Shown here piece after piece: positions 1-64,000 of a stretch of DNA of 64,000 bases. The notes below the pieces were generated by a model. It ran no database searches, had not been told where the DNA came from, and worked only from the letters and a program-made list of their open reading frames with translations. Origin of the DNA: Morococcus cerebrosus. Lineage in GTDB: Bacteria; Pseudomonadota; Gammaproteobacteria; Burkholderiales; Neisseriaceae. A program made the translations under genes and the position numbers. The stretch lies in NCBI RefSeq assembly GCF_022749515.1, contig NZ_CP094242.1, positions 682,001 to 746,000 of the forward strand, given 5' to 3'. Numbering within the stretch: the first letter of the stretch is position 1; every line of letters begins with the position of its first letter.

Positions 1-65
1 CGCCTTATGGGGTTTAAGTCTTTCTTAAAATCAAAAACAAAATCGGCAGGATGCGCGAATGCCAC

Positions 66-110
66 AAAGGTCGTCTGAAAACCATGTTTCAGGTTTTCAG
101 ACGACCTTTT
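66..110 (-). terminator. DUS-pair hairpin terminator after phoH
   Basis: Two uptake sequences face each other as an 18-bp perfect stem (66-83 with 92-109) around an 8-nt loop. A T-run follows on both strands. It lies 14 bp past the phoH stop codon, so it probably ends phoH transcription. The remaining bases 1-65 show no gene. Confidence 0.8.
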
Positions 111-123
111 TAAACCTCATCGT

Positions 124-1104
124 TTACCGTTCGGCGGCGCTGCTTCTTTCGGCTTGCTCTTCTGCCGCTTCATACGCTTCCACAATTTTCTGTACCAGCG
201 GATGACGGACGACGTCTTCGCTGGTAAAGGTGTGGAAATACAGCCCTTCCACGTCGCGCAGTTTTTCGCGGGCGTCTTTCAGGCCGGATTTGATGTTGCG
301 CGGGAGGTCGATTTGGCTGATGTCGCCGGTAATGACGGCTTTTGCGCCGAAGCCGATACGGGTCAAGAACATTTTCATCTGTTCGGGCGTGGTGTTTTGC
401 GCTTCGTCCAGAATCACATACGCGCCGTTGAGCGTGCGACCGCGCATGTAGGCGAGCGGGGCGATTTCAATCAGGCCTTTTTCCATCAGTTTGGTCACGC
501 GGTCGAAGCCCATCAGATCGTAGAGCGCGTCGTAGAGCGGACGCAGGTAGGGGTCGACTTTTTGCGCCAAATCGCCGGGCAGGAAGCCGAGTTTTTCGCC
601 TGCTTCGACGGCGGGGCGAACGAGGACGATGCGTTCGATTTGGTGTTTTTCCATGGCATCGACGGCGGCGGCGACGGCGAGATAGGTTTTACCCGTACCG
701 GCCGGCCCCAACCCGAAGACGACGTCGTGGTTCAACAGCGCGCGGATGTAGCCGTTTTGGCGCGGGGTACGCCCGCCTATGCTGCCGCGCTTGGTGCGGA
801 AATAATATTGTTGGTCGTGGTGTTTTTCTTCGTGTTTCTCGTCGGCGGTTTTGGCTTCGACGGCGGCAAGGCGGATGGCGTTGTCGTCCAAATCGCCTTG
901 TTCGGCGGCTTCGGCGAGCGCGAGCAAGGCGCGGCGGCCGGCGTGGGCGAGTTCGCCCATGAAGGTGAAGTGTTCGAAGCGGCGGCTGATTTGGATATCG
1001 AGGGCTTTGCCCAAGGCTTCGAGGTTGCCGTCGAGCGCGCCGCAGAGGCGTTGGAGGACGGTGTTGTCGATGTCTTCAAATTGAAGATGGACGGTATGGG
1101 TCAT
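124..1104 (-). CDS. phoH: PhoH-like ATPase (YbeZ family)
   Basis: A 326-residue cytoplasmic P-loop ATPase of the PhoH/YbeZ family. Walker A (GPAGTGKT) is at residues 133-140, and the Walker B region VILDEAQN is near residue 230. The N-terminal ~100 residues are the family's charged lead-in, and the C-terminus is Glu/Ala-rich. PhoH-like proteins are tied to RNA metabolism and ribosome maturation in other bacteria, usually beside ybeY; no ybeY is visible here, though it may lie beyond the left edge. The start used is the ATG at 1104, since [11 protein letters not shown] matches the usual N-terminus. The gene stands alone between DUS hairpins. The family call is firm; the exact role is not established. 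Confidence 0.92.
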
Positions 1105-1124
1105 ATCTTGTTTCCATGATGATT

Positions 1125-1167
1125 AAAGGTCGTCTGAAAGGTGCGGGATGCTTTTCAGACGACCTTT
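1125..1167 (-). terminator. DUS-pair hairpin terminator after fadD
   Basis: Facing uptake sequences (arms near 1125-1139 and 1153-1167) form a stem followed by T residues. The hairpin lies between the fadD stop and the phoH start and is probably the fadD terminator. Confidence 0.75.
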
Positions 1168-1172
1168 CGGTG

Positions 1173-2846
1173 TTATTTGTTTTGCGCCTGTTCGCGAAGC
1201 TCGCGGCGCAGGATTTTGCCGACGTTGGACTTGGGCAGTTCGTCGCGGAACTCGATGTCTTTCGGCACTTTATAAGCGGTCAGCTCGGTACGGCAGAATT
1301 CGATGAGTTCTTCTTTGGTCAGGCTTGGGTCTTTTTTAACGACGAAGACTTTGAGTGCTTCGCCTGTTTTTTCGTTGGGCACGCCGATACAGGCGACTTC
1401 CATGACTTTATCGTTGTGTGAAACAACTTCTTCGATTTCGTTCGGATAAACGTTGAAACCGGAAACGACGATGAGGTCTTTTTTGCGGTCAACCAGTTTC
1501 AGCCAGCCTTTTTCGTCCATGACGGCGATGTCACCGGTTTCCAAAAAGCCGCGCGCGTCTATGGTTTTAGCGGTTTCTTCGGGACGATTCCAGTAGCCTT
1601 TCATCACTTGCGGGCCGCGCACCCAAAGTTCGCCCGGCTGTCCGACGCCGACTTCTTTACCGTCCGCATCGCGCAATTCGACTTCGGTGGAGGGAACGGG
1701 CAATCCGATGCCGCCGCTGTATGCTTCGATATTGAGCGGGTTGCAGCACACGCCGGGACTGGCTTCGGTCAGGCCGTAGGCTTCGACGATGGGCGTACCG
1801 GTAATTTTTTTCCATTTTTCAGCGACGGCTTTTTGAGTCGCCATGCCGCCGCCCAAAGTCAGGCGAAGGTTGGAGAAATCGACGGTAGCGAAATCGGGTT
1901 GGTTGACCATACCGTTAAACAAAGTGTTCACGCCGATGAAGACGCTGATGCGCTCTTTTTTCAGCTCGCCGATAAAGCCTTTCATGTCGCGCGGGTTGGT
2001 AATCAGGATGATTTTGGAACCGGCGTTGGTGAAAATCATCAGGTTCACCGTCAGGGCGAAGATGTGGTAAAGCGGCAGCGCGGCAATGACGGTTTCTTTG
2101 CCTTCGCGCAGTTGGTTCTTAATCCATTCTTTCGCCTGCAGCATATTGGCGCAGATGTTGCCGTGGCTGAGGACGGCGCCTTTTGCGACGCCGGTCGTTC
2201 CGCCCGTGTATTGCAACAGCGCGGTATCTTCGCGGGTCAGGGTAACGGGGCGGAAGGTATGCGCCGCACCTTCTTTCAGGGTCGTCTGAAAAGGGATGGC
2301 GCCGGAAATACGGTATTCGGGCACCATTTTTTTAATTTTGCGCAGCACGAAATTCATCAGCGTGCCTTTGAAGAAGCCGAACATTTCTCCGACAGAGGCG
2401 ACGATGACGTGTTTGATTTGCGTGCGCGGCAGCACCAGCTCCAGCGTGTTGGCAAAATTTTCCAAAACGATGATGGTGGTCGCGCCGCTGTCTTTCAACT
2501 GATGCTCCAGCTCGCGCGGGGTGTAGAGCGGATTGGTGTTTACCGCCACCAGCCCCGCCTGCAGGATGCCGAAAAGCGCAATCGGGTATTGCAGCAGGTT
2601 GGGCAGCATAATCGCCACGCGCTCGCCGCGCGGCAGCTTCAGGACGTTTTGCAGATAGGAGGCGAAATTTTCCGCCAGCTTGCCGACCTCGGCGTAAGTG
2701 AGCGTTTTGCCCATGTTTTGAAACGCGGGTTGGTGCGCGAATTTTTCAACGCTTTGACGGAATACGTCGCTGATAGAGCTATATTGCGTGATGTCGATTT
2801 CGGCATTGACGCCTTGTTCGTAGCTGTTGAGCCAGAGTTTTTCCAT
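1173..2846 (-). CDS. fadD: Long-chain fatty acid-CoA ligase
   Basis: A 557-residue acyl-adenylating enzyme that activates long-chain fatty acids to acyl-CoA with ATP and CoA at the inner membrane. The AMP-binding signature YTGGTTGVAKG is near residue 213. Later motifs include VEAYGLTEASPG, the hinge segment TGDIAVMDEKGW and the C-terminal lysine motif KSNVGKILRRELR. Length matches E. coli FadD (561). An uptake sequence lies inside the frame and encodes FQTTLKEG near residue 188. The gene is flanked by DUS hairpins on both sides and is likely monocistronic. Other acyl-CoA synthetases are similar, so chain-length preference is inferred. Confidence 0.93.
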   Translation of the reverse strand: MEKLWLNSYEQGVNAEIDITQYSSISDVFRQSVEKFAHQPAFQNMGKTLTYAEVGKLAENFASYLQNVLKLPRGERVAIMLPNLLQYPIALFGILQAGLVAVNTNPLYTPRELEHQLKDSGATTIIVLENFANTLELVLPRTQIKHVIVASVGEMFGFFKGTLMNFVLRKIKKMVPEYRISGAIPFQTTLKEGAAHTFRPVTLTREDTALLQYTGGTTGVAKGAVLSHGNICANMLQAKEWIKNQLREGKETVIAALPLYHIFALTVNLMIFTNAGSKIILITNPRDMKGFIGELKKERISVFIGVNTLFNGMVNQPDFATVDFSNLRLTLGGGMATQKAVAEKWKKITGTPIVEAYGLTEASPGVCCNPLNIEAYSGGIGLPVPSTEVELRDADGKEVGVGQPGELWVRGPQVMKGYWNRPEETAKTIDARGFLETGDIAVMDEKGWLKLVDRKKDLIVVSGFNVYPNEIEEVVSHNDKVMEVACIGVPNEKTGEALKVFVVKKDPSLTKEELIEFCRTELTAYKVPKDIEFRDELPKSNVGKILRRELREQAQNK

Positions 2847-2884
2847 ATAAATAATCTTATTTCGTTGGTTTTATGGTTGTCTTG

Positions 2885-2942
2885 AGGTCGTCTGAAAAGG
2901 CGGGAACAAACCTGCCGCAGTAGCTTTCAGACGACCTTTTAT
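2885..2942 (-). terminator. DUS-pair hairpin terminator after mnmA
   Basis: Facing uptake sequences at either end of this interval enclose a GC-rich loop. The interval ends 10 bp from the mnmA stop, with a T-run on the minus-strand side. Confidence 0.7.
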
Positions 2943-2951
2943 CTTTTTTAT

Positions 2952-4055
2952 TCAAGCGGTAATAATGACGGGCTTGTCGGTGGACATGATAATGCCGCCG
3001 CCCAAGCAGACGTCGCCGTCGTACAGCACGGCGGATTGACCGGGCGTTACCGCCCATTGCGGTTCGTCAAACACCAGCTCGACCGTTTCATCATCGAGAT
3101 AACGCAATTCACACGGTGCGTCCGCCATGCGGTAGCGGGTTTTGCAGGTGTAGCGCCCTTCTTTCGGGCGTTCGGGCAGGGTGAAACTCAAATCGTTCAT
3201 GACGAGGCTGCGTGTATAGAGCAGCGGATGGTCATGACCTTGTACAACGATGAGTTCGTTTTTCGTCAAATCCTTCGCGGCGACAAACCACGGTTCACCC
3301 GCGCCGCCGATGCCCAATCCTTTGCGCTGTCCGAGCGTGTAGAACATCAGTCCGACGTGTTCGCCGACGGTTTTGCCTTCGGGCGTGACCATTTTGCCGT
3401 TGTTGGTCGGCAGGTATTTTTGCAGGAACTCGCGGAACGGACGTTCGCCGATGAAGCAGATGCCGGTACTGTCTTTTTTGGCGGCAGTCGGCAAATTGAA
3501 TTCGGCGGCAAGGCGGCGGACTTCAGGTTTTTCCAAACCGCCCAACGGGAAAATCGCGCGCTCGAGTTGAAAAGGCTTGAGGCGGTAGAGGAAATAGCTT
3601 TGGTCTTTGTTTTGATCCAAACCTTTAAGCAGGTAATGAGTGCCGTTGCGGACTTCTTTGCGCGCATAATGCCCGGTGGCAATGGTATCCGCGCCCTGCT
3701 CTATGGCGTAGTCCAAAAAGCATTTGAATTTGATTTCCGCGTTGCACAACACATCCGGATTCGGCGTACGCCCCGCGCTGTACTCTTTGAGGAAATAAGC
3801 GAATACGTTGTCTTTGTATTGGACGGCAAAATTGACGATGTCGATGTCTATGCCGATGATGTCGGCGACGGCAATGGCATCGAAAGAGTCTTGCTTGATG
3901 CTGCAATATTCGTCATTGTCGTCGTCCTCCCAGTTTTGCATAAACACACCGCGCACTTGATAACCCTGCTGTTTGAGCAAGGCGGCGGTTACGGAGGAAT
4001 CGACACCGCCGGAGAGCCCGACGATGATGTTTGAAGGTTGTTGAGTAATGTCCAT
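2952..4055 (-). CDS. mnmA: tRNA-uridine 2-sulfurtransferase MnmA
   Basis: A 367-residue cytoplasmic enzyme that thiolates U34 of tRNA-Lys, -Glu and -Gln. It uses ATP and persulfide sulfur relayed from IscS through Tus proteins. The PP-loop GLSGGVDSS lies at residues 13-21. The two catalytic cysteines are in VLCNAEIKF and in [15 protein letters not shown]. The length is normal and the ATG start gives the expected N-terminus. The other half of the wobble modification (cmnm/mnm) may involve the MnmC-type gene at 45.7 kb in this window. Assignment is secure. Confidence 0.96.
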
Positions 4056-4203
4056 GAAGGGGATATGGGTAGGAAACAGCAGTTTTTAAAGGCGGATTTT
4101 AGCACATTTTGATGAAGGGATAAGGAAGGCCCTAAAAGAGGAATGGCGTTCTGATGAATTTCATATTGCAAGTAATGATTGAATTTGCCCAACCCAAATA
4201 ACA

Positions 4204-4238
4204 AAAAGGTCGTCTGAAAATGTTCAGACGACCTTTTG
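4204..4238 (-). terminator. DUS-pair hairpin terminator after copper chaperone gene
   Basis: A tight hairpin made of two uptake sequences with a 2-nt loop and an A/T run on each side. It lies 19 bp beyond the copper chaperone stop. Confidence 0.8.
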
Positions 4239-4256
4239 AGTTCAAACGATGAACGA

Positions 4257-4736
4257 TTAGTGTTGATGCGCGCCACCGTGGTCATGGCCATGACCGTGAT
4301 CCATGCCGGATTGCGGCGCGGTTTTCACTTCCAGTTGTACGGTTTGAGGTTTGGCATTTTTGAATTTCAGGGTAACCGGTACTTTTTCGCCTTCTTTCAG
4401 CGGTTTTTTCAAACCCATGAACATAACGTGGTAGCTGCCCGGTTTCAGCTCGGTTACGCCTTTTGCCGCCAGCGGAACACCACCTTTGACTTCGCGCATG
4501 CGCATCACGCCGTTGTCGTTGACATGGGTATGCACTTCAACGCGGTCGGCTACCGGGCTGCTGCCGCCGACCAAGAAGTCTTGTTTGGCTTCATCGTTGT
4601 GGATCTTCATGAACGCGCCGCCCATTTTCATGCCTTCGACGGTGGCACGCGCCCAACCGTCTTCAACGTGAACACCGGCTGCGGAAGCGGTGGATACCAA
4701 ACCTGCTGCGATCAGGGTTGCCAATAATTTTTTCAT
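4257..4736 (-). CDS. Periplasmic PCu(A)C-family copper chaperone
   Basis: A 159-residue exported protein of the PCu(A)C family (DUF461), which carries Cu(I) to the CuA site of cytochrome oxidases. The start is the ATG at 4736 (MKKLLATL), not the upstream in-frame start: it has an AGGAG site 5 bp upstream and gives a clean signal peptide ending ...STASA. The copper motif appears as H-M-x(n)-H-x-M residues (VEVHTHV...MRMREV and YHVMFMGL). A His-rich tail, DHGHGHDHGGAHQH, probably adds metal binding. Such tails occur in neisserial homologues. Family call is firm; the copper-delivery partner is not shown here. Confidence 0.9.
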   Translation of the reverse strand: MKKLLATLIAAGLVSTASAAGVHVEDGWARATVEGMKMGGAFMKIHNDEAKQDFLVGGSSPVADRVEVHTHVNDNGVMRMREVKGGVPLAAKGVTELKPGSYHVMFMGLKKPLKEGEKVPVTLKFKNAKPQTVQLEVKTAPQSGMDHGHGHDHGGAHQH

Positions 4737-4929
4737 GTATTGCTCCTTTATGATGAAATGGGTGGTTTTGTTGCGGCAAAAGCTTTCCGCGCGACATTGC
4801 ATGTCGGTAATACTGTTCTCATCCTACATGCAATGGTCGTCTGAATGCTTTGACTCAGATTAAACAAAATGATTCAAATTAATTCATGAGAATTAATACT
4901 TAGTAAGTATAAATCATCTCAAAGTAAAT

Positions 4930-5322
4930 TTAAACATACCCGCGCCACAATGCGATCGCCCACACAATACCCAGCATCGTCAAAGCGAGCAATTGCGCGG
5001 CGGAGCCGGCATCTTTGGCGCGTTTTGCCAACTCGTGTTTTTCGGTGGAAGTGTGGTCGACGGCGGCTTCGACGGCGGTGTTGAACAATTCGGTGATCAG
5101 CGAAACAAACGACGCAATAATCAGCAACATTTTGGTCGCGGAGTCGAAATTGAGGATGAAGGTCAAGACAATCAAAATCAGGTTCAGCCACAATACTTGG
5201 CGGAACGCGCTTTCATAGCGATAGGCGGCGGCAAGCCCGTCTTTGGAATAGCCGAATGCGTTGATGATGCGTTTGATGCCGCTTTTACCTTTTTTATCGG
5301 CAGCGTAAGAAGATGGTTTCAT
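4930..5322 (-). CDS. dgkA: Diacylglycerol kinase DgkA
   Basis: A small integral inner-membrane kinase of 130 residues that phosphorylates diacylglycerol released during envelope glycan synthesis. The family core ELFNTAVEAAVD and KRAKDAGSAA is intact, and three hydrophobic segments follow the amphipathic N-terminus. The start chosen is the ATG at 5322 (MKPSSYAAD); an in-frame TTG at 5340 is possible but gives an atypical leader. Neither has an obvious Shine-Dalgarno. A DUS-bounded tandem repeat lies immediately upstream, between this gene and gshB. Confidence 0.93.
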   Translation of the reverse strand: MKPSSYAADKKGKSGIKRIINAFGYSKDGLAAAYRYESAFRQVLWLNLILIVLTFILNFDSATKMLLIIASFVSLITELFNTAVEAAVDHTSTEKHELAKRAKDAGSAAQLLALTMLGIVWAIALWRGYV

Positions 5323-5360
5323 AAGTAATGTTTGTATCAATATTTATATTTGTAAAAAGG

Positions 5361-5517
5361 GGTCGTCTGAAAACGAACGAAGCGAGTTTCGCCAAAACGA
5401 GCGCAGCGGGTTTCGCCAAAACGAGCGCAGCGGGTTTCGCCAAAACGAGCGCAGCGGGTTTCGCCAAAACGAGCGCAGCGGGTTTTACTAAAACGGATTC
5501 GGGTTTCAGACGACCTT
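5361..5517. repeat. DUS-bracketed 24-bp tandem repeat (5 units)
   Basis: Five head-to-tail 24-bp units run from 5373 to 5492. Units 2-4 are identical, the first differs at three positions and the fifth near its end; a degenerate partial unit follows. The unit reads acgagcgcagcgggtttc then gccaaa. An uptake sequence (5361-5372) opens the array and a facing one (5503-5517) closes it, so the array is the loop of a giant DUS hairpin. The unit length is a multiple of three and the array has open frames on both strands, for example repeating KTSAAGFA. No start or ribosome site supports a gene here. It sits between dgkA and gshB. Confidence 0.9.
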
Positions 5518-5523
5518 TTGGGA

Positions 5524-6480
5524 TTATTGTTTAGACCAAGCTTCGACAGCGTCGGCAAACATCGCGGCGACGTCGAAGTTTTTTTGTTTCATGATTTCTT
5601 GGAAACCGGTCGGGCTGGTAACGTTGACTTCGGTCAGGTTGCGGCCGATGACGTCCAAACCTGCCAGCAAGATGCCGCGGCGTTTGAGTTCGGGGGTGAG
5701 GGTCTCGGCGATTTCTCGATCGCGTTCGCTCAATTCCTGCGCCACGCCGCGTCCGCCTGCTGCAAGGTTGCCGCGTGTTTCGCCGTTTTGCGGAATACGC
5801 GCCAAAGCATAGGGGACGACTTCGCCGCCGATAATCAGGATGCGTTTGTCGCCGTGGACGATTTCGGGAATGTAGCGTTGCGCCATGATGGTGCGGGAAT
5901 CAAGCTGCATCAGGGTTTCGAGGATGCTGCCGATGTTGGGGTCTTTTTCGGTCAGGCGGAAAATGCCCATGCCGCCCATGCCGTCCAGCGGTTTGATGAT
6001 GATGTCGCCGTGTTCTTTCAAAAATGCGCGGACATCGGCGGAACGGGTCGTAACCAGCGTAGGCGCGGTGAACTGGCTGAAATTCAAAATCGCCAGTTTT
6101 TCATTGAAGTCGCGCATCGCCTGCCCGCTGTTAAAGACCTTCGCGCCCTGCTGTTCCGCCAGCGTCAGGAATTGGGTGGCGTAGAGGTATTGCATATCGA
6201 ACGGCGGGTCGGTGCGCATAATGACGGCATCAAAGTCTTTCAAGGTCGTCTGAACTTTATCTGCCGCTTTAAACCATTCATGGTCATCGTCGCTTTTTGC
6301 ACCGAGAAACTCAAACGGCGCAGCCTGAGCCGTCACCAATCCTTGCTGTACGGACAATTCGCCGCTCAAGGTATGGAAAAGCTGCCAGCCGCGTTTTGCC
6401 ATCTCGCGCATCATGGCATAGGTGGTGTCTTTGTAGGTTTTGAAACTTGCCATCGGATCGGCAATAAACAGGACTTTCAT
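5524..6480 (-). CDS. gshB: Glutathione synthetase
   Basis: A 318-residue ATP-grasp ligase that joins glycine to gamma-glutamylcysteine, the second step of glutathione synthesis, in the cytosol. MKVLFIADPMAS is the standard N-terminus, so the start is the ATG at 6480, which has AAGGAAG upstream; the longer frame to 6543 runs into an uptake sequence. Motifs include MRTDPPFDMQYLYAT, the phosphate-loop region KPLDGMGGMGIFR and the C-terminal ...GLDVIGRNLTEVNVTSPTGFQEI. An in-frame DUS encodes VQTTLKDF. The glutathione-dependent gloB and a glutathione S-transferase occur elsewhere in the window. Confidence 0.96.
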   Translation of the reverse strand: MKVLFIADPMASFKTYKDTTYAMMREMAKRGWQLFHTLSGELSVQQGLVTAQAAPFEFLGAKSDDDHEWFKAADKVQTTLKDFDAVIMRTDPPFDMQYLYATQFLTLAEQQGAKVFNSGQAMRDFNEKLAILNFSQFTAPTLVTTRSADVRAFLKEHGDIIIKPLDGMGGMGIFRLTEKDPNIGSILETLMQLDSRTIMAQRYIPEIVHGDKRILIIGGEVVPYALARIPQNGETRGNLAAGGRGVAQELSERDREIAETLTPELKRRGILLAGLDVIGRNLTEVNVTSPTGFQEIMKQKNFDVAAMFADAVEAWSKQ

Positions 6481-6558
6481 GGGAACTTCCTTATAAACGA
6501 ACGACGTAATCATACCTTGTATTGAGGTCGTCTGAAAGGGCACGGGCGGTTTGGCAAA

Positions 6559-6618
6559 GAGGTCGTCTGAAAAGCGGTTTGTAAATGGTTACACAAACTT
6601 CCTTTTCAGACGACCTCT
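6559..6618 (-). terminator. DUS-pair hairpin terminator after recN
   Basis: A long hairpin whose arms extend past the uptake sequences (gaggtcgtctgaaaag and the facing copy, plus tttgt/acaaa in the loop). It lies 12 bp from the recN stop. Confidence 0.8.
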
Positions 6619-6630
6619 TCGATTTTGCGT

Positions 6631-8292
6631 TTAAGCTGCGGCAAGGCTGATTAACTCTGCCGCATGGCTGCGGGTCGTGTCGGTAATGATTTCGCCGCCA
6701 AGCATACGGGCGATTTCTTCGATACGCTGCTGATGGTCCAACACGCTGATTTCGCTGACGGTTTGTTCGCCTTCGCTGTGTTTGCGCACCTGCCAATGGT
6801 TTTCACCGCAGGAAGCGACTTGCGGAAGGTGGGTCACGGCGAGCACCTGATGTTTTTTACCCAAAGCACGCAGGGCCTTGCCGACCATTTCAGCCACACC
6901 GCCGCCGATACCAGTATCGACTTCGTCAAAAATCAGCGTGGGGACTTGCGTGTATTGGCTGGTAACCACCTGCAAGGCAAGGCTGATGCGGGCAAGTTCG
7001 CCGCCGGACGCGACTTTGTTCAGCGGACGGGACGGATTGCCTTTGTTGGCGGCGACTTGGAACTGTACCTGCTCCAAACCGTGCGCTGTGGGCGAAGACG
7101 GCAGCAGAACGATGTCGAAACGCGCGCCTTTCATGGCGAGATGCTGCATATGTCCGGTCGTTTCCTCGCCCAACCTGCCCGCCGCCTGATGGCGCATGGC
7201 GGAAAGAACATGAGCGGCCTCCTGATATTCGGCAAGGTTGCGGGCAACGGTTTGCGTCAACGCTTCCAAATCGGCAGCGGCTTGCAGGCTTTGCAGGCGC
7301 TCGTCGATTTCAGCCAGCTTTTGCGGCAGTGCTTCAGGCTCGATGCGGTATTTCCGCGCCATCCCCATCAGTTCGCCCATGCGCTGTTCCTGCGCCGCCA
7401 ACTCATTGGGATCGATATCGCTGCGGCCTGCGACGTCGCGCATATTGGCACTGATTTCGCCCAATTCGGCTTCAATGCTCGCCAGCATATTCAGGCTTTC
7501 AGCAAAGCGCGGCTCGATGTTTTGCAGATTGGTCAATAATTTTTGACATTGATAAATTTGGCGTTGGATGCCGTTGTCGCCATCGATGTAGTCGCCGACT
7601 TCTTCGGCGGCCTGCAGCAATTCGGCGGAATGGGCAAGGCTGTCGTGGCTTTGGCTGAGGGCTTCCCATTCACCTTGTTTGACGTCCAACTGGTTCAATT
7701 CGTTGAACTGCCATTCCAAACGCTCACGCTCGATAATGATGGTCTCGGCGTGTTCCTGCGCTTCTTGGAGGGCTTTTTTAGCGTTAACCCAGTTTTGATA
7801 AAGCTGTCTGACGGTTTCCGCCTGCGCTTTGCTGCCCGCAAATGCGTCCAACAATTCGCGCTGGGCGGATTCTTGATTGAGGGAATGGTGGGCGTTTTGC
7901 CCGTGGATGTCGATAAGCTGCCCGCCGACGGCTTTAAGCTGCGCCAGCGTGGCTGCCTGATTATTGATGAAGCTGCGGCTTTTTCCTTTGGCGTCGATGA
8001 TGCGGCGGATGCTGAGTTCTTCCGCGTCTTCGTCCAAAAAACCCTGCTCCTGCAATTGGGCTTTAAGTTCGGGCAAAAGGCTGATGTCGAACAATGCCGA
8101 CAATTGCGCTTCCTTCGCGCCGCTGCGGACTTGGCTGTAATCGGCCTTATCGCCCAACAAAAGCCCGATTGCGTCCAACGTAATCGATTTGCCCGCACCG
8201 GTCTCACCGGTCAAGACGGTAAAGCCGCTTTGGAAATCCAGATTGAGGTTTTCAACAATGACAAAATCGCGTAGGGAAAGTGCCAACAGCAT
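6631..8292 (-). CDS. recN: DNA repair protein RecN
   Basis: A 553-residue SMC-like ATPase involved in double-strand break repair, and in Neisseria also relevant to recombination of incoming DNA. The N-terminal Walker A GETGAGKS is at residues 29-36. A long central coiled-coil follows (Glu/Gln/Leu-rich, roughly residues 150-370). The C-terminal ABC signature is NKVASGGELARISLALQ, and Walker B is PTLIFDEVDTGIGG. Length equals E. coli RecN (553). The AT-rich stretch 8293-8489 upstream should hold the promoter; I could not single out boxes. Confidence 0.96.
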   Translation of the reverse strand: MLLALSLRDFVIVENLNLDFQSGFTVLTGETGAGKSITLDAIGLLLGDKADYSQVRSGAKEAQLSALFDISLLPELKAQLQEQGFLDEDAEELSIRRIIDAKGKSRSFINNQAATLAQLKAVGGQLIDIHGQNAHHSLNQESAQRELLDAFAGSKAQAETVRQLYQNWVNAKKALQEAQEHAETIIIERERLEWQFNELNQLDVKQGEWEALSQSHDSLAHSAELLQAAEEVGDYIDGDNGIQRQIYQCQKLLTNLQNIEPRFAESLNMLASIEAELGEISANMRDVAGRSDIDPNELAAQEQRMGELMGMARKYRIEPEALPQKLAEIDERLQSLQAAADLEALTQTVARNLAEYQEAAHVLSAMRHQAAGRLGEETTGHMQHLAMKGARFDIVLLPSSPTAHGLEQVQFQVAANKGNPSRPLNKVASGGELARISLALQVVTSQYTQVPTLIFDEVDTGIGGGVAEMVGKALRALGKKHQVLAVTHLPQVASCGENHWQVRKHSEGEQTVSEISVLDHQQRIEEIARMLGGEIITDTTRSHAAELISLAAA

Positions 8293-8489
8293 GGTAGTAT
8301 TCCTTAGTAAATCGACCGCACATCGGCGGCATAACTTTAGATATGCTGATTATAACTAAGATTTTTTATAGCTTGAATAAGATTTTCTATATTTATTCAA
8401 ATTTTTCTTATTGAAATTTTATACATTTGATTTTTATTATTTTATTTACAACACCTTCTAAATAGATCGTCTGAAAACAGTCGGCAACA

Positions 8490-8519
8490 AAAAAACCTGC
8501 CAAAAACGGCAGGTTTTTT
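8490..8519. terminator. Intrinsic terminator (non-DUS hairpin)
   Basis: A 12-bp perfect stem, aaaaaacctgcc with ggcaggtttttt, around a 6-nt loop and T-rich on both strands. Its natural client was probably ackA, which reads toward it. IS1655 copy 1 now lies between them. A single uptake sequence (8466-8476) sits just upstream. Confidence 0.8.
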
Positions 8520-8529
8520 ATCGGATGGC

Positions 8530-9603
8530 GGATTCGCATTTGAAGTGCAACTTTCCATAACAGAAAAAGGCCAGTATGCGGTAGCATACGGCCTGTCCTG
8601 CAAGAAAGATTGCCATGAGCTACACACAACTGACCCAAGACGAACGATACCATATCCAATACCTGTCCCGCCACTGCACCATCGCCGAAATCGCCAAACA
8701 GCTCAACCGCCACAAAAGCACCATCAGCCGCGAAATCAAGCGGCACTGCATCCAAGGACAGCAATACAGCGCCGAAAAAGCACAGAAGCAAAGCCGGCTG
8801 ACCAAACAGCACCGGCGAAAACCCTATAAGCTCGATTCGCAGCTGGTTCAACACATCGACACCCTTATCCGCCGCAAACTCAGTCCCGAACAAGTATGTG
8901 CCTACCTGCATAAACACCACGGGATCACACTCCATCACAGCACCATTTACCGCTACCTTCGCCAAGACAAAAGCAACGGCGGCACTTTGTGGCAACACCT
9001 CAGAATATGCAGCAAACCCTACCGCAAACGCTACGGCAGCACATGGACCAGAGGCAAAGTGCCCGACCGCGTCGGCATAGAGAACCGACCTGCTATCGTC
9101 GACCGGAAAACCCGCATCGGCGATTGGGAGGCCGACACCATCGTCGGCAAAAATCAGAAAAGCGCGTTATTGACCTTGGTCGAACGCACTACCCGCTACA
9201 CCATCATCTGCAAATTAAAGAACTTAAAAGCCGAAGACACTGCCCGGGCGGCCATTAGGGTATTAAAGGCATATAAAGCCAGAGTCCACACCATCACCAT
9301 GGATAACGGCAAAGAGTTCTACCAACACACCAAAATAGCCAAAGCATTGAAGGCGAAAACCTATTTTTGCCGCCCTTACCATTCTTGGGAAAAAGGGCTG
9401 AATGAGAACACCAATGGACTCATCCGGCAATATTTCCCCAAACAAACCGATTTCCGAAACATCAGCGATCGGGAGATACGCAGGGTTCAAGATGAGTTGA
9501 ACCACCGGCCGAGAAAAACACTTGGCTACGAAACGCCAAGTGTTTTATTCTTAAATCTGTTCCAACCACTGGTACCCTAGTGTTGCACTTGAAATCCGAA
9601 TCC
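8530..9603 (+). mobile_element. IS1655-like insertion sequence, copy 1 (IS30 family)
   Basis: A 1074-bp element with imperfect 22-bp terminal inverted repeats, left at 8530-8551 (ggattcgcatttgaagtg...) and right at 9582-9603, differing at two positions. It carries one transposase gene on the plus strand. The bases just outside (ggc on the left, aagg on the right) are the same at copy 2, so the true ends may extend slightly further, and I could not define a target duplication. A near-identical copy in the same orientation lies at 57790-58863. Confidence 0.9.
8615..9580 (+). CDS. IS30-family transposase (IS1655 type), copy 1
   Basis: A 321-residue DDE transposase. The N-terminal helix-turn-helix (LTQDERYHIQ...TIAEIAKQLNRHKSTISREI) is typical of IS30 proteins and binds the inverted repeats. 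The catalytic triad is visible as WEADTI, TMDNGKEF and the glutamate in SWEKGLNENTNGLIRQYFP. The frame is intact and ends at a TAG just inside the right inverted repeat. The 84 bp before the start include a short palindrome (gccagtatgcggtagcatacggc) that could limit read-through into the gene. Likely active by sequence integrity. Confidence 0.95.
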   Translation: MSYTQLTQDERYHIQYLSRHCTIAEIAKQLNRHKSTISREIKRHCIQGQQYSAEKAQKQSRLTKQHRRKPYKLDSQLVQHIDTLIRRKLSPEQVCAYLHKHHGITLHHSTIYRYLRQDKSNGGTLWQHLRICSKPYRKRYGSTWTRGKVPDRVGIENRPAIVDRKTRIGDWEADTIVGKNQKSALLTLVERTTRYTIICKLKNLKAEDTARAAIRVLKAYKARVHTITMDNGKEFYQHTKIAKALKAKTYFCRPYHSWEKGLNENTNGLIRQYFPKQTDFRNISDREIRRVQDELNHRPRKTLGYETPSVLFLNLFQPLVP

Positions 9604-9619
9604 AAGGATGACTCGCTTA

Positions 9620-10816
9620 TTACAGACCGCTCAAACGGGCGGTGTCGTGTGCAATCATCAATTCTTCGTTGGTCGGGATAACAACGGCGACGGCTGCGCT
9701 GTCGGCAGTCGTAATCACGCCGGCGTTACCGAAGCGGGCTTTCAGGTTGGCTTCGTGGTCGGCTTTCAGACCGAGGAAGCCCAAGTAGCCGAGTACGCGC
9801 TCGCGGATGATGTCGGAGTTTTCGCCGATACCGCCGGTGAAGACGAGCACGTCCAGACCGCCGGCTGCCACAGCCATGCTGCCGATGTATTTGGCGAGGC
9901 GGTAGATGAAGACGTCCAGGGCGAGTTTCGCGCCGGGATGGCCTTTGCCGGATTCTTCTTCGATGGTACGGCAGTCATTGGACAGGCCGGACAAGCCGAG
10001 CAGGCCGGATTTTTTGTTCAGCATGTCGGTGATTTGGGTGATGGTCATGTTGGCGTTTTCAGCGAGGAAGCCGAAGACTGCGGGATCGATGTCGCCGCTG
10101 CGCGTACCCATCACGAGGCCTTCCAGCGGGGTCAGTCCCATGCTGGTATCGCGTGATTCTCCGTTGGCGACGGCGGTAATGGACGCGCCGTTACCCAAGT
10201 GGGCAATCACCATGCGCAGGTCTTTTTTATCTTTGCCGAGGAAGCGTGCGGTTTCGTCGGCAACGAAACGGTAGCTGGTACCGTGCGCGCCGTAGCGACG
10301 CAAGCCGTATTTTTCATACAGTTCATGCGGAATTGCGTATGTGTAGGCATGTTCCGGCATGGTTTGGTGGAAGGCGGTGTCGAATACGACAACGTTGGGC
10401 AGGCCTTTGAAAATGCTTTGTGCAGCACGCAGACCCAAGAGGTGAGCGGGGTTGTGCAGAGGAGCGAGCGGGATACATTTTTCGATGCCGGCGATGACTT
10501 CGTCGTCAACGAGGATGGATTCGCTGTACAGTTCGCCGCCGCTGACGACGCGGTGGCCGATAGCGCCGATGCGGCTGTCGAGGCCGTGGGCTTTGAGTTC
10601 TTCCATCAGGGCTTCAACTGCGCCGGTGTGGTCGGGCTTGGCGGACAGGTCGACTTTGTGTTTTTCGCCGTTTACTTTGAACGTGATGTAAGCGTCGGGC
10701 AGGTTGAGTTTTTCGGCAAGGCAGCTGAGCAGGACTTCGCCGCTGTCGTTATCCAGCACGGCGCCTTTGAGGGATGAGCTGCCGCAGTTCAAAACTAGGA
10801 TGAGTTTTTGGGTCAT
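9620..10816 (-). CDS. ackA: Acetate kinase
   Basis: A 398-residue cytoplasmic kinase interconverting acetyl phosphate and acetate with ADP/ATP. Family motifs are LNCGSSSLKG at the N-terminus, VVFDTAFHQTMP, GAHGTSYRFV and AHLGNGASITAV, with the C-terminal VFTGGIGENS. The start ATG at 10816 has CAGGAG 8 bp upstream. The stop lies only 16 bp from the right end of IS1655 copy 1, so the element has displaced the original 3' flank. No pta gene is adjacent. Assignment is secure. Confidence 0.96.
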   Translation of the reverse strand: MTQKLILVLNCGSSSLKGAVLDNDSGEVLLSCLAEKLNLPDAYITFKVNGEKHKVDLSAKPDHTGAVEALMEELKAHGLDSRIGAIGHRVVSGGELYSESILVDDEVIAGIEKCIPLAPLHNPAHLLGLRAAQSIFKGLPNVVVFDTAFHQTMPEHAYTYAIPHELYEKYGLRRYGAHGTSYRFVADETARFLGKDKKDLRMVIAHLGNGASITAVANGESRDTSMGLTPLEGLVMGTRSGDIDPAVFGFLAENANMTITQITDMLNKKSGLLGLSGLSNDCRTIEEESGKGHPGAKLALDVFIYRLAKYIGSMAVAAGGLDVLVFTGGIGENSDIIRERVLGYLGFLGLKADHEANLKARFGNAGVITTADSAAVAVVIPTNEELMIAHDTARLSGL

Positions 10817-11296
10817 TTGTTGTGGCTCCTGGATGTTTCAGACGACCTGTGCGGGCAGTATCGGCAATCTGTTCTTTGTCGTGGATATACCGCCAAACAT
10901 CTCCCGCAGGCATAGTGGATGCGCTTGAGGTTCGAGCCGGGCGTCTGCGCGGCAGGCCGTATCGGTTGATGGCGTAAAATCTATGAAAGAAAAATGACCG
11001 CTACATTCGGAATGGGGCAACTTTATGAATATTGCTTTCCGTGTGGTTTCTGCCGCCGCCGGTTGAACGGGGTCGTCTGAAATCGGTTGATGAATGTAAA
11101 CCGCGCTATTCTAGCAAAAAACGGGGGCGGCTGCTTGGCTTAATGCTTGACTTGGAGCAGGCGGAAAGCGATAAAGGAAGATATTGATGTTTAAAGGGAA
11201 ACGGTTTGTTTTCAGACGACCTGTCGAACGCGGGGGCGTAAAGCCCTTTGCAGGGGCGTGTCAAACTGTTACATTTAGAAAGTTTTTGTATTCACT
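10817..11296. other. 480-bp intergenic region with scattered single DUS
   Basis: The region separates divergent ackA and the ccoS unit. It holds isolated uptake sequences near 10837, 11070 and 11211, not arranged as tight hairpins. No open frame has both a start with a ribosome site and recognisable content. It should contain promoters for both sides, but I see no convincing -35/-10 pair. Confidence 0.5.
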
Positions 11297-11644
11297 ATGT
11301 CGTCTGAAAACAGCGGCAGCCTTTTAAGATTCTTTGATATGCACTATTTCAGTATCCATACGCAACAAGGCGCCCATGTGGGCTTTTTCATCATGCTGCC
11401 GGATGATGAATCCGAAACGCAGCCGCAGAGCGGGCGTTTCGCCGTCAAGCTGCAAAGTGAAGAAGGCGCGGTGGCGGAGGTTTTGGCGCCTTTCGGGCAA
11501 ACCGAGATTCCGCAATATTGGCGCGTCGTGAAAGACCGTATCGAGCTGTTTTTCGAAGACGCCCCCGTCGGCTCGCTGCGCAACGAATATCTGACCGTAT
11601 CGGGACAGACTTTTGTCTTAACCGATTTGACCGGAGCGATGTGA
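11297..11644 (+). CDS. Conserved small protein of unknown function upstream of ccoS
   Basis: A soluble, acidic 115-residue protein with no motif that I recognise. It has no signal peptide or membrane segment. Its first ATG is embedded in an uptake-sequence-like string (atgtcgtctgaaaac), giving MSSENSGS. An alternative start is the ATG at 11339 (MHYFSIHTQQG), which would drop the DUS-encoded residues. Neither has a strong ribosome site. The stop overlaps the ccoS start (tgatg), and ccoS in turn overlaps the MFS gene, so the three are translationally coupled. Its position suggests, but does not show, a link to respiratory complex assembly. Confidence 0.75.
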   Translation: MSSENSGSLLRFFDMHYFSIHTQQGAHVGFFIMLPDDESETQPQSGRFAVKLQSEEGAVAEVLAPFGQTEIPQYWRVVKDRIELFFEDAPVGSLRNEYLTVSGQTFVLTDLTGAM

Positions 11645-11841
11645 TGGAAAGTATGTTTATCTTAGTGCCCATCAGCATTATTTTGGCGTTTGCCATCGGC
11701 TATTTTTTCTGGTGGTCGGGCAAAAACGGACAGTTTGACGACCTCGAAGGTCCGGCACACCGCATTCTGATGGACGACGATTCCACCGACAAGCTGCTTG
11801 AAAACGAAATAGAAAAAGAAGAACAAGAATCCGAAAAATGA
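11644..11841 (+). CDS. ccoS: cbb3-type cytochrome oxidase assembly protein CcoS
   Basis: A 65-residue single-pass membrane protein. The CcoS pattern is clear: MESMFILVPISIILAF, a transmembrane helix ending in FFWWSGKNGQFDDLEGPA, then an acidic cytosolic tail of Asp/Glu/Lys. CcoS helps insert cofactors into the cbb3 oxidase, the terminal oxidase of Neisseria. The start is the ATG at 11644, overlapping the previous stop; the longer frame beginning at 11518 would overlap the upstream gene extensively. The stop TGA overlaps the next ATG by 4 bp. ccoNOP is not in the window. Confidence 0.9.
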   Translation: MESMFILVPISIILAFAIGYFFWWSGKNGQFDDLEGPAHRILMDDDSTDKLLENEIEKEEQESEK

Positions 11842-13160
11842 GCCTCAAAAAAGACAATCTGAATTTCCCGACCAGCCGCCGTTTCGCCCCATTATTCGGC
11901 ACGCAGTTTCTGGGCGCATTCAACGACAATATGTTCAAAACCGCGCTGTTTGTGATGATCAGCTTCTACGGTTTGGGCAAAAACAACTTCCTGCCCGCCA
12001 GCCAAATGCTGAACTTGGGCGCGTTGCTGTTTATCCTGCCGTATTTCCTGTTTTCCGCGCTGTCGGGACAACTGAGCACCAAATTCGACAAAGCCGTCTT
12101 GGCGCGATGGATCAAAGTATTGGAAATCGTCATTATGGCGGTGGCGGCGTTCGGCTTCTATATCCAGTCCGCCCCGCTACTCTTGATCTGCCTGTTTTGC
12201 ATGGGCGCGCAATCGACGTTGTTCGGCCCGCTGAAATACGCCATCCTGCCCGATTACCTCAACGACAAAGAGCTGATTATGGGCAACAGCCTGATCGAAT
12301 CGGGAACGTTCATCGCCATTTTGTTCGGTCAGATTTTAGGCACGTCCGTCGCAGGCTTGCCGCCCTCCGTCGTCGGCATCTTAGTATTGCTCGTCGCCAT
12401 CGGCGGCACGTTGACCAGCTTCTTCATGCCTAACGTCCCCGCCAAAGCCCCCAACACCAAAATCGAATGGAACATCGTCAAAGGTACGCACGCGCTCCTA
12501 CGCGAAACCGCGCAATATGATTCCGTCTTCACTTCCATCATCGGCATATCATGGTTTTGGTTTATCGGCTCGGTGTACACCACCCAACTGCCGACTTTCA
12601 CGCAAATCCATTTGGGCGGCAACGACAACGTCTTCAACCTCATGCTCGCCCTATTCTCCATCGGCATCGCCGCCGGCTCGGTGTTATGCGCCAAACTCAG
12701 CCACGAACGCCTGCTCTTGGGCTTGGTAACCGTCGGCACGACCGGTTTGACCGTATTCGGCTTGATTTTGGTATGGCTGACCCAAGGGCAACGCTTTACC
12801 GAACTCAACGGCATCACCTGGTTCCTGTCGCAAGGCATGGCGTATCCCGTCATGCTCGTCATGACGCTGATCGGCTTCTTCGGCGGCTTCTTCTCCGTCC
12901 CGCTCTACACTTGGCTGCAAACCGCCAGCAGCGAATCCTTCCGCGCCCACGCCGTCGCCGCCAACAACATCATCAATGGCGTGTTCATGGTATCGGCTGC
13001 CATTTTAAGCGCGGTACTCTTGATGCTGTTCGACAGCATTTCCCTGCTTTACCTGATCGTCGCCATCGGTAATATCCCCTTGATTGTTTACCTGATACAG
13101 CGCGAACCCCGTTTCTTAAACGATATGGGCAAGATATTTCACAATATCGGCAAACGGTAA
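11838..13160 (+). CDS. MFS transporter, LplT-like lysophospholipid flippase
   Basis: A 440-residue inner-membrane protein with about 12 hydrophobic segments. The N-terminal region, PLFGTQFLGAFNDNMFKTAL, and the following GQLSTKFDKA and LFGPLKYAILPD resemble LplT and the transporter half of fused LplT-PlsC-Aas proteins. These move lysophospholipids inward across the inner membrane for re-acylation. No acyltransferase or ligase domain is attached. Its ATG overlaps the ccoS stop. A DUS hairpin follows. Transport of lysophospholipid is inferred from family resemblance only. Confidence 0.78.
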   Translation: MSLKKDNLNFPTSRRFAPLFGTQFLGAFNDNMFKTALFVMISFYGLGKNNFLPASQMLNLGALLFILPYFLFSALSGQLSTKFDKAVLARWIKVLEIVIMAVAAFGFYIQSAPLLLICLFCMGAQSTLFGPLKYAILPDYLNDKELIMGNSLIESGTFIAILFGQILGTSVAGLPPSVVGILVLLVAIGGTLTSFFMPNVPAKAPNTKIEWNIVKGTHALLRETAQYDSVFTSIIGISWFWFIGSVYTTQLPTFTQIHLGGNDNVFNLMLALFSIGIAAGSVLCAKLSHERLLLGLVTVGTTGLTVFGLILVWLTQGQRFTELNGITWFLSQGMAYPVMLVMTLIGFFGGFFSVPLYTWLQTASSESFRAHAVAANNIINGVFMVSAAILSAVLLMLFDSISLLYLIVAIGNIPLIVYLIQREPRFLNDMGKIFHNIGKR

Positions 13161-13170
13161 GCCTAAGCTT

Positions 13171-13217
13171 AAAAAAGGTCGTCTGAAAACGGGAATCCCA
13201 TTTTCAGACGACCTTTC
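13171..13217 (+). terminator. DUS-pair hairpin terminator after MFS gene
   Basis: A facing uptake-sequence pair with an extra stem (aacggga/tcccattt) and a terminal T-run, 11 bp after the MFS stop. Confidence 0.8.
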
Positions 13218-13346
13218 GCTTAGCTGATGTTTAAGCGTCAATCGTCCTTAAAATCAATCTGATGTCTTCATTTTATACTTGAATCATAAATTGACAGGTC
13301 TATTTTGGGAATGACTGTATTTTGCTTGTCGCTTTTGATAAGCGCC

Positions 13347-13376
13347 AAAAAACCTCCTGCGGACAGGAGGTTTTGA
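13347..13376 (-). terminator. Intrinsic terminator after bamC
   Basis: A non-DUS hairpin: aaacctcctg pairs with caggaggttt around a short loop. It lies 9 bp beyond the bamC stop with a T-run in the bamC direction. Confidence 0.82.
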
Positions 13377-13384
13377 AAAGCGGG

Positions 13385-14512
13385 TTAGCGCAATTCGGTA
13401 TGCAGACGGCTGATGAGCGTAGAGGCATCGCTGCCGTTGTATGCGCTGCCGTCTTTGTTGAGAAGGCGGATTCGCGAACCGCCGTTAACAGGTTCGACGA
13501 ATACGATGATCTCGGGGTAGGCGGCCGGTTTCTCAACTTTTTTGCCTTTGCCCAGCATACGGCCGAAGAAGCCCGGTTTTTTCGTGGAAACGGCTTCGCT
13601 CTCGTTAGGTGCCTGTTGAACCAAGAAAGCGTGGCGTTCGATGTTTTGACCCAAGACATTCAAGCCGATGCGGTCGAGGGCGAGCGCGGTACGGCGCCAG
13701 TTGCGGCCGTAGTCGCCGGAGACGAGCAGGGTGTTGCCGTCGATTCGCGCCAATTCGTTGCCGCTGCGTTTGGCGACGCTTTGGGACAGCGCATTTTCGG
13801 CTTGTTGCTGATCGACGCCCAAGTATTGCATGAAGCGTGCGAGAAAGGCAGCTTCAAGATTTGGATCGTTGGCGGCAGGCTGCCAAGTGGTCGTGTCTTT
13901 GTTTTTGTCTGCGTAAACTTCTTTCATGCCTTTGTGGGCGAAAAAGACGTCGGTTGTGCCGTTTCTGCCTTGTTCGATGCGGATGATGAATTTATCGCGC
14001 TCGCTGGTGGAATAGATGCCGCCTAAGCCGACTTTGTCCAAGAGGCGGCGCAGGCCGTCTTGCGGAATTTTCGCGCGGTTTTCAGCCCACTCGGTTTCCA
14101 TTTGACCGATACCGGGTTCTTCGGATTTGATGTCGAAACCGTTTTCTTGCCAGAATGCTTTCAGTAAAGGCCAAATCTCGGCTGGGGATTTGCCTTGAAC
14201 TTCAACCCAGCGTTGGTTCCCGTCGCGTTCCAAGCGGACACCTTTGACGGATTTGAGGACTTCGGAATTCGCGGCTTGTTGCGTTGCCGATGTGCGGCGG
14301 CTCAGGTCGCTGGCGCGGACGGCGCCGCTGCCTGCGGGTATTTGATAGAGGTTGCCTTGATCGGGGTTGTTCAAATCAGGCGGTACTTCTAATTTGACGA
14401 TTTTGCGTGTCTGGGTTTGGTAGTCCAGCTTAGGCAGGTCTTTTTTGTTGCCCGAACAGGCAGTCATGCTGATCAGGGCGATTGCTACGACGACAGGTTT
14501 CATATAGGTCAT
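13385..14512 (-). CDS. bamC: Outer membrane assembly lipoprotein BamC
   Basis: A 375-residue lipoprotein with lipobox ISMTAC (Cys at residue 19), a subunit of the BAM complex that folds beta-barrel proteins into the outer membrane. After the lipidation site comes the unstructured segment that in E. coli BamC binds BamD (LDYQTQTRKIVKLEVPPDL). Two helix-grip domains follow, roughly residues 80-200 and 210-330, and a C-terminal segment ends LISRLHTELR. Start may be either ATG (14512 or 14503). It follows dapA, as in E. coli where dapA-bamC(nlpB) are also paired. A DUS hairpin lies between the two genes but need not separate them fully. Confidence 0.9.
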   Translation of the reverse strand: MTYMKPVVVAIALISMTACSGNKKDLPKLDYQTQTRKIVKLEVPPDLNNPDQGNLYQIPAGSGAVRASDLSRRTSATQQAANSEVLKSVKGVRLERDGNQRWVEVQGKSPAEIWPLLKAFWQENGFDIKSEEPGIGQMETEWAENRAKIPQDGLRRLLDKVGLGGIYSTSERDKFIIRIEQGRNGTTDVFFAHKGMKEVYADKNKDTTTWQPAANDPNLEAAFLARFMQYLGVDQQQAENALSQSVAKRSGNELARIDGNTLLVSGDYGRNWRRTALALDRIGLNVLGQNIERHAFLVQQAPNESEAVSTKKPGFFGRMLGKGKKVEKPAAYPEIIVFVEPVNGGSRIRLLNKDGSAYNGSDASTLISRLHTELR

Positions 14513-14545
14513 ATTGGTTTCCTGTGGGATGTGATGGGTTAACGG

Positions 14546-14579
14546 CAGGTCGTCTGAAAACGGTTTTCAGACGACCTTT
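14546..14579 (-). terminator. DUS-pair hairpin between dapA and bamC
   Basis: A nearly loopless facing pair of uptake sequences (aggtcgtctgaaaacc with ggttttcagacgacct). It lies within the probable dapA-bamC transcription unit, so it may attenuate transcription, not end it. Confidence 0.7.
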
Positions 14580-14584
14580 GCGGT

Positions 14585-15466
14585 TTATGCGGTGAGTTGT
14601 CCGGATTCTTGCAATGCGGCGCGGACTTTTGCCTGTCCGGCTTCGGTCAGGGGGACGAGCGGCAGGCGGACATAAGGGTCGCATTTGCCCAATGCGGAGA
14701 TGCCCCATTTGGGCGCGGCAGGGCTTGGTTCGCAGAACATAGTGTTATAAATCGGAATCAGGCGGTCATTTAATTGACGAGCGGTCGCAATATCGCCTGC
14801 AAGGGCGGCGCGGCACATATCGGCGAAGAGTTTGGGGGCGACATTGGCGGCAACGGTCACAACGCCTTTCCCGCCGCAGAGCATGAAGGGCAGGCCGGTG
14901 GGGTCATCGCCGGAAAGGATGGTGAAACCTTCGGGCGCGTGTTTGATTAATTCGAGATTGCTGCCGATGTTGCCGCTGGCTTCTTTGACGCCGACGATGT
15001 TCGGGATTTTGGCAAGGCGCAGGATGGTGTCGTTGGTCATGCTGACGACGGTGCGGCCGGGTACATTGTAGATAATCATCGGAATCGAGGTGGATTCGGC
15101 GATGGTTTTGAAATGTTGGTAAATGCCTTCTTGGGAGGGCTTGTTGTAATAGGGGACGACGGAGAGGGTGTAGTCTGCACCGGCTTTTTCGGCGGCGCGG
15201 GAGAGCGCGATGGCTTCAAGGGTGTTGTTGGCGCCGGTGCCGGCGATAACGGGAACGCGCTTGTTGACGTGTTTGACCGTTTCTTCGATTACGCTTAAAT
15301 GCTCTTCGACGGAGAGGGTGGCGGATTCGCCTGTCGTGCCGACGGCGACGATGCCGTCGGTACCGTTTTCGATATGCCAGTCGATCAAATCGCGGAGTTG
15401 TTCGTAATGGATGCTGCCGTCTTGATTCATGGGGGTAATCAGGGCAACCAAACTGCCTTGTAACAT
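14585..15466 (-). CDS. dapA: 4-hydroxy-tetrahydrodipicolinate synthase
   Basis: A 293-residue TIM-barrel aldolase that condenses pyruvate with aspartate semialdehyde, the first committed step to diaminopimelate and lysine. The start is the ATG at 15466 ([14 protein letters not shown]); the in-frame extension to 15562 is AT-rich leader. Motifs include [17 protein letters not shown] (the proton-relay tyrosine) and the Schiff-base lysine in VGVKEASGN. Length equals E. coli DapA (292). It precedes bamC on the same strand. Assignment is secure. Confidence 0.96.
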
Positions 15467-15813
15467 AAGGAAACCTTTTATTTGTAGGGCGGAAGAGGGT
15501 TTGCTTCTAAAGGGAAGGAAATGCTTGGAATTGTAGCTTACTTTGTTGTTTGTGTGAAACATCTTGACCGGACGGTAGCCGTGCGAAGCTGAACGTAATG
15601 TTTATCTTAATGAATAATGATGTTTTTAATCAAAAATTTAGCATATTTTCATAGTGAAATGCCTGTCAAGGATTAAAAAGTGTTAAAGTCTTGCGGCGAT
15701 GATTTTTGCTTTATCGAAGTCCGTTTCAGACGACCTTTTTAAGTTTGTCCGACTGTGTATAATACCTTCCCTCATTTTTTCATCTTCACACTCTATTTAA
15801 ATTTCTCACCAAA
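15467..15813. other. Divergent dapA-azlC intergenic region
   Basis: 347 bp with no gene. It contains one uptake sequence near 15725-15738 and an AT-rich core (15600-15670) likely to hold the dapA promoter. The azlC-side -10 candidate is listed separately. Confidence 0.5.
15758..15763 (+). promoter_or_regulatory. Candidate -10 box for azlCD
   Basis: A perfect TATAAT 50 bp before the azlC start. The -35 region is poor (T-rich, no TTGACA), so the promoter is tentative. Confidence 0.4.
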
Positions 15814-16524
15814 ATGACACACCCAAATTCCCCGCAATCCGAATTTTTACGCGGCATCAAAGAATGTTCGCCCATGCTTATCGGGCTTTTGCCGTGGGCG
15901 CTGATACTTGGCGTACAAGGCGGACAGAAAGGGATGAGTTGGCTGGAAATGCTGCTGATGACGGGCATGAACTTTGCCGGCGGCTCGGAATTTGCAGCGG
16001 TCAACTTGTGGGTAAACCCGCTGCCGATACTGATCATCGCTACCGTTACCTTCATGATTAATTCGCGCCATATTTTGATGGGGGCGGCAATCGCGCCTTA
16101 TATGCGGGATATGCCGCTGAAAAAAGCCATGCCCGCGCTGTTTTTTATGTGCGACGAAAGTTGGGCGCTGGCGTTTGCGGAAATCCAAAAGCGCAAGGCG
16201 ATGGGGCTGCCGGCATTCAATATGCCGTTTTATGCGGGCGTGTGTTTCATCCTCTACACCACTTGGATTGGCTTTGCGGCGTTTGGCGCGGCGGTCGGGC
16301 CGATGTTCGGCGATGTCGCGGCATGGGGTTTCGGCATGGCGTTTCCCGCTGTGTTTTTGGTGCTGCTGCGCGGTATGTGGAAAAGCTTTAAGGCGGCACG
16401 CCCTTGGTTTGTCAGCCTGATTGTGGCGGGCGGGACTTATTTGTCGGTGGACGGGCATTGGTATGTGCCGATGGGCGCGATTTCCGGCCTGCTTGCCGCC
16501 TATCTTTGGGGAGAGAAGGAATGA
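15814..16524 (+). CDS. azlC: AzlC-family branched-chain amino acid exporter subunit
   Basis: A 236-residue inner-membrane protein of the AzlC/YgaZ family, which with AzlD/YgaH exports branched-chain amino acids. Recognisable features are FLRGIKECSPMLIGLLPWALI at the N-terminus (split here only by reading), MTGMNFAGGSEFAAV and FMINSRHILMGAAIAPYM, followed by several transmembrane helices. The stop overlaps the azlD start by 4 bp (ATGA). The substrate is inferred from the family. Confidence 0.88.
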   Translation: MTHPNSPQSEFLRGIKECSPMLIGLLPWALILGVQGGQKGMSWLEMLLMTGMNFAGGSEFAAVNLWVNPLPILIIATVTFMINSRHILMGAAIAPYMRDMPLKKAMPALFFMCDESWALAFAEIQKRKAMGLPAFNMPFYAGVCFILYTTWIGFAAFGAAVGPMFGDVAAWGFGMAFPAVFLVLLRGMWKSFKAARPWFVSLIVAGGTYLSVDGHWYVPMGAISGLLAAYLWGEKE

Positions 16525-16829
16525 AGGATTTGCTCTCTTGGCAGTCGTTCCTGCTGTTTGCCAGTATGCTGGCGGTAACGTATTCCACCCGCCTTATCGG
16601 TTTTTTCGCCTTGCGCAACCGGACTTTAAGCCGCCGCGCACAAATCGTGATGGAAGCCGCGCCGGGTTGCGTGTTGATTTCGGTCATTGCCCCGTATTTC
16701 GTTTCCAATAAACCGCACGAGTTGATTGCCATTGCGCTGACCGTGCTTGCCGCAAGCAGGTTTTCCATGTTGGTTACCGTGTTGATCGGCGTGGGCAGTT
16801 CGGGGTTGTTGGGGTATTTGATGCGGTAG
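16521..16829 (+). CDS. azlD: AzlD-family branched-chain amino acid exporter small subunit
   Basis: A 102-residue membrane protein with three to four hydrophobic helices and the AzlD pattern YSTRLIGFFALRNRTLS...APGCVLISVIAPY. It is coupled to azlC by an ATGA overlap; the longer upstream frame beginning at 16404 lies wholly within azlC and is not used. The two proteins form the exporter together. Confidence 0.87.
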   Translation: MKDLLSWQSFLLFASMLAVTYSTRLIGFFALRNRTLSRRAQIVMEAAPGCVLISVIAPYFVSNKPHELIAIALTVLAASRFSMLVTVLIGVGSSGLLGYLMR

Positions 16830-16884
16830 GCGGCTGCGTTTGAGTGAAACCGGTTACACCTGCTTTCAGACGACCTTATCTTGT

Positions 16885-16890
16885 TATAAT
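16885..16890 (+). promoter_or_regulatory. Candidate -10 box for rlmB
   Basis: A TATAAT 31 bp before the rlmB ATG, wedged between two uptake sequences of opposite orientation (near 16864-16874 and 16891-16901). A -35 candidate ttcaga at 16865-16870 is weak and too far away. Confidence 0.4.
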
Positions 16891-16920
16891 GTCGTCTGAA
16901 ATTTTTTATAAAGCAAAATC

Positions 16921-17670
16921 ATGGCAAACCAAAGACTCATCTACGGCTTCCACGCCGTCAACGCCCGCCTGTGGCAAAACCCGAAATCGATTACCGAACT
17001 CTACGTCCAAGAAGGCAAAAACGATGCCCGCACGCGCGATGTGTTGGAAAAAGCGGCAAACGAAAACGTGCGCGTACACTTCGCCGATGCCGACCGCCTC
17101 AACGCTATTAGCAAAGGCGCGCGGCATCAGGGCGTGGTCGGGTTTATCGACGCCTCCAAAAACCACGTTCACCTCGAAGACGTATTGGAAAACCTGAGTG
17201 AACCGCCGCTATTACTGATACTCGACAGCATCACCGACCCGCACAACCTCGGCGCGTGCCTGCGTACCGCCGACGCAATGGGCGTACACGCCGTCATCGC
17301 GCCGAAAGACAAAAGCGCGGGGCTGAACGCCACCGTCAGCAAAGTCGCCTGCGGCGCGGCGGAAACTGTCCCCTACATCACCGTAACCAACCTCGCCCGC
17401 ACCCTGCGCGAGCTGAAAGAATACGGCATCTGGATCATCGGCACCGACATGGGCGGCGACGCCGACCTCTACCATTGCGACCTGCCCGACAGCGCGGCAT
17501 GGGTGATGGGCAACGAAGGCGAAGGCATGCGCCGCCTGACGCGCGAACATTGCGACATGCTGGTGTCGATACCCATGTTCGGCACGGTCGAAAGCATGAA
17601 CGTCTCCGTCAGCACGGGCATGGTGTTGAGCGAAACGCGCCGGCAAAGAGTGTTGAAAGCAGAAAAATAG
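16921..17670 (+). CDS. rlmB: 23S rRNA (guanosine-2'-O-)-methyltransferase RlmB
   Basis: A 249-residue SPOUT-class enzyme that methylates the ribose of G2251 in the peptidyl-transferase P-loop of 23S rRNA using S-adenosylmethionine. The N-terminal substrate domain ([10 protein letters not shown]) precedes the knot motifs: [33 protein letters not shown] and [18 protein letters not shown]. Length matches E. coli RlmB (243). The start is the ATG at 16921; the Shine-Dalgarno is weak. Confidence 0.94.
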
Positions 17671-17692
17671 GACTTAGGTTTGTGAACGGAAA

Positions 17693-17736
17693 ACGTCGTC
17701 TGAAAACCAAATTTCCGGTTTTCAGACGACGTTTTA
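17693..17736. terminator. Bidirectional DUS-pair hairpin between rlmB and ldh
   Basis: Facing uptake sequences with the variant first bases acgtcgtctgaaaacc. It lies between the 3' ends of convergent rlmB and ldh and is T-rich on both strands, so it can serve both genes. Confidence 0.8.
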
Positions 17737-17753
17737 CTTAGAGGCTATTCTAT

Positions 17754-18707
17754 TTACCCGACCATTTCATCGACTTTGCGTTGATAGCTTTTCAACAGCT
17801 CCGCCGAGCGGGCGAAGCGTTCGGCTTCGTCGTCTGAAAGTTGCAGGTCGATGATGCGGACCGCGCCTTGGCGGTTGACGACGGTCGGTACGCCGATATA
17901 CACGCCGTTTTGTCCGAACTCGCCTTCAAGCAAGGTGGAAACAGGCAGCACGACGCCTTGATTGTGCAGGATGGCGTTGGAGATACGGCTCAAGCCCATA
18001 CCGATGCCGTGGCTGGTCGAGCCTTTGGCGGCGATGACTTCGTAGGCGGCATTGCGCACGTTGTTATAGATTTTGTCCATACGCTCCTGCCCGTCTTCTG
18101 ATTGTTCCAACATCTTCTGAACCGACATACCGGCGATGTTGGCGGTGCTCCAAAGCGCAATGATGCTGTCGCCGTGTTCGCCGATCATCATGGCATCGAC
18201 GCTCCAAGGCGCGACGTCGAATTCGTTGCCGAGACAAACGCGGAAACGGGCGGAATCAAGGATAGTGCCCGAGCCGATAACACGCTCTTTGGGCAGGCCT
18301 GAAAAGCGCAGGACGGCATAAGACAGTACGTCCACGGGATTGGAGGCAACCAAGAAGATGCCGTCAAAACCGGAAGCCATGACTTTCGAAACGATGTCGC
18401 GGAAGATGCGCAGGTTTTTGTCGATTAAGTCCAAACGGGTTTCGCCGGGAGCCTGCGCCGCGCCCGCGCAAATACACACGATGTCCGCATCCGAACAATC
18501 ATCGTAATCGCCGACGTAAATACGCGCGGGCGAGGCGGCATAAGGCATTCCGTGGCGGAAGTCGCGCGCTTCGCCTTCCGCGCGCGTGCGGTTGATGTCG
18601 ATTAAAACCATGTCGTCACACAAGGCTTGGTTGAGCATGGAATAGGCATAGCTGACACCGACCGCGCCCAAGCCCACAACGACTACTTTATTACCAACTT
18701 TTTTCAT
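17754..18707 (-). CDS. ldh: L-lactate dehydrogenase (NAD-dependent)
   Basis: A 317-residue cytoplasmic LDH/MDH-family enzyme. It has the Rossmann motif VVGLGAVGVSYAY, the catalytic-loop segment AGAAQAPGETRLDL, NPVDVLSY and the active-site histidine in GEHGDS. The loop glutamine (Q in AAQAPGETR, position 102 in the usual numbering) marks lactate over malate specificity. The start is the ATG at 18707 (MKKVGNKVVV) with AGGA 7 bp upstream. An in-frame uptake sequence encodes LQLSDDEAE near the C-terminus. The IS1106-like element begins about 190 bp upstream of the start. Confidence 0.9.
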   Translation of the reverse strand: MKKVGNKVVVVGLGAVGVSYAYSMLNQALCDDMVLIDINRTRAEGEARDFRHGMPYAASPARIYVGDYDDCSDADIVCICAGAAQAPGETRLDLIDKNLRIFRDIVSKVMASGFDGIFLVASNPVDVLSYAVLRFSGLPKERVIGSGTILDSARFRVCLGNEFDVAPWSVDAMMIGEHGDSIIALWSTANIAGMSVQKMLEQSEDGQERMDKIYNNVRNAAYEVIAAKGSTSHGIGMGLSRISNAILHNQGVVLPVSTLLEGEFGQNGVYIGVPTVVNRQGAVRIIDLQLSDDEAERFARSAELLKSYQRKVDEMVG

Positions 18708-18892
18708 GTTTGTTCCTGTTTGTTTGTGAATAGGAATTATTAATAACACCAAGGCAGGGTGGCGTCAAATTTCAGACGACCTGTTTGCTTTGTAGCGGAT
18801 TGTAATGGGAAAATAAACACATAAGCCGTTTACCGGTCAGGGCGGAATCAATGGCAGGAAAATTAGGGAAGAGGATTGATATAATGCAGTAT

Positions 18893-20122
18893 GAGACCTT
18901 TGCAAAATTCCTTTTCCCCCGACAACCGAAACCCCAAACACAGGTTTTCGGCTGTTTTCGGCTGTTTCCGCCCCCAATCACTCCTTAATTCTACCCAAAT
19001 ACCCCCTTAATCCTCCCCGGATACCCGATAATCAGGCATCCGGGCCGCCTTTTAGGCTGCAACAGGCACACTTAGCCTGTTGGCCGCTTTCAACAGGTTC
19101 AAACACATCGCCTTCAGATGGCTTTGCGCACTCACTTTGAGCAGACCAAAATAGGCTGCCCGGGCGTAGCGGAATTTACGGTGCAGCGTACCGAAGCTTT
19201 GTTCGACCACATAACGGGTCTTCGACAAATATCGGTTGCGTTTGGTTTGCGCTTCCGTCAGCGGACGGTTGCGGCAGGCTTTGCGCATAATGCCGTCTAA
19301 CAACTGATGCTCTTTCAGATGTTGCCGGTTTTCCTTGCTGTCGTAGCCTTTGTCGGCATAGACGGTCGTACCTTCGGCAATGCCTTCCAACAAAGGGGAC
19401 AGATGGTTGCACTCATGGGTATTGGCAGGAGTGATGTGCAGTTTCTCGATATAGCCTTCCTCATCGGTACGGGTATGTTGTTTGTAACCGAGTTTGTAGA
19501 GGCCGTTTTTCTTTGTCCAACGGGCATCTTTGTCCTTACTCGGTGTGGTTTGGCCGCTGACTTGTCCTTCCTCGTCGACTTCTATGGCCTGACGCTGTTT
19601 GCTGCCGGCGGTCTGAATAATGGTGGCGTCAATGACGGCGGCGGATGCTTTCTCTACTTTTAGGTTTTTTTCGGTCAGTTGGCGGTTAATCAGTTCCAGC
19701 AATTCGGACAGGGTGTCGTCTTGCGCCAGCCAGTTGCGGTAGCGGCATAAGGTGCTGTAATCGGGGATGCTCAGTTCGTCAAAACGGCAAAATAGGTTGA
19801 AATCGATGCGGGTGATGAGACTGTGTTCGAGTTCGGGATCGGAGAGGCTGTGCCATTGTCCGAGCAGGACGGCTTTGAACATGGACAACAGTGGATAGGC
19901 GGGACGGCCGCGGTGGTCTCGAAGGTAACGGGCTCTTTGACGATTCAGGTATTGTTCGATCGGTTGCCAATCAATCACCTGATCCAACTTCAATAATGGG
20001 AAGCGGTCGATGTGTTTGGCGATCATGGCTTGTGCGGTTTGCCGGAAGAAGGTGCTCATGGGAAATCCCCTAAATGTCTTGATGGGAATTTAGGGGATTT
20101 TGGGGAATTTTGCAAAGGTCTC
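18893..20122 (-). mobile_element. IS1106-like insertion sequence (IS5 family)
   Basis: A ~1230-bp element bounded by inverted repeats that start gagacctttgcaaaattcc (left, 18893) and end with the complement at 20122. The same short string agtat lies on both sides, consistent with a 3-5 bp target duplication depending on where the end is drawn. The single transposase reads minus. A hairpin (cccggat...atccggg, 19016-19044) before a T-run terminates it. The element lies between divergent ldh and the factor H binding protein-like gene. Confidence 0.9.
19052..20059 (-). CDS. IS5-family transposase (IS1106 type)
   Basis: A 335-residue DDE transposase. The N-terminal DUF772-like region spans LLKLDQVIDWQPIEQYL to FNLFCRFDELSIPDYSTLCRYRNWL. 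The catalytic residues are in AAVIDATII, TVYADKGYDSKENR and the late glutamate of RYVVEQSFGTLHRKFRYARA. The frame is uninterrupted, so the enzyme may be functional. It closely resembles the neisserial IS1106 transposases in overall layout. Confidence 0.93.
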   Translation of the reverse strand: MSTFFRQTAQAMIAKHIDRFPLLKLDQVIDWQPIEQYLNRQRARYLRDHRGRPAYPLLSMFKAVLLGQWHSLSDPELEHSLITRIDFNLFCRFDELSIPDYSTLCRYRNWLAQDDTLSELLELINRQLTEKNLKVEKASAAVIDATIIQTAGSKQRQAIEVDEEGQVSGQTTPSKDKDARWTKKNGLYKLGYKQHTRTDEEGYIEKLHITPANTHECNHLSPLLEGIAEGTTVYADKGYDSKENRQHLKEHQLLDGIMRKACRNRPLTEAQTKRNRYLSKTRYVVEQSFGTLHRKFRYARAAYFGLLKVSAQSHLKAMCLNLLKAANRLSVPVAA

Positions 20123-20134
20123 AGTATATTTATT

Positions 20135-20148
20135 TTGATTTAAGTCAT
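20135..20148 (+). promoter_or_regulatory. FNR-like half-palindrome upstream of fHbp-like gene
   Basis: TTGAT-TTAA-GTCAT matches the left half of an FNR box (TTGAT-N4-ATCAA) fully and the right half only partly. It lies 13 bp inside the unique DNA after the insertion sequence and 134 bp before the start. Meningococcal fHbp is known to be FNR-controlled; here this is only a weak sequence hint. Confidence 0.25.
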
Positions 20149-20281
20149 GAATATCATCATAAAACCGTTATATTATAACTTACGGAGTGTATCCGAAGAT
20201 TTGGACGGATTTTGTTTGCAGACATTGCCGCCGAAATACGGAAGCACACTAGTCATGAATCATGATAATGAAAGGAAACGA

Positions 20282-21076
20282 ATGAAAGCGAAATCTTTAT
20301 TGGCGGTTTTGGCTGCCACCTGCATTTTGTCCGCTTGCAGCAGCGCTGGCAGCAGTTTGGCGGACGGACTGACCAAGCCGTTTGATCCTAATGCAAAAGA
20401 TTGGAAGCAACTGACTGTTTCCGAATCTGTTCCCGACGGCGGCGTACTGGAGTTGACCGACAGGGGCGGTAAAACCCAAACCCTGAAAAAAGGAGGGGTT
20501 TTGGATACGGGTTATCTGAAAAACGACCGTGTTTCCGATTTTGACTATGTGAAAAAAATCAATGTAAACGGACAACTTATCGAATTGGAGCGCGGTGATT
20601 TCTTGGTGTATAAACAAAACCATTCCATCGTTGCCGCCACTTTGGCAAAGCAGAAAACCAATCCGGCAGATGGGGCGCGTTCCGAGGCATTCGATTTTCA
20701 TGTTAACGAAATTCAGGGGCAGGACATTGCTTTCGGTAATCTGCCTAAATTGGGGCAAATAAACTACAAAGGTATCGCGTTCAACGGCGACGACCGCAGC
20801 GGGCGTTTATCTTATACGGTTGATTTTGAGAAGAAACAAGGTAGCGGAAGCATCAGCGGAATGCATAGCGGCTATAACGTCGAATTGGCGAAAACCGACA
20901 TCCAAGCCATGGGCAACGGCTCAGGCTTGAGCGGCAAAGCCATGAAGGACGGTGTGGAAAAAGGCAGTTACGAGCTGAAGCTTTTCGGTAGTAAAGCCGA
21001 AGAAATTGCCGGTAAGGCTAAAATCAACGACGGGGGTAAAACTCAGGAAATCGGTTTGGCCGGTAAGAAAGAGTAG
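20282..21076 (+). CDS. Factor H binding protein-like surface lipoprotein
   Basis: A 264-residue lipoprotein. The start is the ATG at 20282 (MKAKSLLAVLAATC), with AAAGGAAA upstream; an in-frame extension to 20147 lacks a signal peptide. Lipobox ILSAC puts the lipidated cysteine at residue 19. The body follows meningococcal fHbp (GNA1870/LP2086) along its length: LKNDRVSDFDYVKKINVNGQ, LERGDFLVYKQNHS, the INYKGIAFNGDD motif, LSYTVDFEKKQGSGSI and the end EKGSYELKLFGSKAEEIAGK then IGLAGKK. In meningococcus this protein recruits complement factor H to the surface. Whether this homologue binds factor H cannot be read from sequence. An IS1106-like element ends 160 bp upstream. Confidence 0.85.
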   Translation: MKAKSLLAVLAATCILSACSSAGSSLADGLTKPFDPNAKDWKQLTVSESVPDGGVLELTDRGGKTQTLKKGGVLDTGYLKNDRVSDFDYVKKINVNGQLIELERGDFLVYKQNHSIVAATLAKQKTNPADGARSEAFDFHVNEIQGQDIAFGNLPKLGQINYKGIAFNGDDRSGRLSYTVDFEKKQGSGSISGMHSGYNVELAKTDIQAMGNGSGLSGKAMKDGVEKGSYELKLFGSKAEEIAGKAKINDGGKTQEIGLAGKKE

Positions 21077-21102
21077 GGCGGGACAATCCTCAGCCTGACG
21101 GA

Positions 21103-21153
21103 TAAGGTCGTCTGAAACCTTTATTTTAGATAAAAGGTTTCAGACGACCTTTT
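21103..21153 (+). terminator. DUS-pair hairpin terminator after fHbp-like gene
   Basis: Facing uptake sequences with an extended stem (aaaccttta/taaaaggttt) and a strong T-run, 26 bp after the stop. Confidence 0.85.
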
Positions 21154-21215
21154 TGTATCGGCAATTTGGAAAATATAGCTAAATTACTTTATTTGCGATA
21201 CGCAACTTACCGGGT

Positions 21216-21258
21216 ATCGTCATTCCCGCCCTCGCGTAGGCGGGGGCGGGAATGACGG
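21216..21258. repeat. dRS3-like inverted repeat (gtcattcccgc...gcgggaatgac)
   Basis: A neisserial-type short palindrome: the outer arms cgtcattcccgcc and ggcgggaatgacg enclose a GC-rich core. It resembles a dRS3 (ATTCCC-N8-GGGAAT) with an enlarged spacer. It is intergenic, between the fHbp-like gene and the DUF1853 gene. Confidence 0.5.
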
Positions 21259-21329
21259 AATTTGATGATATGTTGTATTTAAAGTTAAGTATGTTTGCTA
21301 TATGGTTTGTAGGTGTGGATGCTTTGGAC

Positions 21330-22181
21330 TCAAGCAACTTTCATGATGCGTTCGATTTCATGCCAAAAGCCGTCGGGGCGCAATTCGAGTTTGGCGATTA
21401 AGCCGCTTTCGATTTGGCGGACGTCTCGGTCGGACAGGGTTTGCGCCTCGGCGACACGGGCGGGGGCAAGGTATGCCATGCGGTCGATGAGGTGGTAGTG
21501 TGCGTCCTCTGTGGTTGGATATGCCGACCAGTCTCGGATAAAGACGCCGCGCCAGCAGTATGGGTTTAACGGGGCTTCGGCGGAATCTGCGCCGACGGGG
21601 AAAAAGCCGATGCCGCGTATGATTGAGGCGGGTTGTGGCGCGTCGGGGAGGCGGTTTTGCCGCAGGGTTTCGCTGCCTTCGGGGGATTGAAGCAGGGCGA
21701 GTTGACGGGGCAGTTTGGCGGCTTTGGCGGCGAGGGTGTCTTTGGCATTGAGTCCACGCATCTCTGCGGATTTGCCGCTGTCGCTGCCGTAATATTTGCA
21801 GGTCAGTTCGATGTGGTAGGGTTTGCCGTTGATGGAGGCGATGAAATCGGCGGCGCCTTGCGTGAGGTCGTCTGAAAACACGGGCAGGTTATAGGCGTGC
21901 AATTCGGTATGCGGCGCGTGGGTGAACCAAAATGCGAGCAGGCGTTCGGCGTAGATGCCGAGTCGGTTGCCGAAGGGGGCGTGTTCGGCGAGATAGTCGT
22001 TGAGCGGGGCGGGATTACCGTCCAAATCCAAAAGATAGCGGAAGCCGCGTTCGCCCAACAGTTCGCGCACGCTCAGTTCACAGCCGCTTTGCCAAAGCGG
22101 CGGAGCGGTCAGCAGGGCGGCGAGGTCGCGGACGGTCGGGGTGGTGAGTTTCCACCATAGGGCATCTAGGGCGTAGTTCAT
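21330..22181 (-). CDS. DUF1853 family protein
   Basis: A 283-residue cytosolic protein resembling the DUF1853 family, of unknown function. The N-terminal part (residues 1-80) is helical. The middle contains GAADFIASINGKPYHIELTCKYY (read in two parts), in which a D...(I)E-x-x-C-K arrangement is reminiscent of a PD-(D/E)XK nuclease core; this is my inference. An uptake sequence in frame encodes VFSDDLTQG. No signal peptide. It is convergent with the fHbp-like gene and just downstream of trmJ on the same strand. Confidence 0.75.
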   Translation of the reverse strand: MNYALDALWWKLTTPTVRDLAALLTAPPLWQSGCELSVRELLGERGFRYLLDLDGNPAPLNDYLAEHAPFGNRLGIYAERLLAFWFTHAPHTELHAYNLPVFSDDLTQGAADFIASINGKPYHIELTCKYYGSDSGKSAEMRGLNAKDTLAAKAAKLPRQLALLQSPEGSETLRQNRLPDAPQPASIIRGIGFFPVGADSAEAPLNPYCWRGVFIRDWSAYPTTEDAHYHLIDRMAYLAPARVAEAQTLSDRDVRQIESGLIAKLELRPDGFWHEIERIMKVA

Positions 22182-22208
22182 GGCTGTATCTGGTTGATAG
22201 TTTGGCTG

Positions 22209-22252
22209 AGATCGTCTGAAAACTTGATTGAAGGTTTTCAGACGACCTTTTC
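22209..22252 (-). terminator. DUS-pair hairpin terminator after trmJ
   Basis: A facing pair with one degenerate arm (gatcgtctgaaaa), touching the trmJ stop codon. Confidence 0.75.
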
Positions 22253-23066
22253 AGTCTTTCTTCTTCAAGCGATGGCTGACGGTATTGAAAAAGCCGCGCA
22301 GGATGTCGATGTCTTCGGTTTGCGTGTTAGCGCGGCCGAACAGGCTTTGCATACGTCGCATCAGGCGTTCGCTGTTGCGGCGGTTGAAAAAGCCGATATC
22401 GTCCATGACGCTTTCCATGTGGGCGACCATGCCTTTGATTTGTTCGTGGGTGGCGGCGTGGTCTTCCTGTTGCAGGTGGGTCATGGGCATATTGGTCTGG
22501 CTGAAGATTTCGTAACACACAACTTGCACCGCCTGGGCGAGGTTGAGCGAGAAATAGTCAGGGTTGCCGTTGATGGTCATCAGACGGTTGCATGCCTGCA
22601 CTTCTTCGATGCTCAAGCCGAAGGTTTCGTTGCCGAAGACGAGGGCAACTTGTTCTCCGCGTTGTGCCGCCTGCAATAATTCGGGAACCAGTTCGCGCGG
22701 GGTTTGCAGCGGCGCGGTGATTTCGCGGCGGCGGCTGGTAAGGGCGCAGGCGAGCGTGGTGTCGGCGAGGGCTTCGTCGAGCGTGGCGGCAATCACGGCG
22801 TTGTGCAATACGTCTGCCGCGCCGGAAGCGAGGATGAAACTTTCCTCCGGCAGTTGGAAATCTTGCGGGTTTTCGGGGTTGAAAATGGGCGGTTGCCCGG
22901 TCATCGGTGTGGACATCAAATTCGGGGCGACAATGGTGAGGTTGTGCAGCCCCATAGTTTTCATGGCGCGGGCGGCGGAGCCGATATTGGCGGGATGGCT
23001 GGTGCGGGTGAGGATGATGCGGATGTTGCCGAGATAGTCGGGCAATTCGGGCTTGGCTGAAGTCAT
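22251..23066 (-). CDS. trmJ: tRNA (cytidine/uridine-2'-O-)-methyltransferase TrmJ
   Basis: A 271-residue SPOUT methyltransferase acting on ribose 32 of several tRNAs. The motifs are HPANIGSAARAMKTMG, ALVFGNETFGLS and YFSLNLAQAVQVVCYE. A C-terminal helical extension of about 90 residues (HLQQEDHAATHEQIKG...) is characteristic of TrmJ. The start is the ATG at 23066 (MTSAKPELPDYLGNI). The in-frame extension to 23174 runs back through a DUS pair and is rejected. Length is close to E. coli TrmJ (246). Confidence 0.92.
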   Translation of the reverse strand: MTSAKPELPDYLGNIRIILTRTSHPANIGSAARAMKTMGLHNLTIVAPNLMSTPMTGQPPIFNPENPQDFQLPEESFILASGAADVLHNAVIAATLDEALADTTLACALTSRRREITAPLQTPRELVPELLQAAQRGEQVALVFGNETFGLSIEEVQACNRLMTINGNPDYFSLNLAQAVQVVCYEIFSQTNMPMTHLQQEDHAATHEQIKGMVAHMESVMDDIGFFNRRNSERLMRRMQSLFGRANTQTEDIDILRGFFNTVSHRLKKKD

Positions 23067-23114
23067 GTTTTGTTTTCGGTTTGTTCGGGAATCGGGTATA
23101 ATGTGCCATCTTTT

Positions 23115-23163
23115 TGTTTTCAGACGACCTTTCGCCTTTGGGCTTGAGAGGTCGTCTGAAATG
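23115..23163. repeat. Facing DUS pair between trmJ and suhB promoters
   Basis: Two uptake sequences point at each other in the divergent trmJ-suhB interval. Neither gene ends here, so this pair is not a terminator in the usual sense; it may supply uptake or fold in the leader of one of the genes. Confidence 0.7.
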
Positions 23164-23249
23164 TTCTTTAACAACGTCGGAAACGTACAAACGTTGCGTC
23201 CGGTGCAGATGCGCCGGACGGTATTTTACCTGATTTAGAAAGAAAACCC

Positions 23250-24035
23250 ATGAATCCGTTTTTAAATACCGCTTTCAAAGCCGCCCGTAAAGCCGGGCAG
23301 ATGATGATCCGCGCAAGCGGCAATCTGGATGCCGTCAAAGTTGACAGCAAGGCATTCAACGATTTCGTTTCCGACGTTGACCGCAATTCTGAAATGATTT
23401 TGGTGGAAGCGCTTAAAGAAGCCTATCCGCATCACAAAATCACTTGCGAAGAAGGCGGTTCTCACGGCAAAGCCTCTGCGGAATACGAATGGATTATCGA
23501 TCCGCTCGACGGCACGACCAACTTCTTACACGGCCATCCCCAATATGCGATTTCTATGGCACTGCTGCACAAAGGCGTGTTGCAGGAAGCTTTGGTGTAC
23601 GCACCTGAACGTAACGATGTTTACATGGCTTCGCGCGGCAAAGGCGCGTTGCTCAACGACCGCCGTATCCGTGTTTCTTCCCGCATTGAATTGAACCGCT
23701 GTTTGATCGGTACTGGCTTTCCTGTTGTCGATCAAAGCATGATGGACAAGTATCTGGCTATTTTAAAAGACTTTTTGGCAAAAACGGCTGGGGGGCGCAG
23801 AGAAGGCGCGGCTTCGTTGGATTTGTGTGCCGTGGCAGCCGGCCGTTTGGACGGTTTCTTCGAGTTCAACCTCAAACCTTGGGATATTGCCGCAGGCGCG
23901 CTGATTGTGCAGGAGGCGGGCGGTATCGTTACCGATATGTCCGGCAATGAAGGCTGGCTGGAAAGCGGCGATATTGTGGCAGCCAATCCGAAAGTGCTGG
24001 CGCAAATGTTGCAAATCATTGGCGGACATCTGTAA
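23250..24035 (+). CDS. suhB: Inositol-1-monophosphatase family protein SuhB
   Basis: A 261-residue Mg-dependent phosphatase of the inositol monophosphatase family. In E. coli SuhB also joins the NusA-NusG rRNA antitermination complex. Metal-site motifs are TCEEGGSHG, WIIDPLDGTTNFLHG and PWDIAAGALIVQEAGG. Length equals E. coli SuhB (267). The start is the ATG at 23250, about 87 bp downstream of the DUS pair. The physiological substrate in Neisseria is not shown by the sequence. Confidence 0.93.
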   Translation: MNPFLNTAFKAARKAGQMMIRASGNLDAVKVDSKAFNDFVSDVDRNSEMILVEALKEAYPHHKITCEEGGSHGKASAEYEWIIDPLDGTTNFLHGHPQYAISMALLHKGVLQEALVYAPERNDVYMASRGKGALLNDRRIRVSSRIELNRCLIGTGFPVVDQSMMDKYLAILKDFLAKTAGGRREGAASLDLCAVAAGRLDGFFEFNLKPWDIAAGALIVQEAGGIVTDMSGNEGWLESGDIVAANPKVLAQMLQIIGGHL

Positions 24036-24039
24036 ACAG

Positions 24040-24063
24040 GAGGTCGTTTTCAGACGACCTTTT
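24040..24063 (+). terminator. Compact DUS hairpin after suhB
   Basis: A short hairpin, aggtcg with its complement inside a full uptake sequence (ttttcagacgacct), followed by TTTT. It starts 5 bp after the suhB stop. Confidence 0.7.
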
Positions 24064-24260
24064 GCTCGTTTTTAATACGGTGTCGTGATTTAGCAATAGT
24101 AGGAATATCATCCATGTTACTTTCAGGAGCAGATAACTACCTTTTATCGCAATCTGAAAACAGGGATTCCGATTAATGATAATATGCTCAAAGAATTGAT
24201 TTGCAACAGGCAACCCCTATGCCAATCTGATAAATGACGAACCGTATTGTTGTGAATAAT

Positions 24261-25535
24261 ATGAAGAAAAAATCTTTTTTGAATCGTCCCAAGACATCCG
24301 TTTTCCGCACCGGACAAATTGCTGCCGCGGTGTGCGCGGCAGTATGCGCGGCAACGGCGCAGGCTTATCCTTTGCAGGCTATTTTAAGGGATGCCATGGT
24401 GTCCGACCCGATTGTGAAGGAAGCGAAAGCAACCGAAGATTCGGCCAAAAGTACGACGAAGGCGACCCGTGCGCGCCATTATCCCGTGTTGACGCTGACG
24501 GGTACCAAAGTTTTGGCGCAGAAAAACAAATATTCCAGCAACGATATGAATGACGGTGTCGGCATACGCGGAACTTTGAATGTATATTCATGGGGCGCCA
24601 TCAATGCGGCGGTGCGGCGCGATAAAAACAGAGAGCAATACTACCATCATCGTTATTTCGAAAATCAGGAACGTCTGGGCAGCGACATTGGCAAACTCTA
24701 TTTGACCGCATTGCGCGCGAAAGAAATCCTGCGTATCAACCGTCAGAGCTTGGTCCGACACAATAATCTTCTGAAAGATTTGAATATTATCGTGAAATAC
24801 GATAGCGGCCGCCGTTCCGAACTCATTGAAGCGCGTGCGCGCCTGTTGCAGGTCGAATCATCCATCGCGCAACAACAACGCACGATGGAATTGGCGTTGA
24901 GCCGTTTGTCCCGCTACACTGGACGGCAGTTGACGGCAGAGGATTTGGAAGATCCGTTTGCCAACGACAGCGCGGAATCATTGGTCCGCCGTTTCAAAAC
25001 AGCCGATAACAATACCAATCCTTCCTATCGGGCGCAGGTGGCAGAACGCGACAGCGTGAAGGCAGATTTGGACGTTTCCAAAGCAGAACGCCTGCCCGCC
25101 GTGAATCTGGAAGGTAATGCGAACCGCGACAACAGACAGCTTTATTTAAATGTGGCATGGAATGTCTTAGATGTTGCCGCGCGCCATAATGTGCAGAAAA
25201 ATGCCGATGCCCTGATTGCCGCCGAATCGAAATCCGAGCAGATTATGCGCGACATCACCGAAAAAACCCAAACCGCCGAAATCGACATGCGCGAGAGCGA
25301 ACGCCGTGCTGATATTGCCGCGCAACATATTGCCGCTCAAAAAGACGTGGTTAAAACTTACGAGCTGCAATTCAAAATCGCCCGCCGCACGCTGACCGAC
25401 GTTTTGGGCGCATACAACGAATTGTCCAGCATTGAGCAGGAAAACATTTCGGCGCGCAACGACTTCCGCGATGCCGCGTTGGATTATCTGGCTGCGCAGG
25501 CGCAGATGGCGAATTGGGCAGGCTTGAAGCAATAA
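24261..25535 (+). CDS. TolC-family outer membrane protein of a type I secretion system
   Basis: A 424-residue outer-membrane channel of the TolC/LapE type. A signal peptide spans the Ala-rich stretch ending ...AATAQAYP. Internal repeats typical of TolC follow: an early block near VSDPIVKEAKATEDSAKS and a later block near QVAERDSVKADLDVSKAERLPAVNLEG. Coiled-coil segments give the alpha-barrel. The start used is the ATG at 24261 (MKKKSFLN); an in-frame ATG at 24234 is possible, and neither has a strong ribosome site. It heads a three-gene unit with the ABC exporter and the adaptor (25.6-29.1 kb), giving all three parts of a type I exporter. Confidence 0.9.
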   Translation: MKKKSFLNRPKTSVFRTGQIAAAVCAAVCAATAQAYPLQAILRDAMVSDPIVKEAKATEDSAKSTTKATRARHYPVLTLTGTKVLAQKNKYSSNDMNDGVGIRGTLNVYSWGAINAAVRRDKNREQYYHHRYFENQERLGSDIGKLYLTALRAKEILRINRQSLVRHNNLLKDLNIIVKYDSGRRSELIEARARLLQVESSIAQQQRTMELALSRLSRYTGRQLTAEDLEDPFANDSAESLVRRFKTADNNTNPSYRAQVAERDSVKADLDVSKAERLPAVNLEGNANRDNRQLYLNVAWNVLDVAARHNVQKNADALIAAESKSEQIMRDITEKTQTAEIDMRESERRADIAAQHIAAQKDVVKTYELQFKIARRTLTDVLGAYNELSSIEQENISARNDFRDAALDYLAAQAQMANWAGLKQ

Positions 25536-25574
25536 CATAAAATCTTAACATCATTACTCATTACGCGAATTATC

Positions 25575-27758
25575 ATGAAAGCAATCATTGAACATATTGT
25601 GTTGGTTACCCGTCTCTTAGGGGCGCCTGTGTCAGAAGCCGCGCTGACGGCAGAGGTGGTGCGGGATAAAAAACTCAATGTCAACTATCATTCCCTCGTT
25701 GAAGTCTTACGCAGCCACGGCTTCGAAAACACATTGTCCAAGCGCAATCTGGAAGACATTCCATCGCTTGCCGTTCCTGTAATGATCATTCTTCACAACG
25801 AAGAAGCAGCCGTCATTACCAATATCGAAGGTTCGGGTCGAAACAGAAAATATCATATCCGTCAGGTAGATGGCTTGGAGCAGCAGCTTGATCATGACCA
25901 GCTTTCCGGTCTGTATCTGGGTTACTGCTGGTTTATCAAGCCCAAAATGGCGGCGGACACGCGTTCCGAACTGCCTGAATACCACCTCCCCAAAGCATGG
26001 TTTTGGAAAGTCATTTGGCGTTTCCGCAGCTATTACTATCAAGTGATTTTGGCGACCGTCATCATCAACTTCCTCGCCTTGGTCAGCTCGTTGTATGTCA
26101 TGAACGTTTACGACCGCGTCATTCCCAACCAAGCCTATGAAACCCTGTGGGTTTTGAGTATTGGCGTTGTCCTCGCCATTTTGTTCGAATTTGCCGCCAA
26201 GATGATACGCGGCCATTTGACCGACATCGCCGGTAAAAAGGCCGACCTGATTATCAGCTCCGCCTTGTTCCGCCGCGTGATGGCATTGCGTCTCGCCGAC
26301 CGTCCCGCTTCTTCCGGTTCATACGCCAACAACCTGCGCGAATTTGAATCCGTACGCGAATTCATGACCAGCGCGAGCCTGTTGACTTTGGTGGACTTGC
26401 CATTCCTGTTGCTGTTTATCTTTGTTATTTCGATAGTCGGCGGCAAATTGGCTTTGGTTCCTTTGGCGATTATTCCGATTGTCGTCATTGTCGGCTTCAT
26501 CGTCCAACGCCCCTTGTCGCGCCACATTAACGAATCCATGAAAGAAAGCTCGCAACGTTCAGGCCTTGCCGTAGAAGCCATTGAAGGCATCGAAACCCTG
26601 AAAACCAACAATGCGACTTCATGGGCGCAACAACGCTGGGATGAATACACCGCCAAAACCTCCGCTTCATCCATCAAAGTAAAAGATACCAGCAACTTCA
26701 TGGTCAACTTCGCCGTTGCCATGCAGCAGCTCAATACTGTCTTTTTGGTCGTTGTCGGTACCTATCTGATTCATGCCGACAACCATGCGGAACGGATTAC
26801 CATGGGTGCGCTGATTGCCTCCGTCATCCTGTCCGGCCGCGCGTTGGCGCCGTTGGCCCAAGTTGCCGGCCTTGCTACCCGCTTCCAACAGGCGAAGCTA
26901 GCGTTAAGAGGCGTGAACGACATTGTTTCCCGTCCGATCGAACGCAGCCCCGAACGCAAATACATTACTTTGGACAACGTTCAAGGCAATATCGCCTTTG
27001 AAAACGTAACGTTCAAATACAAAAACGAAAGTAACAACGCAGTTGACGAGTTGCGCATCAACATCCGACCCGGTGAAAAAGTCGGTATCCTCGGACGTAT
27101 CGGCAGCGGTAAAAGTACCATGCTGAAGCTGGCGAGCGGTCTATACGACACCGAAAAAGGCAACGTAACCCTCGACGGCGTCGATATGCGCCAACTTGAT
27201 CCGAATTTCCTGCGTAACCAAGTCCTCCTGTTCAGCCAATCTCCACGCCTTTTCTTGGGTACATTGCGCGAAAACATGGACTTGGCGCGTACCGACAGCT
27301 ATTCGACCGACCAAGACCTGCTGACCGCACTCAAACGTTTCGGTTTGGACCAAATCATCCGCAACCACCCGAGAGGCTTGGATATGCCTTTGGGTGAAGA
27401 CGGCTTGGGTCTGTCCGGCGGTCAAAAACAAATCATCGCCCTCGCACGCATGACGTTGCGCGACCCCAAAGTTGTCCTTTTGGACGAGCCGACAACCAGC
27501 CTCGACCAAGGTACAGAACGCATGGCATTGAACGCGATTGCCCACTGGGGACGCAACCGCACCATGCTCTTGGTCACCCACCGTCCGCAAGTGCTGCAAA
27601 TCGTTAACCGCATCATCGTAATGGAAAACGGCAAAGTCGTTATGGACGGCCCGCGCGATTTAGTGTTGCAAAAACTGATGCAAAACGAGCAAAACAAAGT
27701 CAAAGCAGCACAACAAGCGCAGGAAAACCAACGTCCCGGCGAAGCGGCGCAAGCATGA
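25575..27758 (+). CDS. Type I secretion ABC transporter, HlyB/LapB-like
   Basis: A 727-residue fused permease-ATPase. The N-terminal ~130 residues are a C39-peptidase-like domain; I see no catalytic cysteine motif, so it should act as a substrate-docking domain as in HlyB and LapB. Six transmembrane helices follow (roughly residues 150-430). The ATPase domain has Walker A GRIGSGKST near residue 508, the signature LSGGQKQ and Walker B KVVLLDEPTTSLD. It lies 40 bp after the TolC-like gene. Exporters of this class move RTX proteins; the RTX gene at 39.6-41.6 kb is a plausible substrate. Confidence 0.93.
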   Translation: MKAIIEHIVLVTRLLGAPVSEAALTAEVVRDKKLNVNYHSLVEVLRSHGFENTLSKRNLEDIPSLAVPVMIILHNEEAAVITNIEGSGRNRKYHIRQVDGLEQQLDHDQLSGLYLGYCWFIKPKMAADTRSELPEYHLPKAWFWKVIWRFRSYYYQVILATVIINFLALVSSLYVMNVYDRVIPNQAYETLWVLSIGVVLAILFEFAAKMIRGHLTDIAGKKADLIISSALFRRVMALRLADRPASSGSYANNLREFESVREFMTSASLLTLVDLPFLLLFIFVISIVGGKLALVPLAIIPIVVIVGFIVQRPLSRHINESMKESSQRSGLAVEAIEGIETLKTNNATSWAQQRWDEYTAKTSASSIKVKDTSNFMVNFAVAMQQLNTVFLVVVGTYLIHADNHAERITMGALIASVILSGRALAPLAQVAGLATRFQQAKLALRGVNDIVSRPIERSPERKYITLDNVQGNIAFENVTFKYKNESNNAVDELRINIRPGEKVGILGRIGSGKSTMLKLASGLYDTEKGNVTLDGVDMRQLDPNFLRNQVLLFSQSPRLFLGTLRENMDLARTDSYSTDQDLLTALKRFGLDQIIRNHPRGLDMPLGEDGLGLSGGQKQIIALARMTLRDPKVVLLDEPTTSLDQGTERMALNAIAHWGRNRTMLLVTHRPQVLQIVNRIIVMENGKVVMDGPRDLVLQKLMQNEQNKVKAAQQAQENQRPGEAAQA

Positions 27759-27769
27759 CGAAAAGGGAA

Positions 27770-27812
27770 AAGGTCGTCTGAAAACACAAGCAGAAAGCGT
27801 TTCAGACGACCT
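27770..27812 (+). repeat. DUS-pair hairpin inside the type I secretion unit
   Basis: Facing uptake sequences (aaaggtcgtctgaaaac and the complement) lie between the ABC exporter and the adaptor gene. It may attenuate transcription or stabilise the mRNA; the genes still look like one functional unit. Confidence 0.7.
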
Positions 27813-27850
27813 CTTTGAAAACAACAAACAGATACCGAAGATTCATCATT

Positions 27851-29077
27851 ATGAGCGAAAACAACGTTAAATCCAAAGACCTGCATCTCATTAACGATTT
27901 GAATGCAGCCTTACAAAAAGAAAAACATAGCGGCCAATTTTGGGTCATCATCCTGTTTTTCCTGCTGCTCGTCGTCTTTGTCGTATGGGCATACAACAGC
28001 ACCGTCGAAGAAGTAACCCGCGGCAACGGCAACGTTATCCCCAGCAGCCGCGAACAAGTCATCCAAAGCCTGGACGCCGGTGTCATTACCCAAATGATGG
28101 TTAAAGAAGGCGATTTGGTCGAAAAAGACCAAATCCTGCTGAAGCTCGACGATACGCGCAGCCTTGCTGTATTGCGCGAGAGCGAAGCCAAAGTCCAAAA
28201 CCTCGAGGCCACCATCGCCCGCCTGAAAGCCGAAGCTTACGGCGGCAAACTCACGTTCCCCAACAGCGTCAGCCCCGAACTCCGCCGCCGCGAAACTGCC
28301 GCATATAACGCCCGCCGCCAAGCCATGACCGATGCCGTACAAAGCCTGGTACAAAGTAAAGCGGCGCTTGACCGCGAAATTGCCATTACTGCACCTATGG
28401 TGGCACAAGGTGTTATGTCCGAAGTCGAACTCCTTAAAATGCGCCGCGAATCCAGCGATCTGACCCTGCAAATTGCTGAACGCCGCAACCGTTACAGAAC
28501 AGATGCCAACAACGAACTTGTGCAATCCGAGTCCGAGCTGGCGCAATCCAAAGAAAACATGGCAATGCGCGCCGACCCGGTTGACCGCTCCCAAATCCGC
28601 TCCCCCATGCGCGGCATCGTCAAAAACATCAAAATCAATACCATTGGCGGCGTAGTCAACCCGGGCGAAGAAATCATGCAAATCGTCCCTGTTGATGACA
28701 AACTCCTTGTCGAAGCCTATATCCGTCCGCAAGACATCGCCTTCGTCCGCGCAGGACAGCCTGCACTGGTCAAAGTCAGCGCATATGACTACTCCATCTA
28801 TGGCGGATTGGAAGGCAAAGTTACCCTTGTCGGCGCAGATACCGTCAGCAACTCCATGCAAAGCCGTGCCAACGATCTGAAGCTCGACCCCAACCAAGTT
28901 TACTACCGAGTCATCGTCCAAACTGAGAACAACGCCCTGAAAGACAAAAACGGTAAAGACATGCCGATTATTCCGGGCATGGTTGCCACAGTGGACATTA
29001 AAACCGGCGAAAAAACCATCTTCCAATACCTGATCAAACCGATTACCCGTATGAAGCAGGCATTGAGCGAGCGTTAA
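27851..29077 (+). CDS. Type I secretion membrane fusion protein, HlyD family
   Basis: A 408-residue periplasmic adaptor. The start is the ATG at 27851 (MSENNVKSKD); the upstream in-frame start at 27815 is within the DUS region. A single N-terminal transmembrane helix (FWVIILFFLLLVVFVVWAY, about residues 29-47) is followed by a lipoyl half (VIQSLDAGVITQMMVKEGDLV), a long coiled-coil hairpin and the closing lipoyl half (SPMRGIVKNIKINTIGGVV). It ends with the beta-barrel domain. It bridges the ABC exporter and the TolC-like channel encoded just upstream. Confidence 0.93.
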   Translation: MSENNVKSKDLHLINDLNAALQKEKHSGQFWVIILFFLLLVVFVVWAYNSTVEEVTRGNGNVIPSSREQVIQSLDAGVITQMMVKEGDLVEKDQILLKLDDTRSLAVLRESEAKVQNLEATIARLKAEAYGGKLTFPNSVSPELRRRETAAYNARRQAMTDAVQSLVQSKAALDREIAITAPMVAQGVMSEVELLKMRRESSDLTLQIAERRNRYRTDANNELVQSESELAQSKENMAMRADPVDRSQIRSPMRGIVKNIKINTIGGVVNPGEEIMQIVPVDDKLLVEAYIRPQDIAFVRAGQPALVKVSAYDYSIYGGLEGKVTLVGADTVSNSMQSRANDLKLDPNQVYYRVIVQTENNALKDKNGKDMPIIPGMVATVDIKTGEKTIFQYLIKPITRMKQALSER

Positions 29078-29105
29078 TTTCCCGAGTAAAACTTGCTTAA
29101 CAGTC

Positions 29106-29150
29106 AAAAGGTCGTCTGAAAAACCGGTACAGGTTTTCAGACGACCTTTT
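29106..29150 (+). terminator. DUS-pair hairpin terminator after HlyD-like gene
   Basis: A strong stem in which the uptake sequences are extended by aaacc/ggttt around a short loop, with a T-run after it. Confidence 0.85.
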
Positions 29151-29338
29151 TGTCAGATAGGGAATATTTTGGCAGCGCTCATGCCTATCTGTACGGAATA
29201 GGGGCTTACAGTATTTTCAATCCAATCCGCTTTTTTACGAATATAACGAAATCATCTTTTTTTAAAACCAAGCATTCTTTCCCATTTTCAGACGACCTCA
29301 TTAAAGTAACGTGCAATCCGAGAATTAAGGAAAGAACC

Positions 29339-30649
29339 ATGACCGCAACCACCGCCCCGCTTTTGCGCTTCATCACCGCCGGCAGCGTCGACGACGGCAA
29401 ATCCACCCTCATCGGCCGCCTGCTCTACGACAGCAAAACCCTGCTGACCGACCAGCTCGACAAACTCAACCGCGCTGCCGAAAACGGCGAAACGCCCGAC
29501 TTCGCCAGCCTCACCGACGGCCTTGCCGCCGAGCGCGAACAAGGCATCACCATCGACGTCGCTTACCGCTATTTCGCCACGCCCAAGCGCAAATTCATCA
29601 TCGCCGACACGCCCGGACACGAACAATACACCCGCAACATGGTAACGGGCGCATCGACCGCCGACGCCGCCATCGTCCTGATAGACGCAACGCGCGTCGA
29701 TTTTTCCGGCAGCGAACCCGTCCTCCTGCCGCAGACCAAACGCCACAGCGCGATTCTGAAACTCTTGGGCTGTCCCAATATCATCGTCGCCGTCAACAAA
29801 CTCGACCTGCTCGACTTCGACGAAACCAAATATCAGGCCATTACCGCAGCCTACCGCAAGCTGGCGGAACAAATCGGCCTCCAAGCCCAAATCCACTTCC
29901 TGCCCATCAGCGCGTTAAAAGGCGACAACATCGTCAACGCCAGCAGCCAAACCCCGTGGTATCAAGGTTTACCGTTGTTACCCCTGCTCGAAAGCCTGCC
30001 CGTCAACCGCCAAAACGCCGCCGACCAAGCCGCCCATTTCCCCGTACAGCGCGTCGCACGGCAAGACGGCAGCAGCAGCGACGACTTCCGCGGCTATCAA
30101 GGCAGGCTGGAGGCAGGCCGTCTGAAAACCGGCGACGAAATCAAAATCCTGCCTGGCGGACATACCGCCAAAATCGCCGAAATCTACAATCCAAACGGCA
30201 AAACCGAATCCGCCGAAGCAGGCGAAGTACTGACCGTCACGCTCGACACCGACCTCGACATCTCGCGCGGCAACAGCATCGCCGCCGCCGACAGCCCCGT
30301 CGCGCCCGAACAGCAGTTCCAAGCCGCGCTGTGCTGGTTCGACGACATCCCGCTCAACCTGCGCCGCAAATACCTGCTGAAACACACCACCCAGACCACC
30401 CCCGTCAAAATCAGCGCGATTTCCTACGTTTGGGACGTGAACACCCTCAGCCGCGTCGAATCCGCCGACACGCTCAAACTCAACGACATCGGCAGCGTCA
30501 GCCTCAAAACCCAGCAGCCGATTGCCGCTGCGCCCTACGAAGAAAACCATGCCCTCGGCGCGTTCATCCTGATAGACGAAGCCACCAACCACACCGTCGC
30601 CGCAGGCATGATACGCAAGGCTGACCAAGCGGACAGTTTTGAAATTTAA
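29339..30649 (+). CDS. cysN: Sulfate adenylyltransferase subunit 1 (CysN)
   Basis: A 436-residue GTPase subunit of ATP sulfurylase, which with CysD activates sulfate to adenosine phosphosulfate. The G motifs are GSVDDGKST, DTPGHEQYTRNM and NKLDLLDF. EF-Tu-like beta-barrel domains follow, and the end ...AAGMIRKADQ is typical. The start is the ATG at 29339 with AAGGAAAG upstream; the longer frame to 29150 passes through an uptake sequence. In-frame DUS encodes EAGRLKTGDE. CysD and other cys genes, normally adjacent, are absent here, and the gene is bounded by DUS hairpins. No APS-kinase domain is fused. Confidence 0.9.
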   Translation: MTATTAPLLRFITAGSVDDGKSTLIGRLLYDSKTLLTDQLDKLNRAAENGETPDFASLTDGLAAEREQGITIDVAYRYFATPKRKFIIADTPGHEQYTRNMVTGASTADAAIVLIDATRVDFSGSEPVLLPQTKRHSAILKLLGCPNIIVAVNKLDLLDFDETKYQAITAAYRKLAEQIGLQAQIHFLPISALKGDNIVNASSQTPWYQGLPLLPLLESLPVNRQNAADQAAHFPVQRVARQDGSSSDDFRGYQGRLEAGRLKTGDEIKILPGGHTAKIAEIYNPNGKTESAEAGEVLTVTLDTDLDISRGNSIAAADSPVAPEQQFQAALCWFDDIPLNLRRKYLLKHTTQTTPVKISAISYVWDVNTLSRVESADTLKLNDIGSVSLKTQQPIAAAPYEENHALGAFILIDEATNHTVAAGMIRKADQADSFEI

Positions 30650-30668
30650 AACAAGGCATCTTGAATTG

Positions 30669-30714
30669 AAGAGGTCGTCTAAAAAACCGAAGCAGAGTTT
30701 TTCAGACGACCTCT
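30669..30714 (+). terminator. DUS-pair hairpin terminator after cysN
   Basis: A facing pair with one decayed arm (gaggtcgtctaaaaaa), 20 bp after the cysN stop. Beyond it, 30741-30810 vaguely resembles Correia-element interior sequence (acggcgttgccttatcc), without clear ends. Confidence 0.7.
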
Positions 30715-30859
30715 TCAGTTTGGCAGATTAAGGCAGGGAATATGGCAGGTAGGCTTTAAGCCATACGGCGTTGCCTTATCCTCAGCCAGCGCGGTGGGAA
30801 ATCACAGTGAATTAAAATAACAAAATCGCGGCATGGCATTTTTCATTTGGATACATGGT

Positions 30860-30902
30860 AAAAGGTCGTCTGAAATCGGAAAGGAAGGTTTTCAGACGAT
30901 CT
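30860..30902 (-). terminator. DUS-pair hairpin terminator after MFS permease
   Basis: A facing pair with one decayed arm (ttcagacgatct) at the 3' end of the minus-strand MFS gene. Confidence 0.7.
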
Positions 30903-30903
30903 C

Positions 30904-32136
30904 TCATGACGGCTCGTCTGAATCAAACAGGCTTTTGCATGCATACAGCAGCCCGCCCGCCAATACGGCAAGGCCCACCGCCGCCCAATACGCATCGGCA
31001 TAGCCGACCACCTTTGCCAGCCGCAGGGCGGCGAAACCGGCCGCGTAACTGCCGAGCAGAACCACGGAAAATTGCAGGCTGCTGTCGAGTGCGGCGGTGG
31101 CGCGGTCGGATTTGTCCATCACCAACGCCAGTATCACCGGCAGCAGCAGCGTGTAGCTCAGGCTCAGGGCGATGATTTGCGCGGGAGGCAACCAAGGGTG
31201 GACGCGGGCGAGCGCGTCGATGGCGGTCATAGACGCCAAAAGCGGCAGTTGCAGCGCGTAGAGCAGGAACACGAGTTTGCGGCGCGGATAATTGTGCGAA
31301 AACCAGCCCGACAGTGGCGTAACAATCAGGCAGGCAACAGGAATACCCACCGCCAGAATCCCGCCCGTCTGCTTCGGGTTGAAGCCCAAATCCGCCAACT
31401 TGGGCACAAAAGTCGCCGCCGCAAACGCATACGGCGCGGCGACGGTAAACAGCAAAACCAGCCACCGCCAGCCCGTTTCAGGCTGTCGCCAAAAGGAGAC
31501 CAGTCGCGCCGCCAACGCCGTCAAACCGCCTTGCGCCGTCAGGCTTTCCGGCTCGCGGTAGCACAAGAGTTGCAGCAGCATCAGCAGGCTGAACGCCAGC
31601 ATAAAGCCCGCCGCCGCCGTCTGCCCGTATTCCTGATACAGCCACAATACCAGCGCGCCGCCGATCATCTTGCCGCCGCGCGCCGCCATCGTTTGAATCA
31701 CGCCACCGAAACCGCGTTCGCGATGCGGCAGGACGATGCACGACAAGCCCAGCATCGCACAGCCGTACACCGCCGACATTGCCGAGAGCAAAACGCAGCA
31801 GGCCAGAAGCAGCGGGAAGTTCTGCGTGATGTCGGTGCAGGCTATCAGCCCGAACACCGCCGAAAGTCCCAGCGTCGCCGCCAGCAGCCAGCCGCGAAAC
31901 CGCCCGAACCGCCCCGCTGGCCGCCGCTCCATCAGCGCGGCAAACAACACCTTCGCCGCTTCGATACCGCCGATTAAATGTATCCAGCTCAGTTGGTTCA
32001 GGCTGTAACCGTGGTTTTTCAAAATAGCGACCAGCGCGACCAGATAAAAACCGGTCAGCGTGAATTTGTAGGTGCTGCCGCCGATAAGCAGCAGCCAGTC
32101 GCGCGGGGCGGGGGATGTCGGGGTTTGTTGGGACAT
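30904..32136 (-). CDS. MFS permease (possibly RhtX/FptX-like siderophore uptake)
   Basis: A 410-residue inner-membrane protein with about 12 transmembrane helices. The N-terminal motif LLLIGGSTYKFTLTGFYLVALVAILKN and the family layout recall MFS permeases of the AmpG/RhtX/FptX type. RhtX and FptX import ferric siderophores. A TonB-dependent receptor lies 4 kb away, which fits but does not prove that role. The substrate is unknown. The gene is bounded by DUS hairpins on both sides and appears monocistronic. Confidence 0.65.
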   Translation of the reverse strand: MSQQTPTSPAPRDWLLLIGGSTYKFTLTGFYLVALVAILKNHGYSLNQLSWIHLIGGIEAAKVLFAALMERRPAGRFGRFRGWLLAATLGLSAVFGLIACTDITQNFPLLLACCVLLSAMSAVYGCAMLGLSCIVLPHRERGFGGVIQTMAARGGKMIGGALVLWLYQEYGQTAAAGFMLAFSLLMLLQLLCYREPESLTAQGGLTALAARLVSFWRQPETGWRWLVLLFTVAAPYAFAAATFVPKLADLGFNPKQTGGILAVGIPVACLIVTPLSGWFSHNYPRRKLVFLLYALQLPLLASMTAIDALARVHPWLPPAQIIALSLSYTLLLPVILALVMDKSDRATAALDSSLQFSVVLLGSYAAGFAALRLAKVVGYADAYWAAVGLAVLAGGLLYACKSLFDSDEPS

Positions 32137-32176
32137 GGATGGCTCCCTATTGCGAGTGTACGAGAATGATGTGGGT

Positions 32177-32216
32177 GCCGTAGGTCGTCTGAAAAACGTT
32201 TCAGACGACCTACGGC
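32177..32216 (-). terminator. Extended DUS hairpin after alkB
   Basis: A perfect 18-bp stem, gccgtaggtcgtctgaaa with its complement, around a 4-nt loop. The outer bases extend the pairing beyond the uptake sequence. It lies between alkB and the MFS gene; an additional single DUS arm is at 32246-32256. Confidence 0.75.
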
Positions 32217-32292
32217 TCTTCTGTTTTACATTTTCAAGCAGTTTTTCAGACGACTTTTGGGGACTACTTGAAATGGAAAAAGCAGCCCCTTT

Positions 32293-32919
32293 TTATCCTT
32301 TCATCACCCGAAACGTCAGATTAATCCGCGGCTCTTGGATGCGGGTGCTTTTCAGGATGGTGTGCAGCCAGTGTTTCTGCGTTTCGCCGTGCATCACAAT
32401 GAGCTGGCCGTGTTCCAGCCACATTTCGCGTTTTTCCTTGCTTTCTTTGTGTTTGAAGGCGAATTTGCGCGCTGCGCCGAGGCTTAAGGAGGCGATGGCG
32501 CTGTCTTTGACCAGCCCCTGCCCTTCGTCGCTGTGCCACGCCATGCCTTCGTTGCCGTTGTTGTAGCGGTTGAGCAAGCAGGAGTTGAAGCGGGTGGGGC
32601 AGATGTCGGCGATGGCGGCTTCCACGCGGTTTTTGAGCTCGGGCAAGACGCCGCTCCACGGCAGGGCGATGCGGTTTGCGCCGGAATAACCGTAGTTGTA
32701 GGACGTGTCGCCGTACCACGCGACTTCGCGGGCGGTGATGATGTGCTTGCCGTATATCACGGCTTCGTCGTGCCGCCAGGGAATATCGCGCTGCAAAATT
32801 TCAAAATAACGGTCGGCTTCGGCGGCGGTGAAAATCCGTCCGAAATCGCTGACGATGCCGTCGTAGGGCAGGAGGTTGGCGTGCGGGTTGGCGGTTTCTG
32901 GGAAGAGGTCAAGCGTCAT
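32293..32919 (-). CDS. alkB: AlkB-like alpha-ketoglutarate-dependent DNA dealkylase
   Basis: A 208-residue Fe(II)/2-oxoglutarate dioxygenase that removes alkyl groups such as 1-methyladenine and 3-methylcytosine from DNA. The iron facial triad is WHSDEG and the later histidine in KHWLHTI, and the 2-oxoglutarate arginines are in RINLTFR. Substrate-lid residues include NYGYSGANRIALPW. The start is the ATG at 32919 (MTLDLFPE), which overlaps the end of the ada-like gene by 11 bp in another frame. The pairing with an Ada-type gene mirrors the ada-alkB operon of E. coli. Confidence 0.9.
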   Translation of the reverse strand: MTLDLFPETANPHANLLPYDGIVSDFGRIFTAAEADRYFEILQRDIPWRHDEAVIYGKHIITAREVAWYGDTSYNYGYSGANRIALPWSGVLPELKNRVEAAIADICPTRFNSCLLNRYNNGNEGMAWHSDEGQGLVKDSAIASLSLGAARKFAFKHKESKEKREMWLEHGQLIVMHGETQKHWLHTILKSTRIQEPRINLTFRVMKG

Positions 32920-33742
32920 CAGTGTCTCCCAATTCGTGCGCCAATATCGCCATTTTGCGCCCGCGTTGCCAGCGGTAGCCGCCAATGATGCCGTTTTCGC
33001 GGATGACGCGGTGGCAGGGAATGAGTAATGCAACGGGATTCTGCCCGATGGCCGTCCCTACGGCGCGCGCGGCGTTGGGCGAACCGACGGCCTGCGCCAC
33101 TGTGCCGTAGCTTTGCAGGCTGCCTGCGGGGATATCGAGCAAGGCCTGCCACACTTTGAGCTGGAAGGGTGTGCCTTTGATGTGCAGGGTAACGCGGCCG
33201 CACCGGGTGCGGAAGATGTCGGCGGCTTGGCGGTGGAACGCGGTTTCCTGCCCGATGAGGCGGGCGTTCGGATATTCGGCGCGCAATTCGTTCAGGGCGG
33301 CGGAAGGGTCGTCTGAAAAACGCATGAAGCAGATGCCTTTGTCTGTTGCTGCTGCCAACAGGTCGCCGAAGGGGCCGGGAATCAGGCTGTAATGGATTTG
33401 CAGGCCTGCTCCGCCGTTTTTGTATTCACCCGGAGTCATTTTTTCGATGCCGACAAATAAGTCGTGCAGCCGCCCCGTGCCGCTCAGTCCGCCGCAATGC
33501 GCCGCTTCCGCCACGCTTTCGCTGTTTTTCAGGGCTTCTTTGGCACGGCTGATACTGATGTGTTGCAGCATTTTTTTCGGGCTGATGCCCGCCCATGCGG
33601 AAAATTCGCGCTGCAAATGTTCGGGACTGACGTGCACTGCTGCCGCTACCTGCGCCAAATCGGGCTGTTCGGCGGCATGGTCGTAAAGGTATTCGATGGC
33701 GCGGGCAATGCGGAGGAATTGGCGGGTTTGATTTAAGTTCAT
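32909..33742 (-). CDS. Ada-like regulator with O6-methylguanine-DNA methyltransferase domain
   Basis: A 277-residue protein combining an AraC-type DNA-binding domain (residues ~10-105, LAQVAAAVHVSPEHLQREF and AGISPKKMLQHISISRAKEAL) with a C-terminal suicide methyltransferase. The acceptor cysteine is in IPCHRVIRENG. Unlike E. coli Ada, it lacks the N-terminal zinc domain whose cysteine senses methylphosphotriesters, so induction by that route is not expected. An in-frame uptake sequence encodes RFSDDPSAA. It is followed by overlapping alkB. Repair of O6-methylguanine is well supported; the regulatory role is inferred. Confidence 0.88.
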   Translation of the reverse strand: MNLNQTRQFLRIARAIEYLYDHAAEQPDLAQVAAAVHVSPEHLQREFSAWAGISPKKMLQHISISRAKEALKNSESVAEAAHCGGLSGTGRLHDLFVGIEKMTPGEYKNGGAGLQIHYSLIPGPFGDLLAAATDKGICFMRFSDDPSAALNELRAEYPNARLIGQETAFHRQAADIFRTRCGRVTLHIKGTPFQLKVWQALLDIPAGSLQSYGTVAQAVGSPNAARAVGTAIGQNPVALLIPCHRVIRENGIIGGYRWQRGRKMAILAHELGDTDDA

Positions 33743-33792
33743 AAATTATCCTGTCGTTGTATGGGATAGGATAGCCTGAAAGCCGACAAGAA

Positions 33793-33854
33793 ACGACCCG
33801 ATTATTGATGGAAAGATTGTTTGTCTGTTTGAAATTCATCAATAATCGGGTCGT
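33793..33854. repeat. 18-bp perfect inverted repeat in a divergent promoter region
   Basis: The arms acgacccgattattgatg (33793-33810) and its exact complement (33837-33854) are separated by 26 bp. It lies between the ada-like gene (minus) and the SDR gene (plus), so it is not a conventional terminator for either. The right arm ends in gggtcgtct, resembling a decayed uptake sequence. It could be an operator or a relic of a DUS pair or small mobile repeat. Confidence 0.85.
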
Positions 33855-33913
33855 CTTTATATCGCGGCTTCCTTAAACTTGCATCGTCTTTAACCGCATA
33901 TGTAAGGAACGTT

Positions 33914-34675
33914 ATGTCAAGCTTATTGAATTTGAACAATAAAACCGCCGCCGTTATCGGCGCGTCGTCGGGTATCGGTCGCGCGGTTGCACTGCTGTTG
34001 GCGGAGCACGGCGCAAACGTTGTCTTATGTGCCCGCCGTGCCGACAAACTGGAAGAAACCGCCGCACTGATACGCGCACGCGGCGGACGAGCTGTTGCTG
34101 TTGCAGGCGACGCGGCGCTGCCTGAAACGCACGAAGCCGTCGTCCGCGCGGCAGAACGAGAGTTCGGTGGCCTAGATATTGCCGTCAACAATGCAGGCAT
34201 TATCGGTGCATACAAACCTTTGGCCGACATCTCGCCCGACGAATGGCGCGATACGTTGGACGGCAACCTAACTGCAGCCTTTCTGGGCGCGCGCAGCCAA
34301 ATTCCCCTTATGCTCGCACGCGGTGGTGGCGCGATTGTGTTCACGTCTAGCTTTGTCGGCACCAGTTGTGCCCTGCCGAACAAAACCGCCTACGGCTGCG
34401 CCAAAGCCGCACTTGCCGCACTGGCAAAAGGCATCACCGCCGATTATGCCGCCCAAGGTATCCGCGCCAATGCCCTGCTTCCCGGCGGTACGGATACGGA
34501 AATGATGACTACCGACCCGCAGCAGCGGGCATGGGCGGAAGGGTTGCATGCGGTCAAACGCATCGCCCGACCCGAAGAAATCGCCGCCGCGATTTTGTTC
34601 CTCGTCAGCCCGATGGGCAGTTTTGTAACGGGTACGGCGTTGTTTGCGGACGGCGGAAATTCGGCGGTGAAGTAA
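33914..34675 (+). CDS. Short-chain dehydrogenase/reductase (SDR)
   Basis: A 253-residue classical SDR. The cofactor motif is GASSGIGRAVAL; the arginines after the second strand (CARRADK) suggest NADP(H). NNAG, the catalytic serine in TSSFVG, and Y-x-x-x-K in AYGCAKAALA are present. The C-terminal FADGGNSAV is usual for the family. No neighbour indicates its substrate. The start is the ATG at 33914. A single variant uptake sequence (gaccgtctgaag) follows the stop. Confidence 0.88.
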   Translation: MSSLLNLNNKTAAVIGASSGIGRAVALLLAEHGANVVLCARRADKLEETAALIRARGGRAVAVAGDAALPETHEAVVRAAEREFGGLDIAVNNAGIIGAYKPLADISPDEWRDTLDGNLTAAFLGARSQIPLMLARGGGAIVFTSSFVGTSCALPNKTAYGCAKAALAALAKGITADYAAQGIRANALLPGGTDTEMMTTDPQQRAWAEGLHAVKRIARPEEIAAAILFLVSPMGSFVTGTALFADGGNSAVK

Positions 34676-34690
34676 TAGACCGTCTGAAGA

Positions 34691-35266
34691 TTAAACGCTT
34701 CGGCTCAAATCTGCCAAAAACGCCTGACGCTGTTCGTCGGTGGATTTGTCCATATTGCCGAAGTTGAGCCAACGGCGTTTGGCGATACCGATGCCTTTGA
34801 GCGTGTGTCCCACCATCGCTTTGCCGATGCCGTTGCCGCCAAACCATTTCAGATACCATGTGGGGGCGGTAGACGTGCTGATGACCAGTGCTTCTTTGAT
34901 GTGGGATAGGTTGCCTTTCAAGCCTGTGGCAGTGGGGACGTAGGCGAATGTTTTCAGAAAAACTTTGTCTTCAAATCCTTTGACGATGGCGGGCATATCC
35001 GCCCACCAGATCGGAAAGATGAAAATCAGTCGGTTGGTGGTTTTCAATAGTTCCTGATAATGCAAAACCAGCGGGTCAAGGGCTTTGCCTTGGTTGAACA
35101 GGGCAAGCTCTTCTTTGGTGTAGGCGGGGTTGAAGCCGTCTGCGTATAAGTCGATCAGTCGGTATTTTTCGCCTTTTTCGTCCAATAGTTGCTGCACGCG
35201 CCGCAAAATGCCGTGATTGAAGCTTTGATCGTAGGGATGGGCATAAATGATTGTGGTAAATGACAT
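34691..35266 (-). CDS. NAD(P)H:quinone oxidoreductase-like flavoprotein
   Basis: A 191-residue flavodoxin-fold protein. The N-terminus, TIIYAHPYDQSFNHGILR, and FIFPIWWADMPAIVKGFEDKVF are the FMN/FAD-site signatures of the KefF/MdaB/NQO1 group, which reduces quinones by two electrons. Length fits the bacterial members. It is convergent with the SDR gene, only 15 bp apart. Substrate unknown. Confidence 0.85.
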   Translation of the reverse strand: MSFTTIIYAHPYDQSFNHGILRRVQQLLDEKGEKYRLIDLYADGFNPAYTKEELALFNQGKALDPLVLHYQELLKTTNRLIFIFPIWWADMPAIVKGFEDKVFLKTFAYVPTATGLKGNLSHIKEALVISTSTAPTWYLKWFGGNGIGKAMVGHTLKGIGIAKRRWLNFGNMDKSTDEQRQAFLADLSRSV

Positions 35267-35361
35267 TTTTGTACTCCTGAAAGTCAGTTGCCGAGTGTTC
35301 CCATGCTATCAAACGAATGTCGGTTTGCTCAAATCCGTATCGGGCAGGCAAGGCTGAATGA

Positions 35362-35518
35362 TATAGTGGATTAACTTTAAACCAGTACGGCGTTGCCTTG
35401 CCTTAGCTCAAAGAGAACGATTCTCTAAGGTGCTGAAGCACCAAGTGAATCGGTTCCGTACTATCTGCACTGTCTGCGGCTTCGTCGCCTTGTCCTGATT
35501 TAAAGTTAATCCACTATA
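35362..35518. repeat. Correia element (CREE), 157 bp
   Basis: The ends are tatagtggattaa and its complement ttaatccactata, the classical Correia terminal repeats, flanked by TA-containing DNA. The interior (accgattcacttgg..., agaacgattctct...) matches the copy at 56275-56430 in opposite orientation. Correia elements can carry promoters and RNase III or IHF sites. It lies between the quinone reductase gene and a small unknown gene. Confidence 0.93.
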
Positions 35519-35547
35519 AAGCCGCTGTCGGAGCATGGATTCTGTTT

Positions 35548-35946
35548 TCAGACGACCTTCAACGCTTCTTCCGCCCGCAGCAGGGCGGTTTGCTCGTCGG
35601 CTTCGACGATGTAGTTCACGCCCAGCGCGGGGGCGAGTTTGGACGATTGTTCGCGGAAGAATTGCAGTTGCGCCGCGTCGGGTTCGATGAGGAGCATGGC
35701 GGCGCAGCGTTCGGCGAGTTGCGGCCGGTGTGCCTTTATCCATTCGATGTAGGTTTTGCGGTCGGCAATGCGCTGTTCGTCGCTCACCTGCCGCCGCATG
35801 GGGGTGCAGACGGTGGCGAAGCGGCGGTTTTGATTTAACAGGGTTTCGAATTCGGCCAGCCAGTCGGCGAAGTCGGCGACGTGGGTCAGGTCGGTCAGGT
35901 AGATGGTGCCTTCGGGCAGGGTTTTGGCGGGGGTGAAGTAGTGCAT
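35548..35946 (-). CDS. Unknown small protein downstream of TonB receptor
   Basis: A 132-residue soluble protein that I do not recognise. It is rich in Leu, Glu, Ala and Arg, has no signal peptide and no membrane segment, and looks largely helical. Visible strings include [21 protein letters not shown] and [14 protein letters not shown]. It starts 66 bp after the TonB-dependent receptor on the same strand, with no DUS hairpin between, so they are probably cotranscribed. Its last codons run into an uptake sequence. Its role might be accessory to iron or siderophore handling, but that rests only on position. Confidence 0.65.
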
Positions 35947-36012
35947 GGGGTTCCTTTGGGTGTCGGAGAAATAGGCGCAGGTCGGGCATGAATACCTGAC
36001 CTGTGCTTTTGC

Positions 36013-38058
36013 CTAAAACTTCCATTCCGCGCTCACGCCCACGCTTCTGGGGCGTTGGTAGAGTGCGTCTTGGCGGTCGGCGCTGGAAATGAATATGGGG
36101 CGGCGGCGGTTGAACACGTTGTCGGCGTAGAGCGAGATGCGGCCTTGTTTGAAGTTGTAGGCGGTGTAGAGGTTGACTTGGTTGTATGCGCCGATTTTGC
36201 CCGATTCGGCATTGTCGGCGGCGGAGTAGTAGCCGCCGTAGAAGCGCACGTCGCCGCCGGCTTCCCAGCCTTTGTCGTTCAGGTATTTCACGCCGATGTT
36301 GGCGGTGTATTTGGGCGCGCGACCGAGTTTGTTGCCTTCGATGCCGCTGTCGGGATAGCTTTTGATTTTGGTGTTGAGCAGCCCTAGTCCGGTGGTGAGT
36401 TTCAGGCTGTCGGTCGCCTGCCAGTCGGCGGCGAGTTCCGCGCCGTAGGTGTGGACTTTTTTGGCGTTGCGGATGACGACGGAGTTGGTGCCGAGATAGA
36501 AGGGGAGCTGCATGTCGCGGTAGTGGTTCAGGAACAGGTTGCCGGAGAGTTGCAGGCGGCGGTCTGCGCTGCGCCAGCGGGTGTACCACTCGTAGTTGTT
36601 CACATATTCGGGTTCATAAGTGTAGGTTACGACAGGGCGGCCGAAGGTGATGCCCGCGCCGCCGGGGTTGTAGCCGCGCGCGGCTTTGATGCCGCTGACC
36701 CATTGGTCGGTGGGTTTGAAGGCGATGTCGATTTTGGGCAGGAACACGGTCTGGCCTTTGTCTAAATCAAGGTGCAGCGCGCCGCTGCCGCCGCTTCGTT
36801 TGTGCGTTTCTTTTTCAAGGCGTGCGGCGGCCGTGATGTCCCATTTTTCGCTGGGGCTGTATGTGGTTTCGGCAAACAGGGCGCGCACGCTGTTGCGGTC
36901 GTCAAAGGTGTTGCGGCCGCCGACGCTGCGGATATCCACCCATTCGTCTTGTTTACTGCGGAAGTAGTGCAGTCCGGCAAGGCCTTTCAGACGGCCTTTG
37001 TTGGAAAAATGCAATACCGGCTCCCATTGCAGTTCGCGGCCTTTGAGTTCGGCGGGCACGCCTTGCGGGCTGACGGTCATCGGCAGGTGCAGCCGCTCGT
37101 TGTGGTAGCGGCCGTAAACCAGTTTGTTTTCCAGTTTCAGATAGTCGTTAAGCTGCCACGATACGTCCCAGATGCCCGATGTTGAGCCGGTTACGAACAC
37201 GGGCTTTTCTTTTAAAAAACGGCGGCTGGCGGTGTTGCCCATGATTTCGTTTTGCGGCGCGCGCGAACGGATGTGGTTCAGCGTCAGGCGGCTGTAAAAA
37301 TCGGGATGGTTTTCGGGCGTGAGCAGGAGTTTGAAGCGCACGTTGGTGTTTTCCACGCGGCGCGGATTGCCGGTTGGCTCGTAGGACACGAACGGCTCAT
37401 AGCTTTCGCGCTGCTGCCGCTCCGCGCTCAGGCGGAAGGCAAGGTTGTTTTTCACAATCGGGCCGGACACTACGCCGGCGATGTTGCGCGTTTTCTGGTT
37501 GCCCAAACCCAAGCGCAGCGCGCCTTCCCATTCGTCGGTCGGGTCTTTGGAGCGCATCACCACCGCGCCCGCCACCGCGTTCTGCCCGCGCACATGGCTT
37601 TGCGGTCCGCGCAAGACTTCCACCTGCTGCATGTCCCACAGCGACTGCGTGCCGAAGGCGTATTCATTGTAAGTGGCGGAGCGGCCGTCTATAGAGAGGT
37701 TCAGGCGCGGCCTAGTGCCCGCGAAAAACGCCACCGCGCCGACGGCGGGTCCCGAGCCGTCCACGCCGCGCACGGTCGGCAAATCGTTGCCGCTGCCCAA
37801 GTCCACCGTGTTCACAGTCTGTTTGAGCAGGTCGGTCGCAGAAAGGTTGTGGCCGCTGCGGTCGATGTTCGGCGTGGTGAAAACGCGGTTGGATGTGGCG
37901 GTTTCAAAGCCGCTGCGGTTGGTGCGTTCGCCGGTGACGACGACTTCTTCCAACTGCACTTGTTCCGCGTCTTGCGCCGCATCGGCGGCATAAATCCATT
38001 CGGAGGCAAAGGCGGCGGCAAGCAGCAGCGGCAGGCGGCGGAGGGTAGGTTTCTGCAT
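36013..38058 (-). CDS. TonB-dependent outer membrane receptor
   Basis: A 681-residue outer-membrane receptor. A signal peptide ends near ...SEWIYAADA, the TonB box is EEVVVTGER (about residues 37-45), and the plug domain contains LPTVRGVDG and [19 protein letters not shown]. The beta-barrel ends with VGVSAEWKF, whose final Phe fits BAM recognition. The ligand is probably a ferric siderophore or similar chelate; it does not resemble TbpA, LbpA or HpuB in size. It is read divergently from a TetR regulator with a candidate operator between them. In-frame DUS encodes KGRLKGLAG. Confidence 0.9.
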
Positions 38059-38462
38059 TTCCTTATCCTTTCAGACGACATACGTCGGAGCGGATTGAAC
38101 ATCAGGCAATCCAACCGATCCGGCAGTATGCAAATATTTGTTGTTTACACATTTACATAAAACAAACTATTAATGTAAAGTATAAGAAACAAAAAACAGG
38201 AATGCAAGTGTTTATCATTCACTTTACTTCCCCCTTTTTATAGCCAACCATCTTAAAAAATAATTCCCTCTTCCGTTCGGCGGGAGAAGGTTGGGGGAGG
38301 GCGATTCTGTAACCTTTATGAATTTGGCCTGCTAAGCATTCGACAGCCCCCTGTCCGCAGGGCTGAGCGGAGGGATAAGGAAAGAGGTCGTCTGAAACGC
38401 CGCCATATTGCTATTGCCGCCGTGGGGAAATATGATGAGTATCCGACTTGCGGATAACTTTA
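38059..38462. other. Divergent TonB receptor-tetR regulatory region
   Basis: A 404-bp gene-free region. The receptor-proximal 120 bp is AT-rich and holds a candidate operator. The middle (38250-38300) has a GC-rich stretch ttccctcttccg...gggagaagg that looks repetitive. A single uptake sequence is at 38387-38397. I see no convincing Fur box. Confidence 0.5.
38152..38179. promoter_or_regulatory. Candidate operator: spaced inverted repeat tttacat...atgtaaa
   Basis: Arms at 38152-38158 and 38173-38179 are perfect complements separated by 14 bp, with a further tttac half-site at 38144-38148. It lies ~95 bp upstream of the receptor start. It is a reasonable binding site for the divergent TetR protein, by position only. 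Confidence 0.4.
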
Positions 38463-39098
38463 ATGAAAACCCTTTATGAACAAAATCAAAACCTTCCTAC
38501 CGTTATGACTGCCAGCAAACAACAAACCATCACCGACACCGCCCGCCGCCTGTTCCGCGAACACGGCTTTTCCGCCGTATCCGTGGGCGGCATCTGCACC
38601 GAGGCCGCCGTCAGCCGCGTTACCTTTTACAAATATTACAGCGGTAAAAACGCGCTCTTACAGGAAATCGTTACCGAACAGAAAAACCGCGTCCGTGCCG
38701 AATTTGAAAATCTGCTTGCACGGCAATGCAGCCTGCGCGAAGCCGCCGAAGCCGTGTTCGCCCTGCAAAAACAATCGTTTGAAGAACTTTATTCCGCCGC
38801 CTTCCTGCGCGACATTGAAGAAAACACCGATTTGGAGTTGGAACGGTTTTTCCACGAATTGAACGAAGAAAAATACGCCTTTATGCGCGGCTTCTTCCAC
38901 ACCCTGCAACAACGCCGCCTGATTCAGCCCGATTTGCCGGTGGAACTCATCGATCTGTTCATCCGTCAGGCGGATATATTGATGCGCCATCTGCAACTGG
39001 CCGCGCTTTATGCCGTTGCGCCGCAAAAGCTGCCGCAGGACGTATTGGGATTGCTGTTGCACGGTTTGGCGGGAGAGGGCAATGAACGTCTGGGATGA
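38463..39098 (+). CDS. TetR-family transcriptional regulator
   Basis: A protein of 211 residues (or 197 if the ATG at 38505 is used) with an N-terminal TetR helix-turn-helix, TITDTARRLFREHGFSAVSV...CTEAAVSRVTFYKYYSGKN. The ligand-binding half is helical. A TTG further upstream (38448) is also in frame. No start has a good ribosome site; MTASKQQ at 38505 would give the usual short lead to the helix-turn-helix. It is divergent from the TonB receptor and probably represses it; the ligand is unknown. Confidence 0.85.
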   Translation: MKTLYEQNQNLPTVMTASKQQTITDTARRLFREHGFSAVSVGGICTEAAVSRVTFYKYYSGKNALLQEIVTEQKNRVRAEFENLLARQCSLREAAEAVFALQKQSFEELYSAAFLRDIEENTDLELERFFHELNEEKYAFMRGFFHTLQQRRLIQPDLPVELIDLFIRQADILMRHLQLAALYAVAPQKLPQDVLGLLLHGLAGEGNERLG

Positions 39099-39138
39099 TT
39101 GATCCGTGGATAGCCAAAAGAGGTTTATCATGTTTGAC

Positions 39139-39183
39139 AAAACGTCGTCTGAAAATGGATTGCCCGTTTTCAGACGACGTTTC
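39139..39183 (+). terminator. DUS-variant hairpin terminator after tetR
   Basis: Facing arms of the variant aaacgtcgtctgaaaa enclose a short loop, 41 bp after the tetR stop. Confidence 0.75.
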
Positions 39184-39330
39184 GGATGTTTGTCATATCA
39201 AAATACAGTAAATCGGGGTTGGGATAAGCAGCCGGCTAATTATCAGCCGATAAAGAGTTTTCTCAAATATCTACGGTTTGAGGGGAAAAGGCAATATACC
39301 GTCAAACCTGTGATGAAAGGATGGCTGAAA

Positions 39331-39437
39331 TATAGTGGATTAAATTTAAATCAGGACAAGGTAACGAAGCCGCAGACAGTACAGATAGTACGGCAAGGCA
39401 ACTTAACGCCGTACTGGTTTAAAGTTAATCTACTATA
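39331..39437. repeat. Correia element, short form, 107 bp
   Basis: The left end is tatagtggattaaa, the right end gttaatctactata with one mismatch. The interior ~50 bp of the long form (the agaacgattctct segment) is missing, matching the known short class of ~104-108 bp. It lies between tetR and the RTX gene. Confidence 0.9.
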
Positions 39438-39488
39438 ACTTATGTTAGTGCAAAGGCCTCATCCTGTTTTTATTTTTCCCGTTAAACA

Positions 39489-39530
39489 GAAACGTCGTCT
39501 GAAACCGAAAATTAGGTTTCAGACGACGTT
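39489..39530 (-). terminator. DUS-variant hairpin terminator after RTX gene
   Basis: Facing arms of the variant aacgtcgtctgaaacc pair perfectly around a short A/T loop, 40 bp past the RTX gene stop. Confidence 0.8.
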
Positions 39531-39569
39531 TGCGCTCAGGCTTCCTCTAAAAATCCGGTTTGCCTCAGC

Positions 39570-41621
39570 TTAGCCGATGATATTGGAAGCGCTCAACCAA
39601 GCTGCCTGACTGTCGTCAAATTTGGCGAACACGGTATTGCTGCTTGCACCTGCCGCTCGGTAGGCGAGGGTTTGAGATACAGAGTCGAAGACGAGGTAAG
39701 AACGTCCGGTGTCGTAATAATAAGGATTTTTGACGAACAGTTCCGACCAGCTCACATTTGCCTCGCTGCCGCTTAGCAGGGAACGCATACCGGACAGATC
39801 AAGCTTGTCCATATAAGGGTTGAAGTCGGTAATACGATCTATGCTGCCGTCGCGGATGTCTGAGGCGGAGAAAGCGACGGTATCTTTACCTGCACCTGTA
39901 ACGATGGTATCGCTGCCCGAACCGCCTGTGAGGTAGTCGTTGCCGTCGCCGCCGTGGAGGTAATCGATCCCGTCTCCTCCATTCAGCCTGTCATCTCCGT
40001 CGCCGCCGTAGAGATAGTCGTTCCCGCTGCCGCCCGACAACAGGTCGTCTCCACTCATGCCGTAAAGGGTATCATTGCCACCATCCCCGTTTAATTGGTT
40101 GTGGCCGCTGTTGCCGGTAATGGTATTGTCGCCGTAATTGCCGATGCCGAAAGTGTTGTTGCTGCCGGTCAGGGTCAGGTGTTCGACGTAGGTTGGGATT
40201 GTGTAGGAAACACTACTATATATCGTATCGACACCTTCTCCCCACCACTCAGTAACTGTATCTTTGACATTATCTACATGGTAGATATCATTCCCGTACC
40301 CACCAGACATGGTATCTGCACCGCTGCCTCCGTCCAAAGTATCATTGCCACTGCCACCATCAAGCAGGTCGTTACCTTCGTCGCCGCGAAGAATGTCGTC
40401 TCCGTTACCGCCGTATAGGAAATCTCTATCATCCCCTCCCATCAGCAGGTCGTTGCCTTCGTTGCCGTATAGCGTATCGCTGCCGCGTCCTCCGCTTAAT
40501 CGGTTATTGCCGCTGTTTCCCGTCAGAATATTATCGGCGTTGTTGCCGAATGCGAAGGTATTGTCGTTGCCTGTTAGCGTTAGGTTTTCAACGTGGGTTG
40601 GCGCGGTATAGGTAACACTGCTGTAAATCGTGTCGATACCGCCGTTCATTTCCTCAATAACCGTATCGTTCACATTATCAACATGATAGACATCATTTCC
40701 CAAGCCGCCGGCCATAGTGTCTGCACCGCTGCCGCCGTCTAAAGTATCGTTGCCATAGCCTCCGTCGAGCAGGTCGTTGCCTGCATCGCCGCGCAGGATG
40801 TCATCACCTTGTCCGCCGTAAAGTTCGTCGCGATCATCACCACCCATTAATAGGTCGTTACCTTCCATGCCATAGAGCGTGTCGCTACCTCGCCCGCCAC
40901 TCAAGCGATTGTTGCCGCTGTTGCCGATAAGGCTGTTATCGGCATTGTTGCCAAAGCCGAAGATATTGTCTTTACCTTCTAAAATCAGTTTTTCAACGTG
41001 GGTTGGCGCGGTATAGGTAACACTGCTGTATATCGTATCGTAGCCTGCATCTGCGTCTTCGACGACTGTATCTTTTATATTATCTACATAGAAAGTATCG
41101 TTTCCCTTTCCTCCGAGCATGGTGTCCATACCCGTACCGCCATATAAGATATCTTCCCCGTCATGCCCAGATAGAAAATCGTTTCCGCTTCCACCATTCA
41201 GAACGTCGTTGCCGCCTAGTCCGCCAAGTCGGTCATCACCATCGTCGCCCCATAGATAATCGTTGCCATTTCCGCCAAGCATCAGATCATTGCCGCCTTT
41301 GCCATATAGACGGTTGCCGTTGGAATTGCCCGATATAACATTGTCTGCATCATTGCCGATACCTAACATACTGTTGCCCTGCAACTTCAGATCTTCGACA
41401 TGTTCCGGTAAGGTAAAGTCGGTGCTGCTATAGATTAGATCGCGGCCTTCGTTTTCACGCTCGATGATGGTATCGCCCGCATTTTTACTGTAGTAAGTAT
41501 CGTTCCCTAAACCACCGTAGAATATGGTATGTCCCGTACTACCATATAAAGTATCATTACGGTCCGTACCGGTAATAACGACGGATTGGTTGTTTTTTAA
41601 AGAAAGCAATGTATCAGCCAT
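39570..41621 (-). CDS. RTX calcium-binding beta-roll protein of four ~135-residue units
   Basis: A 683-residue protein built almost wholly of GGxGxDxLx nonapeptides. A higher-order repeat is plain: the block D-x-Y-x-V-D-N-x-x-D-T-V recurs at about residues 41, 175, 310 and 445, a period of 134-135 residues. Each unit continues with DTIYSSVxYT...HVExLxLxG, GNxADNxLxGNSGNNRL and then GGxGNDxLxGG runs. The last ~100 residues (SIDRITDFNPYMDKLDLSG to the C-terminus) look like a type I secretion signal region. There is no N-terminal signal peptide and no catalytic domain. The ATG at 41621 has AGGAG upstream. Export by the type I system at 24-29 kb is likely but not shown. Confidence 0.9.
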   Translation of the reverse strand: MADTLLSLKNNQSVVITGTDRNDTLYGSTGHTIFYGGLGNDTYYSKNAGDTIIERENEGRDLIYSSTDFTLPEHVEDLKLQGNSMLGIGNDADNVISGNSNGNRLYGKGGNDLMLGGNGNDYLWGDDGDDRLGGLGGNDVLNGGSGNDFLSGHDGEDILYGGTGMDTMLGGKGNDTFYVDNIKDTVVEDADAGYDTIYSSVTYTAPTHVEKLILEGKDNIFGFGNNADNSLIGNSGNNRLSGGRGSDTLYGMEGNDLLMGGDDRDELYGGQGDDILRGDAGNDLLDGGYGNDTLDGGSGADTMAGGLGNDVYHVDNVNDTVIEEMNGGIDTIYSSVTYTAPTHVENLTLTGNDNTFAFGNNADNILTGNSGNNRLSGGRGSDTLYGNEGNDLLMGGDDRDFLYGGNGDDILRGDEGNDLLDGGSGNDTLDGGSGADTMSGGYGNDIYHVDNVKDTVTEWWGEGVDTIYSSVSYTIPTYVEHLTLTGSNNTFGIGNYGDNTITGNSGHNQLNGDGGNDTLYGMSGDDLLSGGSGNDYLYGGDGDDRLNGGDGIDYLHGGDGNDYLTGGSGSDTIVTGAGKDTVAFSASDIRDGSIDRITDFNPYMDKLDLSGMRSLLSGSEANVSWSELFVKNPYYYDTGRSYLVFDSVSQTLAYRAAGASSNTVFAKFDDSQAAWLSASNIIG

Positions 41622-41831
41622 AATAGTTCTCCTGTGGAAAAATGGATGGAAAGAGTGAATAATAAAAATTTATATCTATTTGACATTAAATAGATTTTTC
41701 TTATATGGCATGATGTCGATTGTATCGGGGAAAACAATAATGTAGAAGATATAGTAATTTAAGATATTGTTTAATATGTTAATTTAAAATTAGAAATAAT
41801 TAGGTGTATGGATAATAGGGAAAGTAAAACA

Positions 41832-41870
41832 GAAAAGGTCGTCTGAAAACTGTTTTTCAGACGACCTTTT
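41832..41870 (-). terminator. DUS-pair hairpin terminator after proA
   Basis: A strong stem (aaaaggtcgtctgaaaa with its complement) and a short loop, about 30 bp past the proA stop. The AT-rich 41622-41830 upstream of the RTX gene should hold its promoter. Confidence 0.8.
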
Positions 41871-41900
41871 GCCGTTTTATCACTCAAGGAAGCGAAGGAG

Positions 41901-43160
41901 TTACGACCGTACCTGTCCGTCGCCCAACACAATCCATTTCTGCGAAGTCAGCCCGTGTAGGCCGACGGGGCCGCGGACGTGGATTTTGTCGGTGGAAATG
42001 CCGATTTCCGCACCGAGGCCGTATTCGAAGCCGTCGGCGAAGCGGGTGGAGGCATTGACCATAACGCTGGCGCTGTCGATCGTGCGCAGGAAGGTGCGGG
42101 CGTCGGTGTAGGATTCGGTTACGATGCTGTCGGTGTGGTGGCTGCCGTGGGTGTTGATGTGGGCGACGGCTTCTTCGAGGCTGTCGACGATTTTGACGGA
42201 GAGGATGGGGGCGAGGTATTCGGTGTCCCAGTCTTCTTCGGAGGCCGTCTGAATGTGGGGCAGGATGGACAGGGTACGCGGGCAGCCGCGCAGCTCGACG
42301 TCGCGGGCGGCATATTTTTCCGCCAATACGGGTAGGATTTCGGCGGCTCGGCTTTGGTGGACGAGCAGGGTTTCCATGGTGTTGCAGGTGCCGTAGCGCG
42401 AGGTTTTGGCGTTGAAGGCGATGTTGACGGCTTTTTCGGCGTCGGCGGCGCGGTCGATATAGACGTGGCAGATGCCGTCGAGGTGTTTGATGACGGGCAC
42501 GCGGGCTTCGGCGGCGATGCGGGAAACCAGCGACTTGCCGCCGCGCGGGATGACGACGTCGATAAACTCGGGACTTTGCAGCATGGCGCCGACGCTTTCG
42601 CGGTCGGTGTTTTCAATCAGGCTGACGGCTGCTGCGGGCAGGCCGTTTTCAACTAACGCCTGCGTAATCAGTTTGGAAAGCGCCATATTGCTGTTGAAGG
42701 CTTCGCTGCCGCCGCGCAGGACGCAGACGTTGCCGGATTTGAGGCAGAGGGCGGCGGCATCGACGGTTACGTTGGGGCGGGATTCGTAAATGATGCCGAC
42801 AACGCCCAAAGGTACGCGCATTTTGCCAATTTGCAGGCCGTTTTCGCGGGTGCGGAATTCGTCCATTTCGCCGACGGGGTCGGGCAGGGCGGCAATCTGG
42901 CGCAAACCTTCGCACATGGCATCTATGGTTTTTTCGGTCAGCCGCAGGCGGTCGAGCAGGGCGTCGTTTAAACCTTTCTGCGCGGCTTGTTCCATATCTT
43001 GAGCGTTGGCGGCAAGGATGGCGGTTTGATGGTGTTTGATCAGTTCGGCGGCGCGCAGGAGCGCGGCGTTTTTTTGCGCGGTTTCGGCGGCGGCAACAAT
43101 ATAGGAAGCCTGCTTGGCGGCGGACGCGGTGCGGCGGACGTAGTCTTGGATGTTTTGCAT
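41901..43160 (-). CDS. proA: Gamma-glutamyl phosphate reductase
   Basis: A 419-residue NADPH-dependent reductase for the second step of proline synthesis. The start is the ATG at 43160 ([16 protein letters not shown]); the 80-residue in-frame extension reads through uptake-sequence DNA. Motifs include [39 protein letters not shown] and the catalytic-cysteine region [12 protein letters not shown]. In-frame DUS encodes HIQTASEED. Length equals E. coli ProA (417). proB is not adjacent. Confidence 0.96.
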
Positions 43161-43688
43161 GGTGTTTTTGCGGAGGAAGGTGGGAATGGGTTGATGATAA
43201 GGTCGTCTGAACGGGAATTCAATACAAAACAGGGTGAAGGCAGCTAACTTTCGGTTTGTTTCGCGGCAGTATGGAGTTTCGAGGTCAATGGTGGAAAGGT
43301 CGTCTGAAAATTTGAAAGTGGGTTTCAGGCGGCAGTAAATCGGGCAGTTATTCCCACTTCTGCATAGGCAGGGGCGGGAATAACGATGGTGGATAAACAC
43401 CGTATCGGGAATGGGTGGATTTCGTGGGCAAAGCCCACGCTACTTCTGTCTGAAAAGATAGGGTGAATGAAAATAAGAAATCTCTATACCGTCATTCCCG
43501 CGCAGGCGGGAATCCAGACTTTGATTTTAATGTTTAAAGATTGGTACGGCTTCAAGACTCTGGATTCCCGCCTGCGCGGGAATGACGGCGTGGGTATTGC
43601 CATTTTAATCTGTTTTGGAAGGCAGGTTTCAGACGACCTTTTGTCGTATGGTCTTACTGCTGATTACAGGATTGTCGGTTGATGTTTA
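43161..43688. other. Repeat-rich intergenic mosaic between proA and waaF
   Basis: 528 bp with no credible gene. It contains uptake sequences near 43200 and 43299, a dRS3-like palindrome (near 43349-43385), a small hairpin gtgggcaaagcccac (43428-43442), a complete dRS3-flanked unit (listed separately) and a closing DUS arm near 43627. The open frame at 43467-43682 merely runs through these repeats. Confidence 0.7.
43494..43583. repeat. dRS3-bounded neisserial intergenic mosaic unit
   Basis: Two perfect 20-bp dRS3 elements (ATTCCC-N8-GGGAAT) at 43494-43513 and 43564-43583 flank a 50-bp AT-rich repeat core in inverted arrangement. This is the layout of neisserial intergenic mosaic elements. dRS3 is also the known integration site of neisserial filamentous phages; no phage genes are present here. 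Confidence 0.85.
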
Positions 43689-44711
43689 TTAGGATTCCGT
43701 TTCCGCCAATTCCTCTGCTGCTTTTTGAACCATGTCCGGCGTGAGTTTGTTCAGACAGTCGGTGTGTCCCAGCGGGCATTCGCGTTTGAAGCAGGGCGAG
43801 CATTCGAGGTGCAGGCTGACGATTTTGGCTTTTTGGCTCAAGGGCGGGGTGTGGTCGGGGCTGGACGAGCCGTAGGCGGCGACGAGTTTGCGGTCTAGGG
43901 CGGCGGCGAGGTGCATCAGGCCGCTGTCGTTGCAGACGACGGTGTCGGCGCAGGAGAGCAGGTCAATCGCTTCGGAAAGGTTGGTTTTGCCGCAGAGGTT
44001 GGTGCAGTGGTCGTCTGAAAGGCGGTTGATTTTTTCGGCGATGTCGAAATCTTTTTGCGAGCCGAACAGCCAAACCTGCCAACCTTCCGCCAGATAGCGG
44101 CGGCCGAGTTCGGCGAAATGGCGCGCGGGCCAGCGTTTGGCGGGGCCGTATTCCGCGCCCGGACAGAAGGCGAGAACGGGTTTGTTCGTGTTTAAGCCGT
44201 ATTTGGCAAGGGCGGCGGCGCGGCTTTCGGGGGAAATGGTGAAACGCGGGTTATCGGAATGTCCGTTGAAGTCCGCCTGCGTCGGATGGGCGAGGGCGGT
44301 GTAGCGGTCGACCATCAGGGGCAGGGCGGCTTTGTCGAGTTTGCGGATGTCGTTCAATAAAAAATAACGCGATTCGCCGACGTAGCCGGTGCGCTGTTTG
44401 ATGCCGGTGGCGAAGGCGATGAGGGCGGATTTGAGCGAACCGGGCAGGACGATAACTTGGTCGTAACCTTGTTTACCCAGTTCGCGCCCGATGCGCCAGC
44501 GTTTTTTCAGTTCCAACGCGCCGTGTCCGAACGGGTTTTCGATGACGCGGCTGATTTCGGGCATACGCTCGAACACCGCCATCGACCATTTGGGTGCGAA
44601 TGCGTCTATGGTGCAGCCGGGATGGAGTTCGTGCAGGCGGCGGTAAAGCGGCTGGGTCATGACGCAGTCGCCGATCCAGCTCGGGGTGATGATGAGGATT
44701 TTTTTGGACAT
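43689..44711 (-). CDS. waaF: ADP-heptose:LPS heptosyltransferase II
   Basis: A 340-residue GT-9 glycosyltransferase that adds the second heptose to the lipooligosaccharide inner core at the inner-membrane face. The start is the ATG at 44711 (MSKKILIITPSWIGDCVM). The acceptor-side motif is IGDCVMTQPLYRRL and the donor-side region CPGAEYGPAKRWP; NDSGLMHLAAAL and a Cys-rich end (LECSPCFKRECPLGHTDC) match WaaF. An in-frame uptake sequence encodes NRLSDDHCT. It is probably monocistronic. Confidence 0.94.
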   Translation of the reverse strand: MSKKILIITPSWIGDCVMTQPLYRRLHELHPGCTIDAFAPKWSMAVFERMPEISRVIENPFGHGALELKKRWRIGRELGKQGYDQVIVLPGSLKSALIAFATGIKQRTGYVGESRYFLLNDIRKLDKAALPLMVDRYTALAHPTQADFNGHSDNPRFTISPESRAAALAKYGLNTNKPVLAFCPGAEYGPAKRWPARHFAELGRRYLAEGWQVWLFGSQKDFDIAEKINRLSDDHCTNLCGKTNLSEAIDLLSCADTVVCNDSGLMHLAAALDRKLVAAYGSSSPDHTPPLSQKAKIVSLHLECSPCFKRECPLGHTDCLNKLTPDMVQKAAEELAETES

Positions 44712-44753
44712 GGTGGTAGGGTAGGTTTGTATTGCGCGATATTGTAGCCGATT

Positions 44754-44794
44754 TAAAAAGGTCGTCTGAAAAACATTTTCAGACGACCTTTTTG
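44754..44794 (-). terminator. DUS-pair hairpin terminator after cold-shock/excalibur gene
   Basis: A facing pair with a 6-nt loop and flanking A/T runs, 12 bp past the excalibur gene stop. Confidence 0.8.
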
Positions 44795-44805
44795 CATTGT
44801 GGCGA

Positions 44806-45471
44806 TTAATGCCAACGGCTGTCGTTTTCGCACGGAATACCGTCATGATCACCGTCCATTTTGGTGTTTGGGCAGTTTTTGATAAAAAATTCCGCCTCTT
44901 CCAAAGAGTTCATTTGGGAACAGTGCTGACGACCGTCGCATTTGAATGCAGTGGTAGTGTCGGTGGTGGCAGCGGAGCCGGTTGAAGCAGTTGAACCGTG
45001 TTTGAAAGCAGTACGCCCGCTTGCCGCGTCTTTCCATGCCTTGCGTTCGGCTTTCATCTTTTCGGCAACTTCGGACACCATCGTAACCGGTGCAGCCGCC
45101 GTTGTTTCCTGTACCTGACGGCGGTATTCCTGCCAATAGTTCCAGCCGAACCATCCGCCTGCGGCCAAGAGGGCAATGACGGGGATGATCCACAGGAGTT
45201 TGGAAAAGGCTGCTTTAAAAGGCTCGGGCTCGGGGGCGAAAAAGTCGGCTTCGCCGATGCAGTCGGAAGCGAAGCAGATGTTTTCCGCTTCGTCACGTCC
45301 GCGTCTGCCTTTGATGATTTCAAACGATACGCGCTGGCCTTCGGCGGGCGGGTGCGGCAGTGTGGTGAAGGCGGAGAGCGGGGCGAATATTTCCTTACCC
45401 ATGTTTTCTTCCCGGATGGCTCCGAACTTCCGGTTGTCGTTCCAGCGGATGATGGTTCCGTAATGACGCAT
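44806..45471 (-). CDS. Membrane protein with cold-shock-like and excalibur domains
   Basis: A 221-residue protein. Residues 1-65 (MRHYGTIIRWNDNRKFGAI...) resemble a cold-shock domain with part of its RNA-binding motif. A transmembrane helix lies near residues 94-113 (LWIIPVIALLAAGGWFGW). The C-terminus is an excalibur calcium-binding motif (FKCDGRQHCSQM...NTKMDGDHDGIPCE). This places a nucleic-acid-like domain on one side of the membrane and a calcium motif on the other. The start is the ATG at 45471; the extension to 45534 is AT-rich. Function unknown. Confidence 0.85.
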   Translation of the reverse strand: MRHYGTIIRWNDNRKFGAIREENMGKEIFAPLSAFTTLPHPPAEGQRVSFEIIKGRRGRDEAENICFASDCIGEADFFAPEPEPFKAAFSKLLWIIPVIALLAAGGWFGWNYWQEYRRQVQETTAAAPVTMVSEVAEKMKAERKAWKDAASGRTAFKHGSTASTGSAATTDTTTAFKCDGRQHCSQMNSLEEAEFFIKNCPNTKMDGDHDGIPCENDSRWH

Positions 45472-45649
45472 TTTATCTATATAGAATAGTTGTTGTTTAG
45501 GTCGGTATTTTAAACGAAATATATAAATGAACAAGGGGAGGGGTTGATATTTATATGTAAATTTCGGGTTTTAAAGTTAAGAAAGATATTTTTGAAAACA
45601 GGTTGTTAATATTTTTATGATTTTATGGGTGCTTTGTTGTTGTCGTGCC

Positions 45650-45717
45650 GGGGTCGTCTGAAAACTTGTTTTCATGTTTGGGGTAAACCCGTTTCGCTCG
45701 CTTTCAGACGACCTGTG
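45650..45717 (-). terminator. DUS pair after mnmC-like gene
   Basis: Two facing uptake sequences about 40 bp apart. The inner part has gtttcgctcgctttc, a relative of the 24-bp DUS-linked repeat seen at 5.4 kb. It lies just past the mnmC-like stop. Confidence 0.65.
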
Positions 45718-45724
45718 CGATGCA

Positions 45725-47341
45725 TCAAAGCAAAGGCTGCTGCCGCACGATGGCGCGGATGACGGCGCGGTTGGGGTGCAGGGCGGTGCGCAGGCGTTGG
45801 GACAGGGGCTGGGGCAGGCTGAGGATGTCGGCGGCAATGGCGGCGGCGCAGACGGGGGCGGTGGCGAGGCCGCGCGTGCCGTGGGCGGTATTGATGTAGG
45901 CGTTCGGCAGGTAGGGGCAGGGGACGTTGTCGAGGCGGTAGTTTTTGTCCAACGCGAGTTTGGCGTAGGCGGTCTGCATGGCGGCGATGTCGCCGAGCGC
46001 GCCGACGACGGGCAGGTGGTCGGGGCTGTCGCAGCGCAGGGCGGCGTGTCCTTGCGGCGGGTCAGAGAGGTCGTCTGAAACCGAACGAAGCGGGTTTTGC
46101 TCAAACAATGATTGCGCCAATGGCGGGTTGAGTTGTTGCAGGGCGGCGCGGTTGGCGGTTTCTTCGTGCAGATGCCAAGCGTCGTCGTTGCTGTTGAGGA
46201 CGAAGGTTGCGCCGTAGCAGTGTTGCCCTTGCCAGCTCGGGCTGATGTAGCTTTCGCCGGATAGGGCGCAGCGCAGGCGTTTGGAAAAACCGCTTGCCGC
46301 CGCTACGCTGGTTTGTCCGCGGATTTGGCGGAAAGGCAGAGTGGAGACGTTGGCATCGGCGGCGTTCGGGCTGTGCGCGCCCATGCAGTAAATGATGTGG
46401 CTTGCGCTGAAGCTGCCGCGCGGTGTGTGTGCCATCCAGTTTACGCCGTCGTATTCGGTAGCGGATAAGGGCGTGTCTTCGTGCAACGCAATCAGCGGAT
46501 GATTCAGCAAGGCGCGGACGACGGCGGGCGGGTTCAGCCATACGCCCTGAGGCCAGTAGAGGCCGTCTGAAAAGACGTCTATACCTGCGATTTGCGCGGC
46601 TTCGTCGGCGGACACGCTACGGTAAAGGTGGGCGTGATGCTGCTGCAAACCCAATGCCTGATTGCGTTTGCGTTCGGCTTCGTCGAAATTGAGGTGCAAC
46701 ACGCCGTCGCCGCCCCATGCGTCGGAATCGGGCAACAGGTCTTGCAGCAGGCGGCGGGTGTAGCCGTAGCCTGCCAGCAGCAGTTCGGTCTGCTCGGTGT
46801 CGTGCGGCGAGATTTTGGCGTAGAGCAGCCCTTGGCGGTTGCCGCTGCCGCCTTGCGCCGCTTTGCCCGCTTCCAAAACGGTAACGCGCACGCCGTGTTC
46901 CGCCAGTTTACGCGCGGTCGCTGCTCCGGCAATGCCCGCGCCGATAACCAGCGCGCTTTCGGGCGGGGTGATGGCTTGAGGTCGTCTGAACCAAGGTTTG
47001 ACGGGCTTGGGCGCGGCTTGCGGTACGGCTTCGGTCTGCCATTCGATAGGGGCGAAATGTTCGTACAGGCTGTCGGCGCGGTGCGGCGGGACAAGCCAGA
47101 TATGCACGTCGGGCAACAGGTTTTCCAGAAAGTTGACGCTGTTGAACTGAAGGCATTTCACGGCTTGGTCGAGGCGGGTTTTCAGACGACCTTCCAACTC
47201 GGTCGGGGCATCGGACAAAGGAAAATTGGGCATGCGGTTTTCGCTCAGACAGGCAACCAGATGCAGCGGCGCGGGATGAGTTTCGATCACGCGGGCAAGT
47301 TCGGCGGGGGCGGGCGGGGTGTTCCAAGCGAGGATGGGCAT
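45725..47341 (-). CDS. FAD-dependent tRNA U34 oxidoreductase, MnmC C-terminal type
   Basis: A 538-residue flavoprotein. The dinucleotide motif VIGAGIAGAATARKLAEHG (about residue 131) and GGSGNRQGLLYAKISPHD match the oxidoreductase half of MnmC, which converts cmnm5U34 to nm5U34. The first ~120 residues do not show the S-adenosylmethionine motifs of the methyltransferase half in E. coli MnmC (668 residues). Uptake-sequence DNA is translated in frame at several places (EGRLKTRL, WFRRPQA, FEQNPLRSVSDDLSD), the last also carrying a fragment of the 24-bp repeat. These fall in likely loops. Confidence 0.8.
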   Translation of the reverse strand: MPILAWNTPPAPAELARVIETHPAPLHLVACLSENRMPNFPLSDAPTELEGRLKTRLDQAVKCLQFNSVNFLENLLPDVHIWLVPPHRADSLYEHFAPIEWQTEAVPQAAPKPVKPWFRRPQAITPPESALVIGAGIAGAATARKLAEHGVRVTVLEAGKAAQGGSGNRQGLLYAKISPHDTEQTELLLAGYGYTRRLLQDLLPDSDAWGGDGVLHLNFDEAERKRNQALGLQQHHAHLYRSVSADEAAQIAGIDVFSDGLYWPQGVWLNPPAVVRALLNHPLIALHEDTPLSATEYDGVNWMAHTPRGSFSASHIIYCMGAHSPNAADANVSTLPFRQIRGQTSVAAASGFSKRLRCALSGESYISPSWQGQHCYGATFVLNSNDDAWHLHEETANRAALQQLNPPLAQSLFEQNPLRSVSDDLSDPPQGHAALRCDSPDHLPVVGALGDIAAMQTAYAKLALDKNYRLDNVPCPYLPNAYINTAHGTRGLATAPVCAAAIAADILSLPQPLSQRLRTALHPNRAVIRAIVRQQPLL

Positions 47342-47504
47342 GGCGGGGTCGTCTGAAAAAGTGGGGAAACGGATAAAAGTATCTCAGTAATTTTTATCGT
47401 CTTTTATCATCAATTTTTAGTGTAAATGATTGATGAATTTTGTTATTCCAGCCTGCGCGGGAATGACGGGATATGCGTATTTGGGATTTGAACGGATGGT
47501 TATT

Positions 47505-47548
47505 AAAGGTCGTCTGAAAACTTGGCAATCGGGTTTCAGACGACCTTT
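47505..47548 (-). terminator. DUS-pair hairpin terminator after nadK
   Basis: A facing pair, 6 bp past the nadK stop. A decayed dRS3-like palindrome (attccagcctgcgcgggaat) lies at 47446-47465. Confidence 0.8.
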
Positions 47549-47553
47549 GGTGT

Positions 47554-48444
47554 TTATACGAGCTGTTCGCCCCAATGCAGTTTTTGGCGCAGGGTTCGGA
47601 AGTATTGGTAGTCGGTGGGGTGGAGGATGCGCAGGGGGTTGTGGTAGCGGCGGATGATGATGCGGTCGAGGTTTTGTACGTCGATGAAGGATTGTCCGTC
47701 GAAATGGACGCGGGCGTCGCCGCTTTGGGTAACGAGGATTTCGATTTCAGAGGTGTCGGGAATGGCGATGGGGCGGTTGGTCATGGATTGGGGGCAGATG
47801 GGCACGAGGGTGAAGGCGTGCAAGCCTGCCTGCATGATGGGGCCGCCGGCGGCAAGGGAGTAGGCGGTGGAGCCGGTGGGGGTGGAGACGATGAGGCCGT
47901 CGGAACGCTGGGTATAGACGAATTCTTGGTTGATGAAGACTTCGAACTCTATCATTTGTCCGGCACCGCCGCGCGAGAGAACGGCGTCGTTGAGGGCGAG
48001 GGCGCGGTGGAAGGTTTGTCCGTCGCGGACGAGGGCGGCTTCGATGAGGATGCGCTCTTCGGGCAGGTATTTGCCTTCGAGGACGGGCAGCAGCTCTTCG
48101 GTCATGTTTTCGCGGGGGATTTGGGTGAGGAAGCCTAAATGCCCTTGGTTGATGCCGATAACGGGTACGGCGCGGGGGGCGATTTCGCGGGCGACGGAGA
48201 GGAAGGTGCCGTCGCCGCCGAGGACGATGACGAGGTCGCAGTGTTTGCCCAAGTCGGATTTGCTGACGATGTGGCAGCCGACGGTATCTTGAACATAGAT
48301 GCAGCGTTCTTCTATGCCGATTTCGTCCAGATAGACGGTGAGGCCGTGTCCCTGCAGGAAGTGGATGAGGGTGTGGGCGGTGTTTTGGATTTCGGGGGTA
48401 TTGGGGCGGGTTACGATACCGATGTTGTGAAACGGGCTGTTCAT
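47554..48444 (-). CDS. nadK: NAD kinase
   Basis: A 296-residue cytoplasmic kinase that makes NADP from NAD and ATP. The GGDGTFLSVAREI motif, NDAVLSRGG, and SPTGSTAYSLAAGGP are diagnostic. The start used is the ATG at 48444 (MNSPFHNIGIVTRP), the N-terminus usual in Neisseria; an ATG two codons upstream (48450) is also possible. The ubiJ stop is 21 bp upstream with one uptake sequence between, so ubiJ-nadK are likely cotranscribed. Confidence 0.96.
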   Translation of the reverse strand: MNSPFHNIGIVTRPNTPEIQNTAHTLIHFLQGHGLTVYLDEIGIEERCIYVQDTVGCHIVSKSDLGKHCDLVIVLGGDGTFLSVAREIAPRAVPVIGINQGHLGFLTQIPRENMTEELLPVLEGKYLPEERILIEAALVRDGQTFHRALALNDAVLSRGGAGQMIEFEVFINQEFVYTQRSDGLIVSTPTGSTAYSLAAGGPIMQAGLHAFTLVPICPQSMTNRPIAIPDTSEIEILVTQSGDARVHFDGQSFIDVQNLDRIIIRRYHNPLRILHPTDYQYFRTLRQKLHWGEQLV

Positions 48445-48465
48445 AGGCATGGGGTCGTCTGAAAA

Positions 48466-49038
48466 TTAGTCTATCCAGATGTCGCGTTCGAGCCGGTCGA
48501 GGCGTTCGTTGAGGCGGGCGACGTCGTCGCGCAGTTTGTCCACTTCTTCCATCCAGACGGACAGGGTGGCGGCGTCGATAACGGGGGATTCGGGTTCGCG
48601 GGAAAAGTCGCTGATTTGCTCGGCTATGCTTTGTCCGATTTTTTTGACGGTTTGCCCGATGTTGGCGGCGCGTTCGCTGATGCTGCCTGCGAGTGAGTCG
48701 CCGAAGATGCGGGCAAGGTCGTCTGAAGCGTAGTAGCGCAGGCTGCCGAGTATGGGCAGGACGGTCATGCCGAGCATGAGGTCGCCTTCGAGGCTGATGT
48801 CGCCGACGCCGGGTTCTTGTCCGGTCAGGATTTTGCGGATGGCGCTTTGGTGGAAGGTGATGAGGGTGTCGGCGGGTTGGTCGGCGGTTTCGAGGAAGCC
48901 GTCGTGATTGATGCGTCCGGTCAGTCCGAATCCGGCGAGGTTGAGGCTCAGGGTTTTGCCTGACAGGCGGGACAGGTCTTGTTGATGTTCCGGATTTTGC
49001 TGTATCAGGTGGTTGATAACGGGAAATAGGGCGGACAT
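48466..49038 (-). CDS. ubiJ: Ubiquinone biosynthesis accessory factor UbiJ (SCP2 domain)
   Basis: A 190-residue soluble protein. An SCP2-type lipid-binding domain covers about residues 20-110 (LNLAGFGLTGRI...TLITFHQSAIRKILTG...GDISLEGDLMLGM). A C-terminal coiled-coil ends VDKLRDDVARLNERLDRLERD. This architecture is that of UbiJ, which scaffolds aerobic ubiquinone synthesis. An in-frame uptake sequence encodes YYASDDLARI. ubiE and ubiB, its usual neighbours, are not here; nadK follows. Confidence 0.82.
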   Translation of the reverse strand: MSALFPVINHLIQQNPEHQQDLSRLSGKTLSLNLAGFGLTGRINHDGFLETADQPADTLITFHQSAIRKILTGQEPGVGDISLEGDLMLGMTVLPILGSLRYYASDDLARIFGDSLAGSISERAANIGQTVKKIGQSIAEQISDFSREPESPVIDAATLSVWMEEVDKLRDDVARLNERLDRLERDIWID

Positions 49039-49071
49039 AGGGTGTTCTCGATACTTTCGGGCTTGGGGTTG

Positions 49072-49136
49072 TATAGTGGGTGAACTTGATTTGTGCGGCG
49101 ATGTTTCGCCTTATCCTGATTTTGTCGACTCACTAC
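49072..49136. repeat. Degenerate Correia element remnant
   Basis: The left end tatagtgggtgaa and right part ccttatcctgattttgtcgactcactac match Correia ends with several changes and a deleted interior. It is intergenic, upstream of ubiJ. Confidence 0.55.
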
Positions 49137-49214
49137 GTTAAGTAAGACTGTGTTTTTTGGTTTTGGTTTTGCCGCTGCCGAAAGGTCGTCTGAAACGGTT
49201 GCGGAGCGCCAATT

Positions 49215-50009
49215 TTACAGGCTTAATCCGTCGGCGGAAACGGTATTTACAATTTTGCCGCCGCCGGTGCCGTCGGGCGCGAAATCGGGCGGTGGGAGAC
49301 CGAGTTTGGCGGCTTCGGCAGTGTAGAAATCGCGGCGGGTCGGGTGGCGCGGTTCGACGATGTTGCGGATGCGTTTGCCGTTTGGATGGAGGGTCGTCTG
49401 AAACAGGGTTTCGACGGCGATGTCGCGGTGGACGATATTGACGGGCTGGTTGCCGCCCCGAATGTTTTGCTTTTGAACGAGGCGGCTGACGGGATGGCGT
49501 TCGGTGCAATAAAGCCCGCCCAGCCGCAGGATGTCGATATTCGGCACGCCGCTGTCGAGCAGGTATTGCTCGGCGGCGACGATTTGGCGGGCGGACTCGG
49601 TTTGCGGATCGGGTGCGGAAGTTTCGTCACATTCCCGCGCTTTATCGCCGTAAACGCTGGTGCTGCTGGTGAAAATCAGATGCTGCACATTGCACGCTCG
49701 GGCAAGTTCTGCCCATTGTTTGACGGTATCGGCGTAATGCGTCAGCGAGGATGGAGGCAAAAGGCAGAACCAAACGGGTTTGTCGGCGTGGTGCTGCCAA
49801 AAGCTTGTATCGCGGGCAAGGTTCGTGCTTTGAAACACGCTGTCTTGATTGAGGTCGAGGGTGTCGAGGTGTATGGGCAGATTAATATCGTCCGAAGTCA
49901 GGCTGCGCTTGACGGCGGCGACGCGGCTGCCGTTTTCGTAAAGTTTCTGCGCCAAAGGACGGCCGAGGTAGCCTAGGCCTAAGATAGATGCGTCGGGGGA
50001 AGTATTCAT
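49215..50009 (-). CDS. NAD-dependent epimerase/dehydratase-like protein
   Basis: A 264-residue Rossmann-fold protein resembling the YeeZ group of extended SDR proteins. The cofactor motif is ILGLGYLGRPLAQKL; the middle has LIFTSSTSVYGDKA, where S and Y fit the catalytic positions. No lysine at the usual YxxxK spacing is evident, as in YeeZ-like members. An in-frame uptake sequence encodes ETLFQTTLHPNG. Substrate unknown. The next gene upstream ends 12 bp before its start. Confidence 0.82.
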   Translation of the reverse strand: MNTSPDASILGLGYLGRPLAQKLYENGSRVAAVKRSLTSDDINLPIHLDTLDLNQDSVFQSTNLARDTSFWQHHADKPVWFCLLPPSSLTHYADTVKQWAELARACNVQHLIFTSSTSVYGDKARECDETSAPDPQTESARQIVAAEQYLLDSGVPNIDILRLGGLYCTERHPVSRLVQKQNIRGGNQPVNIVHRDIAVETLFQTTLHPNGKRIRNIVEPRHPTRRDFYTAEAAKLGLPPPDFAPDGTGGGKIVNTVSADGLSL

Positions 50010-50021
50010 GCTGTTGATGGT

Positions 50022-51161
50022 TCAGATGTAGTCTTTTACGTTCGGGCTTCTGCCGAACACGGCTTCGTGCGATTGGCGGATACAGAGCCGGTTGAACATG
50101 ACGCGTTGGGTTTGGTCGCCGTCGATAATCTTCACTTTGCCTTGCAGTTTCGGCGCGTCATGATGGAAAGTATTTTTAAAATCGTGCCAGCGTGCGGCTT
50201 GCAGGTGGACGACGGCAAACATATCGTGGGAAATATTGACGCCGATGCTGATGAGTTCGGACGATGCCTGAAGGCAGAAACCGCTGTCGCCGAAGAGGCA
50301 CAGCCCTGTATCGTCGGGATAGCGGAACAGCTCGATTTTCACGGCTTGAGGTTCGGCAAAAACGGCGCAGAACAACCGCTCAAACAGCGACGGTTGTGAA
50401 ACGCCTTCGCTCAACATGCCATACAGCCCTGAGAGCCAGTTGACATAGCCGAGAAAGGAAAAATGGAAATCCTGCATGATGGATTCGATGCGTTTCGGGT
50501 CGCGGCGGCTGATGAGGCTGACGAACTCGAATCCCGCTTCGGGGAGCCGTGAACGCAGGACTTGAAGCAGGCGGTAGGCAAACGGGTTTTGATGGTTGCG
50601 GGGATTGCGCAAAATGCCGAGGAATTTGAGCCGCAGCACGCGCCACAGCGCATCGGGGACTTTGACTGAATCGGTCTGATTCAAACACGTTCTGCTCGTT
50701 TTAGCGAAACTCGCTTCGCTCGTTTTCAGACGACATCCGGGCAGCGTGCGCAGGTGTTCGCAGGCATCTTCGTAGCCGCTTTCGTGGCGGTTAAACCAGC
50801 TTTCGAGGTTGTATTGGTTGCCGGTGTTTTCAACGAAAGTCAGCGTGTAGAGGTTTTTTGCCGCCAGATTGCCGATGATGTTGACGCTTGCCACTTCGGG
50901 CAGGGCGGCCGGTTTGGCGGCGTGTTTGCGTTTTTTCCTTTCATCATGCGGCTGATGGGGATGAGTGCCAAACAAGGATAGGGGTAGCCGGTAAACATTT
51001 TGGTTTTGCGGACTGACTTGGGGATTGTGCGCATGCTGCCGTTGTTCAGTTTGGGCGATATAGTGGTGTTCCTTGGTCGGATTCGCCGTCAAAAGCGCAT
51101 AGGGCTTACTGCTGCCTTCGGGGAGCGGCTGGTCGCCTAGGATGAAAACTTGTCGGGTCAT
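50022..51161 (-). CDS. Unknown protein carrying a translated DUS repeat insert
   Basis: A 379-residue protein that I do not recognise. It has no signal peptide or membrane helix. The N-terminal ~100 residues are polar and His/Lys/Pro-rich; the C-terminal ~200 are a folded-looking domain (FEFVSLISRRDPKRIESIMQ, AVVHLQAARWHDFKNTFHHD). Around residues 143-166 the sequence CRLKTSEASFAKTSRTC is encoded by an uptake sequence followed by 24-bp repeat DNA like that at 5.4 kb, inserted in frame. It is 12 bp upstream of the epimerase-like gene on the same strand. Confidence 0.75.
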   Translation of the reverse strand: MTRQVFILGDQPLPEGSSKPYALLTANPTKEHHYIAQTEQRQHAHNPQVSPQNQNVYRLPLSLFGTHPHQPHDERKKRKHAAKPAALPEVASVNIIGNLAAKNLYTLTFVENTGNQYNLESWFNRHESGYEDACEHLRTLPGCRLKTSEASFAKTSRTCLNQTDSVKVPDALWRVLRLKFLGILRNPRNHQNPFAYRLLQVLRSRLPEAGFEFVSLISRRDPKRIESIMQDFHFSFLGYVNWLSGLYGMLSEGVSQPSLFERLFCAVFAEPQAVKIELFRYPDDTGLCLFGDSGFCLQASSELISIGVNISHDMFAVVHLQAARWHDFKNTFHHDAPKLQGKVKIIDGDQTQRVMFNRLCIRQSHEAVFGRSPNVKDYI

Positions 51162-51360
51162 GGCTTGGGAAAGGTCGTCTGAATGTGCCGATTATAGTTT
51201 ATCGGGGCAAAGATGTTCAAAATCCCTGCAATAGAGTGGAACGCAGGTTTTATGGCCGATTGAAATAAAAGGGCTGTCATTCCCGTCTGTGTTTATACAG
51301 CGACGGGATAAGGGATCAATTGCTTTGGTTTGAATTGGCTGGATTGAGTTTTCAGACGAC

Positions 51361-52110
51361 CTAAAACCGGTTTTTCAATTCCCGCAGCGCCGCGAACACT
51401 TCCAAACCGTTGTTCAATCGCTTCCCTGCCAATTCCTCAACCCGTTCGCGGACTTGGGGCAAATCGACCCGTAAAAACGGATTGATTTTGCGTTCATGCG
51501 CAAGGGTTACGGGCAGGGTCGGCGTATGTTCCGCCGCGCGTAAAGCCGCTTGAATATCGGGATTCTCCGGTTCGATAAATTCGGCGAAACGCAGGTTGGC
51601 GGCGGTGTATTCATGCGCAGGATAAAATAGCGTGTCTTTGGGCAACTGATTGAATCTTTGGAAACTGTCGTACAACTCTTCTATCGTTCCCGTAAACACC
51701 CTGCCGCAGCCGGCAGAGAATAATGTGTCGCCGCAGAAAACGTGTAAACCTTCGGCGTTTTCCAAAAGATAGCTGACGTGGCGGTCGGTATGGCCGGGCG
51801 TCGCCCACACGGTAACCAGCCCGTCGCCGAAGGGAAACTGCGTACCCGCCGTAACCGTATGCGTTGCCAAGTCAATATCCGCCTCGCCGTACACGGGCGA
51901 TTCCATAAAACCGTTTTTAAGGGATTGGACCCCGCCGATATGGTCATGATGCAGATGGGTAACCCACGTTTGCGCCAGCATCAGGCGGTTGTGGACGAGG
52001 AATACCAAAACGGGCGTGGCATCGGACGGATCGACGCAGGCGGCGTGGTTGCCGTCTTGAATCATCCAAATGTAGTTGTCGTTTAGGGCTTTGACGGGGG
52101 TGATTTTCAT
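51361..52110 (-). CDS. gloB: Hydroxyacylglutathione hydrolase (glyoxalase II)
   Basis: A 249-residue metallo-beta-lactamase-fold enzyme that hydrolyses S-lactoylglutathione, completing methylglyoxal detoxification. The binuclear metal motif is THLHHDHIGG; further ligands are in TPGHTDRHVSY, FCGDTLFSAGCGR and YPAHEYT. The start is the ATG at 52110 (MKITPVKALNDNYIW); the in-frame extension to 52182 enters uptake-sequence DNA. Length matches E. coli GloB (251). Confidence 0.95.
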   Translation of the reverse strand: MKITPVKALNDNYIWMIQDGNHAACVDPSDATPVLVFLVHNRLMLAQTWVTHLHHDHIGGVQSLKNGFMESPVYGEADIDLATHTVTAGTQFPFGDGLVTVWATPGHTDRHVSYLLENAEGLHVFCGDTLFSAGCGRVFTGTIEELYDSFQRFNQLPKDTLFYPAHEYTAANLRFAEFIEPENPDIQAALRAAEHTPTLPVTLAHERKINPFLRVDLPQVRERVEELAGKRLNNGLEVFAALRELKNRF

Positions 52111-52155
52111 GATGTGGTTTTCTGACTTGGAAATAGCAGATTTTAGCTGATGATG

Positions 52156-52200
52156 AAAAGGTCGTCTGAAAATCTTGAACAAGTTTTCAGACGACCTTTT
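52156..52200. terminator. DUS-pair hairpin between pilin-like gene and gloB
   Basis: Facing uptake sequences with an extended stem (aaaactt/aagtttt). It lies past the pilin-like gene stop and upstream of gloB, both minus strand. Confidence 0.8.
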
Positions 52201-52236
52201 GTATGAACGGATAAAAATAGCGGCAGAGGGTTCGGA

Positions 52237-52668
52237 TTATTTTTGATCTATGTGTTCATATCCGGGGCAATCTGCATTGCTTGCCCAAAAGATACCGTCG
52301 CTGTCGAGATAGACGGAGCAGGTCTCTTTGCTTTTGTATCCGTCATTCGGCTTGGCTTCGAGCAGGAAGCCCGAGGCGGACGGATTCTTTTTCTCTTCTG
52401 GGGTGTTTTGATAGTTGAAAAACTGGATGGTGAAGTATTCGTTTTGAACCAGGTCTGTTGCCGGGAACTTCTCAAACGTACGGTTTTGCGCGTAGAAGCG
52501 TTCGAGGTTTTTGGCGTTGATCAGCAGCTCGGAACGGACGTTCTCCAAACGGCTTTTACGGATAAAGCGTTCGTAGGAAGGATAGGAGAGGGTGGCCAGG
52601 ATGGCGAGGATGACGATGACGATGAGCAGCTCGACCAGCGTGAAGCCTTTTTGTAATGTGTTTTTCAT
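52237..52668 (-). CDS. Type IV pilin-like protein (ComP/minor-pilin type)
   Basis: A 143-residue prepilin. A short leader precedes the PilD cleavage site, KGFTLVELL, with Phe+1 and Glu+5, and then a hydrophobic alpha-1 helix. After it, [37 protein letters not shown] resembles the pattern of ComP and related minor pilins. Two cysteines near the C-terminus (ETCSVYL and ADCPGYE) probably form the D-region disulfide. ComP is the neisserial DUS receptor and usually has more cysteines, so identity as ComP is only possible. It is too short to be the major pilin PilE. Confidence 0.85.
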
Positions 52669-52988
52669 GATATGTCGTAATTTTTATTGTATGGGCGGGA
52701 ATTCAGACTGCAATTATAGTTCTTTTCTCCCATTTTGAATGTTTGGATAAATTTCAGGATTGGGAAAATATGTAAATGCGTTGCAATATCTTGGAAATGG
52801 TTTTTTATAAAATGATTATAAAACAATTTATTATGATTTTATTTGATTTGCCGTTGACTTGGCTGGAGTAAAGGCTTGCAGTAAAATCCGCTCGTTTTCA
52901 GCGTTTTCGGCGGATAAGTGTTGGGATTATGCGACATGAATCGGGTGCCGGATTGAACAGATGAAATGGATGAATCAGAAAGTCAGTT
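52669..52988. other. AT-rich divergent region between pilin-like gene and macA
   Basis: 320 bp without a gene or uptake sequence, unusual here. A very AT-rich block (52795-52850) precedes ttgact at 52854-52859, a possible -35 box for macA, but no -10 is correctly spaced. Confidence 0.5.
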
Positions 52989-54170
52989 ATGGCAAAAATT
53001 ATTAATAAATGGACGGTTGGAATAACGGTTGCTGCGGTGCTTGGGTTTGCTGCGTGGTCTTATTTCCAGCCCGAACCTCAAACTTCTTACATCACGGAAA
53101 CGGTCAAACGCGGCGACATCAGCCAGACGGTATCCGCTACGGGCGAGATTTCGCCGTCGAATTTGGTGTCGGTGGGCGCGCAGGCTTCGGGGCAGATTAA
53201 GAAGCTGTACGTCAAGCTCGGGCAGCAGGTTAAAAAAGGCGATTTGATTGCGGAAATCAATTCGACCACTCAGGTGAACACGCTGAATACGGAAAAATCC
53301 AAGCTGGAAACGTATCAGGCGAAGTTGGTTTCCGCCGAAATCGCGCTGAACAGCGCAGAGAAGAAATACAAGCGCGAGGCGGCTTTGTGGAAGGAAAACG
53401 CGACGTCCAAAGAGGATTTGGAAAGCGCGAAGGATGCGCTGGCCGCGGCTAAGGCAAACGTTGCCGAGCTGAAGGCTTCCATCAAGCAAACCAAAATTTC
53501 CATCAATACCGCCGAATCGGAATTGGGCTATACCCGCATTACTGCGACGATGGACGGTACGGTGGTGGCGATTCCGGTGGAAGAAGGGCAGACCGTGAAC
53601 GCGGTGCAGTCCACGCCGACGATTATCCAATTGGCGAATCTGGATACGATGTTGAACAAAATGCAGATTGCCGAAGGCGATATTACCAAGGTTAAAGCGG
53701 GGCAGGACATTTCGTTTACGATTTTGTCCGAACCGGATACGCCGATTAAGGCGAAGCTCGACAGCGTCGACCCGGGCTTGACCACGATGTCGTTGGGCAG
53801 CTATACCACCAGCACGGACACGACTTCCAATGCGATTTACTACTACGCCCGCGCGTTGGTGCCTAATCCCGACGGCAAACTTTCCATCGGTATGACGACG
53901 CAGAATACGATTGAAATCAACAGCGTGAAAAACGTTTTGCTCGTGCCGACGCTGACGATTAAAAAACACGACGGCAAATCGTTTGTCAGCGTTTTGGGCG
54001 CGGACGGTAAAGCTTCGGAACGCGAGATTACGGTCGGTCTGAAAGACAGTATGAATACCGAAGTCAAAAGCGGTTTGAAAGAAGGCGACAAGGTGGTGAT
54101 GTCGGAAATGAGCGCGGCGGAGCAGGCTGAAGCGGCACAACGCGCCATGCAGGGCGGTCCGCCGAGATAA
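52989..54170 (+). CDS. macA: MacA periplasmic adaptor of the MacAB efflux pump
   Basis: A 393-residue membrane fusion protein anchored by one N-terminal helix (WTVGITVAAVLGFAAWSYF). A lipoyl domain (GQIKKLYVKLGQQVKKGD), a coiled-coil hairpin (about residues 95-180) and beta-barrel domains follow. The C-terminus is Ala/Gln-rich. MacA links MacB to an outer-membrane factor and stimulates its ATPase. macB follows after 95 bp that contain a DUS pair. The ribosome site is weak. Confidence 0.93.
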   Translation: MAKIINKWTVGITVAAVLGFAAWSYFQPEPQTSYITETVKRGDISQTVSATGEISPSNLVSVGAQASGQIKKLYVKLGQQVKKGDLIAEINSTTQVNTLNTEKSKLETYQAKLVSAEIALNSAEKKYKREAALWKENATSKEDLESAKDALAAAKANVAELKASIKQTKISINTAESELGYTRITATMDGTVVAIPVEEGQTVNAVQSTPTIIQLANLDTMLNKMQIAEGDITKVKAGQDISFTILSEPDTPIKAKLDSVDPGLTTMSLGSYTTSTDTTSNAIYYYARALVPNPDGKLSIGMTTQNTIEINSVKNVLLVPTLTIKKHDGKSFVSVLGADGKASEREITVGLKDSMNTEVKSGLKEGDKVVMSEMSAAEQAEAAQRAMQGGPPR

Positions 54171-54177
54171 ATAGGCA

Positions 54178-54233
54178 ATAGGTCGTCTGAAAGTTTTGTT
54201 TCTTGGCAAAATCCCCTTTCAGACGACCTTTCC
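54178..54233 (+). repeat. DUS pair between macA and macB
   Basis: Two facing uptake sequences about 30 bp apart with partial extra pairing (ttttgtttc/caaaatcc). It lies inside the macAB unit and may attenuate transcription of macB. Confidence 0.65.
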
Positions 54234-54265
54234 ACTCCATACATCATTATCGGTCGGAAACACTT

Positions 54266-56203
54266 ATGAGCTTAATCGAATGTAAAAACATCAACCGCTA
54301 CTTCGGCAGCGGCGCGAACCGCGTTCATGTTTTGAAAGATGTCAGCCTGTCGATAGAGAAGGGCGATTTCGTCGCCATCATCGGGCAGTCCGGTTCGGGC
54401 AAATCCACGCTGATGAACATCCTCGGCTGTTTAGATAGCGCGACTTCGGGTTCGTATCAAATCGACGGCATCGAAACCGCCAAAATGGAGCCGGACGAAT
54501 TGGCGGCATTGCGGCGCGAACGCTTCGGCTTTATTTTCCAACGCTACAACTTGTTAGGCTCGCTGACGGCGCGGGACAATGTCGCCCTGCCTGCCGTGTA
54601 TATGGGCATGGGCGGCAAAGAGCGTTCTAATCGTGCGGAAAAATTGTTGCAGGATTTGGGTTTGGAAGGCAAGGAAGGCAACAAACCCAGCGAGCTTTCC
54701 GGCGGTCAGCAACAGCGCGTCTCCATCGCCCGCGCCCTGATGAACGGCGGCGAAATCATCTTTGCCGACGAACCGACCGGCGCGCTCGATACCGCCAGCG
54801 GCAAAAATGTGATTGAAATCATCCAAAAGCTGCATAAAGAAGGGCATACCGTGATTATGGTGACGCACGATCCCGGTATTGCCGCCATCGCCAACCGCAT
54901 CATCGAAATCCGCGACGGCGAAATCATCTCCGACAGTTCAAAAAATCCCGAAATCCCCGAAAGCAAAATAGAACGCATCAAAGAAAAATCTTCGTGGCTG
55001 TTTTATTACGACCAATTCGTCGAAGCCTTCAAAATGTCGGTGCAGGCGATTATGGCGCACAAAATGCGTTCGCTCCTCACCATGCTCGGCATCATCATCG
55101 GCATTGCCTCGGTCGTATCCGTCGTCGCTTTGGGCAACGGTTCTGAGAAAAAAATTCTCGCAGACATCAGCGCGATGGGGACGAACACCATCAGCATCTT
55201 CCCCGGACGCGGTTTCGGCGACAGACGTAGCGGCAGGATTAAAACCTTGACCATTGACGACGCCAAAGTCATCGCCAAACAAAGCTACGTCGCTTCCGCC
55301 ACCCCGCAGACGACTTCCGGCGGCACGCTGACCTACCGCAACACCGACCTGTCCGCCTCGCTGTACGGCGTGGGCGAACAATATTTCGACGTACTCGGGC
55401 TGAAGCTGGAATCAGGGCGTCTGTTTGACGAGAGCGATGTGAAAGAAGACGCGCAAGTCGTCGTGATCGACCAAAACACCAAAGAAAAACTGTTCGGCGC
55501 GGACGTCAATCCCTTGGGTAAAACCGTCCTCTTCAATAAACGCCCGCTGACCGTCATCGGCGTGATGCAAAAAGAAGAAAATTCCTTCGGCAACTCGGAC
55601 GTATTGATGCTCTGGTCGCCCTATACGACCGTAATGCACCAAATCACCGGCGAAAGCCACACCAACTCGATTACCGTCAAAATCAAAGACGACGCCAACA
55701 CCCAAGTCGCCGAAAAAGGACTGACCGAGCTGCTCAAAACGCGGCACGGTACGGAAGACTTTTTCATGAACAACAGCGACAGCATCAAGCAAATGGTTGA
55801 AACCACTACCGGCACGATGAAACTGCTGATTTCCTCCATCGCCCTGATTTCATTGGTTGTCGGCGGTATCGGCGTGATGAACATCATGCTGGTGTCCGTA
55901 ACCGAGCGCACCAAAGAAATCGGCGTGCGCATGGCGATCGGCGCGCGGCGCAACAACATCCTGCAACAATTCCTGATTGAAGCGGTCTTAATCTGTATCA
56001 TTGGTGGCTTGGTCGGGGTAGGGCTGTCCACGCTCATCAGCCTTGTGTTCAACCATTTCGTCACCGAATTTCCGATGGAAATTTCCATCGGTTCCGTTAT
56101 CGGCGCGGTTGTCTGCTCGACAGCCATCGGCGTGGCGTTCGGTTTCATGCCCGCCAACAAAGCCTCCAAACTCAATCCGATTGATGCCTTGTCTAAGGAT
56201 TAA
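54266..56203 (+). CDS. macB: MacB ABC transporter of the MacAB efflux pump
   Basis: A 645-residue fusion of an N-terminal ATPase and a four-helix permease. Walker A is GQSGSGKST, the signature LSGGQQQR, and Walker B IIFADEPTGALD. A transmembrane helix near residue 275 precedes a large periplasmic domain, and three helices close the protein (VGGIGVMNIMLVSVTERTKEIGVR). The start is the ATG at 54266 (MSLIECKNINRYF), not the in-frame 54203. It exports macrolides and other substrates with MacA and a TolC-type channel, for which the lipoprotein at 59.4 kb is a candidate. Confidence 0.95.
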   Translation: MSLIECKNINRYFGSGANRVHVLKDVSLSIEKGDFVAIIGQSGSGKSTLMNILGCLDSATSGSYQIDGIETAKMEPDELAALRRERFGFIFQRYNLLGSLTARDNVALPAVYMGMGGKERSNRAEKLLQDLGLEGKEGNKPSELSGGQQQRVSIARALMNGGEIIFADEPTGALDTASGKNVIEIIQKLHKEGHTVIMVTHDPGIAAIANRIIEIRDGEIISDSSKNPEIPESKIERIKEKSSWLFYYDQFVEAFKMSVQAIMAHKMRSLLTMLGIIIGIASVVSVVALGNGSEKKILADISAMGTNTISIFPGRGFGDRRSGRIKTLTIDDAKVIAKQSYVASATPQTTSGGTLTYRNTDLSASLYGVGEQYFDVLGLKLESGRLFDESDVKEDAQVVVIDQNTKEKLFGADVNPLGKTVLFNKRPLTVIGVMQKEENSFGNSDVLMLWSPYTTVMHQITGESHTNSITVKIKDDANTQVAEKGLTELLKTRHGTEDFFMNNSDSIKQMVETTTGTMKLLISSIALISLVVGGIGVMNIMLVSVTERTKEIGVRMAIGARRNNILQQFLIEAVLICIIGGLVGVGLSTLISLVFNHFVTEFPMEISIGSVIGAVVCSTAIGVAFGFMPANKASKLNPIDALSKD

Positions 56204-56207
56204 AGTT

Positions 56208-56244
56208 TCAGACGACCTCCAAACCCAAAAGGTCGTCTGAAAAT
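56208..56244 (+). terminator. DUS pair after macB
   Basis: Facing uptake sequences: a left copy tttcagacgacct right after the macB stop and a right copy ggtcgtctgaaaa. They point away from each other, so this is a divergent pair and only a weak hairpin. Confidence 0.45.
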
Positions 56245-56274
56245 CCCGTTTGGCTATTGTCATCACAATGAACA

Positions 56275-56430
56275 TATAGTGGATTAACAAAAATCAGGAC
56301 AAGGCGACGAAGCCGCAGACAGTACAGATAGTACGGAACCGATTCACTTGGTGCTTCAGCACCTTAGAGAATCGTTCTCTTTGAGCTAAGGCGAGGCAAC
56401 GCCGTACTGGTTTAAAGTTAATCCACTATA
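56275..56430. repeat. Correia element (CREE), 156 bp, immediately upstream of gst
   Basis: The ends tatagtggattaa and ttaatccactata are intact. The interior is the complement of the copy at 35362-35518, so the two are in opposite orientation. The right end lies 20 bp before the glutathione S-transferase start, so the element must form most of that gene's upstream region. Confidence 0.93.
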
Positions 56431-56450
56431 CACACACCGAGGAAAACCGA

Positions 56451-57125
56451 ATGATTACCCTACATGTATTGGCACAATCCCGCGCCCTGCGCATCGTCTG
56501 GCTGCTCGAACTCATCGGCGCGCCGTATCAAATCAAAACCTACGCGCGTCATCTCGAAACCCTGCTCGCGCCCGACGAACTCAAAGCCGTACACCCGCTG
56601 GGCAAGTCCCCCGTTATCGACGACGACGGATTCGTACTCAACGAAAGCGGCGCGATTACCGACTACCTGATTCAAACCTACGGCGGCGGACGCTTCATGC
56701 CCGAACGCGGCAGCCAAGATTATTGGCATTACCAACGCTGGCTGCACTATGCCGAAAGTTCGCTGATGCCTTTGTTGCTGCTCAGATTAGTGTTCCGCAA
56801 AATAGAAAACGCGCCCATGCCGTTTTTCGTCAAACCCGTCGCACGCAAAATCAGCGGCAACGTCAAAAACGGCTTTATCGAGCCGCAAGCCGCCCTGCAT
56901 CTAGCCTATGTCGAAAACGAATTAAACGGCAAAGACTGGCTGATCAGTAACCAACTCAGCGGCGCGGACATCATGATGAGTTACCCGCTGCAAGCCGCCG
57001 CCGACCGCTTCGGATTGGCGGAATATCCCAACATCCGCGCCTATTTGCAGCGCATTGAAAACGACCATGCCTATCAAACGGCGGTACAGAAAGCAGGCGG
57101 CCCGCTGCTGCGTTTGGATAAATAA
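56451..57125 (+). CDS. Glutathione S-transferase family protein
   Basis: A 224-residue protein with an N-terminal thioredoxin-like domain (MITLHVLAQSRALRIVWLLELIGAPY; glutathione-site segment GKSPVIDDDGFVLNESGAI) and an all-helical C-terminal domain. The catalytic serine is plausibly that in AQSRALR. The start ATG at 56451 has GAGGA 8 bp upstream. Substrate unknown. The promoter, if not in macB, must lie in the Correia element just upstream. Confidence 0.9.
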   Translation: MITLHVLAQSRALRIVWLLELIGAPYQIKTYARHLETLLAPDELKAVHPLGKSPVIDDDGFVLNESGAITDYLIQTYGGGRFMPERGSQDYWHYQRWLHYAESSLMPLLLLRLVFRKIENAPMPFFVKPVARKISGNVKNGFIEPQAALHLAYVENELNGKDWLISNQLSGADIMMSYPLQAAADRFGLAEYPNIRAYLQRIENDHAYQTAVQKAGGPLLRLDK

Positions 57126-57277
57126 GGTCGTCTGAAAAAGCAAAAGTCGGGTCAGAACCCGACGCACGATTCACACAATACATTGCGAAAACAGCCCGAG
57201 CGTCGTCCGAACCCGCAACATTTTTCAGACGACCCCTCCCGAAACAGGCATCTCAAGCCTTCAATACAAGGAAACCT

Positions 57278-57754
57278 ATGGACGTTTACGCAAAATACGC
57301 TGCCCATCCGCAAAGCGGCATCGAACAAATCAAAGCTTCCTCCGGCACTCCTGCCGCCGTATCCGAATACGGCGCAGGCAAACTATGGGATGCGCTGCAT
57401 TTCGTTCTGACCGGCAAAGGCTCGGACGATGCCGACGCGGCAAACCCGTTGAGCAAAGCCATTATCGGCAACATTTTGCGGCAGGACGAAGAAGCGGGCG
57501 AACACACCGGCTGGATCGACGATACCGAAACCGCTGAAGTAGCCCAAGCCCTGAACCAAGCCGACTTCGCCGCGCTGCTTGACGGCAAAACCGCAGCAGA
57601 TTTCCAAAACAGCCAAATCTACCCCGATATTTGGAGCGACGAAAAAGCCTTTGCCGAAACCCGTACGGAATTGGCGCAGCGGTTTCAAGAACTTGCCGCG
57701 TTCTACCAAACTGCCGCCGAACAGCATTGCGGCGTAGTGGTCAGGATTTCATGA
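57278..57754 (+). CDS. DUF1877 family protein
   Basis: A 158-residue soluble protein matching the DUF1877 (YfbM-like) family. Typical segments are GKLWDALHFVLTGKG, NPLSKAIIGN and a C-terminal aromatic helix AERFQELAAFYQ-type stretch. Function unknown. The ATG at 57278 has AAGGAAA upstream. IS1655 copy 2 begins 36 bp after its stop. A long-spaced DUS pair lies between gst and this gene. Confidence 0.82.
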   Translation: MDVYAKYAAHPQSGIEQIKASSGTPAAVSEYGAGKLWDALHFVLTGKGSDDADAANPLSKAIIGNILRQDEEAGEHTGWIDDTETAEVAQALNQADFAALLDGKTAADFQNSQIYPDIWSDEKAFAETRTELAQRFQELAAFYQTAAEQHCGVVVRIS

Positions 57755-57789
57755 TTTCAGACGACTTGTTTGAATGGGCAGAGGTCGGC

Positions 57790-58863
57790 GGATTCGCATT
57801 TGAAGTGCAACTTTCCATAACAGAAAAAGGCCAGTATGCGGTAGCATACGGCCTGTCCTGCAAGAAAGATTGCCATGAGCTACACACAACTGACCCAAGA
57901 CGAACGATACCATATCCAATACCTGTCCCGCCACTGCACCATCGCCGAAATCGCCAAACAGCTCAACCGCCACAAAAGCACCATCAGCCGAGAAATCAAG
58001 CGGCACTGCATCCAAGGACAGCAATACAGCGCCGAAAAAGCACAGAAGCAAAGCCGGCTGACCAAACAGCACCGGCGAAAACCCTATAAACTCGATTCGC
58101 AGCTGATTCAACACATCGACACCCTTATCCGCCGCAAACTCAGTCCCGAACAAGTATGTGCCTACCTGCATAAACACCACGGGATCACACTCCATCACAG
58201 CACCGTTTACCGCTACCTTCGCCAAGACAAAAGCAACAGCGGCACTTTGTGGCAACACCTCAGAATATGCAGCAAACCCTACCGCAAACGCTACGGCAGC
58301 ACATGGACCAGAGGCAAAGTGCCCGACCGCGTCGGCATAGAAAACCGACCTGCTATCGTCGACCAGAAAACCCGCATCGGCGATTGGGAGGCCGACACCA
58401 TCGTCGGCAAAAATCAGAAAAGCGCGTTATTGACCTTGGTCGAACGCACTACCCGCTACACCATCATCTGCAAATTAAAGAACTTAAAAGCCGAAGACAC
58501 TGCCCGGGCGGCCATTAGGGTATTAAAGGCATATAAAGCCAGAGTCCACACCATCACCATGGATAACGGCAAAGAGTTCCACCAACACACCAAAATAGCC
58601 AAAGCCTTGAAGGCGAAAACCTATTTTTGCCGCCCTTACCATTCTTGGGAGAAAGGGCTGAATGAGAACACCAATGGACTCATCCGGCAATATTTCCCCA
58701 AACAAACCGATTTCCGAAACATCAGCGATCGGGAGATACGCAGGGTTCAAGATGAGTTGAACCACCGGCCGAGAAAAACACTTGGCTACGAAACGCCAAG
58801 TGTTTTATTCTTGAATCTGTTCCAACCACTGGTACCCTGGTGTTGCACTTGAAATCCGAATCC
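57790..58863 (+). mobile_element. IS1655-like insertion sequence, copy 2 (IS30 family)
   Basis: A 1074-bp element identical in length to copy 1 and in the same orientation. By eye, about a dozen base differences separate the two. The inverted repeats are at 57790-57811 and 58842-58863. The right flank runs directly into an uptake sequence (aaggtcgtctgaaa), suggesting that the element inserted beside or into a DUS region. Confidence 0.9.
57875..58852 (+). CDS. IS30-family transposase (IS1655 type), copy 2, extended C-terminus
   Basis: A 325-residue transposase with the same HTH and DDE motifs as copy 1. It differs by a few residues (for example Tyr to His after NGKEF, Gly to Ser in DKSN-S-GTLW). 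The stop codon TAG of copy 1 is TGG here, so the protein reads on into the right inverted repeat and gains WCCT before a TGA. It otherwise appears intact. Confidence 0.94.
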   Translation: MSYTQLTQDERYHIQYLSRHCTIAEIAKQLNRHKSTISREIKRHCIQGQQYSAEKAQKQSRLTKQHRRKPYKLDSQLIQHIDTLIRRKLSPEQVCAYLHKHHGITLHHSTVYRYLRQDKSNSGTLWQHLRICSKPYRKRYGSTWTRGKVPDRVGIENRPAIVDQKTRIGDWEADTIVGKNQKSALLTLVERTTRYTIICKLKNLKAEDTARAAIRVLKAYKARVHTITMDNGKEFHQHTKIAKALKAKTYFCRPYHSWEKGLNENTNGLIRQYFPKQTDFRNISDREIRRVQDELNHRPRKTLGYETPSVLFLNLFQPLVPWCCT

Positions 58864-59050
58864 AAGGTCGTCTGAAAAAAGTAGGTCGGATACTTGTATC
58901 CGACATAAATTCAAATAAGAAATGCCTTTGCCGTCATTATTGCGCAGGCGGGAATGACGGCAGCAAAAGTAGAGTGGGCTTCGCCCGCGAAAACAAGTTG
59001 ATCCATCCGATTGCAGGTTTTCAGACGACCTCCAAACCAAAGGCTAAAAC

Positions 59051-59341
59051 ATGAGTCCCGACAAAGTACGACGAAGCAAGCTGAACACGCTGACCGACCT
59101 GCCCAATGTCGGCAAAGCCGTGGCGGAGGATTTGGCTTTGCTCGGCATCACGCAGCCGCAGGATTTGGCGGGGCAGGACGCTTACGAAATGTACGACCGT
59201 CTGTGCAGCCTGACCGCAACCCGACACGATCCCTGCATGATCGATATTTTCCTGTCGCTGGTTGATTTTATGCAGGGGAACGAACCAAAGCCGTGGTGGC
59301 ATTTTACGGAACAGCGAAAAGCGTTTTTAGCCGATAAATAA
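59051..59341 (+). CDS. Helix-hairpin-helix protein of the Cdd1 'pathogenicity locus' family
   Basis: A 96-residue protein. It begins with a helix-hairpin-helix DNA-binding motif (LTDLPNVGKAVAEDLALLGI), followed by an aromatic-rich segment (DAYEMYDRL, PKPWWHFTEQRKAFL) typical of the Cdd1 family. The function is unknown. The start ATG at 59051 has AAAGG upstream. It lies between IS1655 copy 2 and the outer-membrane efflux factor, with DUS on both sides. Confidence 0.82.
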   Translation: MSPDKVRRSKLNTLTDLPNVGKAVAEDLALLGITQPQDLAGQDAYEMYDRLCSLTATRHDPCMIDIFLSLVDFMQGNEPKPWWHFTEQRKAFLADK

Positions 59342-59416
59342 ACGCAGCCGATGAGATTGTTCAGACGACCTCCCAAACGTTTAGCTCGTCTGAAACCTTA
59401 AACCGAAAGATACGAT

Positions 59417-60799
59417 ATGCAGACAAAACCTTTTTTTCAGACGGCCTTATCCCTGTCGCTCGCCCTTGCCTTAAGCGCGTGCGCCGTCCACAGCACCGAC
59501 AAAAACCTCACGCTCGAATCGACGGGGCAGGTGATGAGCGCGGCGGAGACCGCCGAACGCTACGACGTGAACGGCAACTGGTGGGAAATCTACCAAAGCC
59601 GGCAGCTCAATGCCTTGATGGCGCAGGCTTTGGAAAACAATATCGATTTGAAACAGGCGGCCATCAGCGTCAATAAAGCCCTGTATCAGGCGAATATTTT
59701 GGGGGCGGATTTGGTGCCGTCGTTCAGCGGTTCGCTGGGCGCGTCCACATCCAAAAACCTGAAAACCGGCAGCCACGGCAACACCTTCAGCAGCCAGCTC
59801 GGTTTGAGCTACGAATTGGATTTGTGGCGCAAACTCAGTGCCACCGCCGACGCGCAAGTCTGGGAATACCAAGCCACGCGGCAGGATATGGCGAACACGC
59901 GCCTGACTTTGATTAACAATGTCGCCGACGCCTATTTCAACATCGCCTATCTCAACGAAGCCATTGAATTGGCGCAAAAATCCCTCAAGCAATATCAGGA
60001 AATCAACCGCATTGCCGAAGCCAAGTTCCGCTACGGCAGAGCCGATTCCAGCCAGCCGACGCAGGCGAAACAATCGCTGTTGAGCGCGCAAAACAGCCTG
60101 ATTTCCCTGAAAAGCAGCCTCGACACGCAAAAACAGGTGTTACGCAACCTGCTCAACCTCAAACCGAACGAAGCCATCGCTGCCGACCCCGCGCAATTCC
60201 GCCTACCGTCCGTCAAAGGCGTGAACCTCGACGTACCGATTACCGTATTGGCGAACCGCCCCGACCTGCGCGCCGCCGAATACCGCCTGCAATCTTCGCT
60301 CCAATCCGTCGAAGCGCAAAAACGCAGTTGGTATCCCTCGATTACATTGGGCGCGAGCTTGAGCACGTCGTCTGAAAAAGCCAAAAGCACGTTCAATATC
60401 CCGCTCTTGGGCGGCTCCGCCACCATCAACCTGCCATTCCTCAACTGGCAGACCATGAAATGGAAAGACAAAACCGCCCAAGCCAATTTCGACAGCGCCA
60501 AACTCGACTTTGAAAAAGCCCTGACCACCGCGCTGAACGAAGTCAACACCAACTACCTCGCCTACCAAAACGCCCAAGCCGCGCTCAACAACCAAGAGCA
60601 GCGTTACGCCTTGGACAAGAAAAACAGCCGCTACTACCAAGTGCGTTACCAACACGGCAAAAACGAGCTGAAATACTGGCTGGAAGCGTTGAACACGGAA
60701 TACGGCTCCGCCCAAAACGTGCTGAACCAGCGGTACGAGACGCTGAAATACGAAAACATGGTGTATAAAGCGATGGCGGGACGTTATACGCCGAAGTAG
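59417..60799 (+). CDS. Outer membrane efflux lipoprotein (NodT/MtrE-like)
   Basis: A 460-residue outer-membrane factor. A signal peptide ends in lipobox LALSAC, giving a lipidated Cys22. Two TolC-type repeats are visible (around NVADAYFNIAYLNEAIELAQ and LNEVNTNYLAYQNAQAALNN), with the NodT-family LRAAEYRLQSS. It forms the exit duct of a tripartite pump. The gene is 3.2 kb downstream of macB and may serve MacAB; MtrCDE is not in the window. An in-frame AG-type uptake sequence lies in the signal peptide coding region (FFQTAL), and another encodes STSSEKAK. Confidence 0.88.
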   Translation: MQTKPFFQTALSLSLALALSACAVHSTDKNLTLESTGQVMSAAETAERYDVNGNWWEIYQSRQLNALMAQALENNIDLKQAAISVNKALYQANILGADLVPSFSGSLGASTSKNLKTGSHGNTFSSQLGLSYELDLWRKLSATADAQVWEYQATRQDMANTRLTLINNVADAYFNIAYLNEAIELAQKSLKQYQEINRIAEAKFRYGRADSSQPTQAKQSLLSAQNSLISLKSSLDTQKQVLRNLLNLKPNEAIAADPAQFRLPSVKGVNLDVPITVLANRPDLRAAEYRLQSSLQSVEAQKRSWYPSITLGASLSTSSEKAKSTFNIPLLGGSATINLPFLNWQTMKWKDKTAQANFDSAKLDFEKALTTALNEVNTNYLAYQNAQAALNNQEQRYALDKKNSRYYQVRYQHGKNELKYWLEALNTEYGSAQNVLNQRYETLKYENMVYKAMAGRYTPK

Positions 60800-60814
60800 G
60801 AATGAGCAATTTCA

Positions 60815-60845
60815 AAATGCCGCCTGAAAAGTCAGACGGCATTTT
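60815..60845 (+). terminator. Hairpin terminator with AT-type DUS-like arms
   Basis: aaatgccgcctga pairs with the complement gtcagacggcattt, followed by TTTT. The arms resemble the meningococcal/gonococcal dialect ATGCCGTCTGAA with one or two changes, unlike nearly all other DUS in this window. Confidence 0.8.
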
Positions 60846-61152
60846 TAATTTTGTTAATCAAATTCATCGAAGATGATGTAGCCAGTTCTTTATTTGACTG
60901 ACCTGATGTACAAGAAATACTTACTTTAAAACCACGGCAAATGGCTAATTACGGCGGATTTAAGCATTGGTTCTTTCTGATTTTTCCGCACACCGCAAAG
61001 AGCAGCAGTATCAGTAGTTTTGTTGGTGCTTTTTTGAGGCATTGTGCCATGCACCAACAAAAGCACCGACATTTTTATGCCGATTCGGGTAGATTTGTGT
61101 AAACGGGAAAAGACGAGAAACGGGGAACAATAAAATGTAATACTGAATAAAA
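60846..61152. other. Gene-poor region downstream of the efflux gene
   Basis: 307 bp, AT-rich, without uptake sequences of the local dialect. It contains an 11-bp inverted repeat, tttgttggtgc (61019-61029) with gcaccaacaaa (61051-61061). A 62-residue minus-strand frame crosses it (61011-61199) without a start signal. The lower GC and missing DUS suggest remnant DNA of an integrated element. Confidence 0.5.
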
Positions 61153-61428
61153 TTATTTATATACAAATGGTTGTATATAAAAGTAGGGCGGAGATACAAG
61201 CAAGCAGCGGGCGTTTTCGGCGGCTTGGCGGGCTTCTACCAGTGATATGGTCGGATATTTGCCGATAGTAAATGTTTTCTCTTTGCCGTCTATACGGTAT
61301 TTCAGGCGGAAAACTTTCCCGCCCGCTGGGGTAACTTCAAGATATAAGCCGCCGCCGTCAAACATCTTGGTCTTTTTCCCTGTTTCGGCGGGCTTGGCGT
61401 TTTTGATTTGTCGGTCATTCAGCGGCAT
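61153..61428 (-). pseudogene. Truncated tyrosine integrase (N-terminal arm-binding domain only)
   Basis: The first ~75 residues (MPLNDRQIKNAKPAETGKKT, KMFDGGGLYLEV, FRLKYRIDGKEKTFTIGKYP, VEARQAAENARCLL) are a clear arm-binding domain of P4-type integrases (DUF4102). The sequence then breaks into unrelated AT-rich DNA and stops at 91 residues instead of ~400; the catalytic R-H-R-Y domain is absent. It points away from tRNA-Leu, whose 3' end lies 208 bp upstream of its start, the usual layout of an element integrated at a tRNA gene. Confidence 0.85.
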
Positions 61429-61600
61429 AGTGGGGGTATTTTCAGATACCCCGAATCATCCCCCCTGATTTTGGTTGATTCAATTAGATTAAATTAGACG
61501 GCGTTATGTAGCCCAAAAGAAAACAATGGAATATAAAGAAGTCTGAAACCCTTGCATTTACAAGGATTGGTTAATGGCATTAGACGGGATTAAACGAAAA

Positions 61601-61629
61601 AAAAACGCTTAGAATTTCTAAGCGTTTTT
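61601..61629 (-). terminator. Intrinsic terminator of tRNA-Leu
   Basis: A 14-bp perfect stem, aaaaacgcttagaa with ttctaagcgttttt, just beyond the tRNA 3' end, with a T-run in the tRNA direction. Confidence 0.88.
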
Positions 61630-61635
61630 GTATGT

Positions 61636-61720
61636 TGGTGCGGACGGAGAGACTCGAACTCTCACACCTCTCGGCGCCAGAACCTAAATCTGGTGCGTCT
61701 ACCAATTTCGCCACGTCCGC
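61636..61720 (-). tRNA. tRNA-Leu (anticodon UAG)
   Basis: An 85-nt tRNA with encoded CCA. The acceptor arm gcggacg pairs with cgtccgc; the D-loop region is tggcgaaattggtagacgc; the anticodon stem-loop ccagattta-ggttctgg carries UAG. A variable arm typical of class II leucine tRNAs (tggcgccgagaggtgtgag region) and the T-loop gttcgagtc follow. A TATAAT promoter lies upstream and a terminator downstream. Confidence 0.97.
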
Positions 61721-61735
61721 GTGATGAAACTCGGG

Positions 61736-61763
61736 ATTATACACAAAGTATCCTGCTCTGCAA
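61736..61763 (-). promoter_or_regulatory. Promoter of tRNA-Leu
   Basis: On the minus strand, TTGCAG (61763-61758) and a perfect TATAAT (61741-61736) are separated by 16 bp. The -10 box lies 15 bp before the tRNA 5' end. Confidence 0.65.
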
Positions 61764-61775
61764 ACAATCTTTGGC

Positions 61776-61805
61776 TTGAAATTGCTTTATTCCGACCGAT
61801 ATAAT
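61776..61805 (+). promoter_or_regulatory. Promoter of the GAF-ribA unit
   Basis: TTGAAA (61776-61781) and TATAAT (61800-61805) are separated by 18 bp. The -10 box is enclosed by a small palindrome, ccgacc (61792-61797) with ggtcgg (61810-61815), which could be an operator. It is back-to-back with the tRNA promoter. Confidence 0.65.
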
Positions 61806-61853
61806 GGCAGGTCGGTTATCTGCCGGAACACACTAATATCAAAGAGGAACATC

Positions 61854-62522
61854 ATGCCTGTTTTACTGATTCAGGATTTTTTACAGACACAGGGTTTGAA
61901 GCTGTCTTCAGACGACCTCCGTATTGCTTATCTGACCGCGAAGACGGTGATGGATATGGGCAATGCTTCGATTGACCGCTCGGTTTTGTGGCGTGAGGAA
62001 GACGGCTGGAAGCTGGCAGACCATATTGAAGAAACGCCTGAAAACGAAGTTTTGCTCAAACAGGTTTTCATGGCTTTGGATTCGGTATTCAGCCGTGCAA
62101 CAGCCGTCAAAAGCGCGGCGGTTTACATCCACCTTCCGGGCGAACCGCATGCAAGGCTGGTTCGTATCGCAGCACAAGGCGAGCTTTTGGAGAACCTGCT
62201 GGCGGTTCATGAAGAAAACGGTACGGTTTACCTTGCCTGCCGTACGGCGCAAAGCGGTTGGATGAATATTGCCAACGATATAGCTTATTGGCTTTCGCTG
62301 GACGAAATCCAAGGCAGTCGGAACGAGGGGAGCGGAAGCCAGTTATCCATTCCTGTGGCTACTCAAAATGGGACGGTTTTGGGCGTGGTTCATGTTGAAT
62401 TTGCCGATAAAGATCAAGCCGATGAAGCAGCCCAAACGGATTGGTCGGCGCTGGCTTTGGCACTTGCCGAGCCGCTGAAAGCATTGGCAGGCATCGAAGA
62501 CAAGGAAGAAGAACATGAATAA
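61854..62522 (+). CDS. GAF-domain-like protein upstream of ribA
   Basis: A 222-residue soluble protein whose centre (about residues 60-205: [20 protein letters not shown]...[14 protein letters not shown]...[22 protein letters not shown]) has the GAF fold pattern. No catalytic output domain is present, so it may be a small-molecule sensor or partner protein. The start is the ATG at 61854 with AGAGGA upstream; the in-frame 61776 overlaps the promoter. An in-frame uptake sequence encodes [10 protein letters not shown]. It overlaps ribA by 8 bp, so the two are translationally coupled. Confidence 0.8.
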
Positions 62523-63108
62523 TACCTTGAAATTCGTCGCCTCCTGCCGCCTGCCGACCGAATGGGGCGACTTCACTATGCACGGTTTTGAAGAACCGAG
62601 CGGACAAGAACACATCGCTTTGACGATGGGCGATTTTTCAGACGACCTCCCCGTTCTGACCCGCATCCACTCCGAATGTTTGACCGGCGATGCCCTGTTT
62701 TCCAAAAAATGCGACTGCGGTCCGCAGCTTGAAGCGGCGATGAAAGCGGTTCAGCAAGAAGGGCGCGGTGTCATCGTTTATTTACGTCAAGAAGGGCGCG
62801 GTATCGGTTTAATCAACAAAATCCGTGCCTATAAGCTCCAAGACGAGGGGATGGATACGGTCGAAGCCAACCTTGCACTCGGGCTACCCGTTGACGCGCG
62901 CGATTTTACGCTTGCCAAGCAAATCTACGACCATCTGAATATCCGCGCCGTCAAGCTGCTGACCAACAATCCCGAAAAAATTCAGACGTTGAAAGATGCA
63001 GGCATCAATGTCGTCGAACGTATTCCGCTCCATGTCGGCGAGAATGTTGAAAACGAACGTTATCTGCACACCAAAGCCGATAAATTGGGACATATGATTT
63101 TTGATTGA
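62515..63108 (+). CDS. ribA: GTP cyclohydrolase II
   Basis: A 197-residue cytoplasmic enzyme that opens the imidazole ring of GTP, the first step of riboflavin synthesis. The zinc ligands are the three cysteines of [17 protein letters not shown]. The catalytic segment [18 protein letters not shown] and the [12 protein letters not shown] motif are intact. Length equals E. coli RibA (196). An in-frame uptake sequence encodes [10 protein letters not shown]. It overlaps the GAF-like gene. Confidence 0.96.
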
Positions 63109-63180
63109 GGGCAGGCGGGCGTATTCCCCGCCTTTTTTCGTTTTCAGACGACCTTTTCCCAATCCGTATCCCGATATTGT

Positions 63181-63186
63181 TATAAT
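63181..63186 (+). promoter_or_regulatory. Candidate -10 box for the terminal gene
   Basis: A TATAAT 36 bp before the start at 63222, preceded by an uptake sequence arm (63143-63154) and T-rich DNA. No good -35 is visible. Confidence 0.4.
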
Positions 63187-63221
63187 CCGAGCTGTCCGGA
63201 CAACCACCGATTTATATCCAT

Positions 63222-64000
63222 ATGAACACCTTCATCCTCCACGACACACGCCCTTATCCACAGACTCCGGTTAAAAACCATTTACTGATAAACGCCTCCC
63301 TGCTCGCACACGGCACGACCGCTGCAACCCGCAAGATTGCTGTGGGGCAGTTGCAAACCGAAATCCGCAGCCAGCTTCATCAAAACTACTACGTCAACCT
63401 GTCCGTCGCCATGACCATGGCGCCCGATGTAGAGACTTACAACGCGCTGATGCAGAGCATCAATCAAGTCTTATCCGCCGAAAACGACGACGAAGCACAA
63501 TGGTTTGCCCTGCCCGTCGTCATCGTCGCCGGCTGCAAACAGGAGCGCACGCTGCCCCTGACGCTGCCTACCGAAGCACTGACCGCCTGCCTGTCCAACT
63601 ATCCCCACTTGCGCGCTTTAACGCAAAACACCCAATGGCTGCCCTTCCTCGCCCATTCAGACGACCTAAGCGGCATCACGCCCGAACAGTGGTGGAACGC
63701 GAAACAAAACAGCGAATCCGCCGCCGCGTTCCTGCAAACCTTTGAAGACAAACCGCTGATCTGCCCCGAAGGACAGTCTGTCCACGTCGTTTACGCGCTG
63801 GGCTACGGCGACAAAAACCTGCAAACCGCCTTGGGCATCAACCTGCAACAGGCAGGCCTGCCGCTGATGCAGGTTTGGCAGGAAAGCCTTGCCACCGCCG
63901 GCGTTACCCTCTTCACCAACCCGCTGTCTCCGAACACCCCGCTCCAAGCCCTGACCGACGGCAGCCACACCCGTCAGCGCATGGCGATGGACGTGTTCGC
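63222..64000 (+). CDS. Unknown protein, truncated by the window edge
   Basis: An open frame of at least 259 residues that runs off the right edge. It starts MNTFILHDTRPYPQTPVKNH at the ATG 63222, with a TATAAT 36 bp upstream. There is no signal peptide. The sequence is Gln-, Leu- and Thr-rich; strings include ALPVVIVAGCKQERTLPLTLP and CPEGQSVHVVYALGYGD. An in-frame uptake sequence encodes LAHSDDLSG, as in many genes here. I do not recognise the family. Codon use matches its neighbours, supporting a real gene. Confidence 0.8.
   Translation, partial: MNTFILHDTRPYPQTPVKNHLLINASLLAHGTTAATRKIAVGQLQTEIRSQLHQNYYVNLSVAMTMAPDVETYNALMQSINQVLSAENDDEAQWFALPVVIVAGCKQERTLPLTLPTEALTACLSNYPHLRALTQNTQWLPFLAHSDDLSGITPEQWWNAKQNSESAAAFLQTFEDKPLICPEGQSVHVVYALGYGDKNLQTALGINLQQAGLPLMQVWQESLATAGVTLFTNPLSPNTPLQALTDGSHTRQRMAMDVF

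Follow-up and report, generated by a model that had tools for sequence, protein, structure and literature searches.

Does the gene at 20282-21076 of the window, by which we mean the whole 64-kb stretch of DNA analyzed here, encode a true member of the factor H binding protein (fHbp) family, and which lineage of that family does it represent? fHbp is a component of two licensed meningococcal B vaccines, and copies in commensals matter for the question of whether the normal flora is affected by vaccination. The window gene encodes a real and intact fHbp-family member at an unexpected position in the tree. What is surprising is that its kin is found in Aggregatibacter and that a worn AG-mucDUS-like word follows the Aggregatibacter gene. 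The reading frame is open and intact, and its parts are as follows:

20282..21076, plus strand: fHbp-family surface lipoprotein gene (264 aa; signal peptide at residues 1-18 and lipidated Cys19, both predicted)
20282..20338, plus strand: lipoprotein signal peptide with the lipobox LSAC ending in Cys19, from reading the translation
20738..21019, plus strand: C-terminal barrel, residues 153-246, from a match to the Pfam profile FHBP_C

The program-made open reading frame begins upstream, at 20147; the start at 20282 is favored because of the lipobox and the ribosome-binding-site-like AAGGAAACG that precedes the ATG. The stretch 20147-21076 thus holds 45 further open codons 5' of the likely start, so that a gene caller run automatically might report a product of 309 aa that lacks a proper signal peptide; one database protein (P0001) has 309 aa. 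Similarity to meningococcal fHbp extends over residues 20-264 and is far above chance (phmmer E 6.6e-51 with the best PDB fHbp chain). Both Pfam profiles exceed their cutoffs (FHBP_N with 38.4 bits against 27.6, FHBP_C with 95.1 against 28.1), the predicted structure has the two-barrel fHbp fold, and the NCBIfam equivalog factorH_bind is passed narrowly, at 205.6 against a cutoff of 200 (a margin of 5.6 bits); for comparison, a V1-type protein scores 567.2, and P0004, which belongs to the same group as window fHbp, stays under the cutoff at 179.7. The sequence-only reading had taken the product for a full-length fHbp-like lipoprotein and quoted four motifs, all of which are found in the translation, as is the lipobox; profiles and fold bear this out, and membership in the fHbp family is virtually certain. 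The Gly-rich stretch that follows the lipidated Cys in meningococcal fHbp is missing. An NHBA-like or TbpB-like barrel lipoprotein could be argued from the barrel that window fHbp has in common with NHBA and TbpB in fold comparison, and from a weak match to TbpB_B_D; that match (24.3 bits) is under the cutoff of 26, however, and the fold match to NHBA was no closer than that to fHbp, so that such an identity was rejected as exceedingly improbable.

The distribution of the family was surveyed in 83 Neisseriaceae genomes, 46 of them from the genus Neisseria. Some match at E 0.001 is found in 37 of the 83, and factorH_bind exceeds its cutoff in 15, all within the 46 Neisseria. By type, assigned from identities and trees (or by score for the genes of G013, G030, and G047, which are absent from the tree), these carriers comprise six with the pathogen type, five with the subflava type, three with the sicca type, and the source genome as the only one with the window (Aa) type. 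Nonpathogen types over the cutoff are thus found in 9 of the 46, the source genome included, and two types over the cutoff in none. Pathogen-type genes with broken frames were observed in G013, G022, G030, and G047 (L009-L012): the match is split in two pieces in G013, G030, and G047, and the G022 gene is without an in-frame lipobox. A scan of named genomes yielded seven loci, two from Aggregatibacter actinomycetemcomitans (77-78%), two of the sicca type (55-57%), and three distant ones (25-35%). Of 140 Pasteurellaceae genomes, a barrel match of some kind was found in 60 and a close copy in two (447 bits, 78-79%), the next-best match reaching 86.9 bits and 38%. One Pasteurellaceae genome (G198) encodes a full-length but distant fHbp-like protein (L095; 38% identity, residues 3-263), which lies outside the Aa-type group. 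The close homologs P0003 and P0004 come from single metagenome contigs, and a second profile search added only three weaker proteins (P0024-P0026).

The nearest relatives of window fHbp are not found in the nearest genomes. Its identity to two A. actinomycetemcomitans proteins (Aa-fHbp) is 77.9% and 76.8%, and to the metagenome proteins P0003 and P0004 78.4% and 76.5%, versus about 56-57% to the sicca type (56.3-57.4%), 53.3-54.4% to the subflava type, and 40.5% to the V1 type. The three genomes nearest to the source, G026, G034, and G031 (97%, 96%, and 94% identity in suhB; 97.1%, 97.1%, and 94.3% over 3.8 kb), all carry the sicca type. In a maximum-likelihood tree of 23 rows, window fHbp falls into an Aa-type group of six that includes P0003, P0004, and the Aa proteins (support 99/100); this support is 88/93 once four long-branch rows are included. 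Forcing window fHbp into the sicca group, a grouping named for the AU test after the identities were known, changes the log-likelihood by -52.4 and is rejected (p-AU 7.3e-11). The nonpathogen types form one side of the tree (100/100). Nine of the first 23 homologous proteins were used for the trees, with L010, L011, and L012 left out for their broken frames; the second tree, that of 23 rows, is also without L022, L023, L025, and L095, and L013 entered the alignment and the NCBIfam scoring as its matched part, not as the full open reading frame.

It had been suggested from the sequence that the gene widens the family and may inform the origin of fHbp. As to the first suggestion, the literature already describes fHbp both from commensals and from outside Neisseria: Aa-fHbp appeared in a 2015 report and received its name in 2017, with 41% identity to V1 (PMC4575117, PMC5500766), two of four commensal isolates from the throat were listed with fHbp in 2020 (PMC7643975), and N. 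cinerea and N. polysaccharea are described as expressing it (PMC8265630). The historic panel of the last source contained no isolate scored as fHbp-positive among 15 N. subflava, one N. mucosa, and one N. lactamica; these negatives may stem from a search for meningococcal-type alleles. The placement of window fHbp itself was not found in print, and no paper on Aa-type fHbp in Neisseria or on its transfer was found in the parts of the open-licence literature that were covered. As to the second suggestion, the nearest named homolog is that of Aggregatibacter, so that the gene tells more of exchange between families than of the origin of meningococcal fHbp.

The leader and the 3' end of the gene, as well as its upstream neighbor, bear on how such an exchange could have come about:

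18893..20122, minus strand: IS5-type insertion sequence upstream of fHbp (transposase at 19052-20059), with AGTAT repeats at both flanks
20125..20281, plus strand: 5' leader resembling the Aa-fHbp leader, by local alignment
20135..20148, plus strand: FNR-like box TTGATTTAAGTCAT, two mismatches to TTGATNNNNATCAA, a consensus match only
21105..21150, plus strand: exact AG-mucDUS 28 bases after the stop, making with its inverted mate a terminator-like hairpin with a T-run, from an uptake-word scan

The IS5-type element is a separate insertion outside the fHbp gene unit; it was rejected as the carrier of the gene on account of its own 5-bp flanking repeats and its 48 listed matches in the source genome, a count that includes fragments and the window copy. 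Leader boxes were scored against TTGATNNNNATCAA, which we take to be the FNR consensus. A TATTAT hexamer lies 22 nt 3' of the box, and no sigma-70 promoter match was found in 20060-21340. Because the whole window holds 44 FNR-like sites against 27.9 in shuffles, a single site is weak evidence; recurrence of the box across fHbp types is the better argument. The first 13 bases of TTGATTTAAGTCAT recur in both of the Aa-fHbp leaders, and sicca-type leaders have the box TTGATTTAAATCAT, with one mismatch. At the 3' end, the AG-mucDUS cores of the hairpin lie at 21107 (+) and 21139 (-), and the terminator scan did not report this hairpin. The genome had been described as an AG-mucDUS genome, with which the window agrees: it holds 71 exact AG-mucDUS, 5 AG-DUS, and 0 AT-DUS, and no Hin-USS was found in its 64 kb. 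Farther 3' follow a DUF1853 gene and trmJ-like and suhB-like genes (these last two names, as well as sodA, dnaE, rlmB, ldh, ribokinase, and metallopeptidase, come from reading translations). The GC content of window fHbp is 0.486, versus 0.515-0.603 in six measured neighbor genes, the insertion sequence left out. A repeat at 21173-21302, just 3' of the gene and with matches scattered in sister genomes, contains an ATTCCC...GGGAAT pair, presumably like that of neisserial dRS3.

No clean empty site for window fHbp was found in sister Neisseria genomes, because G026 has the rlmB-ldh side, the DUF1853 side, and trmJ at three separate places. The sicca-type fHbp of N. sicca C2010005502 (L040) and Neisseria sp. 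HMSC077D05 (L039) resembles window fHbp in family and genus, in the FNR-like box of its leader, and in the AG-mucDUS after its stop, which lies at 22 bases in L040 and 18 in L039. It differs in sequence, at the identity given above, and the L040 copy is placed divergently beside a dnaE-like gene, where the source genome has a ribokinase-like open reading frame. Sicca-type genes have a GC content of 0.491-0.506, versus 0.535-0.542 for their loci. The L040 record also contains a repeat of ~108 bp (8918-9028), of a size that we take to be Correia-like, which recurs at about 40 places in the source genome and is 96-100% identical at most of the listed places.

The A. actinomycetemcomitans gene lies between sodA-like and metallopeptidase-like open reading frames. 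fHbp is present in two of nine Aggregatibacter genomes (G083, G084, and G098-G104), a close copy being absent from seven of the nine and from 138 of the 140 Pasteurellaceae. Among the matches listed, the two flanks are 35 bp apart in the sister genome G101, where the site is empty, ~17 kb apart in G098, and farther apart in G099, G100, and G104; only the sodA side is among the matches listed for G102 and G103. Alignment of the window leader with those of Aa extends over ~150 bp and is strongest in the first 55, with a score of 31 against shuffle maxima of 19.5 and 24.0 (0 of 300 single-base shuffles each). With other types, the score was reached by 2 of 300 shuffles for sicca L040, by 16 of 300 for subflava L013, and by 36 of 300 for L039.

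Behind the stop of the Aa genes stands the word AGGTGGTCTGAA, one mismatch away from AG-mucDUS, at a distance of 26 and 25 bases in the two loci; neither 16.8-kb locus has another AG-mucDUS match at one mismatch or fewer, and shuffling the 200 bases after the stops gave an AG-mucDUS-like word in 2 of 2,000 and 0 of 2,000 cases. Between sodA and the gene, L038 has a word that differs from AT-DUS and AG-DUS by one mismatch (two mismatches in L037), and Hin-USS flanks the Aa gene as well. According to Frye et al. (PMC3630211), the dialect most frequent in N. sicca, in N. macacae, and in one N. mucosa strain is AG-mucDUS, and the uptake word of A. actinomycetemcomitans is Hin-USS; the same authors call exchange between N. 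meningitidis and H. influenzae rare. All nine Aggregatibacter genomes contain exact AG-mucDUS, 2 to 19 each and 89 in total, where 2.4 are expected under uniform bases; the reversed control gave 0 in each. No exact AG-mucDUS occurs at the Aa fHbp locus, the nearest on the G084 contig being 23.5 kb away and the G083 contig having 0. No paper on DUS in Aggregatibacter was found in the open-licence literature that was covered, PMC3630211 and PMC12616744 included.

Between the window and Aa genes pS is 0.74, which is saturated, and pN is 0.127-0.135; dN/dS is not reliable at such saturation, and the low value of pN suggests that the protein is maintained by selection. A recent direct exchange with A. 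actinomycetemcomitans is ruled out by the saturated synonymous sites, and the transfer must for the same reason be old or indirect. Taken together, the tree placement, the empty Aggregatibacter site, the common leader, and the AG-mucDUS-like word indicate that Neisseria DNA probably carried the gene to Aggregatibacter. That the gene was transferred between the families appears very probable indeed, the direction from Neisseria to Aggregatibacter appears highly likely, and we infer the donor to have been a Neisseria of the AG-mucDUS group.

The Neisseria copy could instead have come by vertical descent after an old duplication, with the sisters keeping another paralog and the Aa copy alone being foreign. 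The fHbp types are old, since synonymous divergence is near saturation between the window gene and both the Aa and the sicca type and the nonpathogen types group together in the tree, and the FNR-like boxes of the window and sicca leaders would also fit such a descent. It needs many losses, however, because none of the 46 Neisseria genomes has two types over the cutoff and the Aa type exceeds it in 1 of 46, the source alone, and we regard it as rather unlikely. A reverse transfer, from Aggregatibacter to Neisseria, would account for a gene that is AT-richer than its six neighbors and for the rarity of the Aa type in the genus. But sicca-type genes are likewise GC-poorer than their loci, the AG-mucDUS-like word follows both Aa genes, close copies are missing from most Aggregatibacter and nearly all Pasteurellaceae genomes, and the lack of Hin-USS in the window weakens the case further; this direction is very improbable.

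Passage from Neisseria to Aggregatibacter may not have been limited to this gene. Many of the AG-mucDUS of Aggregatibacter sit in clusters of a few kilobases, for example, G083:C11:63619-70015 (four exact copies within 6.4 kb), G101:C7:36527-48696, and G104:C1:1200932-1213714, which are candidate islands of Neisseria DNA. In G098, the sodA-like and metallopeptidase-like genes, which enclose fHbp in Aa, are separated by ~17 kb (L140; G098:C71:89000-108500), and this locus has seven exact AG-mucDUS, including three inverted pairs, and 17 Hin-USS in 19.5 kb; the site is possibly an insertion hot spot. When compared with G000, G026, G031, G034, and G045, the stretch gave best matches of 72-74% over ~1 kb, and no donor is named because G101 matches the same part at 71%. 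A more speculative reading, which we consider rather unlikely, is that AG-mucDUS-marked Neisseria DNA entered oral Aggregatibacter repeatedly, and that one stretch bore a complete complement-evasion unit (Aa-type fHbp, oxygen-responsive leader, and 3' hairpin) with a nonmeningococcal binding face that would capture the regulator by other contacts, or another regulator.

The model that we favor, with a probability of roughly 60% as a whole, is that of a lipid-anchored fHbp-family surface protein of an Aa-type sub-lineage, common to this relative of N. sicca and A. actinomycetemcomitans, with inferred transfer, FNR control, Slam export, and a complement role. The Aa lineage would have acquired the gene, together with leader and 3' hairpin, from a Neisseria of the AG-mucDUS group, either in the distant past or via an unsampled donor. 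Window fHbp would have a promoter of its own, with transcription probably increased by FNR when oxygen is low; judged by its leader, FNR control may be put at even odds, and meningococcal fHbp is reported to be activated by FNR (PMC8026042). The protein would be lipidated and then placed outside, probably by a Slam. Display of meningococcal fHbp is reported to require Slam1 (PMC5449769), and the NCBIfam profile slam_lipo scores 94.3 on window fHbp against a cutoff of 80. The source genome has four Slam-family genes, none of them in the window or adjoining fHbp, and each Aa genome has one, to which the best source-genome Slam is 34% identical. Aa-fHbp is reported to be present in Aa vesicles (PMC4575117) and to reach the surface of Escherichia coli (PMC5500766), an argument that exposure in that host does not depend on a species-specific machine; surface exposure of window fHbp we likewise consider to be highly probable. 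With less assurance, the surface protein may hold a human complement regulator, factor H first, and thereby limit complement on the mucosa.

Whether factor H would be the ligand was judged by sequence comparison at the ten V1 contact positions named by Johnson et al. (PMC3486911), and the contacts are preserved only in part: L156, E157, and E283 are kept, six positions are changed (106 P, 145 K, 195 H, 304 K, 311 T, and 313 E), and 272 coincides with a gap in the alignment. At 304, the Lys of window fHbp stands against Glu in V1 and Aa-fHbp and Thr in V2 and V3. This loss lowers but does not exclude factor H binding, because one common face reaches similar affinity through different residues in V1, V2, and V3, and the same authors caution that what is found for one variant should not be extended to the others (PMC3486911). 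Gonococcal Ghfp, far closer to meningococcal fHbp than window fHbp is, is described as neither binding factor H nor surface-located (PMC3731240), which speaks against a factor H role; appreciable binding of human factor H by window fHbp seems doubtful from its sequence. Slightly short of an even chance is given to an fHbp fold with another ligand, be it another host protein or complement factor, or to a nonbinding scaffold such as Ghfp. The few V1 contacts kept, the Lys at 304, and the Ghfp precedent speak for this, as does a Slam-dependent lipoprotein of Pasteurella multocida, which has the same handle-and-barrel build and is reported to bind complement factor I (PMC12080921). Against it stand the similar affinities reached by V1-V3 through different residues and the agreement of P106, E283, E313, and G318 of window fHbp with states named for V2 or V3. 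The gene had also been thought to bear on the cross-reactivity of vaccine antibodies, which appears unlikely given ~41% identity and the report that V1 immunization gave no cross-protection even against V2 and V3 (PMC3731240).

Among known systems, Aa-fHbp (PMC4575117, PMC5500766) is the closest to window fHbp, in the same sub-lineage with 77-78% identity over the full length, a similar leader with an FNR-like box, and an AG-mucDUS or AG-mucDUS-like word 25-28 bases after the stop; it differs in belonging to another bacterial family, with its locus beside a sodA-like gene and Hin-USS close by. Meningococcal variants 1-3 are more distant, with the Gly-rich stretch and most V1 contacts setting them apart. 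Ghfp belongs to the fHbp family as well, and the Ghfp-like gene L009, so named by resemblance, is without an in-frame lipobox. The P. multocida protein, PmSLP-1, is likened by its description as a Slam-dependent lipoprotein with a handle and an eight-stranded barrel, and differs in its ligand (PMC12080921). That the nearest named relative resides in a periodontal pathogen and still has a worn Neisseria uptake word provides a testable case for the passage of surface lipoproteins from Neisseria into Aggregatibacter despite the different uptake words of the two families, and the four types (V1, sicca, subflava, and Aa) offer a natural series on when factor H binding arose.

Elsewhere in the source genome, FHBP_C barrel matches number six, window fHbp scoring highest. 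Three other proteins with this barrel (L002, G000:C1:1512183-1512440; L005, 2522775-2523044; L006, 552572-552880) have open frames of 484, 765, and 646 aa, in which long KAEEA-type repeats precede the barrel; the 484-aa protein is NHBA-like, and a Slam-family match starts 729 bases past its barrel. By reading alone, the window also encodes TolC-like, ABC-transporter-like, and HlyD-like proteins consecutively at 24234-29077 and, at 39570-41621, a 683-aa protein with glycine-rich RTX-like repeats.
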